NCBI RefSeq assembly: GCF_030553055.1
Contig: NZ_CP130713.1
Coordinates: 6,820,001 to 6,884,000, forward strand
Length of the DNA: 64,000 nt
DNA from: Streptomyces sp. XD-27
GTDB taxonomy: Bacteria > Actinomycetota > Actinomycetes > Streptomycetales > Streptomycetaceae
Reading direction: 5' to 3'
In this document: positions 1 through 64,000 of the stretch, piece after piece
How positions within the stretch are numbered: the stretch's first letter is position 1
Layout: each line of letters opens with the position of its first letter
Program-made: the position numbers and the translations under genes
Notes under the pieces: model-generated
The model's database searches: none
Told to the model about the DNA's origin: nothing
What the model saw: only the letters and a program-made list of their open reading frames with translations

Positions 1-249
1 GCCGTTCCGTGTGCGCCGCGGTTCCTCTCCTCTCCGCCCCTTCTCCGCCCCTGTGACTGCCGTCTGCTCCGGGGTGCAGTCTCGGCCCGCGGTCGCGGGC
101 GTCTACGGGGGCCGCCGCTGGCGCAAGCGCCGCGGTGGAGGCCGGGAACCCGCTTCGCCGCCCATCCGTTGCCCACCTCGGGGCCACGTCCCGCGCCGCG
201 CGTTGTACGGTCACCTCACCAGCTCACGACCTGCAGGAAGGCCGCGCCC
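1..249. other. No gene seen upstream of lnt
   Basis: GC-rich sequence before the lnt start. Reading frames here are open on both strands only because stop codons are rare at this GC content. I see no protein-like sequence, terminator or convincing promoter. The last bases carry the ribosome binding site of lnt (AGGAAGG near 235-241). Confidence 0.5.
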
Positions 250-2199
250 GTGCACTCGGGACCCGAGACCACCGCCGATGCCGCCAGTGGCGGCACGGCC
301 GCCGACCGGCCGGAGGAGCCGCCCGCGGCGGCCTCCGAGGCGGCCCACGGCGCCGCCGTAGCGCCCGAGCGACCGCGGACCGAGCCCGTCTCGTCCGGGA
401 CGGGGCAGACGGAGGCGGGGCGGCCCGAGCGCCCGGCGGCTGATCGGCCCGAGGCCGCCCGGCCCGGTGCCGCCGCGACCGCCGACGCCGACGCTGTGCC
501 ACCCGCCGGTGCCGCCGCGGCCGCCGACGCCGATGCCGTGCCACCTGCCGGGGGCTCCGCGGACGTCGCGCCCGTTGCCGTCCCGCCGCCCGCCCGGGGC
601 AGGACGCGGCGGCAGCGGCTCGCCGGGTGGGCGCGGCGCGAGTGGCGGCGCAGCGCGCTCGCCGCGGCCGCCGGGCTCGCGCTCGGCCTCGCCTTCCCGC
701 CGTACGGCGTGTGGCCGCTGTCGCTGGCCGCCGTCGCCGCGCTGAGCCTGCTCACCCGCGGCCGTACGGCGCGACAGGGCGCCTGGACCGGTTACGCCTT
801 CGGGCTGCCGTTCTTCGTCCTCCTCCTCAAGTGGCTGCACGTCGTCGGCTGGGACGCCGTGGTGGGCCTGTCCCTCATCGAGGCGCTGTTCTTCCTGCCG
901 CTGGGCGCCGCGCTCGCGCTCACCTCCCGGCTGCCCCTGTGGCCCCTGTGGGCCGCCTGCCTGTGGGTGGCGGAGGAGTGCCTCCGCGACCGGGCGCCGT
1001 TCGGCGGCTTCCCCTGGGGGCGGCTGGCGTTCGCCAACACCGGATCGCCCTACACCCCGCTCGCCGCGCTCGGCGGCGCTCCGCTGGTCACCTTCGCCGT
1101 CGCCCTCACCGGCGCGCTGCTGGCGGCCGTGGGGCTCGCGGCGTGGCGGGCGCGGGCGGGCGCGGGCGCGGCGGCGGGGGAGCCGAGAGCCCGGGGGAGC
1201 GCCCGGGTGGCGCTGGGCGCGGCCGGGGCGCTGGGCCTGGCCGCGGCCGTGACCGCCGCCGGGTACGCGGTGCCGGTGCCCACGGACGCCGACGACACCG
1301 TCGACATCGCCATCGTCCAGGGCAACGTGCAAAAGCCGGGCATGGACTTCCTGGGCCGTCCGATGAGGATCCTCAACAACCACGTCGAGCCGACGCTGCG
1401 GCTGGCCGAGGACGTCGAGGAGGGCCGCATCAAGCGCCCCGACCTCGTCATCTGGCCGGAGAACGCCTCCGACCTGGACCCGTTCAAGTACCGGCAGGTG
1501 TACGCCCGGATCGACGAGGCGGTCAAGGCGATCGGCGTCCCGGTCCTGGTCGGTGCCCTCATCGACCACCCCACCAAGAAGGGCTACGTCGAGAACCAGG
1601 GCATCGTGTGGGACCCGAAGACCGGCCCCGGCGCCTCGTACACCAAGCAGCACCCGGTGCCGTTCGGCGAGTACGTGCCCTTCCGCGAGGCGCTCAGCAA
1701 GGTGATCAGCAGGCTGGACCGGGTGCCGCGCGACTTCTACCCCGGCGACCACACCGGCGTGCTCCAGCTCGGCCCGGCCCGGCTCGGCGATGTGATCTGC
1801 TTCGAGGTCGCCTACGACGGGATCGTCCGGGACACCGTCAAGGCCGGGGCCCGAGCGCTGGTCATCCAGACCAACAACGCCACCTACGGCCGCACGGGCC
1901 AGCCCGAGCAGCAACTGGTGATGTCCCGGCTGCGGGCCATCGAACACGGGCGCGCCGTGGTGACCGCGGCCCCCAGCGGCATCAGCGCGGTCGTCGCGCC
2001 GGACGGCACCGTCGAGCAGCGGACCAAGGAATTCACCCAGGATGTCCTGACCGCGCAGATCCCGTTGCGCGATGACCTCACGGTGGCGGACCGAGTCGGT
2101 GCCACGCCCGAGTGGGTCCTCGCTATGGTGGGCGTTCTGTCCTGCGCGGCCGCGATCATGTTGGGCCGTCGAGGACGTACGGACGAGAAGGGGCAGTAA
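250..2199 (+). CDS. lnt: Apolipoprotein N-acyltransferase
   Basis: Transfers a third acyl chain from phospholipid to the amino-terminal Cys of lipoproteins, at the outer face of the membrane. The nitrilase-like domain shows the expected triad: Glu404 in WPEN, Lys466 in YTKQH and Cys517 in VICFE. Residues about 130-350 form several membrane helices, beginning with LAAAAGLALGLAF. I chose the GTG at 250 (649 residues) because AGGAAGG lies eight bases upstream; an ATG at 169 has no such site. The first 120 residues are low-complexity, rich in Ala, Pro, Asp and Glu, with an imprecise repeat of ADADAVPPAG, so the protein is longer than typical Lnt. The stop is 3 bp before ppm1, so the two are probably co-transcribed. 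Mycobacteria carry the same pair as one fused protein, which supports a shared task in envelope lipid modification. Confidence 0.93.
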   Translation: MHSGPETTADAASGGTAADRPEEPPAAASEAAHGAAVAPERPRTEPVSSGTGQTEAGRPERPAADRPEAARPGAAATADADAVPPAGAAAAADADAVPPAGGSADVAPVAVPPPARGRTRRQRLAGWARREWRRSALAAAAGLALGLAFPPYGVWPLSLAAVAALSLLTRGRTARQGAWTGYAFGLPFFVLLLKWLHVVGWDAVVGLSLIEALFFLPLGAALALTSRLPLWPLWAACLWVAEECLRDRAPFGGFPWGRLAFANTGSPYTPLAALGGAPLVTFAVALTGALLAAVGLAAWRARAGAGAAAGEPRARGSARVALGAAGALGLAAAVTAAGYAVPVPTDADDTVDIAIVQGNVQKPGMDFLGRPMRILNNHVEPTLRLAEDVEEGRIKRPDLVIWPENASDLDPFKYRQVYARIDEAVKAIGVPVLVGALIDHPTKKGYVENQGIVWDPKTGPGASYTKQHPVPFGEYVPFREALSKVISRLDRVPRDFYPGDHTGVLQLGPARLGDVICFEVAYDGIVRDTVKAGARALVIQTNNATYGRTGQPEQQLVMSRLRAIEHGRAVVTAAPSGISAVVAPDGTVEQRTKEFTQDVLTAQIPLRDDLTVADRVGATPEWVLAMVGVLSCAAAIMLGRRGRTDEKGQ

Positions 2200-2202
2200 T
2201 CC

Positions 2203-3162
2203 GTGAGCGACGCACGCGAGGCCGACGAGCCGCGCCGCAGCACGAAGCAGGAACAGCCAGAGGCGGCGAGCGAAAGCGGTCAGCGGACGTTCGGTCCGCT
2301 CGGCACGACCTTGGTGATCATCCCGACCTATAACGAGGCGGAGAACATCAAGCCGATCGTCGAGCGGGTCCGGGCCGCCGTGCCCGAGGCGCACGTCCTG
2401 GTGGCCGACGACAACAGCCCGGACGGCACCGGCAAGATCGCCGACGAGCTCGCGGCCGAGGACGACCATGTCCAGGTCCTGCACCGCAAGGGCAAGGAGG
2501 GCCTCGGCGCCGCCTATCTCGCCGGGTTCCGCTGGGGCATCGACAACGGCTACGGCGTCCTGGTGGAGATGGACGCCGACGGCTCGCACCAGCCCGAGGA
2601 ACTGCCCCGGCTGCTGACCGCGCTCAAGGGCGCGGACCTGGTGCTCGGCTCCCGCTGGGTGCCCGGCGGCCGGGTGGTGAACTGGCCCAAGTACCGCGAG
2701 TTCCTCTCCCGCGGCGGCAGCACGTACTCCCGGCTGCTCCTCGACGTCCCGATCCGGGACGTCACGGGCGGTTTCCGGGCCTTCCGCAAGGAGACCCTGG
2801 AAGGGCTCGGCATGGACGCCGTCGCGTCGCAGGGCTACTGCTTCCAGGTCGACCTGGCCTGGCGCGCGTTGAAGGCGGGCTTCCATGTGGTCGAGGTGCC
2901 CATCACCTTCGTCGAGCGCGAGCGCGGCGACAGCAAGATGAGCAAGGACATCGTCGCCGAGGCGCTGTGGCGGGTCACGTCCTGGGGCGTGGGCTCCCGC
3001 GTGAACCGGGTGCTGGGCCGGAAGCCGGACGAGCCGTCCAAGGACCAGTCGTCCAAGGACCAGGTGTCCAAGGAGCAGTCGTCCAAGAGCCAGCCGTCCA
3101 AGGACCAGGTGTCCGAGGACCAGCCGTCCAAGGACGAGCCTTCCAAGGATCAGCCCTCCTAG
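2203..3162 (+). CDS. ppm1: Polyprenol monophosphomannose synthase (GT2)
   Basis: Makes polyprenyl-phosphate-mannose from GDP-mannose on the cytoplasmic face of the membrane. Actinobacterial protein O-mannosylation and related glycan steps use this donor. The GT2 fold is clear: IIPTYNEAENI near residue 40, VADDNSPDGT near 67, and the metal-binding DADGSH near 125. There is no carboxy-terminal membrane helix, so it is the soluble Dpm1 type. Translation starts at a GTG 3 bp after the lnt stop, indicating coupling. The last 40 residues are an unusual Ser-Lys-Asp-Gln repeat tail not needed for catalysis, described separately. Confidence 0.93.
   Translation: MSDAREADEPRRSTKQEQPEAASESGQRTFGPLGTTLVIIPTYNEAENIKPIVERVRAAVPEAHVLVADDNSPDGTGKIADELAAEDDHVQVLHRKGKEGLGAAYLAGFRWGIDNGYGVLVEMDADGSHQPEELPRLLTALKGADLVLGSRWVPGGRVVNWPKYREFLSRGGSTYSRLLLDVPIRDVTGGFRAFRKETLEGLGMDAVASQGYCFQVDLAWRALKAGFHVVEVPITFVERERGDSKMSKDIVAEALWRVTSWGVGSRVNRVLGRKPDEPSKDQSSKDQVSKEQSSKSQPSKDQVSEDQPSKDEPSKDQPS
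3037..3160 (+). repeat. Tandem repeat coding for an SKDQ-rich tail of Ppm1
   Basis: About eight imperfect 15-bp units, most reading tcc-aag-gac-cag plus one variable codon, give a tail of P/S/V-SKDQ pentapeptides (SKDQ, SKEQ, SKSQ, SEDQ, SKDE). The tail is highly charged and probably disordered. Such arrays gain and lose units by slippage, so its length should vary between strains. Confidence 0.85.
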
Positions 3163-3244
3163 GGTCGGTCGGCCCTCCAGAGGCGGCGCGGTATCCGCCC
3201 GCCCTGGGGCGCGGTCCGGGCAGGGGTCCAGGCACACTGGGGGC

Positions 3245-3877
3245 ATGACGACCGGCGTACCGCATCACTTCGACCCTTCTTCTCCGGGCTCCGCCGGAGG
3301 AGGGGACTCCCGGCGCCCCAGGCGCTCCCGTGCCCGGACCCTCGTACCGCTGGGCATCGCGGCGTGGCTGGTGCTGGAGATCTGGCTGCTGACGGTGGTG
3401 GCCGACGCGGCGGGCGGGCTGACGGTCTTCCTGCTGCTGGTCGGCGGCCTGGTGCTGGGCTCGATCGTGATCAAGCGGGCCGGGCGGCGGGCCTGGCAGT
3501 CGCTGGCCGGATCGCTCCAGCAGCCCGGTGCGGTCCGCCCCGAGGAGGCCGGACGCGCGGCGCCCGGCACCGGCAACTCCTTCGTCATGCTCGGCGGGCT
3601 GCTGCTCATGCTGCCGGGCCTGGTCTCCGACGCCCTCGCGCTGCTGTGCCTGTTCCCGCCGACGCGGGCGCTGCTGCGGCGCTGGGCGGAGCGGGCGCTG
3701 GAGCGCCGGATGCGGACGGTGGTGCCCGGCTCGGTCCAGGACGCCTTCGAACAGGCCCGTATGCGGCAGCCCGAAGGGAAGGTCGTCCAGGGCGAGGTCA
3801 TCAGGGACGACGACCCGGCGCGTGGCGAGGGCGGACCGCGCGATGGCGGCCGCCAGGACCCTCCGCTGACCCGCTGA
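3245..3877 (+). CDS. fxsA: FxsA family membrane protein
   Basis: A 210-residue cytoplasmic-membrane protein of the FxsA family. In E. coli the overproduced protein relieves F exclusion of phage T7; its normal role is unclear. Visible helices are at about 30-48 (LVPLGIAAWLVLEIWLLTVV), 56-75 (LTVFLLLVGGLVLGSIVI) and 117-140 (MLGGLLLMLPGLVSDALALL). The motif GGLLLMLPGLVSD is the family hallmark. The carboxy end is a charged cytoplasmic tail. The ATG lies 83 bp after ppm1 on the same strand. The stop codon is part of an 8-bp tandem array that supplies TGA in all three frames. Confidence 0.85.
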   Translation: MTTGVPHHFDPSSPGSAGGGDSRRPRRSRARTLVPLGIAAWLVLEIWLLTVVADAAGGLTVFLLLVGGLVLGSIVIKRAGRRAWQSLAGSLQQPGAVRPEEAGRAAPGTGNSFVMLGGLLLMLPGLVSDALALLCLFPPTRALLRRWAERALERRMRTVVPGSVQDAFEQARMRQPEGKVVQGEVIRDDDPARGEGGPRDGGRQDPPLTR

Positions 3878-3917
3878 CCCGCTGACCCGCTGACCCGCTG
3901 ACCCGCTGACCCGCTGA
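3862..3917 (+). repeat. 8-bp tandem repeat, stop codons in three frames
   Basis: Six perfect copies of CCCGCTGA (3870-3917) follow one imperfect copy (3862-3869). Each unit contains TGA and the unit length is not a multiple of three, so successive copies place a stop in every frame. The second unit's TGA (3875-3877) ends the FxsA-like gene. Confidence 0.95.
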
Positions 3918-3970
3918 CGGGTCAAGCCGTCGGCGCTCTGCCCCTCCGGCACAGGCGCACCAAGACACGC

Positions 3971-4009
3971 AAGGGCCGGGGCCGCTGCTCGGCAGCGGCC
4001 CCGGCCCTT
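3971..4009. terminator. Bidirectional terminator between fxsA and rbpA
   Basis: A perfect 18-bp stem (3971-3988 pairing with 3992-4009) with a 3-base loop lies between two convergent genes. It can stop transcripts from both sides, although there is no long T run, as is common in streptomycetes. Confidence 0.85.
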
Positions 4010-4026
4010 GGTCGTTCCCTCCGCCG

Positions 4027-4401
4027 TCAGGCGGACTTACGGGTGTCCCGCGGATGCACGGCGATGTTCATGGCGCCGGAGCGCAGGACGGCCAGCCGCT
4101 CGGCCAGCACCTCCTCCAGCTCCTCGCGGGTGCGCCGCTCCATGAGCATGTCCCAATGCGTACGCGCGGGCTTGCCCTTCTTCTCCTCGGGGCCATCGCC
4201 ATCCACAAGGAGTGCCGTGGCGCCGCAGGCCTTGCACTCCCACTCCGGCGGGATCTCCGCCTCTACTGAGAACGGCATCTCGAATCGATGGCCGTTCGGG
4301 CATGCGTACTCCACCGCCTGGCGCGGGGCCAGATCGATGCCGCGGTCGGTCTCGTAGCTGGTCACCACGAGTCGCGTGCCGCGAAGAGCTCGCTCACTCA
4401 T
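4027..4401 (-). CDS. rbpA: RNA polymerase-binding protein RbpA
   Basis: An actinobacterial transcription factor that binds RNA polymerase and the principal sigma factor, stabilises the open complex and affects rifampicin tolerance. The 124-residue protein has all expected parts: amino-terminal MSERALRGTRLVV, the zinc-associated Cys34/His38 and Cys56/Cys59 region (CPNGH and CKAC), a basic linker (KKGKPARTHWDML) and a carboxy-terminal sigma-interaction helix (RRTREELEEVLAERLAVLR). A GGGAG sequence lies about nine bases before the ATG. An exact sigma-R-type promoter lies 62 bp upstream, matching the thiol-stress regulation reported for rbpA in S. coelicolor. A hairpin shared with fxsA terminates it. 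Confidence 0.97.
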   Translation of the reverse strand: MSERALRGTRLVVTSYETDRGIDLAPRQAVEYACPNGHRFEMPFSVEAEIPPEWECKACGATALLVDGDGPEEKKGKPARTHWDMLMERRTREELEEVLAERLAVLRSGAMNIAVHPRDTRKSA

Positions 4402-4462
4402 GCTTCGTGCCTCCCGGGCTTGTCGCCCACAGGACAGGTGTCGCTGTCGTCGTCATCCGGTC

Positions 4463-4488
4463 AACGTCCGGTCGGCGGTGAAGATTCC
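4463..4488 (-). promoter_or_regulatory. Sigma-R-type promoter of rbpA
   Basis: Read on the minus strand, GGAAT (4484-4488) and GTT (4463-4465) are separated by exactly 18 bases. This is the consensus for sigma-R, the thiol-oxidative-stress sigma factor of Streptomyces. The -10 element is 62 bp before the rbpA start. That rbpA belongs to the sigma-R regulon is established in S. coelicolor; the match here is seen directly. Confidence 0.88.
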
Positions 4489-4657
4489 CGTACTGGGACA
4501 TGCGTCGCCCGTCGTGCCGCCCCGTTGTTCTACCCACAGGCGCCCGGTTTGTCACATCTGGCAGCAGATGTCACCCAGCGTTTTCGGTACTTTAGCGCGC
4601 AGTAACGGTCCGCCTGGTAGGCCAAGGGCGTACACTACCGCTCCGCGCCCGTAACCT

Positions 4658-5338
4658 CTAAATCCGGTCCGGAGCGGGGTCCTCGGCGCGGTCCTCCGAG
4701 GCGGTCCCGCGGGCCACGACCGGGGAGTGCGCGCCCTCCGGATCCGGAATGGCGAAGATCCGCAGGAAGAACTGCGACAGCGGCCCGATGGCCAGCGCGT
4801 ACGCCACCGTCCCGACGCCGATTGGCCCGCCGAGCAGGAAGCCCGTCGCCAGCACGGTGACCTCGATGCCCGTCCTCATCAGCCGGATCGAGCGGCCGGT
4901 GCGCTTGTGCAGCCCCGTCATCAGCCCGTCGCGCGGGCCCGGCCCGAAGCGCGCGGAGATGTACAGGCCCGTCGCCACCCCGTTGAGGACGATCGCCGCG
5001 ACCAGCAGCGGAATCCGGACCGCCAGGGAATCCGGCTCCGGCAGCAGCCACAGCCCCCCGTCCACGGCCAGGCCGATCACGAAGACGTTGGACACGGTGC
5101 CGAGCCCCGGCCGCTGCCGCAGCGGAATCCACAGCAGCAGCACCGCCGCGCCGACGACGATCACCACCGTGCCGAACGACAGCGGAGTGCGCTCGGCGAC
5201 CCCCTGGTGGAAGACGTCCCACGGGTCGAGCCCGAGGGTGGCCCGCAACTGCATCGCCATGCTCGCCCCGTACAGGACGAGCCCCGCGTACAGCTGGACG
5301 AGACGACGGGTGAGGTGCGACCCCCCGGGTGTGGACAA
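4658..5338 (-). CDS. YczE/YyaS/YitT family membrane protein
   Basis: An integral membrane protein of about 226 residues with five or so predicted helices (for example TVVIVVGAAVLLLWIPL and IPLLVAAIVLNGVATGLYIS). Motifs LYGASMAMQLRATLGLDPWDVFHQG and FGPGPRDGLMTGL are typical of the YczE group, whose transported substrate is unknown. I chose a TTG start at 5338 because AGGAG (5345-5349) lies six bases upstream and the protein-like sequence begins there; the frame stays open further upstream without meaning. The gene is divergent from a MocR-type regulator, an arrangement seen for yczE-yczR in other bacteria, so it is probably controlled by that neighbour. Confidence 0.8.
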   Translation of the reverse strand: MSTPGGSHLTRRLVQLYAGLVLYGASMAMQLRATLGLDPWDVFHQGVAERTPLSFGTVVIVVGAAVLLLWIPLRQRPGLGTVSNVFVIGLAVDGGLWLLPEPDSLAVRIPLLVAAIVLNGVATGLYISARFGPGPRDGLMTGLHKRTGRSIRLMRTGIEVTVLATGFLLGGPIGVGTVAYALAIGPLSQFFLRIFAIPDPEGAHSPVVARGTASEDRAEDPAPDRI

Positions 5339-5388
5339 CTGCGGCTCCTGGGTTCGAGGAAGGAAACAGGGCTCGAAAAAGGGGGCGA

Positions 5389-5450
5389 CTGGTGACAGTG
5401 GCCCACGGCATGTCACCCTGGACCAAGAGACCAGTCCAGTTCCATGGCCA
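5389..5450. promoter_or_regulatory. Candidate MocR operator in divergent promoter region
   Basis: Between the two divergent genes, GACCA occurs as a direct repeat 8 bp apart (5421-5425 and 5429-5433). ACTGGT (5389-5394) is the inverse of ACCAGT (5430-5435), and TCCA recurs at 5435 and 5441. MocR-type regulators often bind pairs of direct and inverted repeats in such regions. The element is seen; its role is inferred. Confidence 0.4.
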
Positions 5451-5475
5451 ATTCCGGGAAGGTGGACCGCAAGAG

Positions 5476-6987
5476 ATGAGTCCGTGGACCTCGGCGGTCG
5501 GCGCACCGCAGCTCGCCCGCCTCCTCCAGTCGCAGCACACGCGGGAGGCCACCGCCCTCGCCGGCGGGCGGCGCCTGCCCGCCTACCGCGCGCTCGCCGA
5601 CGGCGTGCGGCTGCTCGTCCTCGAAGGCCGCGTCCCGGTCGCGGCCAGGCTCCCCGCCGAACGGGAGCTGGCCGCCGCGCTCAAGGTCAGCCGCACCACC
5701 GTCGCCACCGCCTACGAAACCCTGCGCGGCGAGGGCTTCCTCGAATCGCGGCGCGGCGCGGGCAGCTGGACCGCCGTCCCCGCCGGGCGGCCGTTGCCCG
5801 GCCGGGGCCTGGACCCGCTGCCGCCCGAGGCCGCCGGTTCGGTGATCGACCTGGGCTGCGCGGCGCTGCCCGCCCCCGAGCCCTGGCTGACCCGCGCGGT
5901 CTCCGGCGCCCTGGAGGAACTGCCGCCGTACGCGCACACCCACGGCGACTACCCCGCCGGACTCCCCGCCCTGCGCCAGGCCATCGCCGACCGCTACACC
6001 GCGCGCGGCGTGCCCACCATGCCCGAGCAGATCATGGTCACCACCGGCGGCATGGGGGCCGTCGCCGCCACCTGCGGACTCTTCGTGCGCCCCGGTGAGC
6101 GTGTCGCCGTCGAGTCCCCTTCGTACGCCAACGTGCTCCAGCTCATGCGCGAGGCCGGGGTCCGGCTGGTGCCGGTCGCCATGGCGGACCGGCTCGCCGG
6201 CTGGGACCTGCCCGCCTGGCGGCAGGTCCTGCGGGACGCCGCGCCCCGCATGGCCTATGTGATCGCCGACTTCCACAACCCGACCGGCGCGCTCGCCGAC
6301 GACGGGCAGCGGCGGGAACTGGTGGACGCCGCCCGCTCGGCCGGCACCGTCCTCATCGCCGACGAGACCATGTCCGAGCTGCGCCTGGACGGGACCGACG
6401 ATGCTGCCGCGCCCCGCCCCGTCAGCGCCTTCGACCCGTCGGGCAGCACGGTCGTCACCGTCGGCTCCGCGAGCAAGTCCTTCTGGGCCGGGCTGCGGAT
6501 CGGCTGGGTGCGCGCCGCGCCGGACGTCATCCGCAGCCTGGTCGCCGCCCGTGCGTACGTGGACCTGGGCACCCCCGTCCTCGAACAGCTCGCCGTCACC
6601 TGGCTGCTGACCACCGGCGGCTGGGACGAGGCCGTCGCGCTGCGGCGCGACCAGGCGCGGGAGAACCGCGACGCGGTGGTGGCCGCGGTCCGCCGCCATC
6701 TGCCCGACTGGGAGTTCACCGTCCCGCGCGGCGGGCTCACCCTGTGGACCCGCACCGGCGGGCTCTCCGGCTCGCGGATCGCCGAAGCGGGCGAACGGCT
6801 CGGGGTGCGGGTGCCTTCCGGCCCCCGGTTCGGCGTGGACGGCGCGTTCGAGGGCTTCGTGCGCCTGCCGTTCACGGTCAGCGGCGCGGTCGCCGAGCAG
6901 GCCGCCACCCGGCTGGCGGCAGCGGCCCAGCTCGTCGCCACGGGCGCCGCGGCGGAGTCCGACCTGCCCCGGACGTACGTGGCCTGA
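5476..6987 (+). CDS. MocR-type regulator (GntR HTH plus aminotransferase fold)
   Basis: A 503-residue transcription factor combining a GntR-type winged helix (about 35-98, LPAERELAAALKVSRTTVA) with a fold type I aminotransferase domain (about 120-490). The PLP-binding residues are present: NPTG at 268-271, Asp296 in IADETMSE, and Lys334 in SASKSFWAG, so it should bind pyridoxal phosphate as an effector. I chose ATG 5476, where the HTH-like protein sequence begins; the frame is open further upstream but reads through the divergent promoter region. It faces the YczE-like gene, suggesting it is a YczR-like regulator of that gene rather than PdxR, since no pdxS or pdxT is nearby. The physiological signal is unknown. 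Confidence 0.85.
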   Translation: MSPWTSAVGAPQLARLLQSQHTREATALAGGRRLPAYRALADGVRLLVLEGRVPVAARLPAERELAAALKVSRTTVATAYETLRGEGFLESRRGAGSWTAVPAGRPLPGRGLDPLPPEAAGSVIDLGCAALPAPEPWLTRAVSGALEELPPYAHTHGDYPAGLPALRQAIADRYTARGVPTMPEQIMVTTGGMGAVAATCGLFVRPGERVAVESPSYANVLQLMREAGVRLVPVAMADRLAGWDLPAWRQVLRDAAPRMAYVIADFHNPTGALADDGQRRELVDAARSAGTVLIADETMSELRLDGTDDAAAPRPVSAFDPSGSTVVTVGSASKSFWAGLRIGWVRAAPDVIRSLVAARAYVDLGTPVLEQLAVTWLLTTGGWDEAVALRRDQARENRDAVVAAVRRHLPDWEFTVPRGGLTLWTRTGGLSGSRIAEAGERLGVRVPSGPRFGVDGAFEGFVRLPFTVSGAVAEQAATRLAAAAQLVATGAAAESDLPRTYVA

Positions 6988-7085
6988 GCCGCCGAGGGGC
7001 GCGGCGCCGCCCAGGACGTCATGGCCGATCCGCCGCCCGCACCCCCCCCGCCCTGGACCCGCCGGGCCGTGCCCAAGACCGCCGG

Positions 7086-8684
7086 TTACGGCGTTCCCAC
7101 CGGCCCCGGCTTCGTCAGCAGCCCCGGCACCGGCCCCGGCGCCTCCGGTGCGGCGGCCGTCGGCCCCGGTGGCTGCGGCAGCAGCCCCAGCACCGCCTGC
7201 CGCTGCTGCTCGCCGGTGGCGCTGTCGTACGGATCCGGGGTGGCCGGGACCTGGAGCCGGTGCACCGGGCCCGCGCCCAGCCGGGCGTACCCGCGGCCCG
7301 GCGGCATGTCGTGGACCGGCGTGGTGTGCGGCGGCTCGCCCAGCACGGCGGTGACGTACTCGTACGGCGCCGGACCGAGCACCACGCGCGCCCGGGCGAG
7401 GGACCAGACGGGCTCGCCGAGCGCCTCCGCGCTGTCGCAGTGGTCGGCCACCACCACGGTGACGTTCGCCGCCCGGCCGTACCGCAGCGGCACCTGGAGG
7501 AGCTCCACCGGGTCCCGCCGCCCGCCTCCCGAGGCGCCGCCCCCGGCCGCCGCGAGCTGGCCGAGCACCGAGGGCCGGTCCAGGACGAGCCACAGCGGCC
7601 GGTCGACGTCCTCCGGCAGTGGACGGCCGTGCTGCCGGGACCGGTTGGCGGCGATGAGTCGCCGCTCGGTCTCGTGGGCGGCCCACTCCAGCATCGCGAG
7701 CGTCCCGGCCAGGTCGCACTCCACGGCCAGCACTCCGGGCCGCCCGGTCAGGAACGCGTAGTCGCCCGTGCCGCCGCCGTCCACCACCGTGACGTCGCCG
7801 TGCTGCAGCACCTGGAGCACGATGGACCGCAGCAGCGTCGTCACGCCGCTGCCGGGCTGACCGAGCGCCAGCAGATGCGGCTCGGCGGAGCGCGGGCCGG
7901 TGCGCCACACCACCGGTGACGCGTCGCGCGTCGCGCCGCCGTCGACGACGACCGGCAGCGTACGGGCCACGTCGCCGGGGTCGGTGAACCCCAGGACCGT
8001 CTCGCCCTGCGCGGTGACGAAGCGCTGCGCCGCGACGCCCGTGGACAGCGGGGGCAGCACGGTCACGTGGAGTCGGTTCCCCTCCTCGTCCCAGTCGAAG
8101 AGGTACTCCCGGCCGCGCCCCGACTTCGCGTACAGCAACTGCTCGACGCGGCGGCGGGCTTCCGGCTCGCCATCGGTGAAGTACGCGGGGTAGCGCAGCC
8201 GCAGCCTGATCAGCCGGCCGCCCTCGTCGAACGCGTGGTCCTCGAAGGCGGACGTCCACACCCCGCCGTACCGGTACAGCGGATCGCAGTCCTGCGGCAC
8301 CGAGAAGTAGGGCACCAGCGCGTCGTAGAGCGTCTGGAGCCGCTCCGTTCCGGCGGTGCCCGGGGCGGCGGCGCCGACCGCCGCGCCCCGCCCGGCCCAG
8401 GCGGCCGCGCCCATCAGTCCGAGCAGCGCCAGCAGCGGCCCGTACGGGATCAGCGGGATGACGGCGAGACAGGCGGCCGCGAGGAACACCACGGGGCCGC
8501 GCCGGTCCTTCGGCGTACGGAGCCAGCCGCGCCGCGCCCGGGCCGCCAGCTCGCGCAGCCCGCGCAGGAGGATCAGCAGCGGTTGCAGGACATCGGCGGA
8601 GCCGTCGGTGACGGCGCGGGGGAGCCGGGCGAGTCGAGGGAGCCGGGGGAGCGGTGGCCGTGGCACGTCAGATCTTGATTCCAC
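7086..8684 (-). CDS. FtsK/SpoIIIE-like protein with degenerate Walker A
   Basis: A protein of about 532 residues with an amino-terminal Pro/Arg-rich stretch, two membrane helices (about 63-100) and a RecA-like domain resembling FtsK and TraB DNA pumps. The phosphate loop reads GQPGSGVTTLL at 275-285: Val replaces the Lys expected in GxxGxGK(T/S). A Walker-B-like strand follows (PLWLVLDRP). ATP hydrolysis may therefore be lost or rely on another residue. The GTG start at 8684 overlaps the end of the upstream 64-residue membrane gene by 17 bp, suggesting translational coupling; a second in-frame GTG at 8666 is also possible. Function unknown; a conserved streptomycete membrane ATPase or DNA-transfer relative is likely. 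Confidence 0.65.
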   Translation of the reverse strand: MESRSDVPRPPLPRLPRLARLPRAVTDGSADVLQPLLILLRGLRELAARARRGWLRTPKDRRGPVVFLAAACLAVIPLIPYGPLLALLGLMGAAAWAGRGAAVGAAAPGTAGTERLQTLYDALVPYFSVPQDCDPLYRYGGVWTSAFEDHAFDEGGRLIRLRLRYPAYFTDGEPEARRRVEQLLYAKSGRGREYLFDWDEEGNRLHVTVLPPLSTGVAAQRFVTAQGETVLGFTDPGDVARTLPVVVDGGATRDASPVVWRTGPRSAEPHLLALGQPGSGVTTLLRSIVLQVLQHGDVTVVDGGGTGDYAFLTGRPGVLAVECDLAGTLAMLEWAAHETERRLIAANRSRQHGRPLPEDVDRPLWLVLDRPSVLGQLAAAGGGASGGGRRDPVELLQVPLRYGRAANVTVVVADHCDSAEALGEPVWSLARARVVLGPAPYEYVTAVLGEPPHTTPVHDMPPGRGYARLGAGPVHRLQVPATPDPYDSATGEQQRQAVLGLLPQPPGPTAAAPEAPGPVPGLLTKPGPVGTP

Positions 8685-8862
8685 CCAGCAGGTTGGCGAG
8701 GCTCGCCCCGCCCGCCTTGATGCTCGGGGCGATGGCGGTGCTGGCGAGATAGAAGCCGAAGAGGGCGCAGACGAGCATGTGGGTCGGCTTCAGTCCGTCC
8801 TTGCGGAAGAACAGGAAGACGACCACGCCCAGCAGGACGACTCCGGAGATGGACAGAACCAT
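8668..8862 (-). CDS. Small two-helix membrane protein
   Basis: A 64-residue protein with two hydrophobic segments (LSISGVVLLGVVVFLFF and MLVCALFGFYLASTAIA) joined by a short basic loop (RKDGLKPTH). The ATG at 8862 is preceded by AGGAG; the frame extends further upstream but without a binding site. It overlaps the FtsK-like gene and should be made with it, perhaps as a membrane partner. Similar small proteins sit beside FtsK/TraB-like genes in streptomycetes. No function is assigned. Confidence 0.75.
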   Translation of the reverse strand: MVLSISGVVLLGVVVFLFFRKDGLKPTHMLVCALFGFYLASTAIAPSIKAGGASLANLLGGIKI

Positions 8863-9077
8863 GACGTTCTCCTGGCGAGTGGGACGGTCACTGTTGGTGG
8901 TGTCTCGATCACAGCATGTATCCAATGGGTGAAAGGTGCAAATGGAGGAGGATGTTGATTTATCCGGTGAGTCGTGCGCGTTCGGGAGCGCAGCGCGGTG
9001 CGTCCCCCCGCATGCGCGTGCGCCCGGCTGCCGGAACGCGCCGCCCCGCGTCGGCTGACTGTCCGTAGGGTGGAGGC

Positions 9078-9494
9078 ATGAGCGAACCGACCCCCGAGTC
9101 CACCGAGCCCGCGCACGACCCCGAGGTGCTCCAGCTCGCTTCCAAGGTCTTCGACCTCGCCCGGCACGGAGACACCGACACGCTCGCCGCCTACGTGGAC
9201 GCGGGCGTGCCCGTCAACCTCACCAACGACAAGGGCGATTCACTGGTCATGCTCGCGGCCTACCACGGCCACGTGGCCGCCGTGGCGGCGCTGCTGGAGC
9301 GCGGCGCCGACCCGAACCGGACCAACGACCGGGGGCAGACGCCGCTGGCCGGGGCCGCGTTCAAGGGTGAGGCGGAGGTGCTGCGGCTGCTGCTCGCGCA
9401 CGGCGCGGACCCGGCGGCCGGGAGCCCCTCGGCGATCGACACGGCGCGGATGTTCGACCGCCAGGACATGCTGGAGCTGTTCGGGGCGCAGTGA
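9078..9494 (+). CDS. Ankyrin repeat protein
   Basis: A 138-residue, probably cytoplasmic protein built of about three ankyrin repeats: VFDLARHGDTDTLAAYVDAG, KGDSLVMLAAYHGHVAAVAA and RGQTPLAGAAFKGEAEVLRL. Each has the TPLxxAA-like core followed by ALLERGADPN or its variant. Short ankyrin proteins of this kind are common in actinomycetes and act through protein contacts; the partner is not evident. It stands 152 bp from its divergent neighbour and 91 bp before a YjbQ-family gene on the same strand. Confidence 0.88.
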   Translation: MSEPTPESTEPAHDPEVLQLASKVFDLARHGDTDTLAAYVDAGVPVNLTNDKGDSLVMLAAYHGHVAAVAALLERGADPNRTNDRGQTPLAGAAFKGEAEVLRLLLAHGADPAAGSPSAIDTARMFDRQDMLELFGAQ

Positions 9495-9585
9495 GGGGGC
9501 GAGCGCCCGGCCCGCCCGGTGCGCCGCGCCCACGCCAACGGCGCCGCAGCGACGCGTTCGCCGAGGGCCGTACGAGGATGGGGAC

Positions 9586-10008
9586 ATGACCGAGAACTTC
9601 CGTACCCACGTCCTTGAGATCACCACCGGCCGCGAGGAGGCCGTGGTCGATCTGACCGCCGACTGCGAGGCGTTCCTGCGCGAGTGGGCGGGAGGCCGGG
9701 ACGGGCTGCTCAACGTCTTCGTCCCGCACGCCACCGCCGGTGTGGCGGTTCTGGAGACGGGGGCCGGCAGCGACGCCGACCTGCTGGCCGCGCTCCGCGA
9801 CCTGCTGCCCGCCGACGACCGCTGGCGCCACCGGCACGGCAGCCCCGGCCACGGCCGCGACCACGTCCTGCCGGCGATCGTCCCGCCGCACGCGACCCTG
9901 CCGGTCATCGGCGGCAGGCTGGCGCTCGGCACGTGGCAGTCGGTCTGCCTGGTCGACACGAATGTCGACAATCCCCACCGTCAGGTCAGGCTCTCGTTCC
10001 TAGGGTGA
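9586..10008 (+). CDS. YjbQ/UPF0047 family protein
   Basis: A 140-residue member of the UPF0047/YjbQ family, often annotated as secondary thiamine-phosphate synthase because E. coli YjbQ has weak activity of that kind; the true role is unsettled. Family marks include VPHATAGVAVLE near 47, a His-rich stretch RHRHGSPGHGRDHVLPAI, and GTWQSVCLVDTN near the end. The ATG at 9586 follows GAGGATGGGG. The protein is of normal length. It converges with the minus-strand hypothetical gene at 10128, with only 119 bp between stops. Confidence 0.85.
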   Translation: MTENFRTHVLEITTGREEAVVDLTADCEAFLREWAGGRDGLLNVFVPHATAGVAVLETGAGSDADLLAALRDLLPADDRWRHRHGSPGHGRDHVLPAIVPPHATLPVIGGRLALGTWQSVCLVDTNVDNPHRQVRLSFLG

Positions 10009-10127
10009 GCCCTTATACGCCGAAGCTGTAGAGGTGATCTTCGGCCAGACCAACGAGGCTTCTACGGTCGGCTGTCCACGGCATAGGACTGCCGGCCTTG
10101 GATCATCAGCGGGGCCATCGCCGCATC

Positions 10128-10655
10128 TCACCGGGTATGGAAGGCACCGCGGTCGATGAGGCCCTGGATGTAGGGCGGCCAGTCCCGCTCCAGGCTCTGG
10201 GCGATGCCGTCGTGCACGTCGCGCCGCAGCTGCGGGCCGACGTGCTCGACGTCGCCGTTCGGGTAGTGCAGTCGCAGGCCCTCGCGGCTGGCATCGCACA
10301 GGATGGCGTGGGCCTTCTGCGTGAGCGTGAGGTACAGCTGAGGGACAGGCGCGTTCAGCAGTTCGTCGAGGACCGCGTCATGGTCGATGCCGAGGTCCGC
10401 CCAGGTCGTACCCTGCTTGTCGAGCCACAGGGTGATGTCGGAGAAGAAGACGACCTTCCCGGGCCCCTCGTTCGCATCGCCGGCCAGGGCGGCGGCGACA
10501 TCGAGCGCGGTGCCGGCGCCTTGACTTACGAGAGAGCGGGGAATCATCGTCGGCGCGATGACGGTTGCGCACTCCCCCCAGCCGTCGCGGGTCTGGGTTG
10601 GCCAGGGCAGACCCAGTACGAGCCATCCGGCCGGTGACAGCAGTGTGGTGTTCAC
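10128..10655 (-). CDS. Hypothetical protein
   Basis: A 175-residue soluble protein I do not recognise. It has no signal peptide or membrane helix. Central segments GKVVFFSDITLWLDKQGTTW and PVPQLYLTLTQKAHAILCD look like ordinary folded alpha/beta sequence, and codon use is typical of the chromosome. It starts with GTG at 10655 after a GGGGGAAG ribosome binding site. It is separated by 314 bp from the four-gene operon upstream on the same strand, so it is probably not part of it. Confidence 0.65.
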   Translation of the reverse strand: MNTTLLSPAGWLVLGLPWPTQTRDGWGECATVIAPTMIPRSLVSQGAGTALDVAAALAGDANEGPGKVVFFSDITLWLDKQGTTWADLGIDHDAVLDELLNAPVPQLYLTLTQKAHAILCDASREGLRLHYPNGDVEHVGPQLRRDVHDGIAQSLERDWPPYIQGLIDRGAFHTR

Positions 10656-10969
10656 CGCGCTTCTTCCCCCTTGATGCTGTGATCACTGTCCTCTGATCAT
10701 TTCGCGTCAACCTCCCGGCGAACAAGACGGTCCTCAGCCACCGCCAAAGGTCCTCGCTGACCCATTCAGACGTGCTCGGCGACCTGTCACTGCTGCCCGT
10801 TCTCCGCCGTACCTACGGGTGCGTCGCCGGGTGTGTCAGCGGGCCGGCTGCTGTAGGTCCTACGCCGTCGTACTCGACGCTCACTGCCACGGCGCTTGCG
10901 TCCGTCTCCGGCCCGGGTGCGGCGGATGCGCTCCATGACGGCGATGAGCTACCCGAAAGCCGGCACCGG
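10656..10969. other. Intergenic region between operon end and 10655 gene
   Basis: 314 bp without a credible gene. On the minus strand TTGACG (around 10708) followed after 17 bases by AGTGAT could be the promoter of the downstream hypothetical gene, a weak match. I see no strong hairpin that would terminate the four-gene operon ending at 10970. Confidence 0.4.
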
Positions 10970-11497
10970 TCAGCGTTCGAGATCGGCGTAGCGCACGACC
11001 TGGATGGCGAGACCGATGACCATGGCAGCCTCTGCCACCGAGACCAGGAGCAGCGCCCACTGCATCGGCCCGAGCAGCCAGTAGACGGTGAGGGCCGCGA
11101 GCGGGGCCGCGCAGAAGGTCAGCAGATCCACGGCGAGCTGGAACCGCTTGCGGGAGTGGCGGCGCGCGTCGCGGCGGTGCGCGGATTCCCAACCGAAGAC
11201 CTCGGTCCGTTCCGGTGTGAGTTCCTTGAGACGGGGGGCCAGTTCGTCCCGTACGTACCGGCCGACGGCCGAGATCTTCTCGTCGTTGACCAGATAGGTC
11301 CAGCCGAGGGTGACCGACAGCGGGGGCAGCAGGAGCAGCATGTCGAGATGGCCGCCCCCTGCCAGCGTCGAGCCGATCACCGCTGCCATGACCCCGAGGG
11401 TGGCGTAGATGAGGTTGTCCCGAAAGCCGATACGGGCTCGCTGCTCCTGCTTGATCTGCTCGTACTCGGCGAGCAGGAGTTGGCCGGTGTCGATCAC
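10970..11497 (-). CDS. Four-helix integral membrane protein (operon gene 4)
   Basis: A 175-residue protein with two hydrophobic hairpins: about 28-45 (LIYATLGVMAAVIGSTL) with 52-70 (MLLLLPPLSVTLGWTYLV), and about 124-140 (LLTFCAAPLAALTVYWLL) with 146-166 (ALLLVSVAEAAMVIGLAIQ). Between them lies a charged cytoplasmic segment (ERTEVFGWESAHRRDARRHSRKR). The start overlaps the stop of the 397-residue gene by 4 bp, so it is translationally coupled to the helicase/nucleosidase operon. In conflict systems such membrane proteins can act as pore-forming effectors or anchors; that role is only an analogy here. No named family is recognised. Confidence 0.75.
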   Translation of the reverse strand: MIDTGQLLLAEYEQIKQEQRARIGFRDNLIYATLGVMAAVIGSTLAGGGHLDMLLLLPPLSVTLGWTYLVNDEKISAVGRYVRDELAPRLKELTPERTEVFGWESAHRRDARRHSRKRFQLAVDLLTFCAAPLAALTVYWLLGPMQWALLLVSVAEAAMVIGLAIQVVRYADLER

Positions 11498-12687
11498 TTT
11501 GGTTCATTCTCCAGTCGGGCCAGTTGGGCCTCCAGGCCGCTGCGGCCGGTTCTCGCGGCGCCGCCGCGAAGGCGGGACAGGTCGGGGACCTCCAGGCGCA
11601 GTTGGCGGGCCAGGCGGGCGACGGCTTCCTCCGCCTCCTGCCGGGTGACCTGCCGTCGAGAGCCGAGGCGTTGGTCCAGGCGGTCCAGCAGAGCGCGCTT
11701 CCGCGGGGTTTCCGCCGGGCACCACACGCGGAAGAAGCGGCTGCCCGCCATGCGGTAGGTGCCGATGCGGGATACCGGGATTCCGTTCTCACCGAAGGCG
11801 GTGGCGGGCAGCGAGACCGACCAGGTGCCGTCGTCGTCCTGTTCCGGGGCGACTGAGTCGAGGTCCTGTTCGCGGAGCCAGTTCCGGGCGGCCCGCATGA
11901 CGCGCTCGTCCGCATCCTCGCCCTGCTCCTCGTTGTCGAGGGCGTTGATCAGCTCTGGAGTACGGGCGCACAGCTCGCTCAGCTCCGGGTCGTGTGCGGC
12001 CCCCGCCCCGGCCTGGCCGTAGACCAGGAGTCCCCCCTGGCCGCGCACCAGATAGACCGGCAGGAAGACGAGCTTCTCGTCCAGGCTCTCCAGCGCGTCC
12101 AACGCGACGGGCAGATTGAACCGGGCCCGGTCCTTGCGGTCTTTGAGACGGTCCAGGGCTGAGCGGTCGAATCCGGATGTCACGTGGATCGGGGTGAAGC
12201 GCGGGTAGCGGTCGCTCCGCGTCGCCCTGGCCAGTTCGTCGCCGGACAGCAGGGTCACGACGTCCTCGTCGTAGTGGACCCGCGTCAGCGGGGTACAGCT
12301 CAGGGCCTCGAAGTGCAGCTTGCGGCGGTCCTGACGCGTGACCACATAGCGGATGTCGTCGTCCACGGAGCGCTGTCCCAGTGACGTCAGGGACAGACGG
12401 TCCCCGGACTCCCGCAGGTGGCCGATCGCGGTCAGGAAGCGCACGGCCTGCGCGACCAGGGCACGGTCCAGGGCGAAGAACGCGGCGAGTTCGTCGACGG
12501 TGTGCAAGGCTCCGTGGCGCAGCCCGCGCTCCAGGAAGCGGTCGATGAGGAAGAAGTCCTCGCCCTCGGTGATGTCGGCGCGGATCTCCACCTGCCAGAC
12601 GGGCAGCAGCAGGGCGTAGAGCCGGGTGGGCACGATGCCCTGGCCGAAGGCGGCATCCTCCAGGACCCGCTCCTCGGGGAAGGGCAT
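11494..12687 (-). CDS. Uncharacterised protein (operon gene 3)
   Basis: A 397-residue soluble protein of unknown function. Residues about 45-110 look like a winged helix-turn-helix (FLERGLRHGALHTVDELAAF, then DRLSLTSLGQRSV), a fold often used for DNA or protein binding. The middle (about 130-290) is mixed alpha/beta with PRFTPIHVTSGFDRSAL and KLVFLPVYLVRGQGGLLVY. A carboxy-terminal helical region rich in Arg and Glu may form a coiled coil (RRQVTRQEAEEAVARLARQL). The gene starts 16 bp after the helicase stop and overlaps the membrane gene by 4 bp, so it is an integral part of the four-gene operon. It may be a specificity or adaptor subunit (inference). Confidence 0.75.
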   Translation of the reverse strand: MPFPEERVLEDAAFGQGIVPTRLYALLLPVWQVEIRADITEGEDFFLIDRFLERGLRHGALHTVDELAAFFALDRALVAQAVRFLTAIGHLRESGDRLSLTSLGQRSVDDDIRYVVTRQDRRKLHFEALSCTPLTRVHYDEDVVTLLSGDELARATRSDRYPRFTPIHVTSGFDRSALDRLKDRKDRARFNLPVALDALESLDEKLVFLPVYLVRGQGGLLVYGQAGAGAAHDPELSELCARTPELINALDNEEQGEDADERVMRAARNWLREQDLDSVAPEQDDDGTWSVSLPATAFGENGIPVSRIGTYRMAGSRFFRVWCPAETPRKRALLDRLDQRLGSRRQVTRQEAEEAVARLARQLRLEVPDLSRLRGGAARTGRSGLEAQLARLENEPK

Positions 12688-12703
12688 CAGGCGGGGGCGG
12701 TCG

Positions 12704-15700
12704 TCACACTCGGCCTCCTTCCGGGGCCAGGCCGGCGGCTTCGTCCAGGCCCGGGGCGGCTTCGTCGAGCGCCGCCATGACGTCCTGGTAGTCCCGTAGG
12801 TCGCCGCGGTCGAGCAGATGCCGGTGCAGGTCGTCGGCGAAAGCGCGGAAGTCGGGGTCGTCCGCGCGGAGCAGGGTGCTCAGGTCGCCCGTCAGCACCA
12901 GTTGGCTCTTGGCGCGAGTGAAGGCGACGTTGGCGCGGCGCAGCTCTTTCAGGAAGCCGATACGGCCATCGGGGTTGCTGCGCGTGAAACCGTAGAGGAC
13001 GACGTCGCTCTCCCCGCCCTGGTAGGAGTCGACGCTGCCGACCGAGGCGTCCGCGAGCTGGGAATCACCGATCAAGGTGGTGAGGTGGCGGACGACCTCC
13101 AGGCGCTGCGCGAGGTAGGGGACGATCACCACCCACTCGGAACCCCGCCCGTGGTAGAAGGCGGCGAGGCGGGCCAGGAGGCGCGCTTCACAGGTGTTGG
13201 AGGAGCCCTTGCGGCCGCGGCCCTCGGCGCGGTGTCCGCCCGACTCGCGACGTACACGGTCGGGCAGCGCGGCGGTGTCGACGAAGGCCATCGGGCTTGA
13301 GAACAAGGGGTCGGTGTGCCGGTGTTCCTTCTCGGTGAGCAGCTCCCCCTGGTAGAAGGCGGCCGAAATGAAGTCGGCGATCTCGGCGGGCATCCGGCGC
13401 TGCCGGGTCAGCTGGACGATGTGGGAGGAAGGCAGTCCGGCGCGCAGCTGCTCCAAGGCGCTCTGTGACGTCAGTCGGAGGAGTTCGGGGTCGCCGATGT
13501 CCTGGGCCCAGTCGGCCACCGCGGAGTCGAGGAAGGGCGGCAGTTGCCGGTCATCGCCGACCAGGACACCGCGGCGGACCCGGGTCAGCGGCACCAGCGC
13601 GTCCGGGACGCCGATCTGGCCGGCCTCGTCGACGATCCCCAGGTCGAAGTCGACTCCGGCCAGTTCGGGGCGGGACGCGGCCCCGATACAGGTGGCGCCG
13701 ACCACCTGGGCGTAGCGGACGAGTTCGGGCACCAGTTGGCCCGGGTCCTGGCCGATCGCGGCCTGCCACTGCCGGGTGAGTTCCTGACGCTGGGAGAGGA
13801 GCGGCAGCGACGCCTCCAGCTGTCGGTGCAGGGTGTGCAGGTCGGCTGCCGCATCGGCCGGATCCGGCAGCCGAGCGGGCGCGGATATGCCCGGCATGAC
13901 CGGGCCGAGCGCCCGGACGGCCATGTCGGCGGCCTCGTAGGCGGAGTGGACGCTCTCGCCGCGCCGACGCTCTGCCGCCTCACAGGCGGCCAGGGCCGAG
14001 CTGACGGCGGGGTCCTCGCGCGCCGCGCGCTCCGCCTCGGCGCGCTCCGCTTCGGCCTGCCGGCGCAGCTCGGGTCCCAGGGCGTCGAGCCGCTGAATCT
14101 CGTGCCGTACCGTGGTGAGCTCCTCCTCCCCGCGGCGGGCCCTGGAGCGGTGCAGCCGACCGGTCAACAGGGCATGGGAACGCTGCTGCGCGGACTCCAC
14201 CTTCGCCTGGAGCCGCGAAGCCCGCTCGGCGAGGCTCAGCCGGGCCGACTCCCTTTCGCTCTCCTCGCGTTGGAGTGAGGCAAGCCGCTCCCGGGCCGGT
14301 GCGGTGGACGCCCGGACGGCGTCCTGCAGACGCAGCGACGCGGCCTTCTCCTTCTGGATCAGGTCGCCGACCTGGTGGAGGCGGGCGGCGAGCTCCGCCG
14401 TCCACGGCGCGGCCGCTTCCGCCTCCTGGTATGCCTGTGTGCGTTGGGTCATGGCGCGTCGGATTCCCTCGGACAGGTTCTCCGACTGCTCCTCCAGGAG
14501 GAGTGGCCTCACATCGGCGTGGACCTTGCTCTCGTCCCCGACCCGGATCACTACGAGCTCCCGGGGCAGCCGGGCCAGTACGTTGTCCACGGCGCGGTTG
14601 GTGTGCGAGGTGACGAGGACCCGGCCGCCGCCGGAGGCGGTCGTGATCGCGGTGGTGTGGGCGATCTCGGTGATGGTCCGGGTCTTGCCGGTACCGGGCG
14701 GGCCGAGCACCACCAGCAGGTCCTCGGTGGTCAACGCCTTGCGGAAGGCGTCGAGTTGTTCGGGGTCGAGCTCCTCGTGCGGCGTCGCGGTCGTGGCCGG
14801 GACGGTGCGCACGCGGTGCTCGACCACTGCCGGGAGCAGGCCCGGATTCCTGGTGTCCCGCGCGCGGAGGCTCGCCACGGCCTGCCGCTGCTTGTTGAAG
14901 ACCACGTTGCTCGGAATCAGTTCCAGTGCTCCGCGAGCCGGCAGCCTTTCCCATGACACGGGCTGGTCGAAACGGACGGTGACGGACCTTCCCGCGGTCC
15001 GGCTCACCTTGCCACGGGTCTCCGTATCGCCCTGGATGCGGAGGAAGGTGCCGACTGCTGGCAACTCCGGCCCGATGAGCTGGAATTCGTACACCGATTG
15101 CGGAGCGCTGCTGCGCCTGCCGCCGGTGGTCGTCAGGCGCTGATACAGGAAGGGGGCGGCCTCGCGCTCTTCCCGTGTGGTGATCTCCTCGGTCGCGTCG
15201 ATCAGCCGGTCCACCGTGTCGAGGAACTCCGACTGGGCTTCGCTGACGGAGGAGGTTTCCTCCTGCTGCTGTGCAGGCGTTTGGCTGAGACGTTGCCAGG
15301 CCTCTTCAAGTACCCGCCACTGGGCGTCCGAGCCCTCGGGCACCGCCCTCAGTTCGAAAACCATCCGCCAGGCGGGCGGGCGCACCAGGAGACAGGACCG
15401 GGCAAGGCGCGCGTGGTCGGCGAGGCGCAGCGGATCGATGTGCTTGACGAAGTAGCCGGTACCTCGGTTCGTGGCCTCCAGGCGCAGCCGGTACGTACGC
15501 GTGTGCACCAGCAAGGACGGCTTGTACTTGCCGTTGCTCGGGCTGACGCTCACGGCGGCGCCGCCCTCGAGCTGGTTCAGATCGTGGATGATCCGTGAGA
15601 CGTCGGGCGGTAACCCGGCGCTGGACTCGGCCTTCGTGCGGAGCTGTTCGTCCAGCGTGTGTCCCGGGACGAGCACCAGCGGAGCGCGCAGGGCGACGGT

Positions 15701-15712
15701 GGCGACGGACAT
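12704..15712 (-). CDS. Superfamily 1 helicase, Upf1/DNA2-like (operon gene 2)
   Basis: A 1002-residue ATP-dependent nucleic-acid translocase. Walker A GPPGTGKT is at 337-344, Walker B VDEAGQ at 694-699, motif III GDDRQLPP at 719-726, a motif V-like segment VDSYQGGESDVV at 894-905 and motif VI RRANVAFTRAKSQL at 925-938, all intact. DEAG rather than DEAD/DExQ and the order of motifs fit the Upf1/DNA2/SMUBP group. Between motifs Ia and II a 150-residue Arg/Glu-rich coiled coil (about 440-590) is inserted, and 330 unassigned residues precede the helicase. The AGGAG ribosome binding site overlaps the stop of the nucleosidase-pseudokinase gene (12 bp spacing), so the two are translated together. 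Stand-alone helicases of this type occur often in anti-phage operons. Confidence 0.88.
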   Translation of the reverse strand: MSVATVALRAPLVLVPGHTLDEQLRTKAESSAGLPPDVSRIIHDLNQLEGGAAVSVSPSNGKYKPSLLVHTRTYRLRLEATNRGTGYFVKHIDPLRLADHARLARSCLLVRPPAWRMVFELRAVPEGSDAQWRVLEEAWQRLSQTPAQQQEETSSVSEAQSEFLDTVDRLIDATEEITTREEREAAPFLYQRLTTTGGRRSSAPQSVYEFQLIGPELPAVGTFLRIQGDTETRGKVSRTAGRSVTVRFDQPVSWERLPARGALELIPSNVVFNKQRQAVASLRARDTRNPGLLPAVVEHRVRTVPATTATPHEELDPEQLDAFRKALTTEDLLVVLGPPGTGKTRTITEIAHTTAITTASGGGRVLVTSHTNRAVDNVLARLPRELVVIRVGDESKVHADVRPLLLEEQSENLSEGIRRAMTQRTQAYQEAEAAAPWTAELAARLHQVGDLIQKEKAASLRLQDAVRASTAPARERLASLQREESERESARLSLAERASRLQAKVESAQQRSHALLTGRLHRSRARRGEEELTTVRHEIQRLDALGPELRRQAEAERAEAERAAREDPAVSSALAACEAAERRRGESVHSAYEAADMAVRALGPVMPGISAPARLPDPADAAADLHTLHRQLEASLPLLSQRQELTRQWQAAIGQDPGQLVPELVRYAQVVGATCIGAASRPELAGVDFDLGIVDEAGQIGVPDALVPLTRVRRGVLVGDDRQLPPFLDSAVADWAQDIGDPELLRLTSQSALEQLRAGLPSSHIVQLTRQRRMPAEIADFISAAFYQGELLTEKEHRHTDPLFSSPMAFVDTAALPDRVRRESGGHRAEGRGRKGSSNTCEARLLARLAAFYHGRGSEWVVIVPYLAQRLEVVRHLTTLIGDSQLADASVGSVDSYQGGESDVVLYGFTRSNPDGRIGFLKELRRANVAFTRAKSQLVLTGDLSTLLRADDPDFRAFADDLHRHLLDRGDLRDYQDVMAALDEAAPGLDEAAGLAPEGGRV

Positions 15713-15724
15713 CGGCGGCGCTCC

Positions 15725-17482
15725 TCAGCGCTGGGGCGGCGGGACGGACGACAGCTCGCGGACAGCGGCGAGCAGGGCGAGGCGGAGCGTACGTACGCCT
15801 GGGCGCGCGCCCGGGTCCTGCCGCAGCGCACCGGCGACCGCGTGGACGAGGCTGTCCGGCACGGAGGCCGAGCCGCGGTAGGGAGGCAGCCCGGGGGCGG
15901 GGGTCCTGCCGGTCAGGGCTCGGTAAAGCAGCGCGCCAAGCTGGTAGACGTCGGTGGCGGGTCCGGGGCGGATACCGGAGCCGTACCGCTGCTCGGGTGC
16001 CTGATAGGGCCCGGGGTTCTCGCCAAGGCGGGGTGGCACGGCGGCGAGGCCCAAGTCGCGCAGCACCATGTGCGGCCGGTTCATGACGACCGCGGTCGGC
16101 CGGAGCGCCCGGTGTGATAACCCCTCGCTGTGCAGCCCATCGAGGACTTCGGCCACTTCGGTGAACCCCTTCACGATCGACCACAGCCGCAGCGGGTCCG
16201 TCGGCGCGGGCTGCTCGGGCAGCAGTTCGTGCAGGGTCTCCAGGGGCCGGCCGAACCTCGCGTCGGCCGGCCAGGCCAGGGCCAGGGTGGCGGTGTTCCC
16301 ACGACGGGCCAGTTGTACGACGTCGGGGCCGCGGAAGGCGCGACACAGCCCCGCCTCCTGTTCGAGCGCGGCCAGGGGGTCGAAGCGGCCCGGACTGGGC
16401 GGCCGCGCCCACTCGACCTGGCGCAGCCACGCGTAGGAGCCGCGGGAGTCCCGGTCGGACACCACCCGTGCCACGGCCTGACGCCGTATCACGTCGCCGT
16501 CCCTCCACTCGTGGAGGAGGTCCTCGGGACCTTCGTACAGCAGGTACTCCCGTTCCCCGACCTCGACGACGGGCCGGGTGTCCCAGGCCGCGGGGCCGGA
16601 TCCGCGGTCGGGTCCGGACACCACGACGACAGCGGGCCGCTGAGGCCGCTCTTGGGCCGGTCGCCCGGCGGGGCGCAGGTCGCGCAGCACCCGCAGCGCG
16701 AAGGCGGCGGCGTGCCGTGACGCCGTCTCCTGGGAGCCCGCGGCGTCCGACGCGGCCTTGCCGGGGTCGGCGAAGTCGCTGATACCGCGGACGGACAGCA
16801 TCCGCACCCCCCGGTGCATGGCGGCCGCGTGTGCAACGCCCTGGCTCTCCATGTCGACGGCCGCGGCGTCGTTGTAGTGGCTGCGGATCCGGCGGACCGT
16901 CTCGGAGTCCCGGGAGCCGATCAGGACATCGCCCGAGGCGATCGGTTCGAAGTGCACCCGGGGCGGCGCGGTGGGCTGCGGCGCCGCGGTGGGGGTGAGG
17001 AAGGCCCACGGCTTGTTACGGCGGGCGGAGCGCACCAACTGGTCCATGTCGTACGACGGTCGCCAGGCCTCGGGCCGAGCGTTGAACCTGTCCGAGCTCT
17101 CCCGGCCGCCTTGATAGTCGTAGATCTTCCTGGCGACCACGACGTCCCCGAGGCGGAGATCGTCCTTGAGCGCACCGGCGACGCCGACGAAGAACACCGC
17201 CTCGGCATCGAAGTACTCGATCGTGGGCTGCGTGACGAGCGCGGCACGGGTGTTGGTGGGGCCCGTCTCGGCCAGTGCCACCTCCCAGTTGAGGCCGGGT
17301 ATTCGGCCGACGTCGAGGAGGGTGCCCTGCGGCAGCTCGACTTCGCGGACGTCCTCCAGGTGCCGGCGGACCGCCTCGTACTCCACCTGTAGGGCGGTGA
17401 GCACGACCACGGTGGGCCGCCGACTTCGCGCTCCCCCCAACGGAACCCCTTCACCTTCACGGGATCTGCGACTCGACCCCAC
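15725..17482 (-). CDS. Nucleoside phosphorylase-pseudokinase fusion (operon gene 1)
   Basis: A 585-residue two-domain protein. Residues about 23-270 match the MTA/SAH nucleosidase-PNP superfamily: VEYEAVRRHL (33-42), VAGALKDDLRLGDVVVA (101-117), VDMES (209-213) and VRGISDFAD (231-239). The Glu and Asp used for catalysis in that family are present, so cleavage of a nucleoside or nucleotide is plausible. Residues about 300-580 form a protein kinase fold: APE at 495-497, the helix F Asp in TDVYQLGALLYRALTG (510-525), but HRAL at 457-460 replaces HRDL and no beta-3 Lys is evident. DLG at 476-478 stands for DFG. It is therefore probably a pseudokinase. The start is uncertain: GTG 17482, or TTG 17440 behind AAGGGG. 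It begins an operon with the helicase, the 397-residue protein and the membrane protein. Confidence 0.85.
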   Translation of the reverse strand: MGSSRRSREGEGVPLGGARSRRPTVVVLTALQVEYEAVRRHLEDVREVELPQGTLLDVGRIPGLNWEVALAETGPTNTRAALVTQPTIEYFDAEAVFFVGVAGALKDDLRLGDVVVARKIYDYQGGRESSDRFNARPEAWRPSYDMDQLVRSARRNKPWAFLTPTAAPQPTAPPRVHFEPIASGDVLIGSRDSETVRRIRSHYNDAAAVDMESQGVAHAAAMHRGVRMLSVRGISDFADPGKAASDAAGSQETASRHAAAFALRVLRDLRPAGRPAQERPQRPAVVVVSGPDRGSGPAAWDTRPVVEVGEREYLLYEGPEDLLHEWRDGDVIRRQAVARVVSDRDSRGSYAWLRQVEWARPPSPGRFDPLAALEQEAGLCRAFRGPDVVQLARRGNTATLALAWPADARFGRPLETLHELLPEQPAPTDPLRLWSIVKGFTEVAEVLDGLHSEGLSHRALRPTAVVMNRPHMVLRDLGLAAVPPRLGENPGPYQAPEQRYGSGIRPGPATDVYQLGALLYRALTGRTPAPGLPPYRGSASVPDSLVHAVAGALRQDPGARPGVRTLRLALLAAVRELSSVPPPQR

Positions 17483-17528
17483 GACTCCCGCCGGCGAATC
17501 CGCTCGGCACCTGAAGTGGAGTGGAGGA

Positions 17529-18452
17529 TCACTCTAGCCCGTATGTCCCGGAGCCCATTCGGTAGCCCGTTGCCTCCGACGACGCGACGGACCTGAGTGC
17601 CTCCAAGAGTCGTTTGAGCGCCGGGGTAAGGGGCCCGGCCTGGACTGCGAGCGATGTGGTGAGGGCAAGACCGGTCAGGGGACGGAGTGCTGTTCGGGGT
17701 GCCGGCGGCAGCCCTGAGACCTCGTAGAAGACCGTCCAGGAGGGGGCGTCGGTACCGATGTCGATCAGGGTCTGCCGAAGGCTGGTGAACGGCGGTCCTG
17801 GCGGGGGCTCGGTGCCGGCCCTCCGGCAGGCATCGAGGACCAGGTCGTGGAAGGGAGGGTTCCCGTCGCGTGCGGCGAGACGCAGCGGCAGGTCGGCGAG
17901 GTGTTCCAGCCGTAGCAGGGGTTCGTCCGCCAGCGCGTGGTCGGCGGGCAGCGCGACGTACAGAGGGTCGCTCCACACCGGGATCAGCCTCAGCCCCGGC
18001 GCCGCGGTCACGGCGCGCACCAGCGCGGCGTCCAGCTCGCCCGACCGCACGGCTGCCAGCCGGTCGGTCGGCGGAGCCTGCTCGAGCCGGACACGCAGCC
18101 GTGGAGCGCCCGCGGCGAGCTCGACAAGGGCGCGGTAGAGCCGGTCCCCGGGGCCGTGGATGGCTCCCAGCCGCAGGCCGCCGTCGGTACCGGCCGCGAT
18201 GTCGGCCGCCACCTGACGGGTACGGTCCGCCGCGGCGAGCACGGTCCGCGCCTCGACCAGCAGACGCTCACCGGCGGCCGACAGACGCACGTGCCGGGTC
18301 GACCGGTTGAACAGCGGCAACCCGAGCTCGCGCTCAAGCCTGCGGATCTGCTGGCTCACAGCCGACTGCACGATGGTCAACCGCTCGGCGGCCCGCCCGA
18401 ATCCGCCCTCCTCGGCCACGGCGACGAAGTACCGCAACTGTCGTAGCTCCAT
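17529..18452 (-). CDS. LysR family transcriptional regulator
   Basis: A 307-residue LysR-type regulator. Residues 1-60 form the winged HTH (MELRQLRYFVAVAEEGGFGR, then QSAVSQQIRRLERELGLPLF), and about 90-300 the ligand-binding domain of periplasmic-binding-protein fold. It is divergent from the cupin gene with 136 bp between, and the shared region holds a CCACAA/TTGTGG inverted repeat, the usual arrangement for a LysR target. It stops only 46 bp before the nucleosidase-pseudokinase gene on the same strand; no terminator is visible between them, so read-through into that operon is possible. Confidence 0.9.
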   Translation of the reverse strand: MELRQLRYFVAVAEEGGFGRAAERLTIVQSAVSQQIRRLERELGLPLFNRSTRHVRLSAAGERLLVEARTVLAAADRTRQVAADIAAGTDGGLRLGAIHGPGDRLYRALVELAAGAPRLRVRLEQAPPTDRLAAVRSGELDAALVRAVTAAPGLRLIPVWSDPLYVALPADHALADEPLLRLEHLADLPLRLAARDGNPPFHDLVLDACRRAGTEPPPGPPFTSLRQTLIDIGTDAPSWTVFYEVSGLPPAPRTALRPLTGLALTTSLAVQAGPLTPALKRLLEALRSVASSEATGYRMGSGTYGLE

Positions 18453-18468
18453 GTGTTCTCCGGTCCGT

Positions 18469-18520
18469 CACCGTTGATTGATCACCGTTGCTGATTTCTG
18501 TCTGCCACAACTGCTTGTGG
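18469..18520. promoter_or_regulatory. Candidate LysR operator and repeats
   Basis: In the divergent region a direct repeat CACCGTTG lies at 18469-18476 and 18483-18490 (14-bp spacing). A perfect inverted repeat CCACAA-ctgc-TTGTGG occupies 18505-18520. Both are plausible binding sites for the adjacent LysR protein. Confidence 0.5.
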
Positions 18521-18588
18521 TTCCGCCGCTGTTCCCTCGGTCGAATGGGGGGACATCGAGCGGAATCAGATCGCCCTAAGGAGCGGAG

Positions 18589-19099
18589 ATGTCGGTGGCC
18601 GGTCGTCGCATGGAGGAAGCCGTGGTCATTCCCGGGGAGGTTGTGGAGGTGGTGGAGCTGTCCCCAGGTAGTGCGTTCCAGCTGCTGGTCGACGCCAGTG
18701 GCACCGACGGCGCATTGGGGGCGAACCGACTCACGCTCGGCACCGGTGCCGACGGGGCCAGGCCGCATTACCACTCACGGTCATCGGAGATGTTCTACGT
18801 ACTCGACGGGTGATGGAGTTCCTCCTCGGGAGCGGATTACCACGGTTGCCGCGGGCGGTCTGGTCGTCATCCCGCCGAACCTCCCCCACGCGTTCGGCGC
18901 GGCCGCCGAATCCACGGCTGACCTGCTTGTGGTGGCGACTCCCGGTGTCGAGCGGTTCGGATACTTCCGGCAACTCGGCCGCATCGCCCGGGGCCAGCTG
19001 TCCGGGACGAGCCTCCTGCCCGAGCAGGACCGTTACGACGTCCACTTCGTCGACGGCACGCCGTGGGACGCGGTACGCGGGCGCCGTACACCGAGGTAG
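18589..19099 (+). pseudogene. Cupin domain protein, two frameshifts
   Basis: A small cupin-fold protein read in three successive frames. Frame one runs from ATG 18589 (AGGAG upstream) to MFYVLDG with the metal-site motif HYHSRSSEMFYVLDG, then hits TGA at 18811. A second frame gives MEFLLG, and a third continues ERITTVAAGGLVVIPPNLPHAF, the second cupin motif, to TAG 19099. Adding one base at the G run 18808-18810 and one at 18828-18830 restores a single continuous protein of about 170 residues. Either the gene is inactive or two homopolymer errors are present. It is divergent from and probably controlled by the LysR gene. Cupins of this type are often quercetinase-like or simple sugar-binding proteins; the substrate is not evident. 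Confidence 0.8.
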
Positions 19100-19140
19100 G
19101 ACGAACCGCTCCAGACCGACCGCGCTGAGCAAAGCGTCGA

Positions 19141-21075
19141 CTACGTCTCGAGGAGGTCATGCGCCTTCAGCGCAGTCGTAGAGGGTGTGGCTTCCGCCCG
19201 GGGGCCGACCGTAGGCGCTGGGGGGATGCGGGTGCAGTTCTTCTTCACCCAGGCCGATGCCGGTGTGGTCGGGCGGCGCGTGGTGAGCAGGGCGTAGCGC
19301 AGTTGGTGGGTGGAGACCAGGTCGCTGAGCCGTCGTGCGGTCGGATAGGGGGTCAGGCCGGTGAAGCCGCCCATGACCAGGATGGGTTGGGAAGTGGCGC
19401 GCAGCAGGGGCTCGGCGCCGTAGGCGGCCTGGGTGGCGAGCAGGTACTTCTCCCCGGAACGGTGCGCGGAGAGGTAGTTCAGCAGTGCGGTGTCCCGGGC
19501 GGACGGTTTACTCAAGGGGAATCGTGGGACCTTGACCGGGTGGTGGTGCCTGGCGTCATAGCCGGGTCCGACCGGTCCTGCCAGTGGCTCCATCGCTGAG
19601 CCGGGGTACCGCGGGTGCAGGCAGGAGGCGGCCCAGACGGCCGGGGCGAGCAGGACGGCCGTCAGGGACGCTGCCAGGGCGCCGTGCACCGTCCGTCGTG
19701 CGGTGTCCGGCCCGCTGGTCCACAGGCCGACGGTCCCGCACAGGCCCAGCATCAGCACCACCGGTAGCAGCCAGGGCGCGAATCCGCTGTGCGGGCCGTC
19801 GATGGCGGCTGCCCACAGTGCGGTGAGGGCGACCGCGACGGGCAACGCCCGCCGACGTCGGCCGCCGGCGCGGTACTCGGCCCAGAAGAGGGCAACTCCG
19901 CTACCCGTCAGCGCGGCGAGGGCCGGGGCCAGTACGGTCGTGTAGTAGCCGTGGTTGCCGTTGGAGTTGCTGAAGACCACGATGTGTACCACCAGCCAGC
20001 CGCCCCAGAGCAGGAGCCCTGCCCGCGGCCCGTCGGTGCGCGGTTGTCCGGCGCGCCACCACACGCCCAGCGCCAGGGCCAGCACGGCGAGCGGCAGGAG
20101 CCAGGCGATCTGCGGGCCCACGGTGTGGTTGACCACCATGCTCCACCCCGTGTTGCCGGTGGAGCGGCTGGCGGCCGTGCCGGCGACGGCGCCCAGCGCG
20201 TGCGGGTCGTCGCCGAAGCGGCTCAGCCCGTTGTAGCCGAAGACCAGGGTGAAGGGGTTGTTGTCGGTGGTCCCGTCGATGTAGGGGCGGTGCGCGGCGG
20301 GGGAGGCCCATACCAGCAGCAGCCAGGAGCAGGAGACGACGAGTGCGGTGATCCCGGCGAGGAGCAGCCGCCGGGCCCGGTCCAGCCGGGAGCCGGGCGC
20401 TGCCCAGAGGTACACCGCGGCGAAGACCGGCAGAACGAGCCACGCTTGGAGCATCTTGGCCTGGAAGGCCAGCCCCACCCATGCCCCGCAGCCGAGCAGC
20501 GGCAGCAGCCTCCCGGTGGCGACGGCCTTCTGCAGCGACCCCGCCGCGAGGACCAGCAGCAGGACGAGCAGGGTGTCGGGGATGTTGTGCCGGTTGAGCG
20601 CGACGGTGACCGGAGTGAGGGTGAGTACCAGCGCGGCGAGCAGCCCTGCGAAGGGGCCGGCCCAGGCGCGGACGATCCGGTGCAGCACCCAGACGGCGAG
20701 GACGCCCTCCAGCACCTGCGGCAGTACCACCGCCCAGGTGTACGGTCCGAATAGCCTGACGGAAAGGGCCTGCGGCCACAGCGCACCGGGGATCTTGTCC
20801 ACGGTGATCGAGCCGCTCGGGTCGAGCCCGCCGAAGACGAAGGCGTTCCAGTCCGCCGCCATCGACCGCACGGCGGCGCTGTAGTACGGGTGCACCGGGG
20901 TACGGCCGATGCCCCAGGCGTAGAGCACCGCGGCAGCCGCCAGGATCAGCAGCAGGGCGTATGCCTCCCGGCTGATGGTGGTCCGTCGACGGCGCTTGGC
21001 GTGGCCGCCGCGTCTGGTGCGGTGCGTGCGGTGGTGGCGGTCGGTGGGGTCCCGGGTGAGGGTGGCGGCGTCCAT
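19141..21075 (-). CDS. GT39/ArnT-like membrane glycosyltransferase
   Basis: A 644-residue polytopic protein of the dolichyl-phosphate mannosyltransferase/ArnT class, which moves a sugar from a polyprenyl-phosphate donor to an acceptor outside the membrane. The amino end is basic and cytoplasmic. After the first helix (AYALLLILAAAAVLYAWGIG) comes the extracellular loop with HPYYSAAVRSMAADW and FGGLDPSGSITVDKIP, equivalent to the catalytic acidic loop of ArnT. About ten more helices follow, then a soluble domain from about residue 545 (YLLATQAAYGAEPLL). ATG 21075 follows AGGAG. It reads in the same frame as the upstream NlpC gene only because that gene is frameshifted. It lies at the distal end of the probable poly-gamma-glutamate operon, 38 bp after the NlpC gene. 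Confidence 0.85.
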   Translation of the reverse strand: MDAATLTRDPTDRHHRTHRTRRGGHAKRRRRTTISREAYALLLILAAAAVLYAWGIGRTPVHPYYSAAVRSMAADWNAFVFGGLDPSGSITVDKIPGALWPQALSVRLFGPYTWAVVLPQVLEGVLAVWVLHRIVRAWAGPFAGLLAALVLTLTPVTVALNRHNIPDTLLVLLLVLAAGSLQKAVATGRLLPLLGCGAWVGLAFQAKMLQAWLVLPVFAAVYLWAAPGSRLDRARRLLLAGITALVVSCSWLLLVWASPAAHRPYIDGTTDNNPFTLVFGYNGLSRFGDDPHALGAVAGTAASRSTGNTGWSMVVNHTVGPQIAWLLPLAVLALALGVWWRAGQPRTDGPRAGLLLWGGWLVVHIVVFSNSNGNHGYYTTVLAPALAALTGSGVALFWAEYRAGGRRRRALPVAVALTALWAAAIDGPHSGFAPWLLPVVLMLGLCGTVGLWTSGPDTARRTVHGALAASLTAVLLAPAVWAASCLHPRYPGSAMEPLAGPVGPGYDARHHHPVKVPRFPLSKPSARDTALLNYLSAHRSGEKYLLATQAAYGAEPLLRATSQPILVMGGFTGLTPYPTARRLSDLVSTHQLRYALLTTRRPTTPASAWVKKNCTRIPPAPTVGPRAEATPSTTALKAHDLLET

Positions 21076-21113
21076 GGCGGGGCTCCTTTGGCTGCGGGCT
21101 GGTGGCGTCGGCT

Positions 21114-22188
21114 TCACAGGCGGCGGGCCATGCGAAACCCCTGGGCGTAGAAGCCATGGCCGTCGAGCGTGGCGCGGCCGGCCAGGTCGCCCATGGTGGG
21201 CCCGTTGGCCCGTGAGCGGCTGGAATAGAAGCGCGGATGCCCGTCGGTGTCCGGCCCCAGGTACATGCCGACGTGGTCGATGGCGCGAGGTCGGCCGATC
21301 TCGATGGCGAAGAAGACGAGGTCGCCGGGGAGTAGCCGGCTGATGTCGGCAGGTGGCCGGCCGGTGTTCGGGATCAGCAGCACGCCGGGGCCCGGTCGGC
21401 GATGGCGTAGGCCCGGCGGGCAGACCGGTCCCCGGGTTGTTGGTGGCGTGCATGGGGTAGCCCATGCGGTAGCCCCAGACCAGGCGCATGAAGCCGGAGC
21501 AGTCCACGTCCCCGTAGCGCTTCTTCTCCGGGTGCTTGCGGATGCCGTCGGGGAAGGTCCAGGGAACGCCGAGGTAGTCGTAGAAGTCGGACTTCTCATC
21601 GCGGGAATGGAACGACGTCGGCGACTGCCCTGGCAGGAGCGGCCCGAAGTGGGCCTTGCCGGCGTAGCGCAGGCCGGAGTCGGTGCGCAGATCGGGCGCC
21701 CCGTCGCCGTACTGGAAGGCCACGGCGATGACGTCCGGACTGCGGTCGGCAAGGGCCTTGGGGAACCATCCCCGGAACCAGCGGGTTCGCTCCTTGCCCC
21801 GACTCCATGCGCCGTCCATCAGCCGCACCCAGGCGTCGCCGCGCACCACCGCGCCGGTGGTGCGCGGCTCGCTCCAGGTACGGGTCGGGCCGGTCAGCAG
21901 CGCGGTGCGGGCGCCGTCGGTGAAGGTGGCCAGTACGCGGCCGTCGGCGGCGCGGACCACGGTACGGGCGGGCGCGGCGAGGCGCTCGAAGCGGTAGCCG
22001 CCGGTCGGCACCGAGACGTCACCGTCCCCCGGAACGTCACCGTCCCCCGGAACGTCACCGTCCGGTGTGCCGCTTCGGGAGTGGTGCCATGCGTATCCGC
22101 CGACCGCTCCGGCAGCGGCCAGACCGGCGGCGGACGCCAGGATCTGACGGCGGCTGGGCCTGCCGGTCGGGGTGGGGTTGGTGCCCAT
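21114..22188 (-). pseudogene. Exported NlpC/P60 hydrolase, frameshifted
   Basis: A probable cell-wall or gamma-glutamyl hydrolase. The amino end has a twin-arginine signal (SRRQILASAAGLAAAGAVGG). Residues about 40-52 are DGDVPG repeats. A beta-rich segment precedes the NlpC/P60 domain, whose catalytic Cys lies in DVDCSGFMRLVWG and His in RAIDHVGMYLG. The two halves are in different frames: after NNPGTGLP the protein-like sequence moves through RRAYAIADRAP to GVLLIPNTGRPP, ending FRMARRL. Adding one base at the run 21418-21420 and one at 21387-21390 restores one 358-residue protein. GAGGAG precedes ATG 22188. NlpC/P60 enzymes such as B. subtilis PgdS cleave poly-gamma-glutamate, which fits the PgsB/PgsC neighbours. 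Confidence 0.8.
22016..22065 (-). repeat. 18-bp tandem repeat in the NlpC/P60 gene
   Basis: Two perfect 18-bp units and a partial third (22016-22033, 22034-22051, 22052-22065) encode a DGDVPG linker just after the signal peptide. It is a likely site of length variation. Confidence 0.9.
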
Positions 22189-22249
22189 GGCGACCTCCTC
22201 TACGTGGTGCTCGATGTGCGGATGGACTCGACGGACGCGTGCGGCTCGC

Positions 22250-22732
22250 TCAGCCGACGGGCAGTGCCCCCAGCAGCAGCCCGGCGACCAGCACTACATA
22301 CGTGCCGAGGGTCACCGCGGTGGTGGAGACCACGGTGGCCGCCAACGGCTGGCGGACCATCTGATAGGCGATCAGGCCGGGCACGATGAAGCCCAGGGTC
22401 TGGGTGGTGTAAAGGAGCGGGAACTCGTGCTGGAGGGCGAGCATCACCGTGGTCTGGAGCAGCACCGCGGACAGCACCACGGCGGCGAACAGCCGCTTCC
22501 CGTAGAGGATCACATGACGCTGGAGGACCTTGGTCGTGACGAGGGTGAGCACCATGACGCCGACCATCAGCGCGGCCCGGACCACATCGGTCACGATGGT
22601 CAGCGCCAGCCAGCCGGGGGTGATCATGCCGCCGGGAGAGAGGTTGGTGGTCAGATAGCAGACCAGCGAGAAGACCAGTCCGAGGGCGATCCCCAGCGCG
22701 GCGATCTGCGGAGTGATGGTGACGGGGATCAC
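22250..22732 (-). CDS. pgsC: Poly-gamma-glutamate synthesis protein PgsC/CapC
   Basis: A 160-residue membrane protein with four to five helices (LGIALGLVFSLVCYLTT, IVTDVVRAALMVGVMVLTLV, LFAAVVLSAVLLQTTVML, LGFIVPGLIAYQMV, VTLGTYVVLVAGLLLG). Length and pattern, including the LSPGGMITPGWLAL loop and GFIVPGLIA, match PgsC/CapC, the small membrane partner of the PgsB amide ligase. The GTG start overlaps the pgsB stop by 4 bp (GTGA), so they are translationally coupled. Together they would polymerise glutamate at the membrane. The gene stops 61 bp before the NlpC/P60 hydrolase. Confidence 0.85.
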   Translation of the reverse strand: MIPVTITPQIAALGIALGLVFSLVCYLTTNLSPGGMITPGWLALTIVTDVVRAALMVGVMVLTLVTTKVLQRHVILYGKRLFAAVVLSAVLLQTTVMLALQHEFPLLYTTQTLGFIVPGLIAYQMVRQPLAATVVSTTAVTLGTYVVLVAGLLLGALPVG

Positions 22733-24102
22733 AGCGACTTCCTTGCGGTCTCGTACCAGGCGTCGGGATGGGCGGCGGAGGGGCTTGGGACAGAAGAGGG
22801 GCGTGGGACAGCGGAGGGGCGTGGGATATACGGGCCGGACGTCGGGTCGTTCAGCGCCGCCACCCAGCTGTACGGCTCCGGCTCGGGCGGGTGCGCGATC
22901 GGAAGCGGCTCATCGGCGTGGTCCGGGGGCAGCTTGCCGAGGTGCTCCAGGAGCAGTTCGCCCTGGCCGTGGATGTTGCCGACGGCCACCAGTGAGGAAT
23001 GAGGGGCCAGTTCGGCGAGGATGGCGCGGGTCAGCTCGTGCGCGTCCCGCCGTTCGCCGCCCAGGTCCACCACCCGGCCCGACGACCAGCCCGGCGGGAT
23101 GCCGTCGAGGGCGCTCTTGGTCGGGTGCCCGATGAGGAAGACCGTCTCCGGGGCCAGGTCGGGGACGATCGCTCCCATCTGCCCGTTGCGTTCCACCCGG
23201 TCCGGGCGGCAGTTGACGACCAGGTTCAGCGGGCGGCGGATCGCACCGAGCTCCTCCAACTGACGGACGTTCATCAACGTCGACTCGGGGTCGTTGGCGG
23301 CGAAGACGTTGGCGAAGCGCAGCCGCTTGCCTTCCGGTGTGCGGTAGCGCTCGACGGTGAGCACGCCGGGATCCGGCGGCGCGTCCCACATACCGCGCAG
23401 CGCCGTGGCCCGGTCCACCCCGAGCAGTTCGGCCACCGCCAGCGCGATGGCGACGTTCTCCTTGAACGTAAACCAACTGAACCCGCGCAGCTCCTCGTCG
23501 GTGACCGACTCCGGGTCGACCGCGATCAGGTGGCACCTGCGCTTGTCCGCCTCCTCCTTGAGGATGTGCAGTCGCTCCTGCTCGGCGGTGACGCAGACCC
23601 CGCCGACCGGCATCGACCGGGACAGCGAGCGCGCCACATCGTCCAGCGTCGGGCCCATTTCGGCGAGGTGGTCCTCACGGACGTTGCACAGCACGCCGAT
23701 GGTGGAGCGGATCAGCTTCTCCTGGTTGACCTCCTGAAGTGCGGGCATCACCGCCATGCACTCGATGACCAGAGCGTCCGGCCGGTATGCCGCGGCGCGC
23801 CGGACTATGCCGATCTGCTCGACGATGTTCGCGATGCCGAACTTCCGGTACACCGGCTCCTCTGTGGCATCCGGGTGGATGAACCGGGCAGCGGTACCGG
23901 TGGTCTTGGCCACGGTGACCAGACCACCGCCGCGCAGCGCCCCCGCGCACAGGCGGGTGATCGAGCTCTTGCCCCGGATGCCGTTGACCAGCACCCGCGT
24001 GGGGATCTGCGCCAGCGCGGCGTAGTGGCGCCGCTGCTCCAGCACGCCGGCGACCAGCAGCGCGGCACAGCTCAGCAGAAGTACAACGTAAAGGAAAAGC
24101 AC
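22729..24102 (-). CDS. pgsB: Poly-gamma-glutamate synthase PgsB/CapB
   Basis: A 457-residue Mur-ligase-like ATP-dependent amide ligase that extends poly-gamma-glutamate. It has an amino-terminal membrane anchor (LFLYVVLLLSCAALLVAGV), the phosphate loop GIRGKSS at 41-47, and family segments TTGTAARFIHPDATEEPVYR, ALVIECMAVMPALQE, NVREDHLAEMG and CRPDRVERNGQM. I chose GTG 24102 because AAGGA lies nine bases upstream and the membrane anchor begins there. The protein is about 60 residues longer than Bacillus PgsB, with a Pro/Ser-rich tail (PRPSAVPRPSSVPSPS). It lies between the HAMP sensor gene (19 bp upstream) and pgsC (4-bp overlap). No pgsA/capA is nearby, so the exported form or length control may differ from the classical capsule. 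Confidence 0.9.
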   Translation of the reverse strand: MLFLYVVLLLSCAALLVAGVLEQRRHYAALAQIPTRVLVNGIRGKSSITRLCAGALRGGGLVTVAKTTGTAARFIHPDATEEPVYRKFGIANIVEQIGIVRRAAAYRPDALVIECMAVMPALQEVNQEKLIRSTIGVLCNVREDHLAEMGPTLDDVARSLSRSMPVGGVCVTAEQERLHILKEEADKRRCHLIAVDPESVTDEELRGFSWFTFKENVAIALAVAELLGVDRATALRGMWDAPPDPGVLTVERYRTPEGKRLRFANVFAANDPESTLMNVRQLEELGAIRRPLNLVVNCRPDRVERNGQMGAIVPDLAPETVFLIGHPTKSALDGIPPGWSSGRVVDLGGERRDAHELTRAILAELAPHSSLVAVGNIHGQGELLLEHLGKLPPDHADEPLPIAHPPEPEPYSWVAALNDPTSGPYIPRPSAVPRPSSVPSPSAAHPDAWYETARKSL

Positions 24103-24121
24103 GTCAGTCGGTCCTTCACTG

Positions 24122-26428
24122 TTACGGCGCGCCGCCGGGGTGGAACGATGGGGCAGGGACAGCGGCCACGCCGGCCTCCGCGCCGCGGTCCTGCTCTGCC
24201 AGCGCCTGCCGGAGCAGCTCCAGACTGCGAGCGACCGAGCCGCATTCGTCGTGGTGGACCGGGTACAGCACGGTGCGGCGGTCACCGGCGGCCAGCCGCT
24301 CCGCGCAGTTGGCGAGGGTGCGCAGCGGTCTGACCACCACGATGTGCAGCCAGCCCAGGCAGGCGACCCCCGCGGACAGGGCGAGCAGGCCGGCCAGCAT
24401 GGTGCGTGCCTGCGCCTCGAACGCCGCCAGTTTGAGCGCCGCGGCAGGCTCGGCGGAGACCACCCGCCAGCGGAGTCCGGCGGCGGGCCCCGTCTGTGCC
24501 ACTGGCGCGGCGGCCGCGACCGACGGGCCCCCGCCCGGCGCGCTCCCCGAGTGGAGTACGGCCGATGCCGGGCTGCCCGCGCCGCCGGGTGCCGCGTCGG
24601 TCTTGACCACCAGACGGGTGAGGCCCCGACTGGGAAGTGACTGGAAGGCTTCGAAGTCGACGCTCGCCGCGACCACTTTGTGGTGCTCGTCGGTCAGCCA
24701 CACCCTGCCGAGCCCCGGACGGGCGACCAGGTCGTTCAGCGCGTCCACGCCGATCTCCGCGACGACGACAGCCGGGGCGGTGCCTTTGGCATTCCCGTCG
24801 TTCTCGTCGTTCTCGCCGGTCTTGAGCTGAGCGTAGGCGGCGATCGCGGGGATCTTGCCCGATGCGCCGATCGGGCTGATCCCGTTGCCGGCCGGCGCGT
24901 GGAGCAGGGGGCGCAGCGGCTGCTTGCCCACCCGCAGCACGATGGCACCGCTGCGGTCCAGCACGTACAGCGATCGGTACGTGGGATGGTCGGCGCGGCC
25001 CCGTCGCAGCACCTCCGTCGCCCGCTCCCGTGGCGCACCGGCGATGGCCGATGCCATCGCCGTGAGGTCGGCGTGGCTCTGGCCGAGGGACTGCCGCACC
25101 CGGTCGGCGGCGGCTTCGGTGCGTGCCTGTTGGTCGGCGACGACGGCCGCCGGTACGGCCCGCGCGTCCGGCACGCGGTTGAGCAGGAAGAGCAACGGCA
25201 TCCCCCACGCGCCGATCACCAGTGCGCAGACGACGACCAGCGACCGGACACCGGGGCGGCGCCGGGGAGGCGGCACAGGCTCCGGTCCCGTCTCGCCGAG
25301 CAGTTGACGGCGAATCGACTCCAGCGCCCGGCCGACCCTGCCGGGCTCGCCGAACGCTCCGGCCGGCACCGGCCGCGCCAACTCCGCCCGCGCCTCGGGC
25401 AGGCCGCAGGCGCCCCTGGCCAGCCGGGCGGCGGAGAGGTGCAGCCGCAGCAGCGGACGCTGCACGATGCCCCACAGCACCAGGGTGACCAACACGGCGA
25501 TCACCACCAACGCGCCCGCGGCCACGATGGCGAACCCTGTGTGGTCGGCTCCGCCCTTCGCCGGGGGCACCTCCCTGAACGTGAGAATCGTCAGTCCCAG
25601 GCCGGAGGTGTCGTCCTTGCCGTCCACCGCGGCGACCGATGCCCACCCCGCGACCCTGCGCAGCCCGTCGTGACCGTCGCCGAGCATGCTGCCGGAGGCG
25701 TCGCCGGTGCGCTGACCGGCGTCGGCGGCAGCGGAGGGCAGGGCGCGGTCCTCGGTGTCGGGCGTCAGGGCCGCGCCGGTGGCGGCGGAGGTGGCGAGCA
25801 CCTTTCCTTTCCGGTCCACCACCTGACCGGTGCGCCCCTCTCCGTGCACCGTGAGGGCCGCGACCTTGTCCGAGACGACCAGCAGGAATGCGCGTGTGCC
25901 GCCGCGCCGTTCCCGCGCCGCGTCCCGTGCGTGGTCCTGGTTCCGGGCCGGAGCGGGGACAACCACCCGGGCGAAGAACAGCAGTCGTGGTCCGGCGCTC
26001 TCCGAAGTGGTCGGCCGGGGAGCGATGTCGGCAGCACCGGAGCGCGCCAGAGCCGCCACATCCACCCCGGTCAGCGGCACCTTTTCACCGCTGGCCGCCA
26101 GCGGCCTGCCGGTGCGCGGGTCGAGGAGCACACCGCCCCGCACGCGGGGACCGGCCGCAAGGAGGGACCGCAGCGTCGCCTCCGGAGCACCGCTCGCCGG
26201 GGCCTCGACCGACGCGGCGGAACGACGCACCGCCCTGGCTCTGACGTCGACGGAGGTTCCGAACGAGGCCGCGGCGTCCTCGGCGATCCGGCGTTCCGCG
26301 TCGCGTACCGCCTGGGGTACTTCCTGTTCATGGACGGCGGCGAGGCCGAGTGTGGGAAACACGGCAACTGCCAGAAGTGCGCACAGCAGTGCGGCGATCG
26401 GCGGGCGGACACCTCCGAGCAGAGGCAT
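24122..26428 (-). CDS. HAMP-containing double membrane sensor-like protein
   Basis: A 768-residue membrane protein built as two similar halves, each with an outside domain between helices. Helices are near 9-30 (IAALLCALLAVAVFPTLGLA), 297-322 (FAIVAAGALVVIAVLVTLVL), 395-418 (LVVVCALVIGAWGMPLLFLL) and 675-700 (LAGLLALSAGVACLGWLHIV). A HAMP domain follows (VVRPLRTLANCAERLAAGD). The extracellular parts (LYVLDRSGAIVLRVGKQPL, VWLTDEHHKVVAASVDF) look like Cache-type sensor domains. There is no kinase, cyclase or phosphatase domain, so it is not a complete signalling enzyme. It is 19 bp before pgsB and may control or scaffold polymer synthesis. ATG 26428 has no clear ribosome binding site and the frame remains open about 40 codons upstream, so the start is uncertain. 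Confidence 0.7.
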   Translation of the reverse strand: MPLLGGVRPPIAALLCALLAVAVFPTLGLAAVHEQEVPQAVRDAERRIAEDAAASFGTSVDVRARAVRRSAASVEAPASGAPEATLRSLLAAGPRVRGGVLLDPRTGRPLAASGEKVPLTGVDVAALARSGAADIAPRPTTSESAGPRLLFFARVVVPAPARNQDHARDAARERRGGTRAFLLVVSDKVAALTVHGEGRTGQVVDRKGKVLATSAATGAALTPDTEDRALPSAAADAGQRTGDASGSMLGDGHDGLRRVAGWASVAAVDGKDDTSGLGLTILTFREVPPAKGGADHTGFAIVAAGALVVIAVLVTLVLWGIVQRPLLRLHLSAARLARGACGLPEARAELARPVPAGAFGEPGRVGRALESIRRQLLGETGPEPVPPPRRRPGVRSLVVVCALVIGAWGMPLLFLLNRVPDARAVPAAVVADQQARTEAAADRVRQSLGQSHADLTAMASAIAGAPRERATEVLRRGRADHPTYRSLYVLDRSGAIVLRVGKQPLRPLLHAPAGNGISPIGASGKIPAIAAYAQLKTGENDENDGNAKGTAPAVVVAEIGVDALNDLVARPGLGRVWLTDEHHKVVAASVDFEAFQSLPSRGLTRLVVKTDAAPGGAGSPASAVLHSGSAPGGGPSVAAAAPVAQTGPAAGLRWRVVSAEPAAALKLAAFEAQARTMLAGLLALSAGVACLGWLHIVVVRPLRTLANCAERLAAGDRRTVLYPVHHDECGSVARSLELLRQALAEQDRGAEAGVAAVPAPSFHPGGAP

Positions 26429-26816
26429 GTCGGCGCGGCGTCGTGCGCGGTGTCGACGGGGCGCGGGGGCAACCGGGTGCAGGGCAGCGTCCTCTCGGCG
26501 CGTGGGGGGATGCCGTGCGGCAACTTGATCAGTATCGATACTGCGTTCACACGATAATCACAAGCCTGTTCGCGTTTCCATATGCACACGGCTCCGCGGT
26601 AAAGATTGCCCGCGCGACCGGCGGCGCCACCTGGTGCGAGGTCAAAACTATGCACTTCAGGGTGGGTTGTTGGCGCCCGCATCACCATCCGTGCGGGGTC
26701 GGGAACTCTCCGCATAATCCGGAGCGTTGGCTTGGCTATGGCAAACTGCCTATACGATGGGCCGCCAGCCGATCGCCGGTCACGTGGCGATCACCATCGT
26801 GGAGACGGGGCTGCCC
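26429..26816. promoter_or_regulatory. Divergent promoter region with a perfect palindrome
   Basis: This 388-bp region lies between the pgs-type operon and the divergent exported hydrolase and has several AT-rich patches. CAGTATCGATACTG (26530-26543) is a perfect 14-bp palindrome and a good candidate operator. TATACGAT (26751-26758) could be a -10 element for the rightward gene. No gene is seen. Confidence 0.5.
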
Positions 26817-28100
26817 ATGAAGCACGCGAAGCACGCACGAAAGCGCCAGAGCCGGCTGCGCGCCCGGGTCGCCGGCACCACAGGGGCACTGGCCGTCGTC
26901 CTGGGCACCGGGGTCGGGTCTGCCGCCGCCGTCGGGAACGGCTCCGGTATGCCCGAGGCCGCGGCGGAGCCCTGGGACATGGCGCCGGCCCCGGACCACA
27001 CGCCCACGGCCGCGGCGGCGGTCCTGAACACGCCGCAAGCCCCGGGCCAGCTCACTCTCCCCGCCCCGACCGGGCGCTACGGCGTCGGAACGGTCGACCT
27101 GCACCTGCGCGACGCGAAGCGCATGGATCCATGGGTGCCCGGACAGCAGCGCGAGCTGATGGTCTCCCTGTGGTACCCGGCCACGCACACCTCCCGCTAC
27201 CCTGCCGCACTCCTCCCCAACAGCCAGCAGGTGCTGCCGGGCGGGGTGACCCTACCCACCACCGCCGGGCACACCGGCGCCCCGGTCGCCCGCAAGGCCG
27301 GCAAGCTGCCGGTGCTGCTGTACTCGCCCGGCGGGCGCGGGAACCGGGCGACGGGCACCGCACTGGTTCAGGACCTGGCCAGCCGCGGCTACTTGGTCGT
27401 CACCATCGACCACACCCACGACACCGGCGACGTGGTGTTCCCCGGCGGGCGACATGAGGTGAGCATGCTGCAGCCAGGTACCAAATCGCGCGACTTGATC
27501 GACGTTCGGGCGGCGGACTCCCGCTTCGTCGTTGACCAGCTGGCCGAGATCGCCCGCGGCCACAACCCGGACGTGGAACAGAAGCAGCTCCCCCACGGGC
27601 TGACCCAAGCCGTGAGCACGAAACGTATCGGGATGTTCGGCGCTTCCCTCGGCGGAGGATCGGTGGCAGCGGCCATGCAAGCGGACTCCAGGATCGACGC
27701 CGGCGTGAACCTGGACGGCCAGCTCTTCGGTTCGTCGGTCCACCAGCGGCTCGATCGCCCCTACATGCTGTTCAGCGCCGAGCGCCACAACCGTGACACC
27801 GACCGGAGCTGGGCGCGGTTGTGGGAAAACCTGCACGGAGAGCGGCTCGACCTGAAGCTGCACGGCTCCGGGCACAACTCCTTCGTCGACAACCAGGTCC
27901 TGTTCCCCCAGGCGCCGGGCGCATTCGGTCTGACCCCGCCTCAACTGGAGCAGATACTCGGCAGGATCGACCCCAACCGCTCCATCGAGGTCCAACGCAC
28001 CTACCTCGCCGCCTTCTTCGACAAGCATCTGCGCCACCGGCACAGCGAGCTGCTCGACGGCCCCTCGCGCCATTACCCCGAGGTCGACTTCATACGGTGA
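26817..28100 (+). CDS. Exported alpha/beta hydrolase, PAF-acetylhydrolase-like
   Basis: A 427-residue secreted esterase or lipase. Residues 1-40 form a signal peptide with many basic residues then LGTGVGSAAAVG. The hydrolase domain begins near residue 90 (RELMVSLWYPA, the typical PAF-acetylhydrolase II start). It has the oxyanion loop LLYSPGGRGNRA, nucleophile Ser277 in GASLGGG, Asp in NLDGQ and His in GSGHNSF. ATG 26817 follows GGAG by a rather long gap. It is divergent from the pgs-type operon across a shared 388-bp promoter region. The natural substrate (phospholipid, ester or cutin-like polymer) is not evident. A strong hairpin 54 bp after the stop terminates it. Confidence 0.85.
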   Translation: MKHAKHARKRQSRLRARVAGTTGALAVVLGTGVGSAAAVGNGSGMPEAAAEPWDMAPAPDHTPTAAAAVLNTPQAPGQLTLPAPTGRYGVGTVDLHLRDAKRMDPWVPGQQRELMVSLWYPATHTSRYPAALLPNSQQVLPGGVTLPTTAGHTGAPVARKAGKLPVLLYSPGGRGNRATGTALVQDLASRGYLVVTIDHTHDTGDVVFPGGRHEVSMLQPGTKSRDLIDVRAADSRFVVDQLAEIARGHNPDVEQKQLPHGLTQAVSTKRIGMFGASLGGGSVAAAMQADSRIDAGVNLDGQLFGSSVHQRLDRPYMLFSAERHNRDTDRSWARLWENLHGERLDLKLHGSGHNSFVDNQVLFPQAPGAFGLTPPQLEQILGRIDPNRSIEVQRTYLAAFFDKHLRHRHSELLDGPSRHYPEVDFIR

Positions 28101-28154
28101 ACCGACCGGGGCATGCTGGCGGTTGCCTCAAAAAAGACAAATCCCCAAAAGGAA

Positions 28155-28184
28155 AAGCCCCGGATGAATTGACATCCGGGGCTT
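28155..28184. terminator. Terminator hairpin after exported hydrolase
   Basis: A perfect 12-bp stem AAGCCCCGGATG (28155-28166) pairs with 28173-28184 around a 6-base loop. A TTGACA motif that could be the helR -35 element sits in the loop and the first stem bases, so the sequence may serve both as terminator and regulatory site for the next gene. Confidence 0.8.
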
Positions 28185-28199
28185 GATCCTGCGTATATT
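28169..28199 (+). promoter_or_regulatory. Candidate helR promoter inside the terminator hairpin
   Basis: TTGACA (28169-28174) matches the principal sigma factor -35 consensus exactly. TATATT (28194-28199) lies 19 bases further, slightly longer than the ideal 17-18. The start codon of the helicase gene is about 75 bp downstream. Half of the preceding hairpin lies within the spacer. Confidence 0.5.
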
Positions 28200-28273
28200 T
28201 AACCCTTCATGCCTTTATGGAAAGGGCATCAGGGGAAGTCTTCTGCGAGAAGCGTATCGCGTCAGGAGTGGAA

Positions 28274-30544
28274 TTGTCAACCGAGGAAATGCGGCAGGAG
28301 CAGCAATTCATCACCGGCCTCTACGCTCGGCTGGACCAGCTCAGGGAGCAGGCCGAGGAGTCGGTGCGCGGCGCGCTCGTGCAGGTCGGGAGCGGTTTTC
28401 AGGCCAGACTCGAGCGGGATGTGCTGGTGGCGGAGCAGTCCGGGCTGCTCAGTGCGATCCAGGCGGGGGAGAACGGGCTCTGTTTCGGACGCCTCGACTT
28501 CCGGGACGGCCGGTCCCACCACATCGGGCGCATCGGAATTCGCCGGGATGACCCGTCCCGTACGCCCCTGGTGATCGACTGGCGGGCCGACGTGGCGCGT
28601 CCCTTCTATCTGGCCACCGGCCATTCTCCGATGGGCCTGCGGCGCAGGCGGCACATCACCACTGAGGGGCGCACCGTCACCGCGCTCCACGACGAGTTGA
28701 TGGACCTCGGAGATCCGACCCGCACCGGCCACGAGGGCGCGGACGCCGACGAGGTCCTGCTGGCCGCGCTGGACGCGGGCCGCACGGGGCGGATGCACGA
28801 CATCGTCCGGACCATCCAGGCCGAGCAGGACCGCATCATCCGGGCGCCCCACCAGGGCGTCATGGTCGTCGAGGGCGGGCCCGGCACGGGGAAGACCGTC
28901 GTCGGGCTGCACCGGGCGGCGTATCTGCTGTACGAGCACCGGGAACTGCTGGCCCGTCGCGCTGTGCTGATCGTCGGCCCGAATCCGGCCTTCCTGAGCT
29001 ACATCGGCGACGTGCTGCCGTCGCTGGGGGAGACGGGGGTGCTGCTGGCCACCATCGGCGAACTCTTCCCCGGTGTGCGCGCCACCGGCACCGACAGTCC
29101 GGCCGCCGCCGAGGTCAAGGGGCGCGCCGCCATGGCCGGCGTGCTGGCGAAGGCGCTGCGGGACCGGCAGACCGTGCCCGAGCGGGCGATGGAGATCGAC
29201 CACGACGGATACGGGACGCTCCACCTGGACCGGGCCATGGCCGAGGACGCGCGCTGGCGGGCGCGCGAGAGCGGGCTGTCCCACAACCTGGCCAGGCCCG
29301 TCTTCGCCTTCCACGTCATCGACGCGCTCACCGCGCAACTGGCCGAGCGGATCGGCGCCGACCCGTTCGGCGGGCCCAACCTGCTGGGGCCCGACGACCT
29401 CGCCCAGATGGGCAAGGAGATCGCGACGAGCCGGGAGGTCCACGCGGCCGTCGACGAGCTGTGGCCGCAGCTCACGCCGCAGGAGTTCGTCGCGGACCTC
29501 CTCGCTGAGCCGGTCCACCTCGACGACGAGTCGGCCGACCTGATCCGGCGGCAGGGCGGGCCGTGGACCCAGGCCGACGTACCGCTCCTCGACGAGGCCG
29601 CCGAACTGCTGGGCGAGGACGACAGCGCGGCCCGCGCCGCGGCCGAGGCCGAGCGCCAGGAGCGGATCGCCTACGCACAGGGCGTGTTGGAGCTGTCCGC
29701 CGGCTCGGAGACGTACGAGTTCGAGGACGAGGAGTCCGAGGTCCTCGCCGCGCACGACATCATCGACGCCGAGCGGATGGCCGAACGTCACGAGGAGGCC
29801 GACCACCGCAGCGCGGCCGAGCGGGCGGCGGCCGACCGTACCTGGGCGTTCGGCCACATCGTCGTCGACGAGGCGCAGGAGCTCTCGGCGATGGCCTGGC
29901 GGCTGCTGATGCGGCGGATTCCGACGCGCTCGATGACGCTCGTCGGGGACCCGGCGCAGACCGGGGAGGCGGCCGGGCTCGGCTCCTGGGAACGCATCCT
30001 GGAGCCGTACGTGGGCGACCGCTGGGAGCACGTGCGGCTGGGGGTCAACTACCGTACGCCCGCCGAGATCATGGAGGTGGCGGCCGGGTTCCTGCGCGCG
30101 CACGACCCGTCGTTCGTACCGCCCGGCTCGGTGCGGTCGACCGGGGTGCGGCCCTGGGCGCTGCGCGTTGCCGCAGGCGGCCTCGCCGCCGCGGTGGCGC
30201 GGGAGGCCGCGGCGGCCCGGGGCGGGGGACGGGTCGCGGTCGTCGCCCCGGCGGCGCTGCACGCGTCGCTCCTCGCGGAGCTGCCGGACGCGGGTCACGG
30301 GCCCGCGCCCGACCTCACCCGGGACGTGGTGCTGCTGGACGCACGGCAGGCGAAGGGGCTGGAGTTCGACACGGTGCTGGTCGTGGAACCGGCCGAGTAC
30401 GGGGTGAGCGACCTGTACGTCGCGCTGACCCGCGCCACCCAGCGCCTCGGGGTGGTGCACACCGGCGACCTGCCCGGGGCGCTGGGAGGATTGGAGGAAG
30501 CGGGGAGCCGTGAGGACGCGTTCCATCGGCCGGTCAAACAATGA
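28274..30544 (+). CDS. HelD/HelR-type RNA polymerase recycling helicase
   Basis: A 756-residue UvrD-related ATPase of the HelD family. These proteins bind RNA polymerase, open its clamp and release stalled complexes; in Streptomyces the HelR branch also displaces rifamycins. The amino-terminal coiled coil (EEMRQEQQFITGLYARLDQL), which enters the secondary channel, is present. GGPGTGKT (201-208, Lys207) is Walker A, HIVVDEAQELS is Walker B, LVGDPAQT motif III, LGVNYRTPAEI motif IV and SDLYVALTRATQRL motif VI. A TTG start at 28274 has AGGAG five bases upstream and gives the usual length; an upstream ATG at 28217 is less likely. RbpA, another rifampicin-tolerance factor, is also in this window but 24 kb away. 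Confidence 0.85.
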   Translation: MSTEEMRQEQQFITGLYARLDQLREQAEESVRGALVQVGSGFQARLERDVLVAEQSGLLSAIQAGENGLCFGRLDFRDGRSHHIGRIGIRRDDPSRTPLVIDWRADVARPFYLATGHSPMGLRRRRHITTEGRTVTALHDELMDLGDPTRTGHEGADADEVLLAALDAGRTGRMHDIVRTIQAEQDRIIRAPHQGVMVVEGGPGTGKTVVGLHRAAYLLYEHRELLARRAVLIVGPNPAFLSYIGDVLPSLGETGVLLATIGELFPGVRATGTDSPAAAEVKGRAAMAGVLAKALRDRQTVPERAMEIDHDGYGTLHLDRAMAEDARWRARESGLSHNLARPVFAFHVIDALTAQLAERIGADPFGGPNLLGPDDLAQMGKEIATSREVHAAVDELWPQLTPQEFVADLLAEPVHLDDESADLIRRQGGPWTQADVPLLDEAAELLGEDDSAARAAAEAERQERIAYAQGVLELSAGSETYEFEDEESEVLAAHDIIDAERMAERHEEADHRSAAERAAADRTWAFGHIVVDEAQELSAMAWRLLMRRIPTRSMTLVGDPAQTGEAAGLGSWERILEPYVGDRWEHVRLGVNYRTPAEIMEVAAGFLRAHDPSFVPPGSVRSTGVRPWALRVAAGGLAAAVAREAAAARGGGRVAVVAPAALHASLLAELPDAGHGPAPDLTRDVVLLDARQAKGLEFDTVLVVEPAEYGVSDLYVALTRATQRLGVVHTGDLPGALGGLEEAGSREDAFHRPVKQ

Positions 30545-30704
30545 CGCATCTCACACCGGAATGATCCGTTCAGTCAGAAACTCGTCGCCTTTGCCCTTTG
30601 TGTGCTGTAGACCACCGTGATCGCGCTGGTTTACCTTCTCTCCTCGTCTCGTCCACGTGATCTCCACGTTGTGACGGGACGAGGGTCAGGGGAGGGCCCG
30701 GGGG

Positions 30705-33700
30705 ATGCTTCGTCATGCGCGCATGCGTGGCTCGAGACGTGTTGTCGTCGGCGGGCTGGGGGTCGCCCTGGCGTCCGGGCTGCTGCCCGGCGCGCTGGCG
30801 GCCCAGGCCGCGGCGGGTCCGGCGACCGCGCCGGCGAAGACGGCCTCCGCCTCCCCGCGTACGAAGGCCGCGCCGGTCGCCGCCACCGAGGGCACCGCCG
30901 TGCAGAAAGCCAAGCGGTCCGGCGAGAACGTGGAAATCGCGTCGCTGCGCGGCGAGAGCCGCGAGGTCTTCGCCACCCCGGACGGAAAGCTGGAGGCCGT
31001 CGAGCATCTGCGACCGGTCCGGACGCGGGTGGCCGGCGAATGGCGGCCGGTCGACACCGACTTGGTGAAGACCGGCGAAGGCGGCGTCGCGCCCAAGGCG
31101 GCCACACTGGACCTGGCCTTCTCCGGCGGCGGCGACGCCCCCATGGTGCGGATGCGACGCGCCGGCCGTGAGCTGTCCCTGTCGTGGCCGGCCACGTTGC
31201 CCGAGCCGACACTGGACGGTGCGACCGCGACGTACCCGGACGTGCTCCCGGGCGTGGACCTGCGGTTATCGGCACAGGTCGACGGCTTCTCGCAGCTGCT
31301 GGTGGTGAAGTCGGCGAAGGCGGCGGCCAGCCCGGAGCTGGAGCGGCTGCGGCTGCGCCTGGCCACTGACGGCGTGCAGGTGGCGGAGACCGCGGAGGGC
31401 GGTCTGGAGGCGGTCGACAAGGGCGCGAAGTCGGCGGTGTTCGAGGCGTCGGCACCGCTGATGTGGGACTCCAGCGATGTCACACCGGCCAGGCGATCCG
31501 CCGCCGCACCCGCCGCACACAGCGCGGCCACCGCGACCGCGGGTGACGGCGGCACAGAGCCCGGCGCGGGCGAATCCGGCAAGCTGGCCCGCATCGACGT
31601 CGACCTCCCCACCGGTGGTCGCGAACTCGTGCTGACCCCGGACCGCGGTGTCCTCCGCGGCGCGGACACCGTCTACCCGGTCTACATCGACCCGCAGTGG
31701 CACTCCCCGCGCGCGTCCGCGTGGACGATGGCATCGAAGTACTGGGCTGGTTCGCCGCAGTGGAAGTTCAACGGCAAGCCGGACGAGGGCCTGGGCCTGT
31801 GCGAGTGGAACTACTGCAACCCGTACGACACCAAGCGGCTTCTCTACCGCATCCCGACCTCGCCCTTCGCCGGAAAGTCGGTCCTCTCGGCCGAATTCGT
31901 GGTGCGCAACACCTGGTCCGCGTCCTGCTCTGACCGCGAAGTACAGCTGTGGCGCACCAAGGACATCAGCTCGTCCACGACCTGGAACTCGCAGAGCGCC
32001 TCCGGCTTCTGGATCGACAAGCTGGCGTCGCGCTCCTTCGCCCACGGCTGGGAGGGCTGCGCGGCCGGTGACGCCGAGTTCGACATCAGGGGCGCGGTCC
32101 AGGAGGCCGCGAACAAGCGGTGGTCGACCATGACGTTCGGCCTGCGGGCCGGGAACGAGTCGGATCGCTACGCCTGGAAGCGCTTCTCGGACGATGCGTT
32201 TCTCCGGGTGAAGTACAACAGGCCGCCGGCGCAGATCAGGATGACCCAGCTGCTGATGGAGTACGGCGGCGAATGCGCTCGGCCCGGTGACGCGCTCCGC
32301 GTGCGTACCCGCGGCAAGCTCTACGCCAACAACGTCACGGACCCGGACCGTGACACGGTGTCGGTGGAGTTCCAGGCCGCCTGGGACGCGGGTGATGGCA
32401 AGGGGACGATCCCGCGCTGGAAGCCGGGCCGCACCACGGCGAAGAGCTCCGGCTCGAGTTTCTCGATCACGCTGCCCACCACACTCCCCCCGAACAAGAC
32501 GATCTCGTGGTACGCCCGTTCCTGGGACGGCGCGCAGTATTCGCCGTGGTCGTCGGCGGGGACCTCGACCAGCTGCTACTTCGTGTACGACACGAGTGTG
32601 CCGAAGGCGCCGGGGGTGTCGTCCGGTGAGTACCCGGCCTCCGATCCGGAGGACCCGGACGATCCGTGGTACGACGGCGTGGGCCGGTACGGGCACTTCA
32701 CCCTCGACTCGTCCTCCACCGACGTCACCCGGTACCGGTACGGGGTCAACGGCAGTCCCGCACCGTGGAACCAGCTGACCACCTCGGGCGGCGCAGCACG
32801 CATGGTGAACATCCTGCCGTCGAAACCCGGCCTGAACTTCGTCACGGCCCAGGCGCTCGATGAGGCGGGTAACACATCCGAGATCCGTACGTACCAGTTC
32901 CGAGTGAAGGCCGGACAGCCGGAGCGGGCCACCTGGCAGCTGGACGAGGCGGCCGGGGCCACCGAGGCGAAGGGCTCGACCCCGCCGCGTACCGCGCGAC
33001 TGCACGGAGGCGCCCAGACCGGCGCGCCCGGCGCGGTCGGCACCGGCCTGAAGCTGGACGGGACCACCGGCTACGCGGGGACCGACATCCCGGTGGTGGA
33101 CACCGACCGCGGCTTCACCGTCTCGGCGTGGGTCAAGCTGGACACAGTGCCCGACCATGCCGCGATCATCGCCGCACAGCCGGGCAACCACCGACCGGGC
33201 TTCGAGCTGTACTACTCGTCCGCGTACGACCGGTGGGTGTTCAACCAGTACAGCTCCGACAGCCCCGACGCGACGGCCGTACGCGCCATGGCGGCCCAGC
33301 CGGGCGGGGTGACGGCAGGGGAGTGGACCCACCTGGTGGGCTCCTACGACTCCGTCGCGGGCCGTCTGAAGCTGTATGTCAATGGCCGGAAGGTCGGCGA
33401 GACCGCGCACTCGGCTCCGTGGAACGCCCGCCGGGGCCTCCAGATCGGCGCGGGCTCGTACAGCGGCCGGCCCGACTCCTTCCTCCCCGGCACCCTCGAC
33501 GAGCTCCAGCTCTTCGACAAGGGCATCGCGGACGACGAGGTGGCGCGGCTCTACGCGAAGGAACGCGTCGGCGACCCGGGCCGCCCGGCCGTCGCGATCT
33601 TCACCCTGGACGAGGCGGCCGGGAAGAGCGAGGTCGCCGGTCATGGCGACGTCCTTCCGGCCCGCCTCCAGAACGGTGCCACGGCAGGCGTGCCCGGCGT

Positions 33701-34997
33701 GGCGGGGAAGGCCCTCACCCTCGACGGCGTGGACGACCACGCCCGCGTCGGCGCGCCGCACGTCAACACCTCCCGCAGCTTCGCGGTCTCCCTGTGGGCC
33801 AAGCTCCCCAAGAACAAGCCGACCCGCTCGGTGGTGGCGATCTCCCAGGGCGGCGAGCACAAGTCCGGCTTCGAGCTGTACTACTCGGCCGCGTACGACC
33901 GCTGGGTGCTCAACCAGCACACCTCCGACGCCCCCGACGCGGGCGCCATCCGTGCCATGCAGCGCGAGGGCGACCATGCCCACGGGGACACGTGGACGCA
34001 CCTGGTCGGCGTCCACGACACCGTCGCCGACACGCTGACCCTGTACGTCAACGGACAGGCAGCCGGGTCGGTGAAGCCGGCAGGTGCCTGGTACGCGGCA
34101 GGGCCCATGTTCATCGGCGCGGGCTCCTACGACCAGACGCCCGGGAACTTCTTCCCCGGCCGGATCGACGACGTACGGCTGTACGACCGCCCGGTTGCGG
34201 CCGGCGAGGTGCAGCAGCTGTTCAAGCAACGCCCGGTGCTCAAGAGCCGCTGGAAGTTCGAGACGGCGACCGGCACCCCCCTCTCCTCGCCCGACGCGTC
34301 CCCCGAGGACAACGCGGTGAAGCTGAACGGCGGTGCGGCCATCGGCAGCGGCCGGGTCGACGACGGCGGGCTCCAGCTGGACGGGCTCAACGACTACGCC
34401 GCCACGGAGACCGTGCCGGTCGACACCAGCGGCAGCTTCACGGTGACGGGTTGGGCGCAGGCATCCGCGGCTCCGGACCACAGTGTGGCGCTGCTGAGCG
34501 CAGAGGGCGCGTATCACAGCGGTTTCGTCGTGCGGTACGTACCGGAGCCGAAGGGCGGTGCCGGCTCGGGAAGCTGGCGGATCACCCTGCCGGACAGGGA
34601 CGCGAAGGAGGCGTCCTTGGCGAACGCGGACAACGAGCTGTTCTACGCCGTGGAGGATTGGACCCACCTCGCACTGGTCTACGACGGTTTCGCCAAGGAA
34701 GCACGCCTGTACGTGGGCGGCGAACTGCAAGATGCCGCCTGCGCCGATGAGAACGGCGACGGGGAACCAGACGATTCCCAGTGCCCCGACCGGCATTCCT
34801 GGGCGGAGAACGCGCTGACGTTCAAGGCGACGAAGTCGCTGCAGATCGGCAGGGCGAAGACGGCGGGGGCATGGGGCGAGTACTGGCCCGGTGTCGTGGA
34901 TGACGTGTGGACGTTCCAGGGCGCGCTGACGAAGCCCCAGATCCAGCAGTTGCGCGACAGCCAGCGCGATACGCCGACGGAAGTGCCGAGTGATTGA
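30705..34997 (+). CDS. Secreted LamG-domain protein, partner of Rhs
   Basis: A 1430-residue exported protein. After a signal peptide (VVVGGLGVALASGLLPGALA) come a wall-protein-like beta region and a DNRLRE-like segment (about 330-500, with RLLYRIPTSPFAGKSVLSAE). Three LamG/concanavalin-like domains follow, at about 745-955, 960-1180 and 1180-1410. The first two share the motif GFELYYSSAYDRWVFNQ or GFELYYSAAYDRWVLNQ, and each domain ends in a GTLDELQLFD-like line. LamG domains bind glycans or proteins at the cell surface. Codon 188 is TTA (31266-31268), so translation may depend on the bldA leucyl-tRNA that acts late in development. The gene stops 123 bp before the Rhs gene. The pairing LamG-Rhs is recurrent in streptomycetes and suggests surface display or delivery. 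Confidence 0.85.
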   Translation: MLRHARMRGSRRVVVGGLGVALASGLLPGALAAQAAAGPATAPAKTASASPRTKAAPVAATEGTAVQKAKRSGENVEIASLRGESREVFATPDGKLEAVEHLRPVRTRVAGEWRPVDTDLVKTGEGGVAPKAATLDLAFSGGGDAPMVRMRRAGRELSLSWPATLPEPTLDGATATYPDVLPGVDLRLSAQVDGFSQLLVVKSAKAAASPELERLRLRLATDGVQVAETAEGGLEAVDKGAKSAVFEASAPLMWDSSDVTPARRSAAAPAAHSAATATAGDGGTEPGAGESGKLARIDVDLPTGGRELVLTPDRGVLRGADTVYPVYIDPQWHSPRASAWTMASKYWAGSPQWKFNGKPDEGLGLCEWNYCNPYDTKRLLYRIPTSPFAGKSVLSAEFVVRNTWSASCSDREVQLWRTKDISSSTTWNSQSASGFWIDKLASRSFAHGWEGCAAGDAEFDIRGAVQEAANKRWSTMTFGLRAGNESDRYAWKRFSDDAFLRVKYNRPPAQIRMTQLLMEYGGECARPGDALRVRTRGKLYANNVTDPDRDTVSVEFQAAWDAGDGKGTIPRWKPGRTTAKSSGSSFSITLPTTLPPNKTISWYARSWDGAQYSPWSSAGTSTSCYFVYDTSVPKAPGVSSGEYPASDPEDPDDPWYDGVGRYGHFTLDSSSTDVTRYRYGVNGSPAPWNQLTTSGGAARMVNILPSKPGLNFVTAQALDEAGNTSEIRTYQFRVKAGQPERATWQLDEAAGATEAKGSTPPRTARLHGGAQTGAPGAVGTGLKLDGTTGYAGTDIPVVDTDRGFTVSAWVKLDTVPDHAAIIAAQPGNHRPGFELYYSSAYDRWVFNQYSSDSPDATAVRAMAAQPGGVTAGEWTHLVGSYDSVAGRLKLYVNGRKVGETAHSAPWNARRGLQIGAGSYSGRPDSFLPGTLDELQLFDKGIADDEVARLYAKERVGDPGRPAVAIFTLDEAAGKSEVAGHGDVLPARLQNGATAGVPGVAGKALTLDGVDDHARVGAPHVNTSRSFAVSLWAKLPKNKPTRSVVAISQGGEHKSGFELYYSAAYDRWVLNQHTSDAPDAGAIRAMQREGDHAHGDTWTHLVGVHDTVADTLTLYVNGQAAGSVKPAGAWYAAGPMFIGAGSYDQTPGNFFPGRIDDVRLYDRPVAAGEVQQLFKQRPVLKSRWKFETATGTPLSSPDASPEDNAVKLNGGAAIGSGRVDDGGLQLDGLNDYAATETVPVDTSGSFTVTGWAQASAAPDHSVALLSAEGAYHSGFVVRYVPEPKGGAGSGSWRITLPDRDAKEASLANADNELFYAVEDWTHLALVYDGFAKEARLYVGGELQDAACADENGDGEPDDSQCPDRHSWAENALTFKATKSLQIGRAKTAGAWGEYWPGVVDDVWTFQGALTKPQIQQLRDSQRDTPTEVPSD

Positions 34998-35120
34998 GAC
35001 CGGTGTCGGCGCGCCGACCGTACAGGGGCGCACCGACCTCGCAGGAGTCGACCAACGAGGAGCATTTCCGTGCCGCGACGAACACGCGCGCACACGACTC
35101 GCGGTGAGGAATGAGGCAGG

Positions 35121-38100
35121 ATGAACGGCAGCCCGAGGGCCCGTGTCAGTACAGCGCTGCGCAGACGCGCGGCATCAGCGGTGTCCGCCGTGATGGTGGC
35201 GACGCTCCTCCAGGCGGTGACCGCACCGCAGAGCGCCGCGGACAGCGGCGAGGGGCGCCCCGACCTACCGGTCGCGGAGCGGCCCGTCGCCGGTGGTCCC
35301 GCCGGGAAGGCCAAGCCCCGCACGGTGGAGAAGGGGCCGAGGGTCCCCGATCGGGCCCCGAAGGCGGAGTGGGCCCGCGGCGGCTCGGCCGTGGTGCGCA
35401 TACCCGCGGCAACCGCGAAGCGCGGGTCTGAGCCGGTCCCCGCCGGCGATCTGCCGATCTCCCTCACCCTCTCCGCCGATGCCGATGCCGATGCCGATGC
35501 CGAGGCGCGTTCGGCGGTCGGCAGCGTCGAAGCACGCGTGCTGGACCGCAGAAGCGCCCGCCGGGCCGGCGTCGACGGCCTGCTGTTCAGCCTCACCGGC
35601 ACGTCCGCGCGTGGCAAGGCGGCCCCAGCGGCCTCCGCCAAGGCCCAGGTGCGGGTGGACTATTCCGCCTTCTCCGAGGCGTACGGCGGCGGTTACGCCT
35701 CCCGTATCCGGCTGCTCGAACTGCCCACCTGCGCGCTGACCACGCCCGAGAAGGCCGCGTGCCGCGTCGGCAAACCCGTGGCCGCCGTCAACGACACGGA
35801 GAAGCAGACGCTCAGTGCGGACGCGGTCTCCCTGCGGTCCGGAGGCGCGACCGTGCTGGCCGCCGTCTCCGGGGCACAGGGCGGCAAAGGTGACTACAAG
35901 GCCACGTCGCTCTCCCCGTCGGCAACCTGGCAGACCAACCTCAACACCGGTGACTTCACCTGGTCGCACCAGATGACCGTGCCCGAGGTGCCCGGCGGTC
36001 TGAAGCCGAACGTGGGGCTCTCGTACTCCTCCGGCGGGATCGACGGCCGGACCGGCGGCACCAACAACCAGTCCTCGTGGGTCGGCGACGGCTTCGATGT
36101 CTGGCCGGGCTTCATCGAGCGCCGCTACAAGCCCTGCTCGGACGACGGCGTCGAGAACAGCGACGGCAACAAGCCGGGCGACCTGTGCTGGGGCTACGAC
36201 AACGCGTTCCTGTCCCTGAACGGCAAGGGGGGAGAGCTGGTCCCGGCCGGTGACGGCGAGTGGAAGCTCAAGCAGGACGACGGCACCAGGATCAAGCGCC
36301 TGACCGGCACCGCTCGCGGGAACGGTGACAACGACAACGAGTACTGGCGGGTGACCACTCCGGACGGTACCCGCTCCTACTTCGGCTATCACAAGCTCAA
36401 CGGCTGGGCCTCGGGCAAGGAGACCACCGACTCCACCTGGACCGCCCCCGTCTACGGCGACGACTCCGGCGAGCCCTGCCACGAGTCGACGTTCGCCACC
36501 TCCTGGTGCCAGCAGGCATGGCGCTGGAACCTGGACTACGTCGTGGACACCCACGGCAACGCCATCGCGTACTACTACGACAAGGAGACCAACTCCTACG
36601 GCCGCAACCTCAAGGCGGAGGACGACACCCCGTACGTCCGGGGCGGCTCCCTCGACCGCATCGAATACGGCCTGAACTCCACGGATCTCTACGCGAACAA
36701 GGCCCTCGCCAAGGTCACCTTCACCAACACCGAACGCTGCATCCCGGTCGACGGTGTCACCTGCGCCGCCGACACGATCGGCAGCAAGGCGCAGTACTGG
36801 TACGACACCCCCTGGGACCTGAACTGCAAGGCAGGCACCACATGCGACCAGGGCCGCCTGTCCCCGACCTTCTGGACCCGCAAGCGCCTGACGGGAGTGA
36901 CCACCGACGTACTCAAGGGCGACGCCTACGCCAAGGTGGACTCCTGGAAGTTCACCCACCGCTGGGGCACGGCCGACGTCGACTACCAGCTGCTGCTCGA
37001 CTCGATCCAGCACACCGGCCACGCCGCGGCCACGCCGATCACCCTGCCGAAGACCACCTTCGCGTACACCCAGCTCGCCAACCGGCTCGACAGGACCGGA
37101 GACGGCAAGGCCCCGTTCATCAAGGCGCGTGTCTCCACCGTCGCGGACGAGTCCGGCGGCCAGACCGACATCACCTACTCCGGCCCGGCCTGCGCCTGGG
37201 ACAGCCTGCCGACCCCGCAGACCAACACCACCCGCTGCTACCCGCAGTACGTCGGCGGCAGCTCCACCGATGATCCGGACCGCGAGTGGTTCAACAAGTA
37301 CGTGGTGGACTCCGCCACCGCCACCGACCGCACCGGCAAGGCACCGGACCAGGTCACCCGCTACTCCTACCTGGGCGGCGCGGCCTGGCACTTCGACGAC
37401 GATGACGGCCTGACCAAGGAGAAGTCCAAGACGTGGTCGCAGTGGCGCGGCTACGGACACGTCCGCGTCCAGACCGGTGGCCAGGGCGCCGACGGGATGA
37501 GGTCGCAGGAGGAGACCTACTTCCTCCGAGGCATGGACGGCGACAAGAAGGAGCCGTCCGGCGGCACCAAGTCCGTCACCGTCGCCCTCGGCGACGACGA
37601 GGGCGACCCGATCACCGACCACGAGTCGGCGGCGGGATTCGCGTACAAGTCGGCGTCGTACTCCGGCCCGGGCGGCAAGGTGCTGTCCAAGGAGATCAAC
37701 CGTCCCTGGCGCCACCAGACCGCCAAGCGGGAACGCTCCTGGGGCACGGTGACCGCGAACTTCACCGGGACCGCGTACTCCAAGGCCTTCACCTCGCTGG
37801 ATGACGGCGCGGGGGACCGGTGGCGTACGACCAGTAAGGCCACCTCGTACGACACGGTCGCGGGCCGCCCCTTCCAGGTGGACGACTTCGGCGACACCAC
37901 CGTGGCGTCCGACAACCAGTGCACCCGCACCACCTACGCGGACAACACCGGCGCCAACCTCCTCACCCTGCCCTCGCGCGTCGAGACCGTGGCGGTCGCC
38001 TGCGACGCCACCCCGGACCGCACCAAGCAGGTCATCTCGGACGTCCGCACCGCCTACGACGGCGGCGGCTACGGCCAGGAGCCCACCAAGGGCGACGCCA

Positions 38101-41100
38101 CGGCCCACGCCACCCTCAAGGCGCACGACTGGACCAAGGCCACCTACCTGGAGTCCGGCGTCACCTACGACGCGTACGGCCGCGCGCTGACGAGCACCGA
38201 TCTCACGGCCGACGTCACCGTCTCCGGCACCGGCGCCCCGGTCCGCACGGCTCGCGACGACGGCCGCACCACCACGACCGCGTACAGCCCGGCCACCGGC
38301 TACCCGACCAAGACGACGGTCACGACCCCGCCCGCCAAGAAGGGCGACACCGCCACGGCGCAGACGACCACCACCGAACTGGAGCCCCTGCGCGGCCGGC
38401 CCAAGGCCCAGGCCGACACCAACGGCAAGCGCACCGAGTTCGCCTACGACGCTCTGGGACGCTCCACCAAGGTGTGGCTCGCCAACCGGCGCATCGACCA
38501 GCTGCCGACCTACGAGTTCAGCTATCTCGTCGAGGAGGGCAAGCCGGTCGCGGTCGGCACGCGGACCCTGGACGAACAGGGCGACGGGCAGATCGAGTCC
38601 TTCACCCTCTACGACGGGTTCCTGCGCCGGCGCCAGACGCAGGCGCCGGGTCCCGACGGCGGCCGCCTGCTCACCGACACCTTCTACGACGGGCGCGGCC
38701 TGACCGCCAAGACCTTCGCCACCTACTACGCCGAAACCAAGCCCAGCAGGCTGCTCTTCGAGCCCGAGAACGCGCTGAGCGTCGAGACCCAGTCCCACCA
38801 CGCCTACGACGGGCTGGGCAGGGAGACCGAGGCCAAGGAGATCGCCGGCAACGGCGACGGCGGCAAGGTCCTGGCCGTCACACGCACCGTGTACGGCGGC
38901 GACCGGACCACCGTCACCCCGCCCGAGGGCGGCACCGCCACCACCACCGTCACGGACGCCCGCGGCCGGACCACGGAGCTGTGGCAGCACCACACCCGCC
39001 AGGCCCCGGCCACGCACGACACGACCCGGTACGAGTACACCCCGGCGAGCCGGCTGGCCAAGGTCACCGACCCCGCGGGCAACTCCTGGGCCTACGAGTA
39101 CGACCAGCTCGGCCGCCAGGTCGTGGCCAGGGACCCCGACCGCGGAAGGACCGACAGCGCCTTCGACGACCGGGGCCGGCTGACGACCACCACCGACGCG
39201 CGAAAGCTCACCCTCACCCACCTCTACGACGACCTGGGCCGCCCCACCGAGCTGCGTGAGGGAAGCGCCACCGGTGTCCTGCGGGCCACGTGGGTCTACG
39301 ACACGATCAGCGGCGCCAAGGGACAGCTCGCCGAGTCCACGCGCTACGTGAACGGGGCGGCGTACACCGACAAGATCACGGAATACGACCGGCTGTATCA
39401 GCCGACCCGGACCGCCGTGGTCATCCCCAAGGAGGAAGGCGCCCTCGCGGGAACGTACCAGGCCACCACGACGTACAAGATCAACGGGCTAGTCAGCGGA
39501 GTGAGCTACTCGGCGGCGGGGGCGCTCCCCGGTGGCGGCCACAGCTACGAGTACGAGGACCGGACGCTGCGCCCCATCCGTGTGTTCGGCCGGGGTATGA
39601 GCGCCTCCACCGCCTACAGCCTGACCGGCAAGCCCCGCCAGTACGAGCTGGGAGGCGCCGCCACAGGTGACAAGAAGACATGGGTGACCAACACCTACGA
39701 GTGGGGCACGCAGCGGCTGTCGACCAGCCGGGTCGACCGCCAGGACGTGGCAGGCGTCGACCAGTTCGCGACCTACGCCTACGACCCGGCGGGCAACGTC
39801 ACGTCGGTCTCCGACACCTCCCGCTCCGGCACCGACACCCAGTGCTTCCGCTATGACTACCTGCGCCGCCTGAACGAAGCGTGGACTCAGCCGACGAAGA
39901 CGTGTGCCGACGTTCCCGCCTCCGGCACGATCGGAGGCCCGGCCCCGTACTGGTTGTCGTACACCTACGACACGGTCGGCAACCGCCTCACGGAGACGCG
40001 ACACGATCCGGCGGGTGACCCGGCGAAGGCCACCGAGCGCCGCTACTCCTACCCGCCGGCGGGCGGCCCGCGGCCGCACACGCTCGACCAGGTCGACATC
40101 ACCGGCCCCTCGGGTACGGCCAGGGAGAGTTACGGCTACGACGAGGTGGGAAACACCGAAACACGCACCCTGGGCGGCGACAAACAGAGCCTGGTCTGGG
40201 ACGCGGAGGGCCACCTGGCCAAGGTGACCCAACCGTCCGGGTCCGGCGCGGACTCGGTGACCGAGTACGTCTACGACGCCGACGGCAACCGCCTCATCGG
40301 CCGAACACCCACCGAGACCACGCTCTACCTCGGCCACACCGAGGTCGTCCTGCCCAAGGGCTCGACCACCCCGAAGGCGACCCGCTACACGGACCTCGGC
40401 GGCGGCCACCAGGCCGTCCGCACCGACGACGACAAGGTCTCCCTCACCCTCGCCGACCACCACGGCACGGGCCAACTCGCCATCGACGGCCCGACCTTCC
40501 AACTGAACCAGCGCCGCACCACGCCCTTCGGCGGCATACGCGGTGAACAGCCGAAGACCTGGCCGGGCACGAAAGGCTTCGTCGGCGGGACGAACGACAC
40601 CGTCACCGGTCTCACCCACCTGGGCGCCCGCGAATACGACCCCGCGACCGGCCGGTTCCTCTCCGTCGACCCGATCATGGATCTGCTCGACCCGCAGCAG
40701 ATGCACGGCTACACGTACGCCGACAACAACCCGCTCACGTACAGCGACCCGACGGGCCTGCGCCCGGACGGCCCTGCGGGCGGCGCGGGGTACAACGACC
40801 AATACACCAAGCACGGCGACATCAACCACGGGTCCACCGGGAGCGGGTGGTACCGGGACGACGCGGGTGGCTGGAGCTATCGGAATGAGACGTACTTCCC
40901 CGGCTACACGGGCAGCAAGGTAGGCGGCGCTCATTCCACCACCATCACCTCGTCCTGGGCCGCCCAGAGAAAGGGCGCACAGAAGCACACTTCTTGGTTG
41001 CGTACTGAGGAAAAGGAGACCCCGAAGAACTTCTGGACCCAGTACGCCGCCCCCGTCCTCGCCTCTGTCGTCCTCCCCGATGTGGAAGGGTGGGAGAGCT

Positions 41101-41987
41101 GCGCGAGCAACTTCGGCTTCACCGCGGCCTGCGGCAGCGCGGCAACGGACCTCCCGACCCCTGCCAAGCTCCTGAAGGGGCTCAAGGGAGCGGACGCCGC
41201 CAAGGACGCGGGAAAACGGAGGAAGGGCTCCGCGCCTTCAGGTTGCAAGTGCTTCCTGGCCGGCACCGACGTCCTCATGGCCGACGGGACCACCAAGGAC
41301 ATCGAGGACGTCGAACTGGGCGACAAGGTCCTGGCGACCGACCCGGAAACGGGAGAATCCGGCGCCCGCGACGTCACCCGTCTCATCCGCACCGAGGACG
41401 ACAAGCGGTTCAACACGCTCTCCATCGCCACCGCCGACGGCATCGAGACACTCACCGCGACCCACGAGCACCCCTTCTGGTCGCCATCCGAGGACCGCTG
41501 GGTCGAAGCGGGCGGACTCCGGCCGGGAATGAGCCTGCGCACCGACGACGGCCACACCGTCATCGTCACGGCCAACAAGCCCTTCACCAGGCATGCCCGC
41601 ACGTACAACCTGACTGTGGGGGGCCTCCATACGTACTATGTGCTGGCGGGCGAGACGCCGGTACTCGTTCACAACAGCAATGGCAAGGGGTGCGGGCCGA
41701 GCGGTTCGGGAATATCTGCGCGTCACGAAAATGCTGGTGATCTCGGCCAATACACCGATGGGCAGAGCACCCGGGATCCGGCTTCGCAGTGGTATCACGA
41801 GGAGCTGAGTAATGATGAGCTCCTGGACGGCATCAACAATGCTGATGAAGGAGATGGAATCCTCGTCTCGCGCGATGGCACCATTCTTGGAGGTCATCAC
41901 CGAAAGGACGAGATCCTAAGAAGGATCAAGGACGGGCGTATCGATCCGGATACGCAGATTCGTATCGACGTCTACGATGGGGATTAG
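35121..41987 (+). CDS. Secreted Rhs polymorphic toxin with HINT domain
   Basis: A 2288-residue contact or secreted toxin. It has an amino-terminal signal (RRRAASAVSAVMVATLLQAV), a long SpvB-like/beta region, dozens of YD repeats (for example TEFAYDALGRSTKVW and RLAKVTDPAGNSWAYEYDQL) that form the toxin-enclosing shell, and the Rhs core GLTHLGAREYDPATGRFLSV. A HINT autoprocessing domain runs from Cys2044 (CFLAGTDVLMADG) through TATHEHPFW to VLVHNS at 2183-2186. The last 103 residues are the variable toxin tip, with ILVSRDGTILGGHHRKDEIL; its GGHHR motif resembles the ParB/sulfiredoxin nuclease fold. Base composition drops at the HINT-tip border, a sign of tip exchange. The immunity gene starts 6 bp after the stop. 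Antibacterial or kin-discrimination use is inferred from the family. Confidence 0.92.
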   Translation: MNGSPRARVSTALRRRAASAVSAVMVATLLQAVTAPQSAADSGEGRPDLPVAERPVAGGPAGKAKPRTVEKGPRVPDRAPKAEWARGGSAVVRIPAATAKRGSEPVPAGDLPISLTLSADADADADAEARSAVGSVEARVLDRRSARRAGVDGLLFSLTGTSARGKAAPAASAKAQVRVDYSAFSEAYGGGYASRIRLLELPTCALTTPEKAACRVGKPVAAVNDTEKQTLSADAVSLRSGGATVLAAVSGAQGGKGDYKATSLSPSATWQTNLNTGDFTWSHQMTVPEVPGGLKPNVGLSYSSGGIDGRTGGTNNQSSWVGDGFDVWPGFIERRYKPCSDDGVENSDGNKPGDLCWGYDNAFLSLNGKGGELVPAGDGEWKLKQDDGTRIKRLTGTARGNGDNDNEYWRVTTPDGTRSYFGYHKLNGWASGKETTDSTWTAPVYGDDSGEPCHESTFATSWCQQAWRWNLDYVVDTHGNAIAYYYDKETNSYGRNLKAEDDTPYVRGGSLDRIEYGLNSTDLYANKALAKVTFTNTERCIPVDGVTCAADTIGSKAQYWYDTPWDLNCKAGTTCDQGRLSPTFWTRKRLTGVTTDVLKGDAYAKVDSWKFTHRWGTADVDYQLLLDSIQHTGHAAATPITLPKTTFAYTQLANRLDRTGDGKAPFIKARVSTVADESGGQTDITYSGPACAWDSLPTPQTNTTRCYPQYVGGSSTDDPDREWFNKYVVDSATATDRTGKAPDQVTRYSYLGGAAWHFDDDDGLTKEKSKTWSQWRGYGHVRVQTGGQGADGMRSQEETYFLRGMDGDKKEPSGGTKSVTVALGDDEGDPITDHESAAGFAYKSASYSGPGGKVLSKEINRPWRHQTAKRERSWGTVTANFTGTAYSKAFTSLDDGAGDRWRTTSKATSYDTVAGRPFQVDDFGDTTVASDNQCTRTTYADNTGANLLTLPSRVETVAVACDATPDRTKQVISDVRTAYDGGGYGQEPTKGDATAHATLKAHDWTKATYLESGVTYDAYGRALTSTDLTADVTVSGTGAPVRTARDDGRTTTTAYSPATGYPTKTTVTTPPAKKGDTATAQTTTTELEPLRGRPKAQADTNGKRTEFAYDALGRSTKVWLANRRIDQLPTYEFSYLVEEGKPVAVGTRTLDEQGDGQIESFTLYDGFLRRRQTQAPGPDGGRLLTDTFYDGRGLTAKTFATYYAETKPSRLLFEPENALSVETQSHHAYDGLGRETEAKEIAGNGDGGKVLAVTRTVYGGDRTTVTPPEGGTATTTVTDARGRTTELWQHHTRQAPATHDTTRYEYTPASRLAKVTDPAGNSWAYEYDQLGRQVVARDPDRGRTDSAFDDRGRLTTTTDARKLTLTHLYDDLGRPTELREGSATGVLRATWVYDTISGAKGQLAESTRYVNGAAYTDKITEYDRLYQPTRTAVVIPKEEGALAGTYQATTTYKINGLVSGVSYSAAGALPGGGHSYEYEDRTLRPIRVFGRGMSASTAYSLTGKPRQYELGGAATGDKKTWVTNTYEWGTQRLSTSRVDRQDVAGVDQFATYAYDPAGNVTSVSDTSRSGTDTQCFRYDYLRRLNEAWTQPTKTCADVPASGTIGGPAPYWLSYTYDTVGNRLTETRHDPAGDPAKATERRYSYPPAGGPRPHTLDQVDITGPSGTARESYGYDEVGNTETRTLGGDKQSLVWDAEGHLAKVTQPSGSGADSVTEYVYDADGNRLIGRTPTETTLYLGHTEVVLPKGSTTPKATRYTDLGGGHQAVRTDDDKVSLTLADHHGTGQLAIDGPTFQLNQRRTTPFGGIRGEQPKTWPGTKGFVGGTNDTVTGLTHLGAREYDPATGRFLSVDPIMDLLDPQQMHGYTYADNNPLTYSDPTGLRPDGPAGGAGYNDQYTKHGDINHGSTGSGWYRDDAGGWSYRNETYFPGYTGSKVGGAHSTTITSSWAAQRKGAQKHTSWLRTEEKETPKNFWTQYAAPVLASVVLPDVEGWESCASNFGFTAACGSAATDLPTPAKLLKGLKGADAAKDAGKRRKGSAPSGCKCFLAGTDVLMADGTTKDIEDVELGDKVLATDPETGESGARDVTRLIRTEDDKRFNTLSIATADGIETLTATHEHPFWSPSEDRWVEAGGLRPGMSLRTDDGHTVIVTANKPFTRHARTYNLTVGGLHTYYVLAGETPVLVHNSNGKGCGPSGSGISARHENAGDLGQYTDGQSTRDPASQWYHEELSNDELLDGINNADEGDGILVSRDGTILGGHHRKDEILRRIKDGRIDPDTQIRIDVYDGD

Positions 41988-41993
41988 TTTCTG

Positions 41994-42383
41994 ATGTCAC
42001 TCATCCGTTCGACGGACCCCGACTTCCGCGTGTGCGAGATCAGCTTCGACGCGTTGCTGGTGATCCAGGCGGAGGCGGAGGGTCGAGGCTGGGCAACTCG
42101 GTGGTCCTCTGTGGAAGCGCTTCGGGGCCAGGTCAAGGAAGGCGCCGTCTTGCTCCGGCCGTTGATGCGGGAGGAACGCGGAGGGGTTGTGCAGGCGTAT
42201 CGATGTCTGCTGCTGTTCGCGACGGCTGGCGACCAGGATGCTGGCGGAGTTGCCACTATCGACCTCGATCCGGCAATGCTGGAATCGCTGGAGCGAATCG
42301 ATCGAGATCCTGATGTTCGCAGAGCTCTCGTGCGGATGTTCTCTCTAGCTGCAGGTGGGATTTCGATGATCTCGAAGGAGTAA
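41994..42383 (+). CDS. Probable immunity protein of the Rhs toxin
   Basis: A 129-residue cytoplasmic protein whose ATG is 6 bp after the Rhs stop. No family is recognised. It is acidic and mostly helical (VCEISFDALLVIQAEAEGRG, LRGQVKEGAVLLRPLM, DPDVRRALVRMFSLAAGG). Position, small size, lower GC than the neighbouring genes and absence of a signal peptide all fit an immunity protein that neutralises the preceding toxin tip. The function is inferred from position. Confidence 0.75.
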   Translation: MSLIRSTDPDFRVCEISFDALLVIQAEAEGRGWATRWSSVEALRGQVKEGAVLLRPLMREERGGVVQAYRCLLLFATAGDQDAGGVATIDLDPAMLESLERIDRDPDVRRALVRMFSLAAGGISMISKE

Positions 42384-42577
42384 CCGTTCTTGGCTGCAGG
42401 GGAATTGCTGGCTTTTTATTCCGTCAAGTGATCAAATCGGCGAAATAGAACAGCCTGGTTGGTGCAGCGGGGCAACTTCCGGCTCGGTGATTGACGCTAC
42501 TGCGGAGCTCTGCGTGTTCGTGCTAGCGAACCCATGGGGTCATCACGTGCCCGGCATCGACCGTTATGTCGTCACCT

Positions 42578-42600
42578 GACGGCAGTAGTTGACGGCAACG
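42578..42600. repeat. Integrase-arm-like repeat pair, copy 1
   Basis: TGACGGCA (42578-42585) and TGACGGCAACG (42590-42600) form a 12-bp-spaced direct repeat. It lies 44 bp beyond the 3' end of the tyrosine integrase remnant, where such elements usually carry their attachment site. The same motif recurs at 43699, 44767 and 46985. Confidence 0.6.
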
Positions 42601-42643
42601 GCGGCGAACACCAGGGGTGCTCGCCGCCGTTGCCGTGCGTGGG

Positions 42644-43290
42644 TCAGGGGTGGTCGAGAGCGTTTCCGAGCGCCATTACGGCGTCGCGTTGGAGGCGGAG
42701 TCGGACGTGGGCGTAGACGGTTGCGGTGACGCCGATGTGGGCGTGGCCGAGGAGTTCCTTGATCACGACGAGTTCGACTCCCTGCTCCAGGAGCAGGGTG
42801 GCGGCGGAGTGCCGGAGGTCGTGGAAGCGGATGCGGCGGAGGCCGGCCTTGCGGAGGAGCGTGGCGAAGGTGCGGGTGAGGTTGGTGGGGGCGATCGGTC
42901 GGCCCTGCACCGTCGTGAACACGTGCCCGTCGTGCTGCCACGTGGTGCCCGCGGCCTCACTCTCGCGCTTCTGCTGCTCGCGGTGGAGCTTCAGCGACCG
43001 GAGGCAGCGGGTGGGGAGGGGGGATGCGGCGTTCGGAGGCCCGGGTCTTGGTGGGTAGCGTGGTGAGTCCGCCTGCGCTGGTGCGCTGGAGGGTTCGGCG
43101 GATTGCGGCGGCGCTGGCGTCGAGGAACTGGCGGGCCTCGGCTGTGGTGAAGGGCCGGAAACGCGTCGGCCGGGGTGCGGTGGTCTTGACGTTCCGGGCG
43201 ACGTTGCGGGGCAGCTCGTCTTCACGAACGGCGTTTTCCAGTGCCGACTTGAGCACCGAGTGCACGTAGGTCACGGTCAAGGCGACCCGC
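42644..43290 (-). pseudogene. Tyrosine recombinase/integrase remnant
   Basis: Only parts of a phage or ICE-type integrase remain. Upstream, VTYVHSVLKSALENAVREDE and RNVKTTAPRPTRFRPF are the end of the core-binding domain. After FLDAS the catalytic domain is missing up to TKTRASERRIP, and a frame change follows to LPTRCLRSLKLHREQQ. The end is intact: FHDLRHSAATLLLEQGVEL (HxxR box), LLGHAHIGVTATVYAHV with the catalytic Tyr, and stop at 42644. The first catalytic Arg region is lost and there is no start codon or amino-terminal arm-binding domain, so it is not functional. It marks a former integrative element between the Rhs locus and displaced cassettes. Confidence 0.85.
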
Positions 43291-43318
43291 TGACGCGGGT
43301 CGCGCGCGGCACGGCCGC
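43280..43318. repeat. 39-bp repeat, copy 1
   Basis: 39 bases that recur at 44813-44851 with one mismatch. The unit contains an 8-bp inverted repeat CGACCCGC-tgac-GCGGGTCG. It lies at the point where recognisable integrase sequence begins, so it may be a recombination border or a leftover of the same element. Confidence 0.8.
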
Positions 43319-43698
43319 TCACCCGGCCCGCTCTCGGCTCCGCCACCGCGGGCCGGCCAGCGACCAGGCCGCGCAGAAAAGCGCAGCGTTGTGCCGGAGG
43401 CGCGGAGAAGCCGGACGCGCCCGCACGGCGAACGCCAGGCCGACGGCGAGGCGATGGCGGGGAATTGGCCGGGGCGGAGGCCCGGATGTGGGGCCGGTCG
43501 GTTCCATGGGCTTTACCCACCTCCCCGGGCCGGGGCCCGCGTCGGGCAAGGCCAGGGAGCCACTCGTTCAAATTCCGGGCAGGTCCAAAGCCTGCCCGAG
43601 TTGCCGGGCCAGCGTACGGCCCCCTGACCATGCCCGACCCCAACCCGGGCAGGACACCGGCCAAAGCCCACTCCACCGCCCTCACGCGCGTAGCCGTC
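43319..43698. other. No gene seen between integrase remnant and orphan cassette
   Basis: About 380 bp with scrambled, GC-rich sequence. Open frames here have no protein-like character. It contains short inverted repeats of the CCCGGGC type but no clear gene, and probably represents decayed mobile-element DNA. Confidence 0.5.
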
Positions 43699-43721
43699 TG
43701 ACGGCAACGCCGACGGCAACA
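43699..43721. repeat. Integrase-arm-like repeat pair, copy 2
   Basis: TGACGGCAACG (43699-43709) and CGACGGCAACA (43711-43721) repeat with 12-bp spacing, 94 bp before the displaced HINT fragment. Confidence 0.6.
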
Positions 43722-43814
43722 GAGGCGCACAGCACGGCACTTCCATGCACACCCACGGACAGGCCGGAATTCGCTGACCAGCGAAAATGCAGGTGACGCC
43801 CATCCGGCGCGCAC

Positions 43815-43862
43815 ACGTACTATGTGCTGGCGGGCGAGACGCCGGTACTGGTTCACAATAGT
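43815..43862 (+). repeat. Copy of the Rhs HINT 3' end, copy 2
   Basis: 48 bases matching the Rhs gene at 41631-41678 in 45 positions. They encode TYYVLAGETPVLVHNS, the end of the HINT domain, and are the homology point to which a toxin tip is joined. Confidence 0.95.
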
Positions 43863-44162
43863 GGCTCTGACTGCCGGACGGCAGTTGGCGGAAAGCCCGG
43901 CGACAAGCTTGGAGGGCAAGACTTCCATGGGAGTGAATACTCGCTAGACGAGTTCGTGGAGTTTGCAAACGGGCATACTGATGACGGAAATCCGGCACTG
44001 GGGCGGCCGACGCGAGCGGAAATTGAAGATACCTTGCGGAATGCAGGCCCTGTGCAGCTCACCGGCCAAAATTCCTCTCGCTTCGATCGCAACGGAGTGC
44101 GAGTTATTGTGAACTGGGATATGCCCTGGAGGACAACAACGTACTACCCGGGGAGACGGTGA
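43824..44162 (+). CDS. Orphan Rhs toxin tip (probable RelE/BECR-type RNase)
   Basis: A displaced toxin cassette of about 112 codons. The first 13 residues repeat the HINT end LAGETPVLVHNS; the remaining 100 are a different toxin tip from that of the full-length Rhs. There is no ribosome binding site or signal peptide, so it should be silent unless recombined onto the Rhs gene. The end, RAEIEDTLRNAGPVQL, then GVRVIVNWDMPWRTTTYYPG, resembles DUF4258/RelE-like (BECR-fold) RNases, where a TxYP strand closes the sheet. GC content is low compared with its surroundings. A putative immunity gene follows directly. The identity of the toxin is inferred from weak pattern. Confidence 0.7.
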   Translation: MLAGETPVLVHNSGSDCRTAVGGKPGDKLGGQDFHGSEYSLDEFVEFANGHTDDGNPALGRPTRAEIEDTLRNAGPVQLTGQNSSRFDRNGVRVIVNWDMPWRTTTYYPGRR

Positions 44163-44167
44163 TCGCC

Positions 44168-44632
44168 ATGAATCACGAGATCAAGGAATGGCTCAGTCGT
44201 TTCCTGGGGTCGAGCGAAATTTCCAAACTGCAACAGATCTCGGTTCGAGTGTCAGCGAGTCGTGAGATTGACTTGTGTGACCTGGTGGCTGGCTGGTATC
44301 AGCACCTCAAGAAGATGGAAAGTGATCTACCCCTCTCTGATTCCGACCGGACGGTCTGGGGTGCCTACGATCTCCTTGCAGCCCTTTCCCTGCGCGATTT
44401 CGTGGCTAGAGGGCTCGGGAAGCTTGACCCGGATTGTTCCACGGCTGCTGCTGCGGCAGTGAGAGACGTAGACGAGAAGTTTCTCTCCTATACGGAACAG
44501 GACGACTGTCAACGCATCAAAAAACTCGACGACTCGATCGGTGAGGGGCGCGGCTGGTGGTGGAAGAGGATTCCGGTCAGTGGGCCGATTCGCCGGGAAA
44601 TAGATGCAATTAGCGCCCGGATGGCGGACTGA
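44168..44632 (+). CDS. Probable immunity protein of the orphan toxin tip
   Basis: A 154-residue cytoplasmic, helix-rich protein (MNHEIKEWLSRFLGSSEISK, LVAGWYQHLKKMESDLPLSD, VRDVDEKFLSYTEQDDCQRI). The alternation of segments resembles immunity proteins encoded after Rhs/CdiA tips, but no named family is certain. ATG 44168 is 5 bp after the toxin stop; a GTG at 44159 overlapping that stop is an alternative. Keeping immunity genes of lost tips allows survival against siblings that still carry them. Role inferred from position. Confidence 0.65.
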   Translation: MNHEIKEWLSRFLGSSEISKLQQISVRVSASREIDLCDLVAGWYQHLKKMESDLPLSDSDRTVWGAYDLLAALSLRDFVARGLGKLDPDCSTAAAAAVRDVDEKFLSYTEQDDCQRIKKLDDSIGEGRGWWWKRIPVSGPIRREIDAISARMAD

Positions 44633-44722
44633 GCTGCGGGTGTTGATTCACCCGAATCTCATGAACCGTCAGCCTGCCTCGAATCGGAATTGCCTCAGCC
44701 GATCGGTTCGTTGAATAAACGG

Positions 44723-44756
44723 GAAGCCCCGCTGAAGCGGTATCCAGCGGGGCTTC
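44723..44756. terminator. Terminator after orphan cassette
   Basis: An 11-bp perfect stem (44723-44733 with 44746-44756) with a 12-base loop, 90 bp after the immunity gene. An integrase-arm-like repeat begins ten bases further. Confidence 0.75.
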
Positions 44757-44766
44757 TGAGGGGCCT

Positions 44767-44790
44767 TGACGGCAACGGTTGAGGGCAACG
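44767..44790. repeat. Integrase-arm-like repeat pair, copy 3
   Basis: TGACGGCAACG (44767-44777) and TGAGGGCAACG (44780-44790), 13-bp spacing, immediately after a hairpin. Confidence 0.6.
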
Positions 44791-44812
44791 TTGCCGGACG
44801 GGTGCTGTACAA

Positions 44813-44851
44813 AGGCGACCCGCTGGCGCGGGTCGCGCGCGGCACGGCCGC
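44813..44851. repeat. 39-bp repeat, copy 2
   Basis: Matches 43280-43318 in 38 of 39 positions. It lies between the arm-like repeat and the third HINT fragment, so the same border sequence is associated with two cassettes. Confidence 0.8.
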
Positions 44852-44879
44852 AACGCCGTGACGAACGCCGCGTGCGCAC

Positions 44880-44911
44880 ACGTAGTATGTGCTGGCGGGG
44901 GTCACGCCGTA
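44880..44911 (+). repeat. Decayed copy of the Rhs HINT 3' end, copy 3
   Basis: Resembles 41631-41663 but carries a TAG in place of the TAC codon and a changed GGGGTCACG. No toxin tip follows; the DUF5958-like gene starts 12 bp later. This is the relic of a third cassette from which the toxin was lost. Confidence 0.8.
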
Positions 44912-44922
44912 GAGGTGAGCAC

Positions 44923-45309
44923 TTGCGAGCATCAGAGCGAATCATCAACGAGGTCGCCCAAGGGTTCCGCGCCTTTGAGGAGGCCGTGACCTGGTTCTCT
45001 TCGCTGGAGCTGGGTGAGCAGAGAGCGGTACTGCAAGAGGTGGTTCGCTACTCCATGCAGGCACACGCAACGGCGCAGGATGGGCGCGACGGTCTGTTGC
45101 GGTCAGGGGTAAAGACGACAATGACCCCCGCGGTCTTGATCGTTCGAGAGAGGATTCTCGAACAAATGGGGAGGATTATCAATCTTCCGCCGAGCGAATA
45201 CTTGAATGCCTTTCGTGTTCTGCTCTCCGTGTTCGTCGTCGCCGACACGCGGCGAAGAGAAGCAGAATGTCGAGGTGCTTGTGGTCACGCCTGGCATAAC
45301 CTGCACTAA
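44923..45309 (+). CDS. DUF5958-like orphan immunity protein
   Basis: A 128-residue cytoplasmic protein resembling the DUF5958 family often seen beside streptomycete Rhs genes. Recognisable segments are INEVAQGFRAFEEAVTWFSS, LGEQRAVLQEVVRYSMQAHA, TPAVLIVRERILEQM and the Cys/His/Trp-rich end CRGACGHAWHNLH. I chose TTG 44923 with GAGGTGAG just upstream. It follows the relic of a HINT 3' end without any toxin, so it looks like an immunity gene that outlived its toxin. An insertion element begins at its stop codon: TA of the stop is the target duplication, and the IS supplies the last A of TAA. Before insertion the codon was TAG, so the protein is unchanged. Confidence 0.7.
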   Translation: MRASERIINEVAQGFRAFEEAVTWFSSLELGEQRAVLQEVVRYSMQAHATAQDGRDGLLRSGVKTTMTPAVLIVRERILEQMGRIINLPPSEYLNAFRVLLSVFVVADTRRREAECRGACGHAWHNLH

Positions 45310-45373
45310 GCGTTGTCCCGTAATGATCTCCGAGGCGTGCGAGGCTGGCTGACTACCCAGGGCGGGTAGCCCG

Positions 45374-46140
45374 CTATGCGGCTTGGATGAGGTTGTGCAG
45401 GCGGGCGATGCCGAGTATGGCGTGGTGGACACCGTCGCCCTTGAGTCGACAGTCGCGCAGGATCTTCCAGGTCTTCATTCGCGCGAAGACGTGCTCGACA
45501 CGGGCCCGGACCTGCTTGTGGGAGCGGTTGGCTTTTGCTTCCAGTCGCACAGCTCGCCGCCGACGGGACGGCGGTGCGGAATGACCAGTCCAGTGCCCGG
45601 GTAGCCGCCGTCGGCGATCGTGGTGGTCTTCCCGACGGCGGCCTTCGCGCCGGACTCGGCCCACGCCTTGCAGTCGTTGCGGTTCCCAGGCACCGGCCGT
45701 CCGACCACAACGACCAGCTGTGTGTCTGCGTCGATGACCACTTGGTGGTTGGTGGAGTACCTGTAATTCTTGGACTGCTCGGCGGCGCTGTGGTCGCGGG
45801 TGGGCACGAGTGTGCCGTCTACGATGAGCACGGTGCCGGCGCGGAAGCGCTGCCGCTGCTTGAGGGCCAGCAACGGCCCGACGTCGTCGACGATGCGGGC
45901 GGCAGCTGACGTGGAGATGCCGAACAGCGGGGCTAGCTGGCGCAGTGTCAGGTTGGTTCGCCAGTACGCGGTGACCAACAGCAGCCGGTCTTCCAGCGGC
46001 AGTGACCAGGGACGCCCTCGACGAGTCAGCTCAGCACCCTCTCGGCGCAACATAGCGGTCAGCCTGCGGAAGTCGCGCGGCTGCAGCCCGCTGAACGGGG
46101 CTATCCAATGCGGTTCCGACGCCGTGATCACACCAGCCAC
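45374..46140 (-). pseudogene. IS5-family DDE transposase, frame change near the end
   Basis: A transposase of the DDE/HARBI1-like class. A helix-turn-helix region (LTLRQLAPLFGISTSAAARI) precedes the catalytic core. The first Asp is in LIVDGTLVPTRD, the second in TIADGGYPGTGLV, and the Glu in RVEHVFARMKTWKIL. The first two lie in one frame, the third in another, with the change at the T4 run 45533-45536 (A4G on the coding strand). A -1 slip at CAA-AAG joins them into one protein ending LHNLIQAA. IS427-group elements are known to use programmed -1 frameshifting, so the enzyme may be active; a one-base deletion is the alternative. The GTG start at 46140 is approximate. Confidence 0.8.
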
Positions 46141-46184
46141 GTGAAGAGATCGTTCCACATCTGTGGACCTCGGAAAGCCGCGAA

Positions 46185-46730
46185 TCAGCCGCAGCGGCTC
46201 TCCCGCGGCTCCACGGAACCCACCTGTTCCATGCGCCGGATCTCCCGCTCTGCCGCTTCCAAGTGTCCAAGATCGAGGGCCATCGCGGCACGCCCGGCGA
46301 CGTAGAAGACATCCTGGCGGATCCGACAGTCCAACTCCGGTTGGCGGCACAAGGCCAGAAACCGCACCTCAAGACTGAGTTCGATGCGGCCCATCTCGTC
46401 CCGGACGCGGACCGGGAGTGCTGCGTGCCGGAGATCCTTTGCGTAGTCGCGCGTCTGCCGGTCGGCCTCGTCTGGCCGGGCTTCCACGGGACGATAGGGG
46501 TGATCGGCCCACTCCGTGTCAGCCCACCAGACGAGTTCGTCCAGGTGCTCCGAGGCGACCACCAAATCCGGGGGCGAGGTGGAGAGGGCCGCGTCCGCGC
46601 CAGCAATCAGCTGGGCGAGACGGCGTCGCGCGTCGTCGTCCCCCACCACGCACATCGCGATGAAGCCCGACAACACGTCGAGCCTGCGCGACACGTCCGC
46701 CCGCTGCCAGATCTCGTACAGTCCCGCCAT
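46185..46730 (-). CDS. Passenger protein within the IS element
   Basis: A 181-residue soluble, helical, acidic protein I do not recognise (WQRADVSRRLDVLSGFIAMC, DARRRLAQLIAGADAALSTS, LVWWADTEWADHPYRPVEAR, MALDLGHLEAAEREIRRMEQ). ATG 46730 follows GAGGG by eight bases. It is 44 bp upstream of the transposase on the same strand and inside the inferred IS ends. Passenger genes are uncommon in the IS5 family; alternatives are a host gene captured during transposition or a separate gene trapped between two related IS ends. Confidence 0.6.
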   Translation of the reverse strand: MAGLYEIWQRADVSRRLDVLSGFIAMCVVGDDDARRRLAQLIAGADAALSTSPPDLVVASEHLDELVWWADTEWADHPYRPVEARPDEADRQTRDYAKDLRHAALPVRVRDEMGRIELSLEVRFLALCRQPELDCRIRQDVFYVAGRAAMALDLGHLEAAEREIRRMEQVGSVEPRESRCG

Positions 46731-46926
46731 CCACCGTTCCCTCTTCGCCGACCGCGTCACCGCGCCCCGAACCCTACGACGCGCCCCCGTCAGCAGGTCC
46801 AACGGTTTTCCCGGGCTCAGCGAACGAACCGCATGCCGGCTCGGTGCGGCGCACGATCTCCTCGCACAGCTCGTGTGCCCGCGAGCGGGGCTTCTTGATG
46901 GTTGCGGGACAGCTCTTAGCCAATGT

Positions 46927-46961
46927 GAAGCCCCCGCCAGGTGTCTCCTGGCGGGGGCTTC
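46927..46961. terminator. Terminator originally belonging to the DUF5958-like gene
   Basis: A 15-bp perfect stem (46927-46941 with 46947-46961) and 5-base loop. If the IS is removed this hairpin lies 8 bp after the DUF5958-like stop codon, so it was very probably that gene's terminator. Confidence 0.85.
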
Positions 46962-46984
46962 ATCGTGCTCTGGGACGGTAAGGC

Positions 46985-46995
46985 TGACGGCAACG
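46985..46995. repeat. Integrase-arm-like repeat, copy 4
   Basis: A single TGACGGCAACG, 23 bases after a hairpin, as at copy 3. It marks the right border of the displaced-cassette region; ordinary chromosomal genes follow. Confidence 0.55.
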
Positions 46996-47086
46996 TCAGT
47001 GGACGGGAGTGATCCCAGCCGTCAGGTGCGGCTCAGCTGCCTTGGATGATCCGGACCGTCCAGGGTGTGGCGGACAGGCTGTTCGT

Positions 47087-47764
47087 TCACTGGTCCTGTG
47101 CGGTCGTCAGCAGGATCTTCAGCAGTTCGTCAGGAGCGTCCCGCATCACGTTGTGGCCGGAGGCCACGGCGTGCGTGCGCCAGGCGGGGTCGTCGCGCAG
47201 TCGTTCGTGGAGCGCGGTGAAGGGGGACTGCCCGTCCCAGCCGGTGGCGTAGACGTAGTCCCTGCTGCGGTAGCGGTCGAGGCCGCCCTTCAAGCGGACG
47301 GACTGGAGGAGGGAGGCCAGCGGGTGGGGTGTGGCCCGGGGGTCGAAGAACGGCAGGGGTGCGCTGGTGTAGCCGGTCTCGCCCACGCCCTCGAGGTACC
47401 AGGCGCGCTCTTGGTCGGTGACGAGGGACCAGCATGAGTCGCCGTCCTCGGGGACCATGGCGTCGACGTAGACCAGGCCGGCCACGCGCTCCGGGACGCG
47501 GTCGGCGGCGCCTGTGATCACCATGCCGCCGTAGCTGTGTCCGACCAGGACGGCGTCGGTGATCTGCTGGTCGGTCAGGAGGTTGACGACGTCTGCGATG
47601 TGGGTGTCGAGGTTGACCGTGGAGGTGAGCAGGTGCCGGCGGTCCCCCACTCCGGTGAGGGTGAGGGGGTGGGCCTGGTGTCCGTGTGTGCGGAGCTGCC
47701 GGGCCAGCGGTTCGTAGGTCCAGGCGCCGTGCCAGGCGCCGGGTATGAGGACGAAGGTGGTCAT
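47087..47764 (-). CDS. Alpha/beta hydrolase
   Basis: A 225-residue cytoplasmic esterase-type hydrolase. TTFVLIPGAWHGAWTYEPLA is the first strand with the oxyanion HG-like segment; the nucleophile Ser is in GHSYGGMV near residue 95, and the catalytic His in VASGHNVM near the end. The organisation resembles salicylate/methyl-ester esterase-like proteins common in actinomycetes. The substrate is unknown. It lies 44 bp downstream of the quinone oxidoreductase-like gene on the same strand, suggesting a two-gene operon. Confidence 0.85.
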   Translation of the reverse strand: MTTFVLIPGAWHGAWTYEPLARQLRTHGHQAHPLTLTGVGDRRHLLTSTVNLDTHIADVVNLLTDQQITDAVLVGHSYGGMVITGAADRVPERVAGLVYVDAMVPEDGDSCWSLVTDQERAWYLEGVGETGYTSAPLPFFDPRATPHPLASLLQSVRLKGGLDRYRSRDYVYATGWDGQSPFTALHERLRDDPAWRTHAVASGHNVMRDAPDELLKILLTTAQDQ

Positions 47765-47808
47765 CGCAGGAAGGGCTCTTCCGGTCCGTCGGGCGGTCAG
47801 CCGGGTGG

Positions 47809-48741
47809 TCAGTCGGTGAGGGAGAGGACGATCTTGCCGGTGGTGCGGCGGCTGTCGCCCAGCTCGTGGGCCTTGGCCGCCTGGTCGAGCGGGAGCACCG
47901 TGTCGATCGCGGGCCGGAGCAGGCCCGCCTCGGCGAGGGCGGCGATCTCCCGCATGCCCGCCTGGTCGGCTTCGACGATCATGAAGGTGGCGCGCAGCCC
48001 GAGAGGGGCGGCCTCGTCGGCCAGGTACGCCTCGGCCGGGGAGGCGAGTGAGACCAGGACGCCGCCGCGGCGCAGGGTGCGCAGTGAGCGCGGCCCGTAC
48101 GCGCCGCCGATCGTGTCGATGACGACGTCGACCGGTTCGATGGCCGTCTCGAAGTCGGCCTCGGTGTAGTCGACCAGTTCGTCGGCGCCCAGGCCGCGCA
48201 GGAAGTCGTGCTTGGCCGAGCGGGCGGTCCCGATCACGTGGGCGCCGCGGGCCTTCGCGATCTGCACGGCGAGGTGGCCGACGCCGCCCGCCGCCGCGTG
48301 GATCAGCACCCTCTGGCCGGGGCTCAATTCGGCGACGTCGACCAGGGCCTGCCAGGCGGTGAGCGCGGCCAGCGGCAGCGCGGCGGCCTGTACGTGGGTG
48401 AGCCCGGCGGGCTTGCGGACCAGGTGCCGGGCCGGGGAGGTCACGTACTCGGCGTAGGTGCCCGCGGGGAGCGGGTGGCGCGGCAGGCCGAACACCTCGT
48501 CGCCCGGGGCCAGTGTGGTCACCCCCGGACCGACGGCCTCGACGACGCCGGAGACGTCCCAGCCGAGCCGGACCACGGCGCCGGCCAGCCCGCCGGAGGC
48601 CCGGTGCCAGGAGTCGGTCGGGTTGACCCCGGCGGCATGCACCCGCACCAGCACCTCGGCCGGACCCGGCTCCGGGCGCTCCACCTCGATGACCTTCAGT
48701 ACCTCGGGCCCGCCGAAGCCGTCCTGACCGATCGCACGCAT
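47809..48741 (-). CDS. NADP-dependent quinone oxidoreductase-like enzyme
   Basis: A 310-residue member of the zinc-independent medium-chain dehydrogenase family. The amino-terminal GroES-like domain (AIGQDGFGGPEVLKVIEV) lacks the structural zinc Cys cluster; the Rossmann motif is GGVGHLAVQIAKARGAHVIG near residue 150. It should reduce quinones or enones with NADPH. The start is ATG 48741, with GAGGG six bases upstream; ATG 48747 is equally possible. It is divergent from the GlxA-type regulator with about 110 bp between, so that regulator is its likely controller, and it precedes the alpha/beta hydrolase. Confidence 0.88.
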   Translation of the reverse strand: MRAIGQDGFGGPEVLKVIEVERPEPGPAEVLVRVHAAGVNPTDSWHRASGGLAGAVVRLGWDVSGVVEAVGPGVTTLAPGDEVFGLPRHPLPAGTYAEYVTSPARHLVRKPAGLTHVQAAALPLAALTAWQALVDVAELSPGQRVLIHAAAGGVGHLAVQIAKARGAHVIGTARSAKHDFLRGLGADELVDYTEADFETAIEPVDVVIDTIGGAYGPRSLRTLRRGGVLVSLASPAEAYLADEAAPLGLRATFMIVEADQAGMREIAALAEAGLLRPAIDTVLPLDQAAKAHELGDSRRTTGKIVLSLTD

Positions 48742-48851
48742 CGTCATCCCTCTGTTCCGTTCGGGCCGTTCCGGCCCGCTTGGATCAAGGTTCTCGCCTT
48801 CCGGCACCAGGAACGAGTGGCATGATTGCCATCATCTGGAAGGATCTTGCC

Positions 48852-49808
48852 ATGCACCGTGTCGTCGTCCTGGCCCTCGAAGGCGTCTATCCCTTCGAAC
48901 TCAGCATCCCGGTAAGGATCTTCGGCACGGCTGCCGGGCGCGACGGGCAGCCGCTGTACGAGGTCGCCACCTGCAGCCTGGACGGCGGTCCGGTCATCAC
49001 CAGCGCTGACTTCGCCATCACCGTGGCCCATGGAAGCGAGGCGCTGCGAACGGCGGACACCCTCGTCATCCCGCCGTTCACCTGTGGTCCCGATGAGCAA
49101 CGGGACTGGCTGCCCGGCGAAGTGGCCCAGGCTCTGGCCCTCCTCCCCGCCGACGCCCGCATCGTCTCGATCTGCACCGCCTCCTACGTCCTGGCTGCCG
49201 CGGGCCTGCTCGACGGCCGTTCCGCCACCACGCACTGGAACGAGGCCGACCACTTCCAGCAGACCTTTCCGCAGGTCCAGGTGGACGCCAACGTGCTGTT
49301 CGTCGACAACGGCCAGGTCCTCACGGCGGCGGGGGTCGCCGCCGGCGTCGACCTCTGCCTGCACCTGGTGCGCCGCGACCACGGCAGCGAGGTCGCCAAC
49401 CGGGTGGCCCGGCTCTGTGTGGTGCCCCCGTGGCGTGAAGGCGGCCAAGCCCAGTACGTCGACCGCCCCGTGCCGGAGCCCTCGGCCGCCACCACGGCCG
49501 CCACCCGCGACTGGGCCCTGGAACAACTCCACCGACCCCTCACCCTGGCCGAGCTGGCGGCGCATGCCCGCATGAGTGTCCGAACGTTCTGCCGACGGTT
49601 CCGCGACGAGGTCGGCATGCCGCCCGGGCAGTGGCTCACCCGGCAGCGGGTCGATCACGCCCGACGGCTCCTGGAGACCACCGACCTGCCGGTCGACCAC
49701 ATCGCCGCCCGTGCGGGTTTCGGCACCGCCGCCTCACTCCGCCGGCACCTCGCCACCACGGTCGGCATCTCGCCTGCTGCCTACCGCCGGGCATTCCGGG
49801 GCAGATGA
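48852..49808 (+). CDS. GlxA family AraC-type regulator
   Basis: A 318-residue transcription factor. An amino-terminal DJ-1/PfpI-like domain (about 1-165) has the nucleophile-elbow-like segment RIVSICTASYVLAAAGLLDG, as usual for the GlxA group. A carboxy-terminal AraC-type double helix-turn-helix (about 215-315) includes LAAHARMSVRTFCRRFRDE and HIAARAGFGTAASLRRHLA. ATG 48852 follows GGAAGG; an upstream ATG at 48822 is less likely. It faces the oxidoreductase-hydrolase pair and probably regulates it. The sensed compound is unknown. Confidence 0.9.
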   Translation: MHRVVVLALEGVYPFELSIPVRIFGTAAGRDGQPLYEVATCSLDGGPVITSADFAITVAHGSEALRTADTLVIPPFTCGPDEQRDWLPGEVAQALALLPADARIVSICTASYVLAAAGLLDGRSATTHWNEADHFQQTFPQVQVDANVLFVDNGQVLTAAGVAAGVDLCLHLVRRDHGSEVANRVARLCVVPPWREGGQAQYVDRPVPEPSAATTAATRDWALEQLHRPLTLAELAAHARMSVRTFCRRFRDEVGMPPGQWLTRQRVDHARRLLETTDLPVDHIAARAGFGTAASLRRHLATTVGISPAAYRRAFRGR

Positions 49809-50028
49809 GACCCGGAGCGCCTGAGTGCGTCGGCGATCTCCTCGTGGCGTGCCCTCACCAGCGCCCCCTTCGATCGATACGTGCGCGACACTTCGCCGTT
49901 GTGTGCGCATTTCACCGCATCACGGGTCAGCCTGACGGGGCCGTACGGTCATCCGCGGGTCGCGGGTGGCGGCAGGGTCGCGCTCTGTGAGCGGCTGGGG
50001 GAAGCGGGCCTGTTCGCCTCCTCCCGGG
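49809..50028. other. No gene seen after GlxA-type gene
   Basis: 220 bp of intergenic sequence leading to the promoter region of the solute-binding lipoprotein. No protein-like frame. No strong terminator hairpin is visible. Confidence 0.4.
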
Positions 50029-50069
50029 GGTGAACTTTTCTTCTCAAGTTCACCTTCCGTTCACCGATG
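50029..50069 (+). promoter_or_regulatory. PHO box upstream of the solute-binding protein
   Basis: GTTCACC occurs at 50048-50054 and 50059-50065, exactly 11 bp apart, the direct-repeat pattern bound by Streptomyces PhoP. An inverted half, GGTGAACTT at 50029-50037, mirrors AAGTTCACC at 50046-50054. The start codon is 94 bp downstream of the second repeat. Phosphate control of the gene is a strong inference. Confidence 0.75.
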
Positions 50070-50158
50070 CCGGGCCTACTGAGCCCCGACTTGTTCAGGC
50101 AAGTTGTTCGAGCTCCGCGCAGGTGGCCGCTCGTATCGACCCGTACCGAGGAGACATC

Positions 50159-51325
50159 GTGATCACGTTCCGGAACAGACGGGCGGCCCTTCCCAAGGTG
50201 GCTGCCCTGACCTGCGGCGTCGCCGCCACCGCGCTCGTCCTGAGCGCGTGCGGCGGGTCGGAGGGCTCCGGTACGGCCGACGCCGAGAACGTGGCGACCG
50301 CGACCTCGATGGAGGAGGCGGGCGGGTTGGACGCCCTCGTCGCGGCAGCCCAGAAGGAGGGCACGCTCAACGCGATCGCCCTGCCGCGGGACTGGGCCAA
50401 CTACGGGCAGCTGATCGACGGATTCACCGACAAGTACGGGATCAAGGTGAACGTCGAGAACCCGAACGGCTCCAGCGAGGACGAGGTCCGCGCCATCACC
50501 TCCCGCAAGGGCCAGAGCAAGGCCCCGGACGTGGTCGACCTCGGCAGCTCCTTCGCCCACGGCGCCGCCCAGCAGGGCCTGCTCGCCCCGTACCGCGTCG
50601 CCGCCTTCGACGACATCCCCGAGGGCCAGAAGGACCCCAAGGCGCGTTGGTACAACGACTACGGCGGCTACATCTCCATCGGCTGCGACGCCAAGCGGGT
50701 CAAGCGCTGCCCGACGACCTTCGCCGAGCTGCTCAAGCCCGAGTACCCGGGGAAGGTCAGCCTGAACGGCGACCCGACCAAGTCCGGAGCCGCCTTCGCC
50801 GCCGTGTACGCCGCCTCCCTGGCCAACGGCGGTTCCTTCGCCGACATCCAGCCGGGCCTGGACTTCTTCGCCGAGCTGAAGAAGAACGGCAACTACACCT
50901 CGGTCGAGGCCACCGCCGCCACCATCGCAGCGGGCGAGACGCCGATCATCATCGACTGGGACTACCTCAACACCGGCTACGCCGAGAAGCTCAAGGCCAA
51001 GGGCGTGGACTGGGAGGTCGCGGTTCCCGACGACGGCCAGTTCGCGCAGTACTACTCGCAGGCGATCAACAAGGACGCACCGCACCCCGCCGCGGCCCGT
51101 CTGTGGCAGGAGTACGTCTACAGCGCCGTGGGGCAGAACACCTACCTCTACGGCTTCGCCCGCCCGGCGCTGATGATCGCCATGGCCAAGAACGGCACCC
51201 TGGACAGGGATGCCGCGTCCAAGCTGCCGCCGGTGATCGGCGTCCCGTCCTTCCCCAGCGAGGCGCAGGAGACCCAGGCCAAGCGGACCGTGGCCCGGGG
51301 CTGGGGCAAGGCCGTCTCCGGCTGA
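50159..51325 (+). CDS. Extracellular solute-binding lipoprotein
   Basis: A 388-residue lipoprotein, anchored outside the membrane by Cys31 in LSAC. The GTG start at 50159 has GAGGAG upstream and gives a classical lipoprotein signal (FRNRRAALPKVAALTCGVAA). The mature part is a type 2 periplasmic-binding fold of the iron/thiamine/polyamine/2-aminoethylphosphonate group: GTLNAIALPRDWANYGQLID, APDVVDLGSSFAHGA, RWYNDYGGYISIGCD and ETPIIIDWDYLNTG. The PHO box suggests a phosphorus-containing ligand such as a phosphonate or glycerophosphate ester. No permease or ATPase gene is adjacent, so it must work with a transporter encoded elsewhere or be an orphan receptor. Confidence 0.85.
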   Translation: MITFRNRRAALPKVAALTCGVAATALVLSACGGSEGSGTADAENVATATSMEEAGGLDALVAAAQKEGTLNAIALPRDWANYGQLIDGFTDKYGIKVNVENPNGSSEDEVRAITSRKGQSKAPDVVDLGSSFAHGAAQQGLLAPYRVAAFDDIPEGQKDPKARWYNDYGGYISIGCDAKRVKRCPTTFAELLKPEYPGKVSLNGDPTKSGAAFAAVYAASLANGGSFADIQPGLDFFAELKKNGNYTSVEATAATIAAGETPIIIDWDYLNTGYAEKLKAKGVDWEVAVPDDGQFAQYYSQAINKDAPHPAAARLWQEYVYSAVGQNTYLYGFARPALMIAMAKNGTLDRDAASKLPPVIGVPSFPSEAQETQAKRTVARGWGKAVSG

Positions 51326-51471
51326 TCGCCCGGCGACCCGCCTCGGCCCGTGGGCGACGGCGGGTGACGGCGAGTACCCGACCCGGTTGCGCCTCCCCGC
51401 CCGGCGGCCTGGGAAGATCAACTCCGTGGCCGGCGGCCGGGAGGGCTGCCGCGAAGCGGGGAGGCGGTCCC

Positions 51472-52353
51472 ATGGGCAGCGGTATCAGTTCCTTCACCGA
51501 CGATCAGGCGAGGGCGCGGTTCCTGGCCGCGTACGAGCGGGCAATGGAGTTCTGGCCGCGGCCGCGCGAGGAGCGGGACGTGCCGACCCGCTTCGGCACC
51601 ACCCGTGTGTACGGCTACGGAAACGCCGAGGGCGTCCCGCTGGTGCTGCTGCCCGGCGCCAACGCGACGCCCGCCGTGTGGGCGTCGAGCGTCGCCGCGT
51701 TCGCCGAGGACCGGCCCGTGCTGGCCGTCGACCGCGTCGGCGAGCCCGGCCGCAGCACGCAGACCGCTCCGATCCGCTCCGCGGAGGCCACCGCGGACTG
51801 GCTGGAAGAGGTCCTCGCCGGCCTCGGCGTCGACCGGGTCCACCTGGCGGGGATCTCCTACGGCGCCTGGGTCGCGCTCAACCAGGCCGTGCGCCTCCCC
51901 GACCGGATCGTCTCGCTCACCCTGGCCGAACCGGCGCAGGCCCTGGCCCCGCTCAAGCCCGGCTTCCTCCTGTCAGCCGTCGCCGCCATGGTGAGCGGCT
52001 CCGAGGACTTCCGGCGCCGCTGGTTCGGCAAGATCGTCGGCGACACGGGCGAGAGCCCGGAATGCGCGGAGGCGCAGGCCCGGTTGGTCGTCGAGGCGAT
52101 GCGCGGATTCCGGGGACGGCTGCTGCCGCCGCGGAAGGTCGGCGACGACGAGCTGCGTTCGGTCACCGCGCCCGTCCTGGTGCTGCTGGGCGGCGCCAGC
52201 CGCGCCATCGACGCCCGCCGCGCGGAGGCCAGGGCACGCCTCCTGCCGAACGCGCGGACCGAGGTGGTTCCGGGAGCCGGACACGCGATACCGGTGAGCG
52301 TGCTGAACAGCCGCGTCCCGGCGTTCGTCCGCGATGCGGAGACCGGCCGCTGA
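51472..52353 (+). CDS. Alpha/beta hydrolase
   Basis: A 293-residue cytoplasmic alpha/beta hydrolase. LVLLPGANATPAVWASS is the oxyanion region, Ser in GISYGAWVA near residue 126 the nucleophile, Asp near AIDARRA and His in VPGAGHAIPV complete the triad. ATG 51472 follows GGAGG. It lies 146 bp after the solute-binding protein gene on the same strand; a shared transcript and thus phosphate control are possible but not shown. Substrate unknown. Confidence 0.85.
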   Translation: MGSGISSFTDDQARARFLAAYERAMEFWPRPREERDVPTRFGTTRVYGYGNAEGVPLVLLPGANATPAVWASSVAAFAEDRPVLAVDRVGEPGRSTQTAPIRSAEATADWLEEVLAGLGVDRVHLAGISYGAWVALNQAVRLPDRIVSLTLAEPAQALAPLKPGFLLSAVAAMVSGSEDFRRRWFGKIVGDTGESPECAEAQARLVVEAMRGFRGRLLPPRKVGDDELRSVTAPVLVLLGGASRAIDARRAEARARLLPNARTEVVPGAGHAIPVSVLNSRVPAFVRDAETGR

Positions 52354-52368
52354 ACCCGTTCGCCGTCC

Positions 52369-52425
52369 TGGATCCCGGGTCTTGGATGCCGGGTCCTGGA
52401 CCCCGGGTCCTGGATCCCAGGGTCC
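52369..52425. repeat. 14-bp tandem repeat between convergent genes
   Basis: Four imperfect units of TGGATCCCGGGTCC (52369, 52383, 52397, 52411). The last unit and the following bases also form an inverted repeat (CCTGGATCCC/GGGTCCAGG), so the array may act as a bidirectional terminator between the hydrolase and the aldo/keto reductase. Confidence 0.85.
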
Positions 52426-52438
52426 AGGATCCCCGGGC

Positions 52439-53368
52439 TCAGGCCGCGCCCCGGTGGAGGCCGTCCAGGACGGCCAGTTCGGCCTCGGAGAGGCGCAGCG
52501 CGCCGGCGGCCACGTTGTCGACGAGGTGATCGGGGTCGCCGGTGCCGGGGATGGCCAGTACGTGCGGCCCGCGGTGCAGCGTCCACGCGAGTCGCACCTG
52601 CGCCGGGCTCGCCCCGTGCGCCCGCGCGATGGCGAGCACCTCCGCACTGTCGCCGCCGCTCGCGCCCGTCTCGCGTCCCGTACCGGCGACCGCGTAGAAC
52701 GGCACGAACGCGACGCCCTGTTCGCCGCAGCCGCGCACGAACGCGTCGTCCTCGGGCCGCACGCCGATGCCGTACATGTTCTGGACGCAGACCACCGGCG
52801 CGATGGCCTGGGCCTCGGCGAGGTGCTCGGCGGTGACGTTGGAGATGCCGAGGTGGCGGATGAGCCCGGCGTCGCGCAGCTCGGCCAGGGCGCCGAACCG
52901 CTCGGCGATCGAATCGGTCCCGACGACGCGCAGGTTGACCACGTCGAGATGGTCGCGGCCGAGCTGGCGCAGGTTCTCCTCGACCTGGCCGCGCAGTTGC
53001 TCCGGGGTCCTCGCGTGCGGCGCCCACTGCCCCGCCGCGTCCCGGCACGGGCCGACCTTCGTCGCGATGACGAGGTCGTCCGGATACGGGGCCAGGGCCC
53101 GGTTGATCAGCTCGTTGGCGGAGCGCAGCGGCGAGAAGTAGAAGGCGGCGGTGTCGATGTGGTTCACACCGAGCTCAACGGCGCGGCGCAGTACGTTGAT
53201 CGCCTGCTCGCGGTCGCGGGGCACGGCGGCGGGGACAAGCGCCCCGCCGGTCTGCGGCAGGCGCATCGCACCGAACCCGATCCGGTTGACTTCCAGGTCG
53301 CCGAGCTTCCACGTACCCGATGCGGCCGCGGTGATCATCTCTGAGGTCATGCGGGAATGATCTTTCAT
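52439..53368 (-). CDS. Aldo/keto reductase
   Basis: A (beta/alpha)8-barrel NADPH-dependent oxidoreductase, about 303-309 residues. NRIGFGAMRLPQTG starts the barrel, HIDTAAFYFSP carries the catalytic Asp and Tyr, VIATKVGP the Lys, and GLIRHLGISNVTAEHLAE and VLAIPGTGDPDHLVDN are the cofactor loops. The fourth catalytic residue, usually His in DLYxxH, is replaced (HLDVVNLRV), as in several aldo/keto reductase subgroups. Neither candidate start (53368 or 53350) has a strong ribosome binding site. The natural carbonyl substrate is not evident. Confidence 0.85.
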   Translation of the reverse strand: MKDHSRMTSEMITAAASGTWKLGDLEVNRIGFGAMRLPQTGGALVPAAVPRDREQAINVLRRAVELGVNHIDTAAFYFSPLRSANELINRALAPYPDDLVIATKVGPCRDAAGQWAPHARTPEQLRGQVEENLRQLGRDHLDVVNLRVVGTDSIAERFGALAELRDAGLIRHLGISNVTAEHLAEAQAIAPVVCVQNMYGIGVRPEDDAFVRGCGEQGVAFVPFYAVAGTGRETGASGGDSAEVLAIARAHGASPAQVRLAWTLHRGPHVLAIPGTGDPDHLVDNVAAGALRLSEAELAVLDGLHRGAA

Positions 53369-53406
53369 GAACCACGCTGACCGCCAGTCCTGGACGACGG
53401 GTGCCT

Positions 53407-53435
53407 GCCCCGGCCGGAGCCGATCCGGCCGGGGC
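53407..53435. terminator. Terminator after D,D-carboxypeptidase gene
   Basis: An 11-bp perfect stem (53407-53417 with 53425-53435) and 7-base loop, about 20 bp beyond the stop of the minus-strand carboxypeptidase gene. Confidence 0.8.
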
Positions 53436-53454
53436 GTCGGCGGCTCAGCGGACG

Positions 53455-54390
53455 TCAGTCCTGCTGCGCCTCGGGCGAGAGCTCACGCCACTTCACCGTC
53501 GACTTGGTGCGGAACGACCAGTCGAGCATCTTCTTGGCGTCCGTGTAGCGGTTGGTGTCGTTGAGGATGACACCCACCACCGTGCGGTCGCCGCGCTTCG
53601 CGGCGAACACCAGGCACTTGCCGGCCGCGGTGCCGGTGCCGGTCTTTATACCGATGGCGCCCCGGTACGAGCCGAGCAGCTTGTTGGTGTTCTCCCAGGT
53701 GTAGATCCGCGTCCCGCCGTTGGCGGCCGGGGCCTTCTGCTTGGTGATGGTCGTCTTCACGACCGTACCGAACGTGGTGTTGCCGATCGCGTGCCGGGCC
53801 AGCTTCGCCATGTCCCGCGGCGTGGTGAAGTTGCGGTTGCTCTGCGAGATGCCGTCGAAGGAGTCGTACTGGGTCTTCGACATCCCCAGCGCCCTGGCCT
53901 TGCTGTTCATCTTGGAGACGAACGACTTGGTGCGCTTGGCCATCGTGTCGCCGGTGCCGAACGTGTCGGCCAGCGCGTAGGCGGCGTCGCAGCCCGACGG
54001 CAGCATCAGCGCGTACAGCAACTGCCGCACGGTGACCTTGTCACCGGTCTTCAGGTCGGCCGTGCTGGCACCCTGACGGGTGACGTAGTCACGGTACGCC
54101 TTCTTGACGGTGACCTTCTTGTCCAGGTTCACCCCGCGGGTGTCGAGCACCACGACCGCGGTCATGATCTTGGTGGTGCTCGCCATCTGGCGCTGGGTGT
54201 CCGCGCCCTTGCCCCACAGCTGCTTGTTGGACCCGCTGTCCAGGAGGTACGCGCCCTTCGCCGTGACACCGGACGGGCCGGTCGTCGCTTCGGCGGTCGC
54301 GGCCGGCAGCACCACCGACAGGGCCGCGGTCGAGGCTATGACCGTCGCTCCCCAGCGGCGCATCGCCCCGCCCCCACATGCTCGTTCCAT
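53455..54390 (-). CDS. Serine-type D-Ala-D-Ala carboxypeptidase (S11)
   Basis: A 311-residue exported penicillin-binding enzyme that trims pentapeptides in peptidoglycan. It has an amino-terminal signal (RRWGATVIASTAALSVVLPA), the nucleophile motif STTK at 71-74, SGC at 132-134 in the place of SGN, and KTG at 249-251. The SGC variant is common in streptomycete S11 enzymes. There is no carboxy-terminal membrane anchor; the protein ends soon after RELSPEAQQD, so it is secreted or loosely wall-bound. ATG 54390 has GGAG six bases upstream; an ATG at 54432 is less likely. Confidence 0.92.
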   Translation of the reverse strand: MERACGGGAMRRWGATVIASTAALSVVLPAATAEATTGPSGVTAKGAYLLDSGSNKQLWGKGADTQRQMASTTKIMTAVVVLDTRGVNLDKKVTVKKAYRDYVTRQGASTADLKTGDKVTVRQLLYALMLPSGCDAAYALADTFGTGDTMAKRTKSFVSKMNSKARALGMSKTQYDSFDGISQSNRNFTTPRDMAKLARHAIGNTTFGTVVKTTITKQKAPAANGGTRIYTWENTNKLLGSYRGAIGIKTGTGTAAGKCLVFAAKRGDRTVVGVILNDTNRYTDAKKMLDWSFRTKSTVKWRELSPEAQQD

Positions 54391-54526
54391 ATGCGCTCCG
54401 TTCTCAGAATGGAAGGAAATGGGCGAGCGCATAGTCTCATCCGGTTAAATCCGAAAAAACCACGGGGGCGTGGCCCACCGTCAGGAGTCCGCGTACGAGG
54501 GGGGTTACGGGCGCGGTACGAGGAGG

Positions 54527-55039
54527 TCAGAGCGGGCGGCGGGCGCGGGCCGCGGCGGCGCGGCCGATCTCGTCGACGAGCGGCAGCACGCGGTACGCCA
54601 CGCGCTCGCGCAGCGCCATCTCGGTGCGGGTGCGCACCACGCCCGGCAGCCGGATCAGCCGCTGGATCACGTCCTCGAGGTGTTCGTTGTCCCGCGCCAC
54701 GACCCGCGTCAGCAGATCGCCCCCGCCGGTGATCGAGAACGCCTCGATGATCTCCGGCACCGCGGCCAGGGCGTCGCCGACGTCATCCAGGTGCCCCTGC
54801 GTGACCTCGATGTGGATGAACGCCAGCACCGGATGGCCGAGGGCGGCGGGCGACAGATACGGGCCGGAACCGGTGATCACACCGTCCCGCTCCAGCCGGT
54901 CCAGCCTGGCCTGCAGGGTGCCGCGGGCGATGCCCAGCGTGCGCGCGTACTCCCGGACACTGGTGCGCGGCTGTTCCAGCAGCAGGCGCAGGATTCTCGC
55001 GTCGAGCGCGTCCACCGACGCCGGGTCCACCGCCGACAT
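54527..55039 (-). CDS. Lrp/AsnC family regulator
   Basis: A 170-residue feast/famine regulator. The amino-terminal HTH (LDARILRLLLEQPRTSVREY, then TLGIARGTLQARLDRLERDG) is followed by the RAM effector domain (VLAFIHIEVTQGHLDDVGDA, SITGGGDLLTRVVARDNEHL). ATG 55039 is preceded by GGAGG at a slightly long distance. It is divergent from the FUSC-type gene with about 210 bp between, suggesting it controls that transporter in response to an amino acid or related compound. Confidence 0.9.
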   Translation of the reverse strand: MSAVDPASVDALDARILRLLLEQPRTSVREYARTLGIARGTLQARLDRLERDGVITGSGPYLSPAALGHPVLAFIHIEVTQGHLDDVGDALAAVPEIIEAFSITGGGDLLTRVVARDNEHLEDVIQRLIRLPGVVRTRTEMALRERVAYRVLPLVDEIGRAAAARARRPL

Positions 55040-55247
55040 GGGCCAACGGCCTCCCTCTGGTCGGAACATCTGGCGTCCGACTGTACCAATGGCACACCTA
55101 TGGCGGCATCGGTTGAGCCACTGTCCCTGCGGATGCTTTCCTTCTCCCGACAATGGCGTTGCGGGGAGTCCCGCAGCGCCTTTTCCATGCCCGGAACAGT
55201 CTTCCCACGTCGGGAACAGCGCGCATCAGAGGATTCAGAGGATTCAG

Positions 55248-56765
55248 GTGATCAGGGGGCGTTCGGCGACCGTGCTGCAACGGATGTTCATGACTCCGGA
55301 CCCGGGCCGGCTGCGGCTGCGCACCTCGGCGCGGGCCGTCGTCGGCGTCGGCCTGGCGGTGACCGCGACCGAGCTGTGCGGGCTGTCGCTGGCCGCCTCG
55401 ATCACCGCGGGACTCGCCGCGATGCTGGCGCTGTTCACCGTCGCCGACCCCACCGTACGCCGCCAGGCCGGCACCACCGCGCTGCTGCCGCTGGCCGGGT
55501 TCCCCGTGCTGGCGGCGGCTACCGCACTGCACGAGCTGCCGCTCCTGCGCGACGCCGCGTTCCTCGCTGTGGTCTTCTGCGGGGTCGCGGCCCGCCGCTG
55601 GGGGCCGCGTGGCAACGCGCTGGGCATCTTCGCGTTCATGATGTTCTTCGCCACCCAGTTCCTGCACGCCGTCCCCGGCCAGCTGCCCCAGCTGTACGCG
55701 GCCGTGGCGATAGCCCTGCTGGCGGTGGCGGGCGTCCGGTTCGGTGCCTGGTGCATCGAGCGCCACAACCCGCCACCGGCCGCCCCGGCCCCGCCGGGCG
55801 GGCGCCGGCTGGCCCACCCGGCGACCCGGCAGGCGTTCCAGGCCACCGCTGCCTGCGCCTTCGCCCTCGCCGTCGGGCAGGCGCTCTCCGACGAACGCTG
55901 GTACTGGGCCGTCGGCGCCGCCTGGTGGATCTTCGTCAACACCGCCTCGCGCGGCGAGACGCTCGTCCGCGGCCTCCGCCGGGTCGTCGGCACGGTCTGC
56001 GGCATCGCGGCCGGCCTGGTGGTCGCCGTACCGCTGCACGGCGAGCCCGCACCCACCGTCGCCCTGGTCGCCCTCTGCGTGTTCGGGATCTTCTACACGG
56101 CGGCCCCGTCGTACAGCTGGATGATGTTCTTCGTCACCGTGATGGCCGCCCTGCTGTACGGGCTGATGGGCGTGCTGCACCCGGGGCTGCTGGCGCTGCG
56201 CCTGGGGCAGACCGCCGTCGGCGCGCTCGGCGCGGCGCTGGCTGTCGCGCTCGTCCTGCCGATCACCACCCACGCCGCGACCGACGCGTGGATCCAGCGC
56301 GCCCTGCACTGCGTACGGCGCTGCACCGCGGCGGCCGCGCGGCGGCTCGCGGGCGACGCGACCGCCGACCCCGCCCCGGACGTCGCCGAACTGGAACTCC
56401 TGCTGGCCCGGGTACGGCTCTCCCTCGCCCCGCTGCTGCACCCGCTCAGCCCGCTGCGCGCCCGCAAGGACCGGGCCCGCGCGGTCATGGTGCTCCTCGA
56501 CGACTGCGCCCGGCAGGTGCGCGGGCTGGCCGAGACGGCCGCCGACCCCGACGCCTCCCACGACGCCCGGCTCACCGCGGCCTGCCAGCGGGTGGAGGCG
56601 GCGGTCCACCGGCTGACCTCGCCGGGCCGCGAGCCGTCGCCGGCCTCCGCCGCCCTCGCGGCCGACGCGCACCACCACCCGGGTGCGGAGCGGGCACTGG
56701 CTCATCTGCACGGACTGGAGACGGCGCTGACCGGCCTGGCCGCGCCGCTGGGCGCGGCCAGGTAG
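55248..56765 (+). CDS. FUSC family membrane protein
   Basis: A 505-residue aromatic-acid-exporter-like (FUSC/YccS) protein with two sets of helices. The first set spans about 20-165 (ALLPLAGFPVLAAATALHEL, GIFAFMMFFATQFLHAV), the second about 185-345 (FVNTASRGETLVRGLRRVVG, FFVTVMAALLYGLMGVLHPG), followed by a cytoplasmic helical domain. TASRGETLVRGLRRVVGT matches the FUSC signature around the conserved Arg. The GTG start at 55248 has GAGG six bases upstream. The protein probably exports small organic acids or relieves their toxicity. Control by the divergent Lrp regulator is likely. Confidence 0.85.
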   Translation: MIRGRSATVLQRMFMTPDPGRLRLRTSARAVVGVGLAVTATELCGLSLAASITAGLAAMLALFTVADPTVRRQAGTTALLPLAGFPVLAAATALHELPLLRDAAFLAVVFCGVAARRWGPRGNALGIFAFMMFFATQFLHAVPGQLPQLYAAVAIALLAVAGVRFGAWCIERHNPPPAAPAPPGGRRLAHPATRQAFQATAACAFALAVGQALSDERWYWAVGAAWWIFVNTASRGETLVRGLRRVVGTVCGIAAGLVVAVPLHGEPAPTVALVALCVFGIFYTAAPSYSWMMFFVTVMAALLYGLMGVLHPGLLALRLGQTAVGALGAALAVALVLPITTHAATDAWIQRALHCVRRCTAAAARRLAGDATADPAPDVAELELLLARVRLSLAPLLHPLSPLRARKDRARAVMVLLDDCARQVRGLAETAADPDASHDARLTAACQRVEAAVHRLTSPGREPSPASAALAADAHHHPGAERALAHLHGLETALTGLAAPLGAAR

Positions 56766-56797
56766 CCCGGGCTGCCCGCCCGGCCTCTCAGAACGCC

Positions 56798-56832
56798 GAA
56801 GGGGGCCCTCCGCGACGCGGAGGGCCCCCTTC
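56798..56832. terminator. Terminator between FUSC and CbiX-like genes
   Basis: A perfect 16-bp stem (56798-56813 with 56817-56832) and a 3-base loop, 33 bp after the FUSC stop, between convergent genes. Confidence 0.88.
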
Positions 56833-56944
56833 CGTGCGGAGTGGGCGGATCGAGGCCGTATGGCGCGTACAGCGGCTCATACGGCTCGTGTGGCGGCTCG
56901 CCTCGTAGGGGGAGCGGCGGTGTACCGGGAGCGGGCGGTGCTGC

Positions 56945-57949
56945 TCAGCGCAGCGGCGCGCCCTGCGCCCCCGACCGCAGCGTGATGCCCACGGCCGCCG
57001 CGTACTGCGACAGCACCAGCTTGCCCACGGCCGGGTACGCGCCGAGCGGCTCCGCCGTCGCACAGCCGGCCTCGCGGGCGGCCTCGGCGGGCACCTCGCC
57101 GGCCACCTCGGGGCCGATCAGGTACGGGGCCAGGGCGAGCTGCCCGGAGCCGGAGCCCCGCAGCTGCTCCGCCACCCGGACCACGGAGCCCTCCTCGTCC
57201 AGCGCCGCGGCCATCACCGGCACCGCGAGGCGCGCGGAGAGCAGCATGCCGGTGATCCCGGCGGCCTGCACGGCCTCGGGGCCGCCGACCGTGGCCAGGA
57301 TGATGCCGTCCGCGGCCGTCGCCACGGTGAACAGGCGGGCGCGGTCGGCACGGGCGAGCCCGGCCTCCGACAGCCGTACATGCAGCGCCTCGGCCAGCAG
57401 CGGGTGCGGGCCCAGCACATCGGTGATCTCGGCGGCGGACCCGCTGCTCACCACGGCTTCGCGTATCCGCCGCAGCAGCCCGGACTCCGGACCGGCCAGC
57501 AGCGGGACCACGACGGCCGCCGGGCCCTGCGCGGCGGCGCGCACGCCGGACTCGTCGAGCGGGACCTCGGCCGGGTCCACGCCCTCCGCCTCGGCGACGA
57601 CGAGCAACTCCTCGCGGGCCGCGCGCGCCGCTTCCTCGGCCCGGCGCACCCGGTCCCCGCGCTCCTCGGCCGCCTGCTTGAGCACGGCCTCCAGCTGCGG
57701 GAACTCCCCGCCGTCCGCCTCCGCGAAGGCCAGTCGGGCGTCGAGACCGGGCAGCTCGGAGCGGGTGATGCTCAGGATCTCCTCCGCCACGCCGCGCGCG
57801 GCGGCATCGGGCGCACCCGGTACGGCGAGCACCAGCGGAGGTGCGCCGACGGGTGCGGCCGCGGGCTCCGGTCGGCGGTGCCGTCCGGACTGGCGGGGAC
57901 GCGGTGTTCGTACTGGCAGGCCGGACGAGGGCCCTGTGGGGGAGCTCAT
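56945..57949 (-). CDS. CbiX/sirohydrochlorin chelatase-like protein
   Basis: A 334-residue protein with the double alpha/beta fold of CbiX/SirB chelatases that insert cobalt or iron into sirohydrochlorin. Homologous segments are LVLAVPGAPDAAARGVAEEI, AAVVVPLLAGPESGLLRRIR and TDVLGPHPLLAEALHVRLSE; the last carries a His where CbiX has one. The amino-terminal HGS motif of CbiX, containing the first metal-binding His, reads VPG here. The missing His leaves chelatase activity in doubt. No cob genes are adjacent. A Pro/Arg-rich extension of about 35 residues precedes the fold. Confidence 0.7.
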   Translation of the reverse strand: MSSPTGPSSGLPVRTPRPRQSGRHRRPEPAAAPVGAPPLVLAVPGAPDAAARGVAEEILSITRSELPGLDARLAFAEADGGEFPQLEAVLKQAAEERGDRVRRAEEAARAAREELLVVAEAEGVDPAEVPLDESGVRAAAQGPAAVVVPLLAGPESGLLRRIREAVVSSGSAAEITDVLGPHPLLAEALHVRLSEAGLARADRARLFTVATAADGIILATVGGPEAVQAAGITGMLLSARLAVPVMAAALDEEGSVVRVAEQLRGSGSGQLALAPYLIGPEVAGEVPAEAAREAGCATAEPLGAYPAVGKLVLSQYAAAVGITLRSGAQGAPLR

Positions 57950-58168
57950 GGCGCCGCATGTTAGTCGTTCGAAGCCCTGTGCTGCGCGGGCGGGGGCGAC
58001 GTCGGGTCATACGTCCAGCTATGCCGGTTTCCATATTGACGCCCGCGGTCCGGACCAGTGCTTCCGGGGCCTCGCAGGACGCGTGCCCGCAGCTCACGAG
58101 CGCCGCGGGTTCCGGCACAGGCCCCGCACCTCCGCACCGGACCCGCGCCTCCGCAACAGGCCCGCGCC
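57950..58168. other. Intergenic, no gene seen
   Basis: 219 bp between two minus-strand genes. Some AT-rich sequence around 58015-58040 could hold the CbiX-like gene's promoter. No coding sequence or strong hairpin is recognised. Confidence 0.4.
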
Positions 58169-59419
58169 TCACATCACGCGCAGCAGCGCCGCGTCCTGAG
58201 GGAGCAGCAGTCGGTCGGTGGCGAGCGCCGCCGCCACGCGCAGCGCGCCGGCCAGCGGGTCCGCGGGGGACTCGACGACCCGGGCATGCGGCAGCCGCGC
58301 CCACAGCTCGGCGCGTACGGGGCGCAGCAGCGGCTCGCCCATGCGGAAGAGGCCGCCGGTGAGTGCCACCGTGCACGTCTCGCCGCGTCCGGCCGCCCGG
58401 CCGGGGGCGTGGCCCGCCGCCGCCACGGCGGTCGCCGTCCTCGCCCGGCCCGCGGCCGCGCCAGGGGCCCGCCCGTCCGCCGGACCGGCATGCCCGGCCA
58501 GGTCGGCCGGATGCGCCATGCTCTCGGGGTCCGCCGGGGTGGTGGGCGTACGGTGCCCGTCCCATGCCCTGCCCCGTGTCCCGGGGGACCCCCGGTCGCC
58601 GCGTTCCGGTGCCTCGCCGGCCGGGTGCGCGCCGTGCGGGCAGACCGCTTCCGCCGCCTCGGCGATGTGCCGGGCCGCCTGCCGCAGGATCCGCGCCGCC
58701 ACCGGGTCCTCGGCCGCGCACCGGCCGACCTCCGGCGCGAACGACGCCAGTACGGCGGGCCGGTCGGCCCGCGGATACAGGGCGCCGGGCAGCTCTCCTG
58801 CCGGCCCGAAGACCGCCTCCGCCCGCGCGAGCAGCGCCACCGAGCCGCCGTGCCGCCCGTCGTGGGCGCGCAGCGCCGCCTCCAGGCCGGCCCGGCCGAT
58901 CCACGCCCCGCCGCCACAGTCCCCGAGGAGATGCCCCCAGCCGTCGGCGCGCCGCCAGCCCGCGGCCAGGTCGGTGCCCAGGGCGATGAGCCCGGTGCCC
59001 GCCGCGACCACCGCGCCGGGCCGTTGGCCGAGCGCTCCGGCGTACGCGATCACCCCGTCGGCGGCCAGCGCGAGCCGCCGCACGCCGAGGGCCCGCCGCA
59101 GGGCGTCCGGGAGCACCGTCCGCAGTTCGCCGCCGAGCGCGGCCATGCCCGCCGCCCCGACACAGGCGGCCGCCGGCCGCTCCGCTCCGGCCTCGCGCAG
59201 CAGCTCTCGCGCGGCGGGCACCACCTGGTCCAGCAGGCTGCGCGCGTCGACGCCGCGCGCGCCGACCACGGCCGGGGTGGGCGAGGACCACGTCAGAGGC
59301 TCGCCGAGGCCGTCGATGCCGGGGCCGTCGACGGGCGCCACCGCGACCCGTAAGCCAGAGCCGCCGGAGTCGATGCCGAGCACGTGCCCGGGGGGCTCCG
59401 GGTGCCGTCGTGCGCCCAT
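58169..59419 (-). CDS. BadF/BadG-type kinase (N-acetylglucosamine kinase-like)
   Basis: A 416-residue ASKHA-fold ATPase similar to N-acetylglucosamine kinases. GIDSGGSGLRVAVAPVDGPG near residue 15 is phosphate-1, VVAAGTGLIALGTD near 145 is phosphate-2 and LLGDCGGGAWIGRAGLE is typical of the group. TVALTGGLFRMGEPLLRPVR near 360 is the adenosine motif. A low-complexity insertion of about 80 residues (around 270-350, rich in Gly, Ala, Pro, Arg) separates the kinase core from the adenosine motif. ATG 59419 is 5 bp after the stop of the LURP-one gene, so the two are co-transcribed. Sugar specificity is not shown. Confidence 0.8.
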   Translation of the reverse strand: MGARRHPEPPGHVLGIDSGGSGLRVAVAPVDGPGIDGLGEPLTWSSPTPAVVGARGVDARSLLDQVVPAARELLREAGAERPAAACVGAAGMAALGGELRTVLPDALRRALGVRRLALAADGVIAYAGALGQRPGAVVAAGTGLIALGTDLAAGWRRADGWGHLLGDCGGGAWIGRAGLEAALRAHDGRHGGSVALLARAEAVFGPAGELPGALYPRADRPAVLASFAPEVGRCAAEDPVAARILRQAARHIAEAAEAVCPHGAHPAGEAPERGDRGSPGTRGRAWDGHRTPTTPADPESMAHPADLAGHAGPADGRAPGAAAGRARTATAVAAAGHAPGRAAGRGETCTVALTGGLFRMGEPLLRPVRAELWARLPHARVVESPADPLAGALRVAAALATDRLLLPQDAALLRVM

Positions 59420-59424
59420 CGGGC

Positions 59425-60234
59425 TCAGCCGAATCCGCGGGCGTCCTGCTTGAGCGCGGTGTCGACCGTCAGCGCGGTCGCCACGACCAGGCTCAGCAGC
59501 GGGTCCGGCAGCGGCCGGTGGATCTGCAGGACGTAGTTGTCCGCCGTGGTGAACATGGTCTTCGCCAGGCCCTCCCACGTCTTGGTGATCCGGGCGATCT
59601 CCGTGTCGGTGTGGTCGACGATGGCGAAGTTCCAGGCGCGCCAGTTCTCGGCCTTGATCGCGCCGACGCGCTGCCCGTTGGCCTCGATCGAGAAGTTGAT
59701 CTTTCCGATGACGTTCTGCTGGACGATCTCGCCGACCGGCTGGCCGTCCGGGCGCGCCACGATGACCCGGGACTTCATGAACTTGGCCGGGCGGGTGAGC
59801 ACCAGGTGCGGCTGCCCGTGCGCGTCCCGGATCTCCAGGCGGTGGGTCATGAACTGGTCGAGGCTGGAGACGAAGCGCGCGACCTTCTTCAGCGTGCTCT
59901 GCCCGACCTGCACCACCGAGCCGATGGTCCGGCCGTGCTGGTCGAAGACGCTGTACTCGTTGGTGAGCTCGATCAGCTTGGCCTTCTGGTTCACCACCAG
60001 GACCGGCTCGCTGAACAGGGTGCCGCCGCCGGTCACGGCCGGGGCGACGCCCGCCTGCTGCTGGACCTGGTGCTGGATCTTGGCAGGTTCGGCCACGGGC
60101 TGCTGCGGGACCTGGCCGGGCTGTCCGGGGTGGGTGTGCTCGGTCCACCGAGTGCCGTCCCACCAGCGCAGCAGGTTCGGCGTGCCCTGCGGGTCGGCGT
60201 ACCAGCCCGAAGGGGTGTTCGGATGTGTCGTCAT
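59425..60234 (-). CDS. DUF2510-LURP-one/scramblase-like protein
   Basis: A 269-residue protein. The amino end is a DUF2510 motif (SGWYADPQGTPNLLRWWDGT), followed by a Gln/Pro linker and a LURP-one/phospholipid-scramblase-like beta barrel (about 75-260: KLIELTNEYSVFDQHGRTIG, RLEIRDAHGQPHLVLTRPAK, FAIVDHTDTEIARITKTWEG). The last part (LLSLVVATALTVDTAL) may be the buried helix of the barrel. The function in bacteria is unknown. ATG 60234. It is followed after 5 bp by the BadF-type kinase. Confidence 0.85.
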   Translation of the reverse strand: MTTHPNTPSGWYADPQGTPNLLRWWDGTRWTEHTHPGQPGQVPQQPVAEPAKIQHQVQQQAGVAPAVTGGGTLFSEPVLVVNQKAKLIELTNEYSVFDQHGRTIGSVVQVGQSTLKKVARFVSSLDQFMTHRLEIRDAHGQPHLVLTRPAKFMKSRVIVARPDGQPVGEIVQQNVIGKINFSIEANGQRVGAIKAENWRAWNFAIVDHTDTEIARITKTWEGLAKTMFTTADNYVLQIHRPLPDPLLSLVVATALTVDTALKQDARGFG

Positions 60235-60271
60235 GGCGGGCACCCTACCTGCGCCCGCTGTCACCCGCCCG

Positions 60272-60949
60272 TCAGGGAAGACGCCACTCCACGGGCTGCG
60301 CACCCTGCTGGACCAGCAGGTCGTTGGCGCGGCTGAACGGCCGGGAGCCGAAGAAGCCGCGGTCGGCGGACATGGGGGAGGGGTGGGCGGACTCCACGCA
60401 CGGCAGCCCGCCCAGGAGCGGCCGCAGGTTGCGCGCGTCCCGGCCCCACAGGATCGACACCAGCGGGCGGCCCCGCGCGGCCAGCGCCCGGATGGCCTGC
60501 TCGGTGACCTCCTCCCAGCCCTTGCCGCGGTGCGCGGCGGGGCGGCGCGGCGCGGTGGTGAGCGCCCTGTTGAGCAGCAGCACCCCCTGCCGGGACCACG
60601 GCGTGAGGTCCCCGTTGGAGGGGCGCGGGTGCCCGAGGTCGTCGTACATCTCGCGGAAGATGTTCTCCAGGCTTCCGGGCAGCGGCCGCACCTCCGGGGC
60701 CACCGAGAAGCTCAGCCCGACCGCGTGCCCGGGGGTGGGGTACGGGTCCTGTCCGACGATGAGCACCCGCACCTCGTCGAAAGGCTGCTGGAAGGCGCGC
60801 AGCACATTCGCCCCCGCGGGGAGGTAGGTACGGCCCGCGGCGATCTCGGCCCGCAGGAAGTCGCCCATCGCGGCGATACGCCCGGCGACCGGCTCCAGCG
60901 CCTTGGCCCAGCCCGGTTCTACGATCTCGTTCAACGCTCGTGCAGCCAC
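60272..60949 (-). CDS. ung: Uracil-DNA glycosylase
   Basis: A 225-residue family 1 uracil-DNA glycosylase that excises uracil from DNA and starts base-excision repair. [17 protein letters not shown] carries the catalytic Asp68, and [14 protein letters not shown] the catalytic His189 with the Leu/minor-groove loop. [19 protein letters not shown] and an intact [20 protein letters not shown] region match the family. Length is normal. It is 37 bp upstream of the LURP-one gene on the same strand. Streptomycetes often have two Ung genes; this is one. Confidence 0.95.
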
Positions 60950-61058
60950 GATGCGTCACTCTATCGGCTCAGCCTGTGAGGGCCGCACCGATACGGCGGG
61001 CGGTCGGGCGGTACGGGGGCCGGAGCGGCCGCGGGCGCGTCACCGCGTGGGGAGACCG

Positions 61059-61345
61059 TCAGCTGGTCGCGGTCTGCTCGATCCGGATGCGGCCGCCGTC
61101 GCTGGTGGGCACCGAGAAGCCCCCGCTGGTGGGCACCGAGAAGCCGCCGAAGAGACCCGCGAGCCCGTCGTCGTCCTTGTCCTTGTCGGAGCCACCCGAA
61201 CCGCCGGAACCACCAGAGCCCTGCTGGCCCCGGAGCCTCCGAAGTTCCCGAGGTCATCCCAAGGGTCGTCGGCGGCCACGGCGGGGGCCGCGAACCCGAA
61301 CATGAATGCCGCGATTCCGGCGGCGGCGACCAAAGATCTGCGCAT
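61059..61345 (-). pseudogene. Small secreted protein, one frameshift
   Basis: A short exported protein with a typical signal peptide (MRRSLVAAAGIAAFMFGFAA, then PAVAADDPWDDLGNFG); AAGGAG lies eight bases before ATG 61345. After GGSG the frame breaks at the C4 run 61228-61231. One added base gives a coherent sequence of about 95 residues: GGQQGSGGSGGSGGSDKDKD, an acidic stretch, then two copies of GGFSVPTS and the end GGRIRIEQTATS with stop at 61059. The repeat unit is also visible in DNA (61097-61143). The function is unknown; low-complexity Gly/Ser proteins of this type are common in the streptomycete secretome. A homopolymer sequencing error is as likely as inactivation. Confidence 0.7.
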
Positions 61346-61481
61346 GCGAAATTCTCCTTTGCGATGAGGTGCTGGAAGAGGTGAGGTTTGGGAAGCAAGC
61401 ACAGGAATGCCCCGCCCCGCACTCGGATATGCCTCACCTAATTCGCTTGGAGCAGTCCCCTCTGATTCACCTGGAGCAGTC

Positions 61482-62570
61482 TCAGCCGACTGCGGCGGCC
61501 CGGACGCACAGCACATCGGGCAGGTGCGAGGCGATCAGGCGCCAGCTGTCTCCCTCGTCCGCGCTGGCGAACACCTCGCCATTGCGATTTCCGAAATACA
61601 CCCCCGCGGGCTCGGCGTCGTCGGTGCGCAGCGCGTCGCGCAGCACCACCCCGTAGTGCTCCTCCGCGGGCAGCCCCGTGGCCGGCGCGGACCACGAGGC
61701 CCCGGCGTCCTCGGTACGGAAAACCCGGCAGCGGTAGCCCGGCGGATAGCGGTCGCTGCCGTCGCTGACCGGGAAGACGTACGCGACGCCGCCGCGCCGC
61801 GGGTGGGTGGCGACGGCGAATCCGAAATCGGCGGGAAGACCGGCCCCGATCTCCGCCCAATTCGCCCCGGCGTCGTCGCTTCGGTACACCCCGCCGTGGT
61901 TTTGCAGATACAGCCGGTCGGGGTCGGTCGGGTCGCGGGCGACCTTGTGCACGCATTGGCCGAACTCCGGATACCGGTCGGGCAGGAACTCCGCCTTCAG
62001 GCCCGCGTTGGACGGCTCCCAGCTCGCGCAGCCGTCACGGGTGCGGTAGACGCCGCCGGCGGAGACGGCGACCAGCACCGACCTCGCGTCCCGCGGGTCG
62101 GTCACCACGGTGTGCACGGCCTGGCCGCCGAAGCCCTCGCCCCACTGCTCGCGCTGCGGGTGCTCCCACAGGCTCCGTACGAACGCGAAGGTCTCGCCGC
62201 CGTCGTCGGAGCGGAACAGGGCGCCAGGCTGCGTGCCCGCGTAGACGACATCGGGTTCCTCGGGGCCCGCGGGCTGCAACTGCCAGACCCGCTCCAGCGA
62301 GGCGCCGGTGTCCCGCGGGAACGCCACGGCGGGCTTCGGCGGCTCCCGCCAGGTGGCTCCGAGGTCGTCGGAGCGGAAGACCGACGGCCCCCAGTGCGAG
62401 CTGTCCGCCCCGGCCAGCAGCCGGGGCACGGGGCGGCGGGTGTCGATGCCGACGGAGTACACCGCCTGCATGGGGAAGTGCGGACCGGTGAAGGCCCAGT
62501 CGGCCCCGCCGTCGCGGCGCCCCAGGAACAGCCCTTTACGCGTGCCCACCGCGAGCAGCACGTCCGCCAT
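61482..62570 (-). CDS. BNR/sialidase-like beta-propeller protein
   Basis: A 362-residue protein of the WD40/YVTN/BNR group. Asp-box (S/T-x-D-x-G-x-x-W/F) motifs repeat along the chain: SDDLGATWREP, SDDGGETFAF, TRDGCASWEP, SDDAGANWAEI, TEDAGASWSAP and SADEGDSWRLI. These close the blades of a beta-propeller. There is no signal peptide and no sialidase catalytic set, so it is probably a binding or scaffolding propeller or an unknown hydrolase. ATG 62570. It stands alone between the small secreted protein and the flavin oxidoreductase. Confidence 0.85.
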   Translation of the reverse strand: MADVLLAVGTRKGLFLGRRDGGADWAFTGPHFPMQAVYSVGIDTRRPVPRLLAGADSSHWGPSVFRSDDLGATWREPPKPAVAFPRDTGASLERVWQLQPAGPEEPDVVYAGTQPGALFRSDDGGETFAFVRSLWEHPQREQWGEGFGGQAVHTVVTDPRDARSVLVAVSAGGVYRTRDGCASWEPSNAGLKAEFLPDRYPEFGQCVHKVARDPTDPDRLYLQNHGGVYRSDDAGANWAEIGAGLPADFGFAVATHPRRGGVAYVFPVSDGSDRYPPGYRCRVFRTEDAGASWSAPATGLPAEEHYGVVLRDALRTDDAEPAGVYFGNRNGEVFASADEGDSWRLIASHLPDVLCVRAAAVG

Positions 62571-62740
62571 GGCGCGTCACCTCCAGGGTTGAGGATGTGT
62601 CCGGCATCACAGAGTCTGCACCCCGGCACTGACAACGGCCCGTCGGTCGGCCGTCCCGGACGGCTCCGCCCCCGGTCGTCCCCGTCCCGGACCGGGGCGG
62701 GGACGACCCTCCGGCGCGGCCCGCGGCCGCGCCGGGCCGG

Positions 62741-63832
62741 TCAGGCCGCCCGGCCGTACTGCGGCGGGACGGACACCTCGTCGCCGAGCTCGCGTGCCGC
62801 GCGTCGCGCCCAGTACGGGTCGCGCAGCAGCTCCCGGCCCAGGAGCACCGCGTCCGCCTCGCCGCCCGCGAGGATCCGCTCGGCCTGCTCCGGCTCGGTG
62901 ATCAGCCCGACGGCCGCGACCGGCAGCTTTGTCTCGGCCTTCACCCGCGCGGCGAACGGCACCTGGTAGCCGGGCCCGGTCGGGACCCGTACGCCCGCCG
63001 CGTTGCCCCCGCTGGAGACGTCCAGCAGATCCACGCCGTGCTCCCGCAGCAGGCGCGCCAGCGCCACGGTTTCGTCGACCGTCCAGCCCTCGCCCGCGCC
63101 GTTCTCCGCCAGCCAGTCGGTGGCCGAGATCCGGAAGAACAGCGGCAGTTCCTCGGGCCACACCTCCCGCACCGCGTCGACCACCTCCAGCGCGAAGCGC
63201 GTGCGGTTCTCGAAGGACCCGCCGTACTCGTCGGTGCGGTGGTTGCTGTGCGGGGAGAGGAACTCGCCGATCAGATAGCCGTGCGCGCCATGGATCTCGA
63301 CGACCTCGAAACCGGCGGCGAGCGCGCGCCGCGCCGCGTCCGCGAACTGCCCCGTGATCTCCTTGATCTGCGCGGTCGTCAGCTCGTCCGGCACCGGGTG
63401 GCGCTCGTCGAACGCCGCCGGGCTCGGCCCCAGCGGCTGCCAGCCGTGCCGGTCCGGCCCGAGGGGCGCGCCACCCAGCCACGGCCGGTCCGTCGACGCC
63501 TTGCGCCCCGCGTGGCCGATCTGGATGCCCGCAATGGTGCCGCGGTCCTTGAGGAACGCGGTGATCCGGCGGAACGCCTCGACCTGGGTGTCGTTCCAGA
63601 TGCCCAGGTCGAAGGGGCTGATCCGGCCCTCGGGGCTGACGGCGGTGGCCTCGGTCAGGATCAGCCCGGTGCCGCCGCTGGCGCGCGACGTGTAGTGGGA
63701 GAAGTGCCAGTCGTTCGGGACGCCCGCGTCCGGCCCGCAGGGCTCCGCGGAGTACTGGCACATGGGAGCCATCCAGATGCGATTGGGGATGGTCAGGGAC
63801 CGCAGGGCGTAGGGCTCGAACAGGGCGCTCAC
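62741..63832 (-). CDS. Old yellow enzyme, YqjM class
   Basis: A 363-residue FMN-dependent ene-reductase. LTIPNRIWMAPMCQYSAEPC carries the Cys that tunes FMN in the YqjM class. GIQIGHAGRKAS provides the His pair partner. VVEIHGAHGYLIGEFLSPHS and NHRTDEYGGSFENRTRFALE are the hallmark NAD(P)H:flavin oxidoreductase motifs. VDLLDVSSGGNAAGV and AVGLITEPEQAERIL form the FMN phosphate site. I chose the GTG at 63832 with GAGAGAGG upstream; ATG 63850 is an alternative. It is divergent from a gene beginning at the window edge, with TCGTACGA palindromes between, suggesting local repressor control by an oxidant or electrophile sensor. Confidence 0.92.
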   Translation of the reverse strand: MSALFEPYALRSLTIPNRIWMAPMCQYSAEPCGPDAGVPNDWHFSHYTSRASGGTGLILTEATAVSPEGRISPFDLGIWNDTQVEAFRRITAFLKDRGTIAGIQIGHAGRKASTDRPWLGGAPLGPDRHGWQPLGPSPAAFDERHPVPDELTTAQIKEITGQFADAARRALAAGFEVVEIHGAHGYLIGEFLSPHSNHRTDEYGGSFENRTRFALEVVDAVREVWPEELPLFFRISATDWLAENGAGEGWTVDETVALARLLREHGVDLLDVSSGGNAAGVRVPTGPGYQVPFAARVKAETKLPVAAVGLITEPEQAERILAGGEADAVLLGRELLRDPYWARRAARELGDEVSVPPQYGRAA

Positions 63833-63865
63833 GGGCTGCCTCTCTCTCATCCGGCGGAATGCCGC

Positions 63866-63921
63866 TCGTACGATAAACCTCGTAGTACGTAGAGTGTCAA
63901 ACTACGATGGTTCTCGTACGA
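63866..63921. promoter_or_regulatory. Repeated TCGTACGA palindromes in divergent region
   Basis: TCGTACGA, a perfect 8-bp palindrome, occurs at 63866-63873 and 63914-63921, with related CTCGTAGTACG and ACTACGA between. Such spaced copies are typical of a MarR/TetR/HxlR-type operator shared by the ene-reductase gene and the divergent gene at the window end. Confidence 0.55.
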
Positions 63922-63978
63922 TGGAGGTCCGAGCGGGGTCCGATGGAGATCCCAGGGGAGAGCGAACGAGGTCCCGCC

Positions 63979-64000
63979 GTGCCGACGCAGACATCCAGCA
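63979..64000 (+). CDS. Start of a divergent gene, cut by the window edge
   Basis: GTG 63979 with GAGG seven bases upstream begins a frame MPTQTSS that runs off the window. It is divergent from the ene-reductase and is likely, by position, a transcriptional regulator. Too little sequence is present to say more. Confidence 0.35.

Follow-up and report, generated by a model that had tools for sequence, protein, structure and literature searches.

A Mokosh-like operon with separate kinase and helicase genes and a PNP–pseudokinase fusion in Streptomyces sp. XD-27

Main

Of the Mokosh defence systems, the table of PMC10952713 gives both type I and type II a PLD-like domain, and type II is described as a helicase with a nuclease in the available sections of PMC10013915 and PMC10740426. 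How Mokosh works is set out only in loose terms in the accessible literature. Effectors of the PNP superfamily (Cap17 or ATP nucleosidase) are assigned, in the available part of PMC10952713, to CBASS, Detocs, pAgo, DRT8 and NLR-like systems. Actinobacterial conflict systems with inactive kinases, PNP/TIR effectors, swapped effector domains and small membrane partners appear in the available text of Kaur 2020/2021 (PMC7159879 and PMC8195603).

Here we describe a four-gene, Mokosh-like operon that differs from Mokosh type I on four points: MkoA is split, its kinase is dead as judged by its motifs, MkoB is without a PLD, and the N-terminal module is variable. The accessible part of the open-licence literature yielded no description of a split Mokosh-like form.

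Organization of the operon

The window (the whole 64,000-nucleotide stretch of DNA analysed) carries the four genes on its minus strand with spacings of 12, 16 and −4 bp, which confirms the operon proposed in an earlier note on this DNA. The genes and their domains (amino acids, aa) are as follows.

15725..17482, minus strand: PNP–pseudokinase fusion gene, 585 aa as given; start uncertain (17482, 17440 or 17410)
16685..17413, minus strand: PNP/MTAN-type nucleosidase domain, from Pfam, alignment and fold
15746..16570, minus strand: pseudokinase domain; Arg354 in place of the catalytic Lys, Ala459 in place of the HRD Asp, no Asn, DFG-type Asp476 retained
12704..15712, minus strand: SF1 (Upf1/IGHMBP2-type) helicase gene, 1002 aa
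12884..14770, minus strand: helicase core, with an insertion between AAA motifs, from Pfam
11494..12687, minus strand: MkoB-like protein gene, 397 aa, with a winged helix and without a PLD (HKD) motif
12352..12564, minus strand: winged-helix domain, residues 42–112 of the MkoB-like protein, from structure/fold comparison
10970..11497, minus strand: membrane protein gene, 175 aa, accessory partner of the PNP module

The earlier note knew of no named system with this combination, which was half right, since the MkoA and MkoB models of PADLOC match three of the four proteins. A promoter scan gave no signal clearly above that of shuffled sequence, and an Rfam search gave no match.

In 32 of 34 related loci, as in the window, a kinase-like gene is linked to helicase and MkoB genes; the two others are L027, which is truncated by a contig end, and L042, where no kinase-like gene was found. 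The kinase and helicase genes are likewise separate in the window and 32/34 loci, and are fused in the plasmid loci L109–L113. The MkoB gene adjoins the helicase gene, directly after it, at all 34 loci. An Azospirillum locus (L156) has a kinase, a helicase and an MkoB relative in the same order; its kinase looks active, and it shows a CorA-like match.

Kinase motifs

The kinase region of the PADLOC MkoA model matches the PNP–pseudokinase (E 3.3e-11), and Pkinase matches residues 436–530 below the Pfam cut-off. The earlier note's title already called this domain a pseudokinase, and that stands, but the fault lies in another residue than the one it named: position 343 is Asp, so Lys343 is rejected as the catalytic lysine. 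Among 33 kinase-like proteins compared, window included (L027 and L042 are outside this table), the Asn is lost in 33, the Lys in 32 and the catalytic Asp in 30, so that none has all three together; the DFG-type Asp is retained in all 33. For comparison, the plasmid MkoA proteins have Asp and Asn intact in 5/5 and Lys in 4/5. By these motifs, the kinase is dead in all 33 proteins compared.

Helicase and MkoB-like protein

The helicase matches AAA_11 (5.5e-42) and AAA_12 (5.3e-31) in Pfam, and MkoA is its best PADLOC model (1.3e-100). Its Walker A (GPPGTGKT) and DEAGQ motifs are intact; among 35 helicases, Walker A is present in 34 (the remaining one is cut) and DEAGQ in all. In a tree that excludes L027, 36 split helicases form one group against five fused MkoA (support 100/100), and when other helicases are added the split helicases do not join the fused MkoA. 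By its best PADLOC match, the helicase may belong to the MkoA lineage. A ubiquitin-like N-terminus was rejected: residues 12–55 match polyubiquitin chains and no single stretch passes alone, so that these matches are probably an effect of tandem copies.

The 397-aa protein matches the PADLOC MkoB model (E 3.6e-11). The profile comparison that the earlier note proposed for it gave a match to five MkoB proteins (hhalign prob 96.5, E 8.4e-10, 109 columns), but the likeness is confined to the N-terminal part, and Foldseek found no match to the model beyond the winged helix (the rest of the model was barely covered). The HKD motif is found in none of 35 MkoB-like proteins. In canonical MkoB it is seen by eye in 4/5 (alignment A3; not in L111), and Pfam PLD is found in 2/5, one of them below cut-off. 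The C-terminal PLD region is missing from the MkoB-like proteins in alignment A3. MkoB searches of viral contigs and of plasmids returned none. Separately, L122 (G146) carries an MkoB fragment only.

These observations bear on a reading in which the system degrades nucleic acid, with MkoB destroying invader RNA or DNA. Homology to Mokosh, whose two types are listed with a PLD-like domain (table of PMC10952713) and whose type II has a nuclease (available sections of PMC10013915 and PMC10740426), would fit it; the absence of HKD from all 35 proteins, together with the missing PLD region, makes it extremely unlikely.

PNP module

Residues 24–266 of the PNP–pseudokinase match PNP_UDP_1 in Pfam, and the PADLOC model 'Effector PN-superfamily' also matches (E 1.2e-20). 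Glu212 and Asp236 are invariant in 35/35 aligned proteins. In an AlphaFold model of the PNP–pseudokinase (pLDDT 83.5, pTM 0.59), structure comparison assigns the PNP domain an MTAN fold, with TM-scores to the target of 0.81–0.88 among the 50 matches listed. As modelled, the domain has the PNP/MTAN fold with catalytic acidic residues, as in PNP-type ATP nucleosidase effectors, and it is probably an enzyme that breaks down nucleotides.

The membrane protein accompanies the PNP module

The membrane gene accompanies the PNP module. Its family is present in 59 of 60 Streptomyces genomes having this PNP domain, and, of 77 membrane-gene places (omitting three second fragments of broken membrane genes), 31 are no more than 500 bp, and 54 no more than 8 kb, from such a PNP (pairing p = 3e-47, ignoring kinship). 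In the sequence stretch around each operon, an intact membrane gene is found in 10/17 PNP-type versus 0/18 other operons (Fisher p 1e-4, ignoring kinship; L116 was removed as a duplicate of L016). The gene precedes the PNP–pseudokinase in L114 and L115 instead of following MkoB. In L119, a PNP–pseudokinase adjoins the membrane gene and neither helicase nor MkoB is present, so that a PNP–pseudokinase is not linked exclusively to the helicase. The membrane protein is a partner of the PNP domain and not of the helicase. Its family, with 885 homologues at an E-value threshold of 0.001 (the best 120 of them listed), is now tied to PNP effectors.

The function of the pairing can be read in more than one way. 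The PNP domain could act on a nucleotide-derived signal, making or removing it, and this signal would gate the membrane protein, so that the membrane is disrupted and nucleotides are not depleted. The near-complete co-occurrence and proximity, the gene order in L114 and L115, and the 2TM SLATT partner of PNP/TIR conflict systems in the available text of Kaur 2020 (PMC7159879) argue for such a two-step effector. However, 7/17 PNP-type operons have no intact membrane gene nearby (one of them, L015, has a broken remnant), a Pfam search of the single sequence at E up to 1 gives no hit to SLATT, and the protein's strongly conserved charged residues would equally fit a regulator or an enzyme, and we consider this reading rather doubtful. 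The membrane protein could also restrain the PNP enzyme in an immunity-like manner, by tethering it to the membrane. That would suit the tight pairing and proximity with PNP genes, divergent ones included, but not the same seven operons, and it appears unlikely.

Distribution and genomic neighbourhood

The gene set is found in 2/61 genomes and in 5/295 Streptomyces genomes (both counts include the genome studied here, and one of the five is a fragment), and is thus rare within Streptomyces. The genes recur as a set, though sporadically, which counts against the refuting conditions of the earlier note: homologues that always occur singly in unrelated contexts, or a housekeeping role common to all streptomycetes.

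The left-flank gene at 7086–8666 is present in 37/41 genomes, own included, and, in eight 19.5-kb regions of relatives, window genes map up to 9494 and none beyond it. Relatives of the UPF0047 gene at 9586–10008 lie close to the operon in L013, L015, L016, L018 and L021. At 14 PNP-type loci, upstream genes show no family common to at least three loci and several downstream genes belong to such families, so that wholly different neighbours at every locus are rejected. This sharing suggests that part of the Streptomyces distribution may reflect a fixed site or common descent and not free mobility. The LysR gene at 17529–18452 was considered as part of the unit and dropped, having no relative in the 34 loci. 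The LysR gene and the neighbours at 19141–22188, 7086–8666 and 4658–5338 have no PADLOC matches, and the remaining window neighbours checked are ordinary in Pfam.

A chromosomal regulatory or housekeeping operon with no defence role would accord with the chromosomal site, the ordinary neighbours among those checked and the downstream neighbours partly common to streptomycetes. The presence of the set in so few Streptomyces genomes and the variation of effector-type modules between relatives stand against it, and we regard it as very unlikely.

The earlier note had also asked whether the set recurs in defence islands; island enrichment around the relatives is only suggestive. Neighbours of the 34 loci (n = 127; up to two on each side, 60–900 aa) matched 59 PADLOC families at 1e-15, a count of families and not of distinct neighbour proteins; among the 25 listed of these 59, bSEFIR is matched in four members, and each of the DpdB, Orf5, PD-T4-6, HEC-06, mREase_IV and DrmD models in a single one. 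Control genes (n = 101, from eight homologous regions, in effect one region sampled eight times) matched two JetA3 models only, with eight members each. Eight large neighbours tested singly with PADLOC gave nothing at 1e-10.

Variable N-terminal modules

The 33 kinase-like proteins begin with PNP (15), SEFIR (4), a RHIM-like motif (7; that of L036 was assigned by eye only, the protein not being recovered by homology search), the short motif NG..xGDQ (3) or hydrophobic/coiled-coil segments (4). The RHIM-like motif also precedes a P-loop NTPase in 4/7 RHIM-type genomes, as read by eye, and the pattern also matches six frames outside these kinases. A matching amyloid-motif partner next to RHIM-type operons was rejected: none was found by pattern, and no neighbour family is common to at least three of these operons.

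Kinase motifs and PLD are both gone and effector domains vary on the kinase protein, which points to the kinase fold as a coupling element. A broader proposal, which we offer tentatively, is that the pseudokinase is a universal socket joining one helicase/MkoB sensor to exchangeable death modules: PNP, SEFIR, hydrophobic helical, or a RHIM-like amyloid motif recruiting effectors in trans. In necroptosis, RIPK kinases bear a RHIM, and MLKL combines a helical membrane domain with a pseudokinase. If the proposal is true, the architecture parallels necroptosis and a non-NLR immune sensor uses amyloid signalling in bacteria. The RHIM-like forms, if they signal, bear on the question, raised in the available part of PMC7889193, of bacterial amyloid signalling outside NLR pathways.

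Proposed mechanism

The earlier note proposed a defence-type unit with a helicase sensor and, as one option, a nucleosidase effector. This remains the best reading and is partly supported, phage defence itself being something we infer. We think it fairly probable that the operon is an anti-invader system of Mokosh-like type in which the effector has shifted to the pseudokinase, with nucleic-acid sensing, a non-phosphorylating relay and a PNP output. The helicase and the winged-helix MkoB would detect foreign (phage) nucleic acid, and the pseudokinase, separate from the helicase, would act as a docking and release module without phosphorylation. Upon activation, the N-terminal PNP domain would hydrolyse a cellular nucleoside or nucleotide at its N-glycosidic bond; by analogy with known PNP effectors, the substrate would most likely be an adenine nucleotide, and phage growth would be halted by depletion or by a base-derived signal; the membrane protein would act with the PNP enzyme. 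A lineage with this make-up offers a direct way of testing the role of the helicase–MkoB core.

Comparison with known systems

The short N-terminal motif of some relatives resembles that of the BASS3 RHIM-like amyloid signalling of bacterial NLRs (available parts of PMC7889193 and PMC8086366), but in the present relatives it sits at the head of a pseudokinase within a helicase system instead of an NLR, and no adjacent matching effector was found. The Kaur 2020/2021 systems differ in being MoxR/vWA, STAND or GTPase based, and the available text of these papers reports no helicase–MkoB core. With PNP-superfamily effectors (Cap17 or ATP nucleosidase), the operon shares a PNP domain as output module; unlike them, its PNP is fused to a pseudokinase beside a helicase, and an adenine nucleotide is its presumed substrate. 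The single helicase and PLD nuclease protein of Mokosh type II (MkoC) is absent: there is no PLD domain, and MkoC matches the helicase only. Mokosh type I (MkoA and MkoB) likewise has an SF1 helicase, a kinase fold and a winged-helix MkoB in one operon, and its PADLOC models match. By contrast with type I, where MkoA is fused, kinase and helicase are encoded separately in the window; the MkoB-like protein is without a PLD (not universal in type I either, HKD not being seen in L111); and the kinase motifs are lost, with an N-terminal effector module and a membrane gene added.

Operon organization and gene identities

The four minus-strand open reading frames at 10970..17482 lie exactly where the earlier note had placed them, with spacings of 12, 16 and -4 bp, and the window (6,820,001-6,884,000) falls on a single 7.55 Mb contig.

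15725..17482, minus strand: PNP-pseudokinase (start codon assignment uncertain)
12704..15712, minus strand: helicase (1002 aa)
11494..12687, minus strand: MkoB-like protein (397 aa)
10970..11497, minus strand: membrane protein (175 aa)

In Pfam, the PNP-kinase protein matches PNP_UDP_1 and, below the cut-off, Pkinase; the helicase matches AAA_11/AAA_12, and neither the 397-aa protein nor the membrane protein has a match above a cut-off. Among the PADLOC defence-system profiles, MkoA is matched by both the helicase (1.3e-100, profile 326-1082) and the kinase part of the PNP-kinase protein (3.3e-11, profile 86-283), and MkoB by the 397-aa protein (3.6e-11). By these matches the operon is organised like Mokosh type I, except that MkoA is divided between two genes. 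The combination had been put forward as not known as a named system; this stands for the split form, of which we found no description in the open-licence literature searched, but not for the three proteins that match Mokosh models.

Recurrence and genomic surroundings

A scan of genome contigs with one conserved peptide pattern from an MkoB alignment yielded 34 loci, in Streptomyces, Amycolatopsis, Actinomadura, Saccharothrix, Umezawaea, Glycomyces and others. The helicase, MkoB and kinase-like genes recur together: the helicase directly precedes MkoB in all 34 loci, and a kinase-like gene lies ahead of this pair in 32 (29 from the gene caller, three from open frames). The other two are L027, which ends at a contig edge, and L042, which has no such gene. 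The set is rare within Streptomyces: counting this genome, MkoB turned up in 5 of 295 Streptomyces genomes (one a fragment) and, in a separate scan, in 2 of 61.

Upstream of the operon, no family is common to three or more of 14 PNP-type loci, and none of the 34 loci contains a relative of the window's LysR gene. Downstream, the UPF0047 gene (9586-10008) has relatives near the operon in five loci (L013, L015, L016, L018 and L021), as does a small unknown gene (10128-10655) in L011 and L017; part of the Streptomyces set thus has a common neighbourhood, through shared descent or a preferred site. Of 41 genomes, this one among them, 37 carry the left-flank gene at 7086-8666. In the regions of eight relatives, window genes map only up to 9494; the operon and the genes to its right are therefore absent from this place in those eight. 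Evidence that the relatives lie in defence islands is weak.

Elsewhere in the window, one long open reading frame (19141-22188), secreted-like by eye in its first part and a PMT_2/YkcB mannosyltransferase in its second, resembles two genes read as one.

Kinase, helicase and MkoB motifs

For comparison with canonical Mokosh we took five loci from plasmids in which kinase and helicase are fused (L109-L113). The MkoB neighbours of their MkoA match MkoB in all five, and the three MkoA proteins scanned (L109, L110 and L111) match MkoA over nearly their full length. Among 33 kinase-like proteins of split operons, 32 have Arg in place of the catalytic Lys, 30 lack the HRD Asp and none has the Asn; the DFG-type Asp and alpha-C Glu are kept in all 33. 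The five fused MkoA all keep the Asp and Asn, and four keep the Lys (L111 reads Arg in the alignment). Judged by these motifs, the kinase domain appears dead in every split protein compared. Lys343, singled out in the earlier note, is in fact an Asp.

All 35 helicases carry DEAGQ and 34 of them Walker A, the exception being the cut L027. The winged helix suspected in the 397-residue protein reappears in its predicted model (pLDDT 89) as a MarR-type fold at residues 42-112, and profile comparison with canonical MkoB gives a probability of 96.5 over 109 columns. The HKD motif occurs in 0 of 35 MkoB proteins of split operons; among the five from L109-L113 it can be made out by eye in four, and Pfam PLD is matched by two of the five (one below the cut-off).

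Variable N-terminal modules

The N terminus of the pseudokinase is PNP in 15 of 33 proteins (the window, L011-L023 and L030), SEFIR in four (L024-L026 above the Pfam cut-off, L043 below), a RHIM-like motif in seven (type NxVxGxVxGxVVQAGxIxGxVHxH; six by pattern, L036 by eye) and an NG..xGDQ motif in three (one behind a BTAD domain). The remaining four have hydrophobic stretches close to the N terminus together with apparent coiled coil. Seven module labels require at least 8 changes on the helicase tree, against a minimum of 6; modules therefore mostly track clades and have seldom been exchanged. In four of the seven RHIM-type genomes (L144, L146, L147 and L154; by eye), the RHIM-like motif is also found ahead of a P-loop NTPase, as PMC7889193 and PMC8086366 report for BASS motifs at NLR N termini.

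Just upstream of three SEFIR-type operons lies a related minus-strand gene (L024:3911-4465, L026:3269-4444 and L043:3909-4460), which possibly accounts for the bSEFIR matches among neighbours.

The predicted nucleosidase and the paired membrane gene

The proposed nucleoside-cleaving domain is borne out by structure prediction, in which it resembles MTA/SAH nucleosidases in fold (TM-score to target 0.81-0.88 among the 50 matches listed). Glu212 and Asp236, which by motif probably correspond to the MTAN catalytic residues, are kept in 35 of 35 aligned proteins.

Of the 295 Streptomyces genomes, 73 carry the membrane family, 60 this PNP domain (E up to 1e-40, with the best four candidates scored) and 59 both. 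Such a PNP lies within 500 bp of 31 of 77 membrane-gene places and within 8 kb of 54. An intact membrane gene is found in 10 of 17 PNP-type operons versus 0 of 18 others, either at the end of the operon or, in L114 and L115, at its head. In a further locus (L119:4028-7708), genes for a PNP-pseudokinase, a membrane protein and another PNP protein adjoin, with no helicase or MkoB. Given this co-occurrence, proximity and the L119 arrangement, the membrane gene tracks the enzyme, not the sensor.

In L118 (5003-11500) and L120 (5035-11001), a membrane-family gene directly precedes a 367- or 374-aa PNP protein, followed by three similar-sized genes, forming a further recurrent PNP/membrane unit without a helicase. 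A broken membrane-gene remnant behind MkoB (L015:10191-10344) points to loss of this accessory gene.

Proposed mechanism

The helicase and winged-helix MkoB would recognise invader nucleic acid, to judge from Mokosh and Upf1-type helicases. The anatomy of the proteins suggests that the pseudokinase is a fixed connector and the variable N terminus the output. In this genome the output would be the nucleosidase. Its substrate is probably an adenine nucleotide, as PMC10952713 lists for other PNP-type effectors. The membrane protein would be its partner, in line with the PNP/TIR systems with membrane partners reported in PMC7159879.

Comparison with Mokosh

One locus combines a split arrangement with an intact-looking kinase:

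L156:249-8701, Azospirillum lipoferum plasmid AZO_p1: unannotated Mokosh-like locus

It encodes a protein of 683 aa whose kinase part is MkoA-like and whose first part resembles PP2C by eye, a kinase with HRD, Asn and DFG intact, a helicase, an MkoB relative with no HKD visible and a further protein that gives a CorA-like match. From these motifs, a split form with a live-looking kinase exists, and Mokosh-type systems are therefore wider than the two named types; L156 is a possible candidate intermediate.

A Sphingomonas plasmid locus (L161:134-6186) encodes a NERD protein along with long MkoA and MkoB of PADLOC's second type; as annotated, the helicase part spans two overlapping frames.

All 36 split helicases fall together in the helicase tree, opposite the five fused MkoA (100/100). 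When other SF1 helicases are added, the split helicases group with the Azospirillum protein at SH-aLRT 89 and on long branches, not with fused MkoA. Whereas Mokosh type I fuses kinase and helicase, the window encodes them as separate genes. Given this tree and the broader Mokosh-type range that L156 shows, we class the system in the window as Mokosh-like and not as a Mokosh member.
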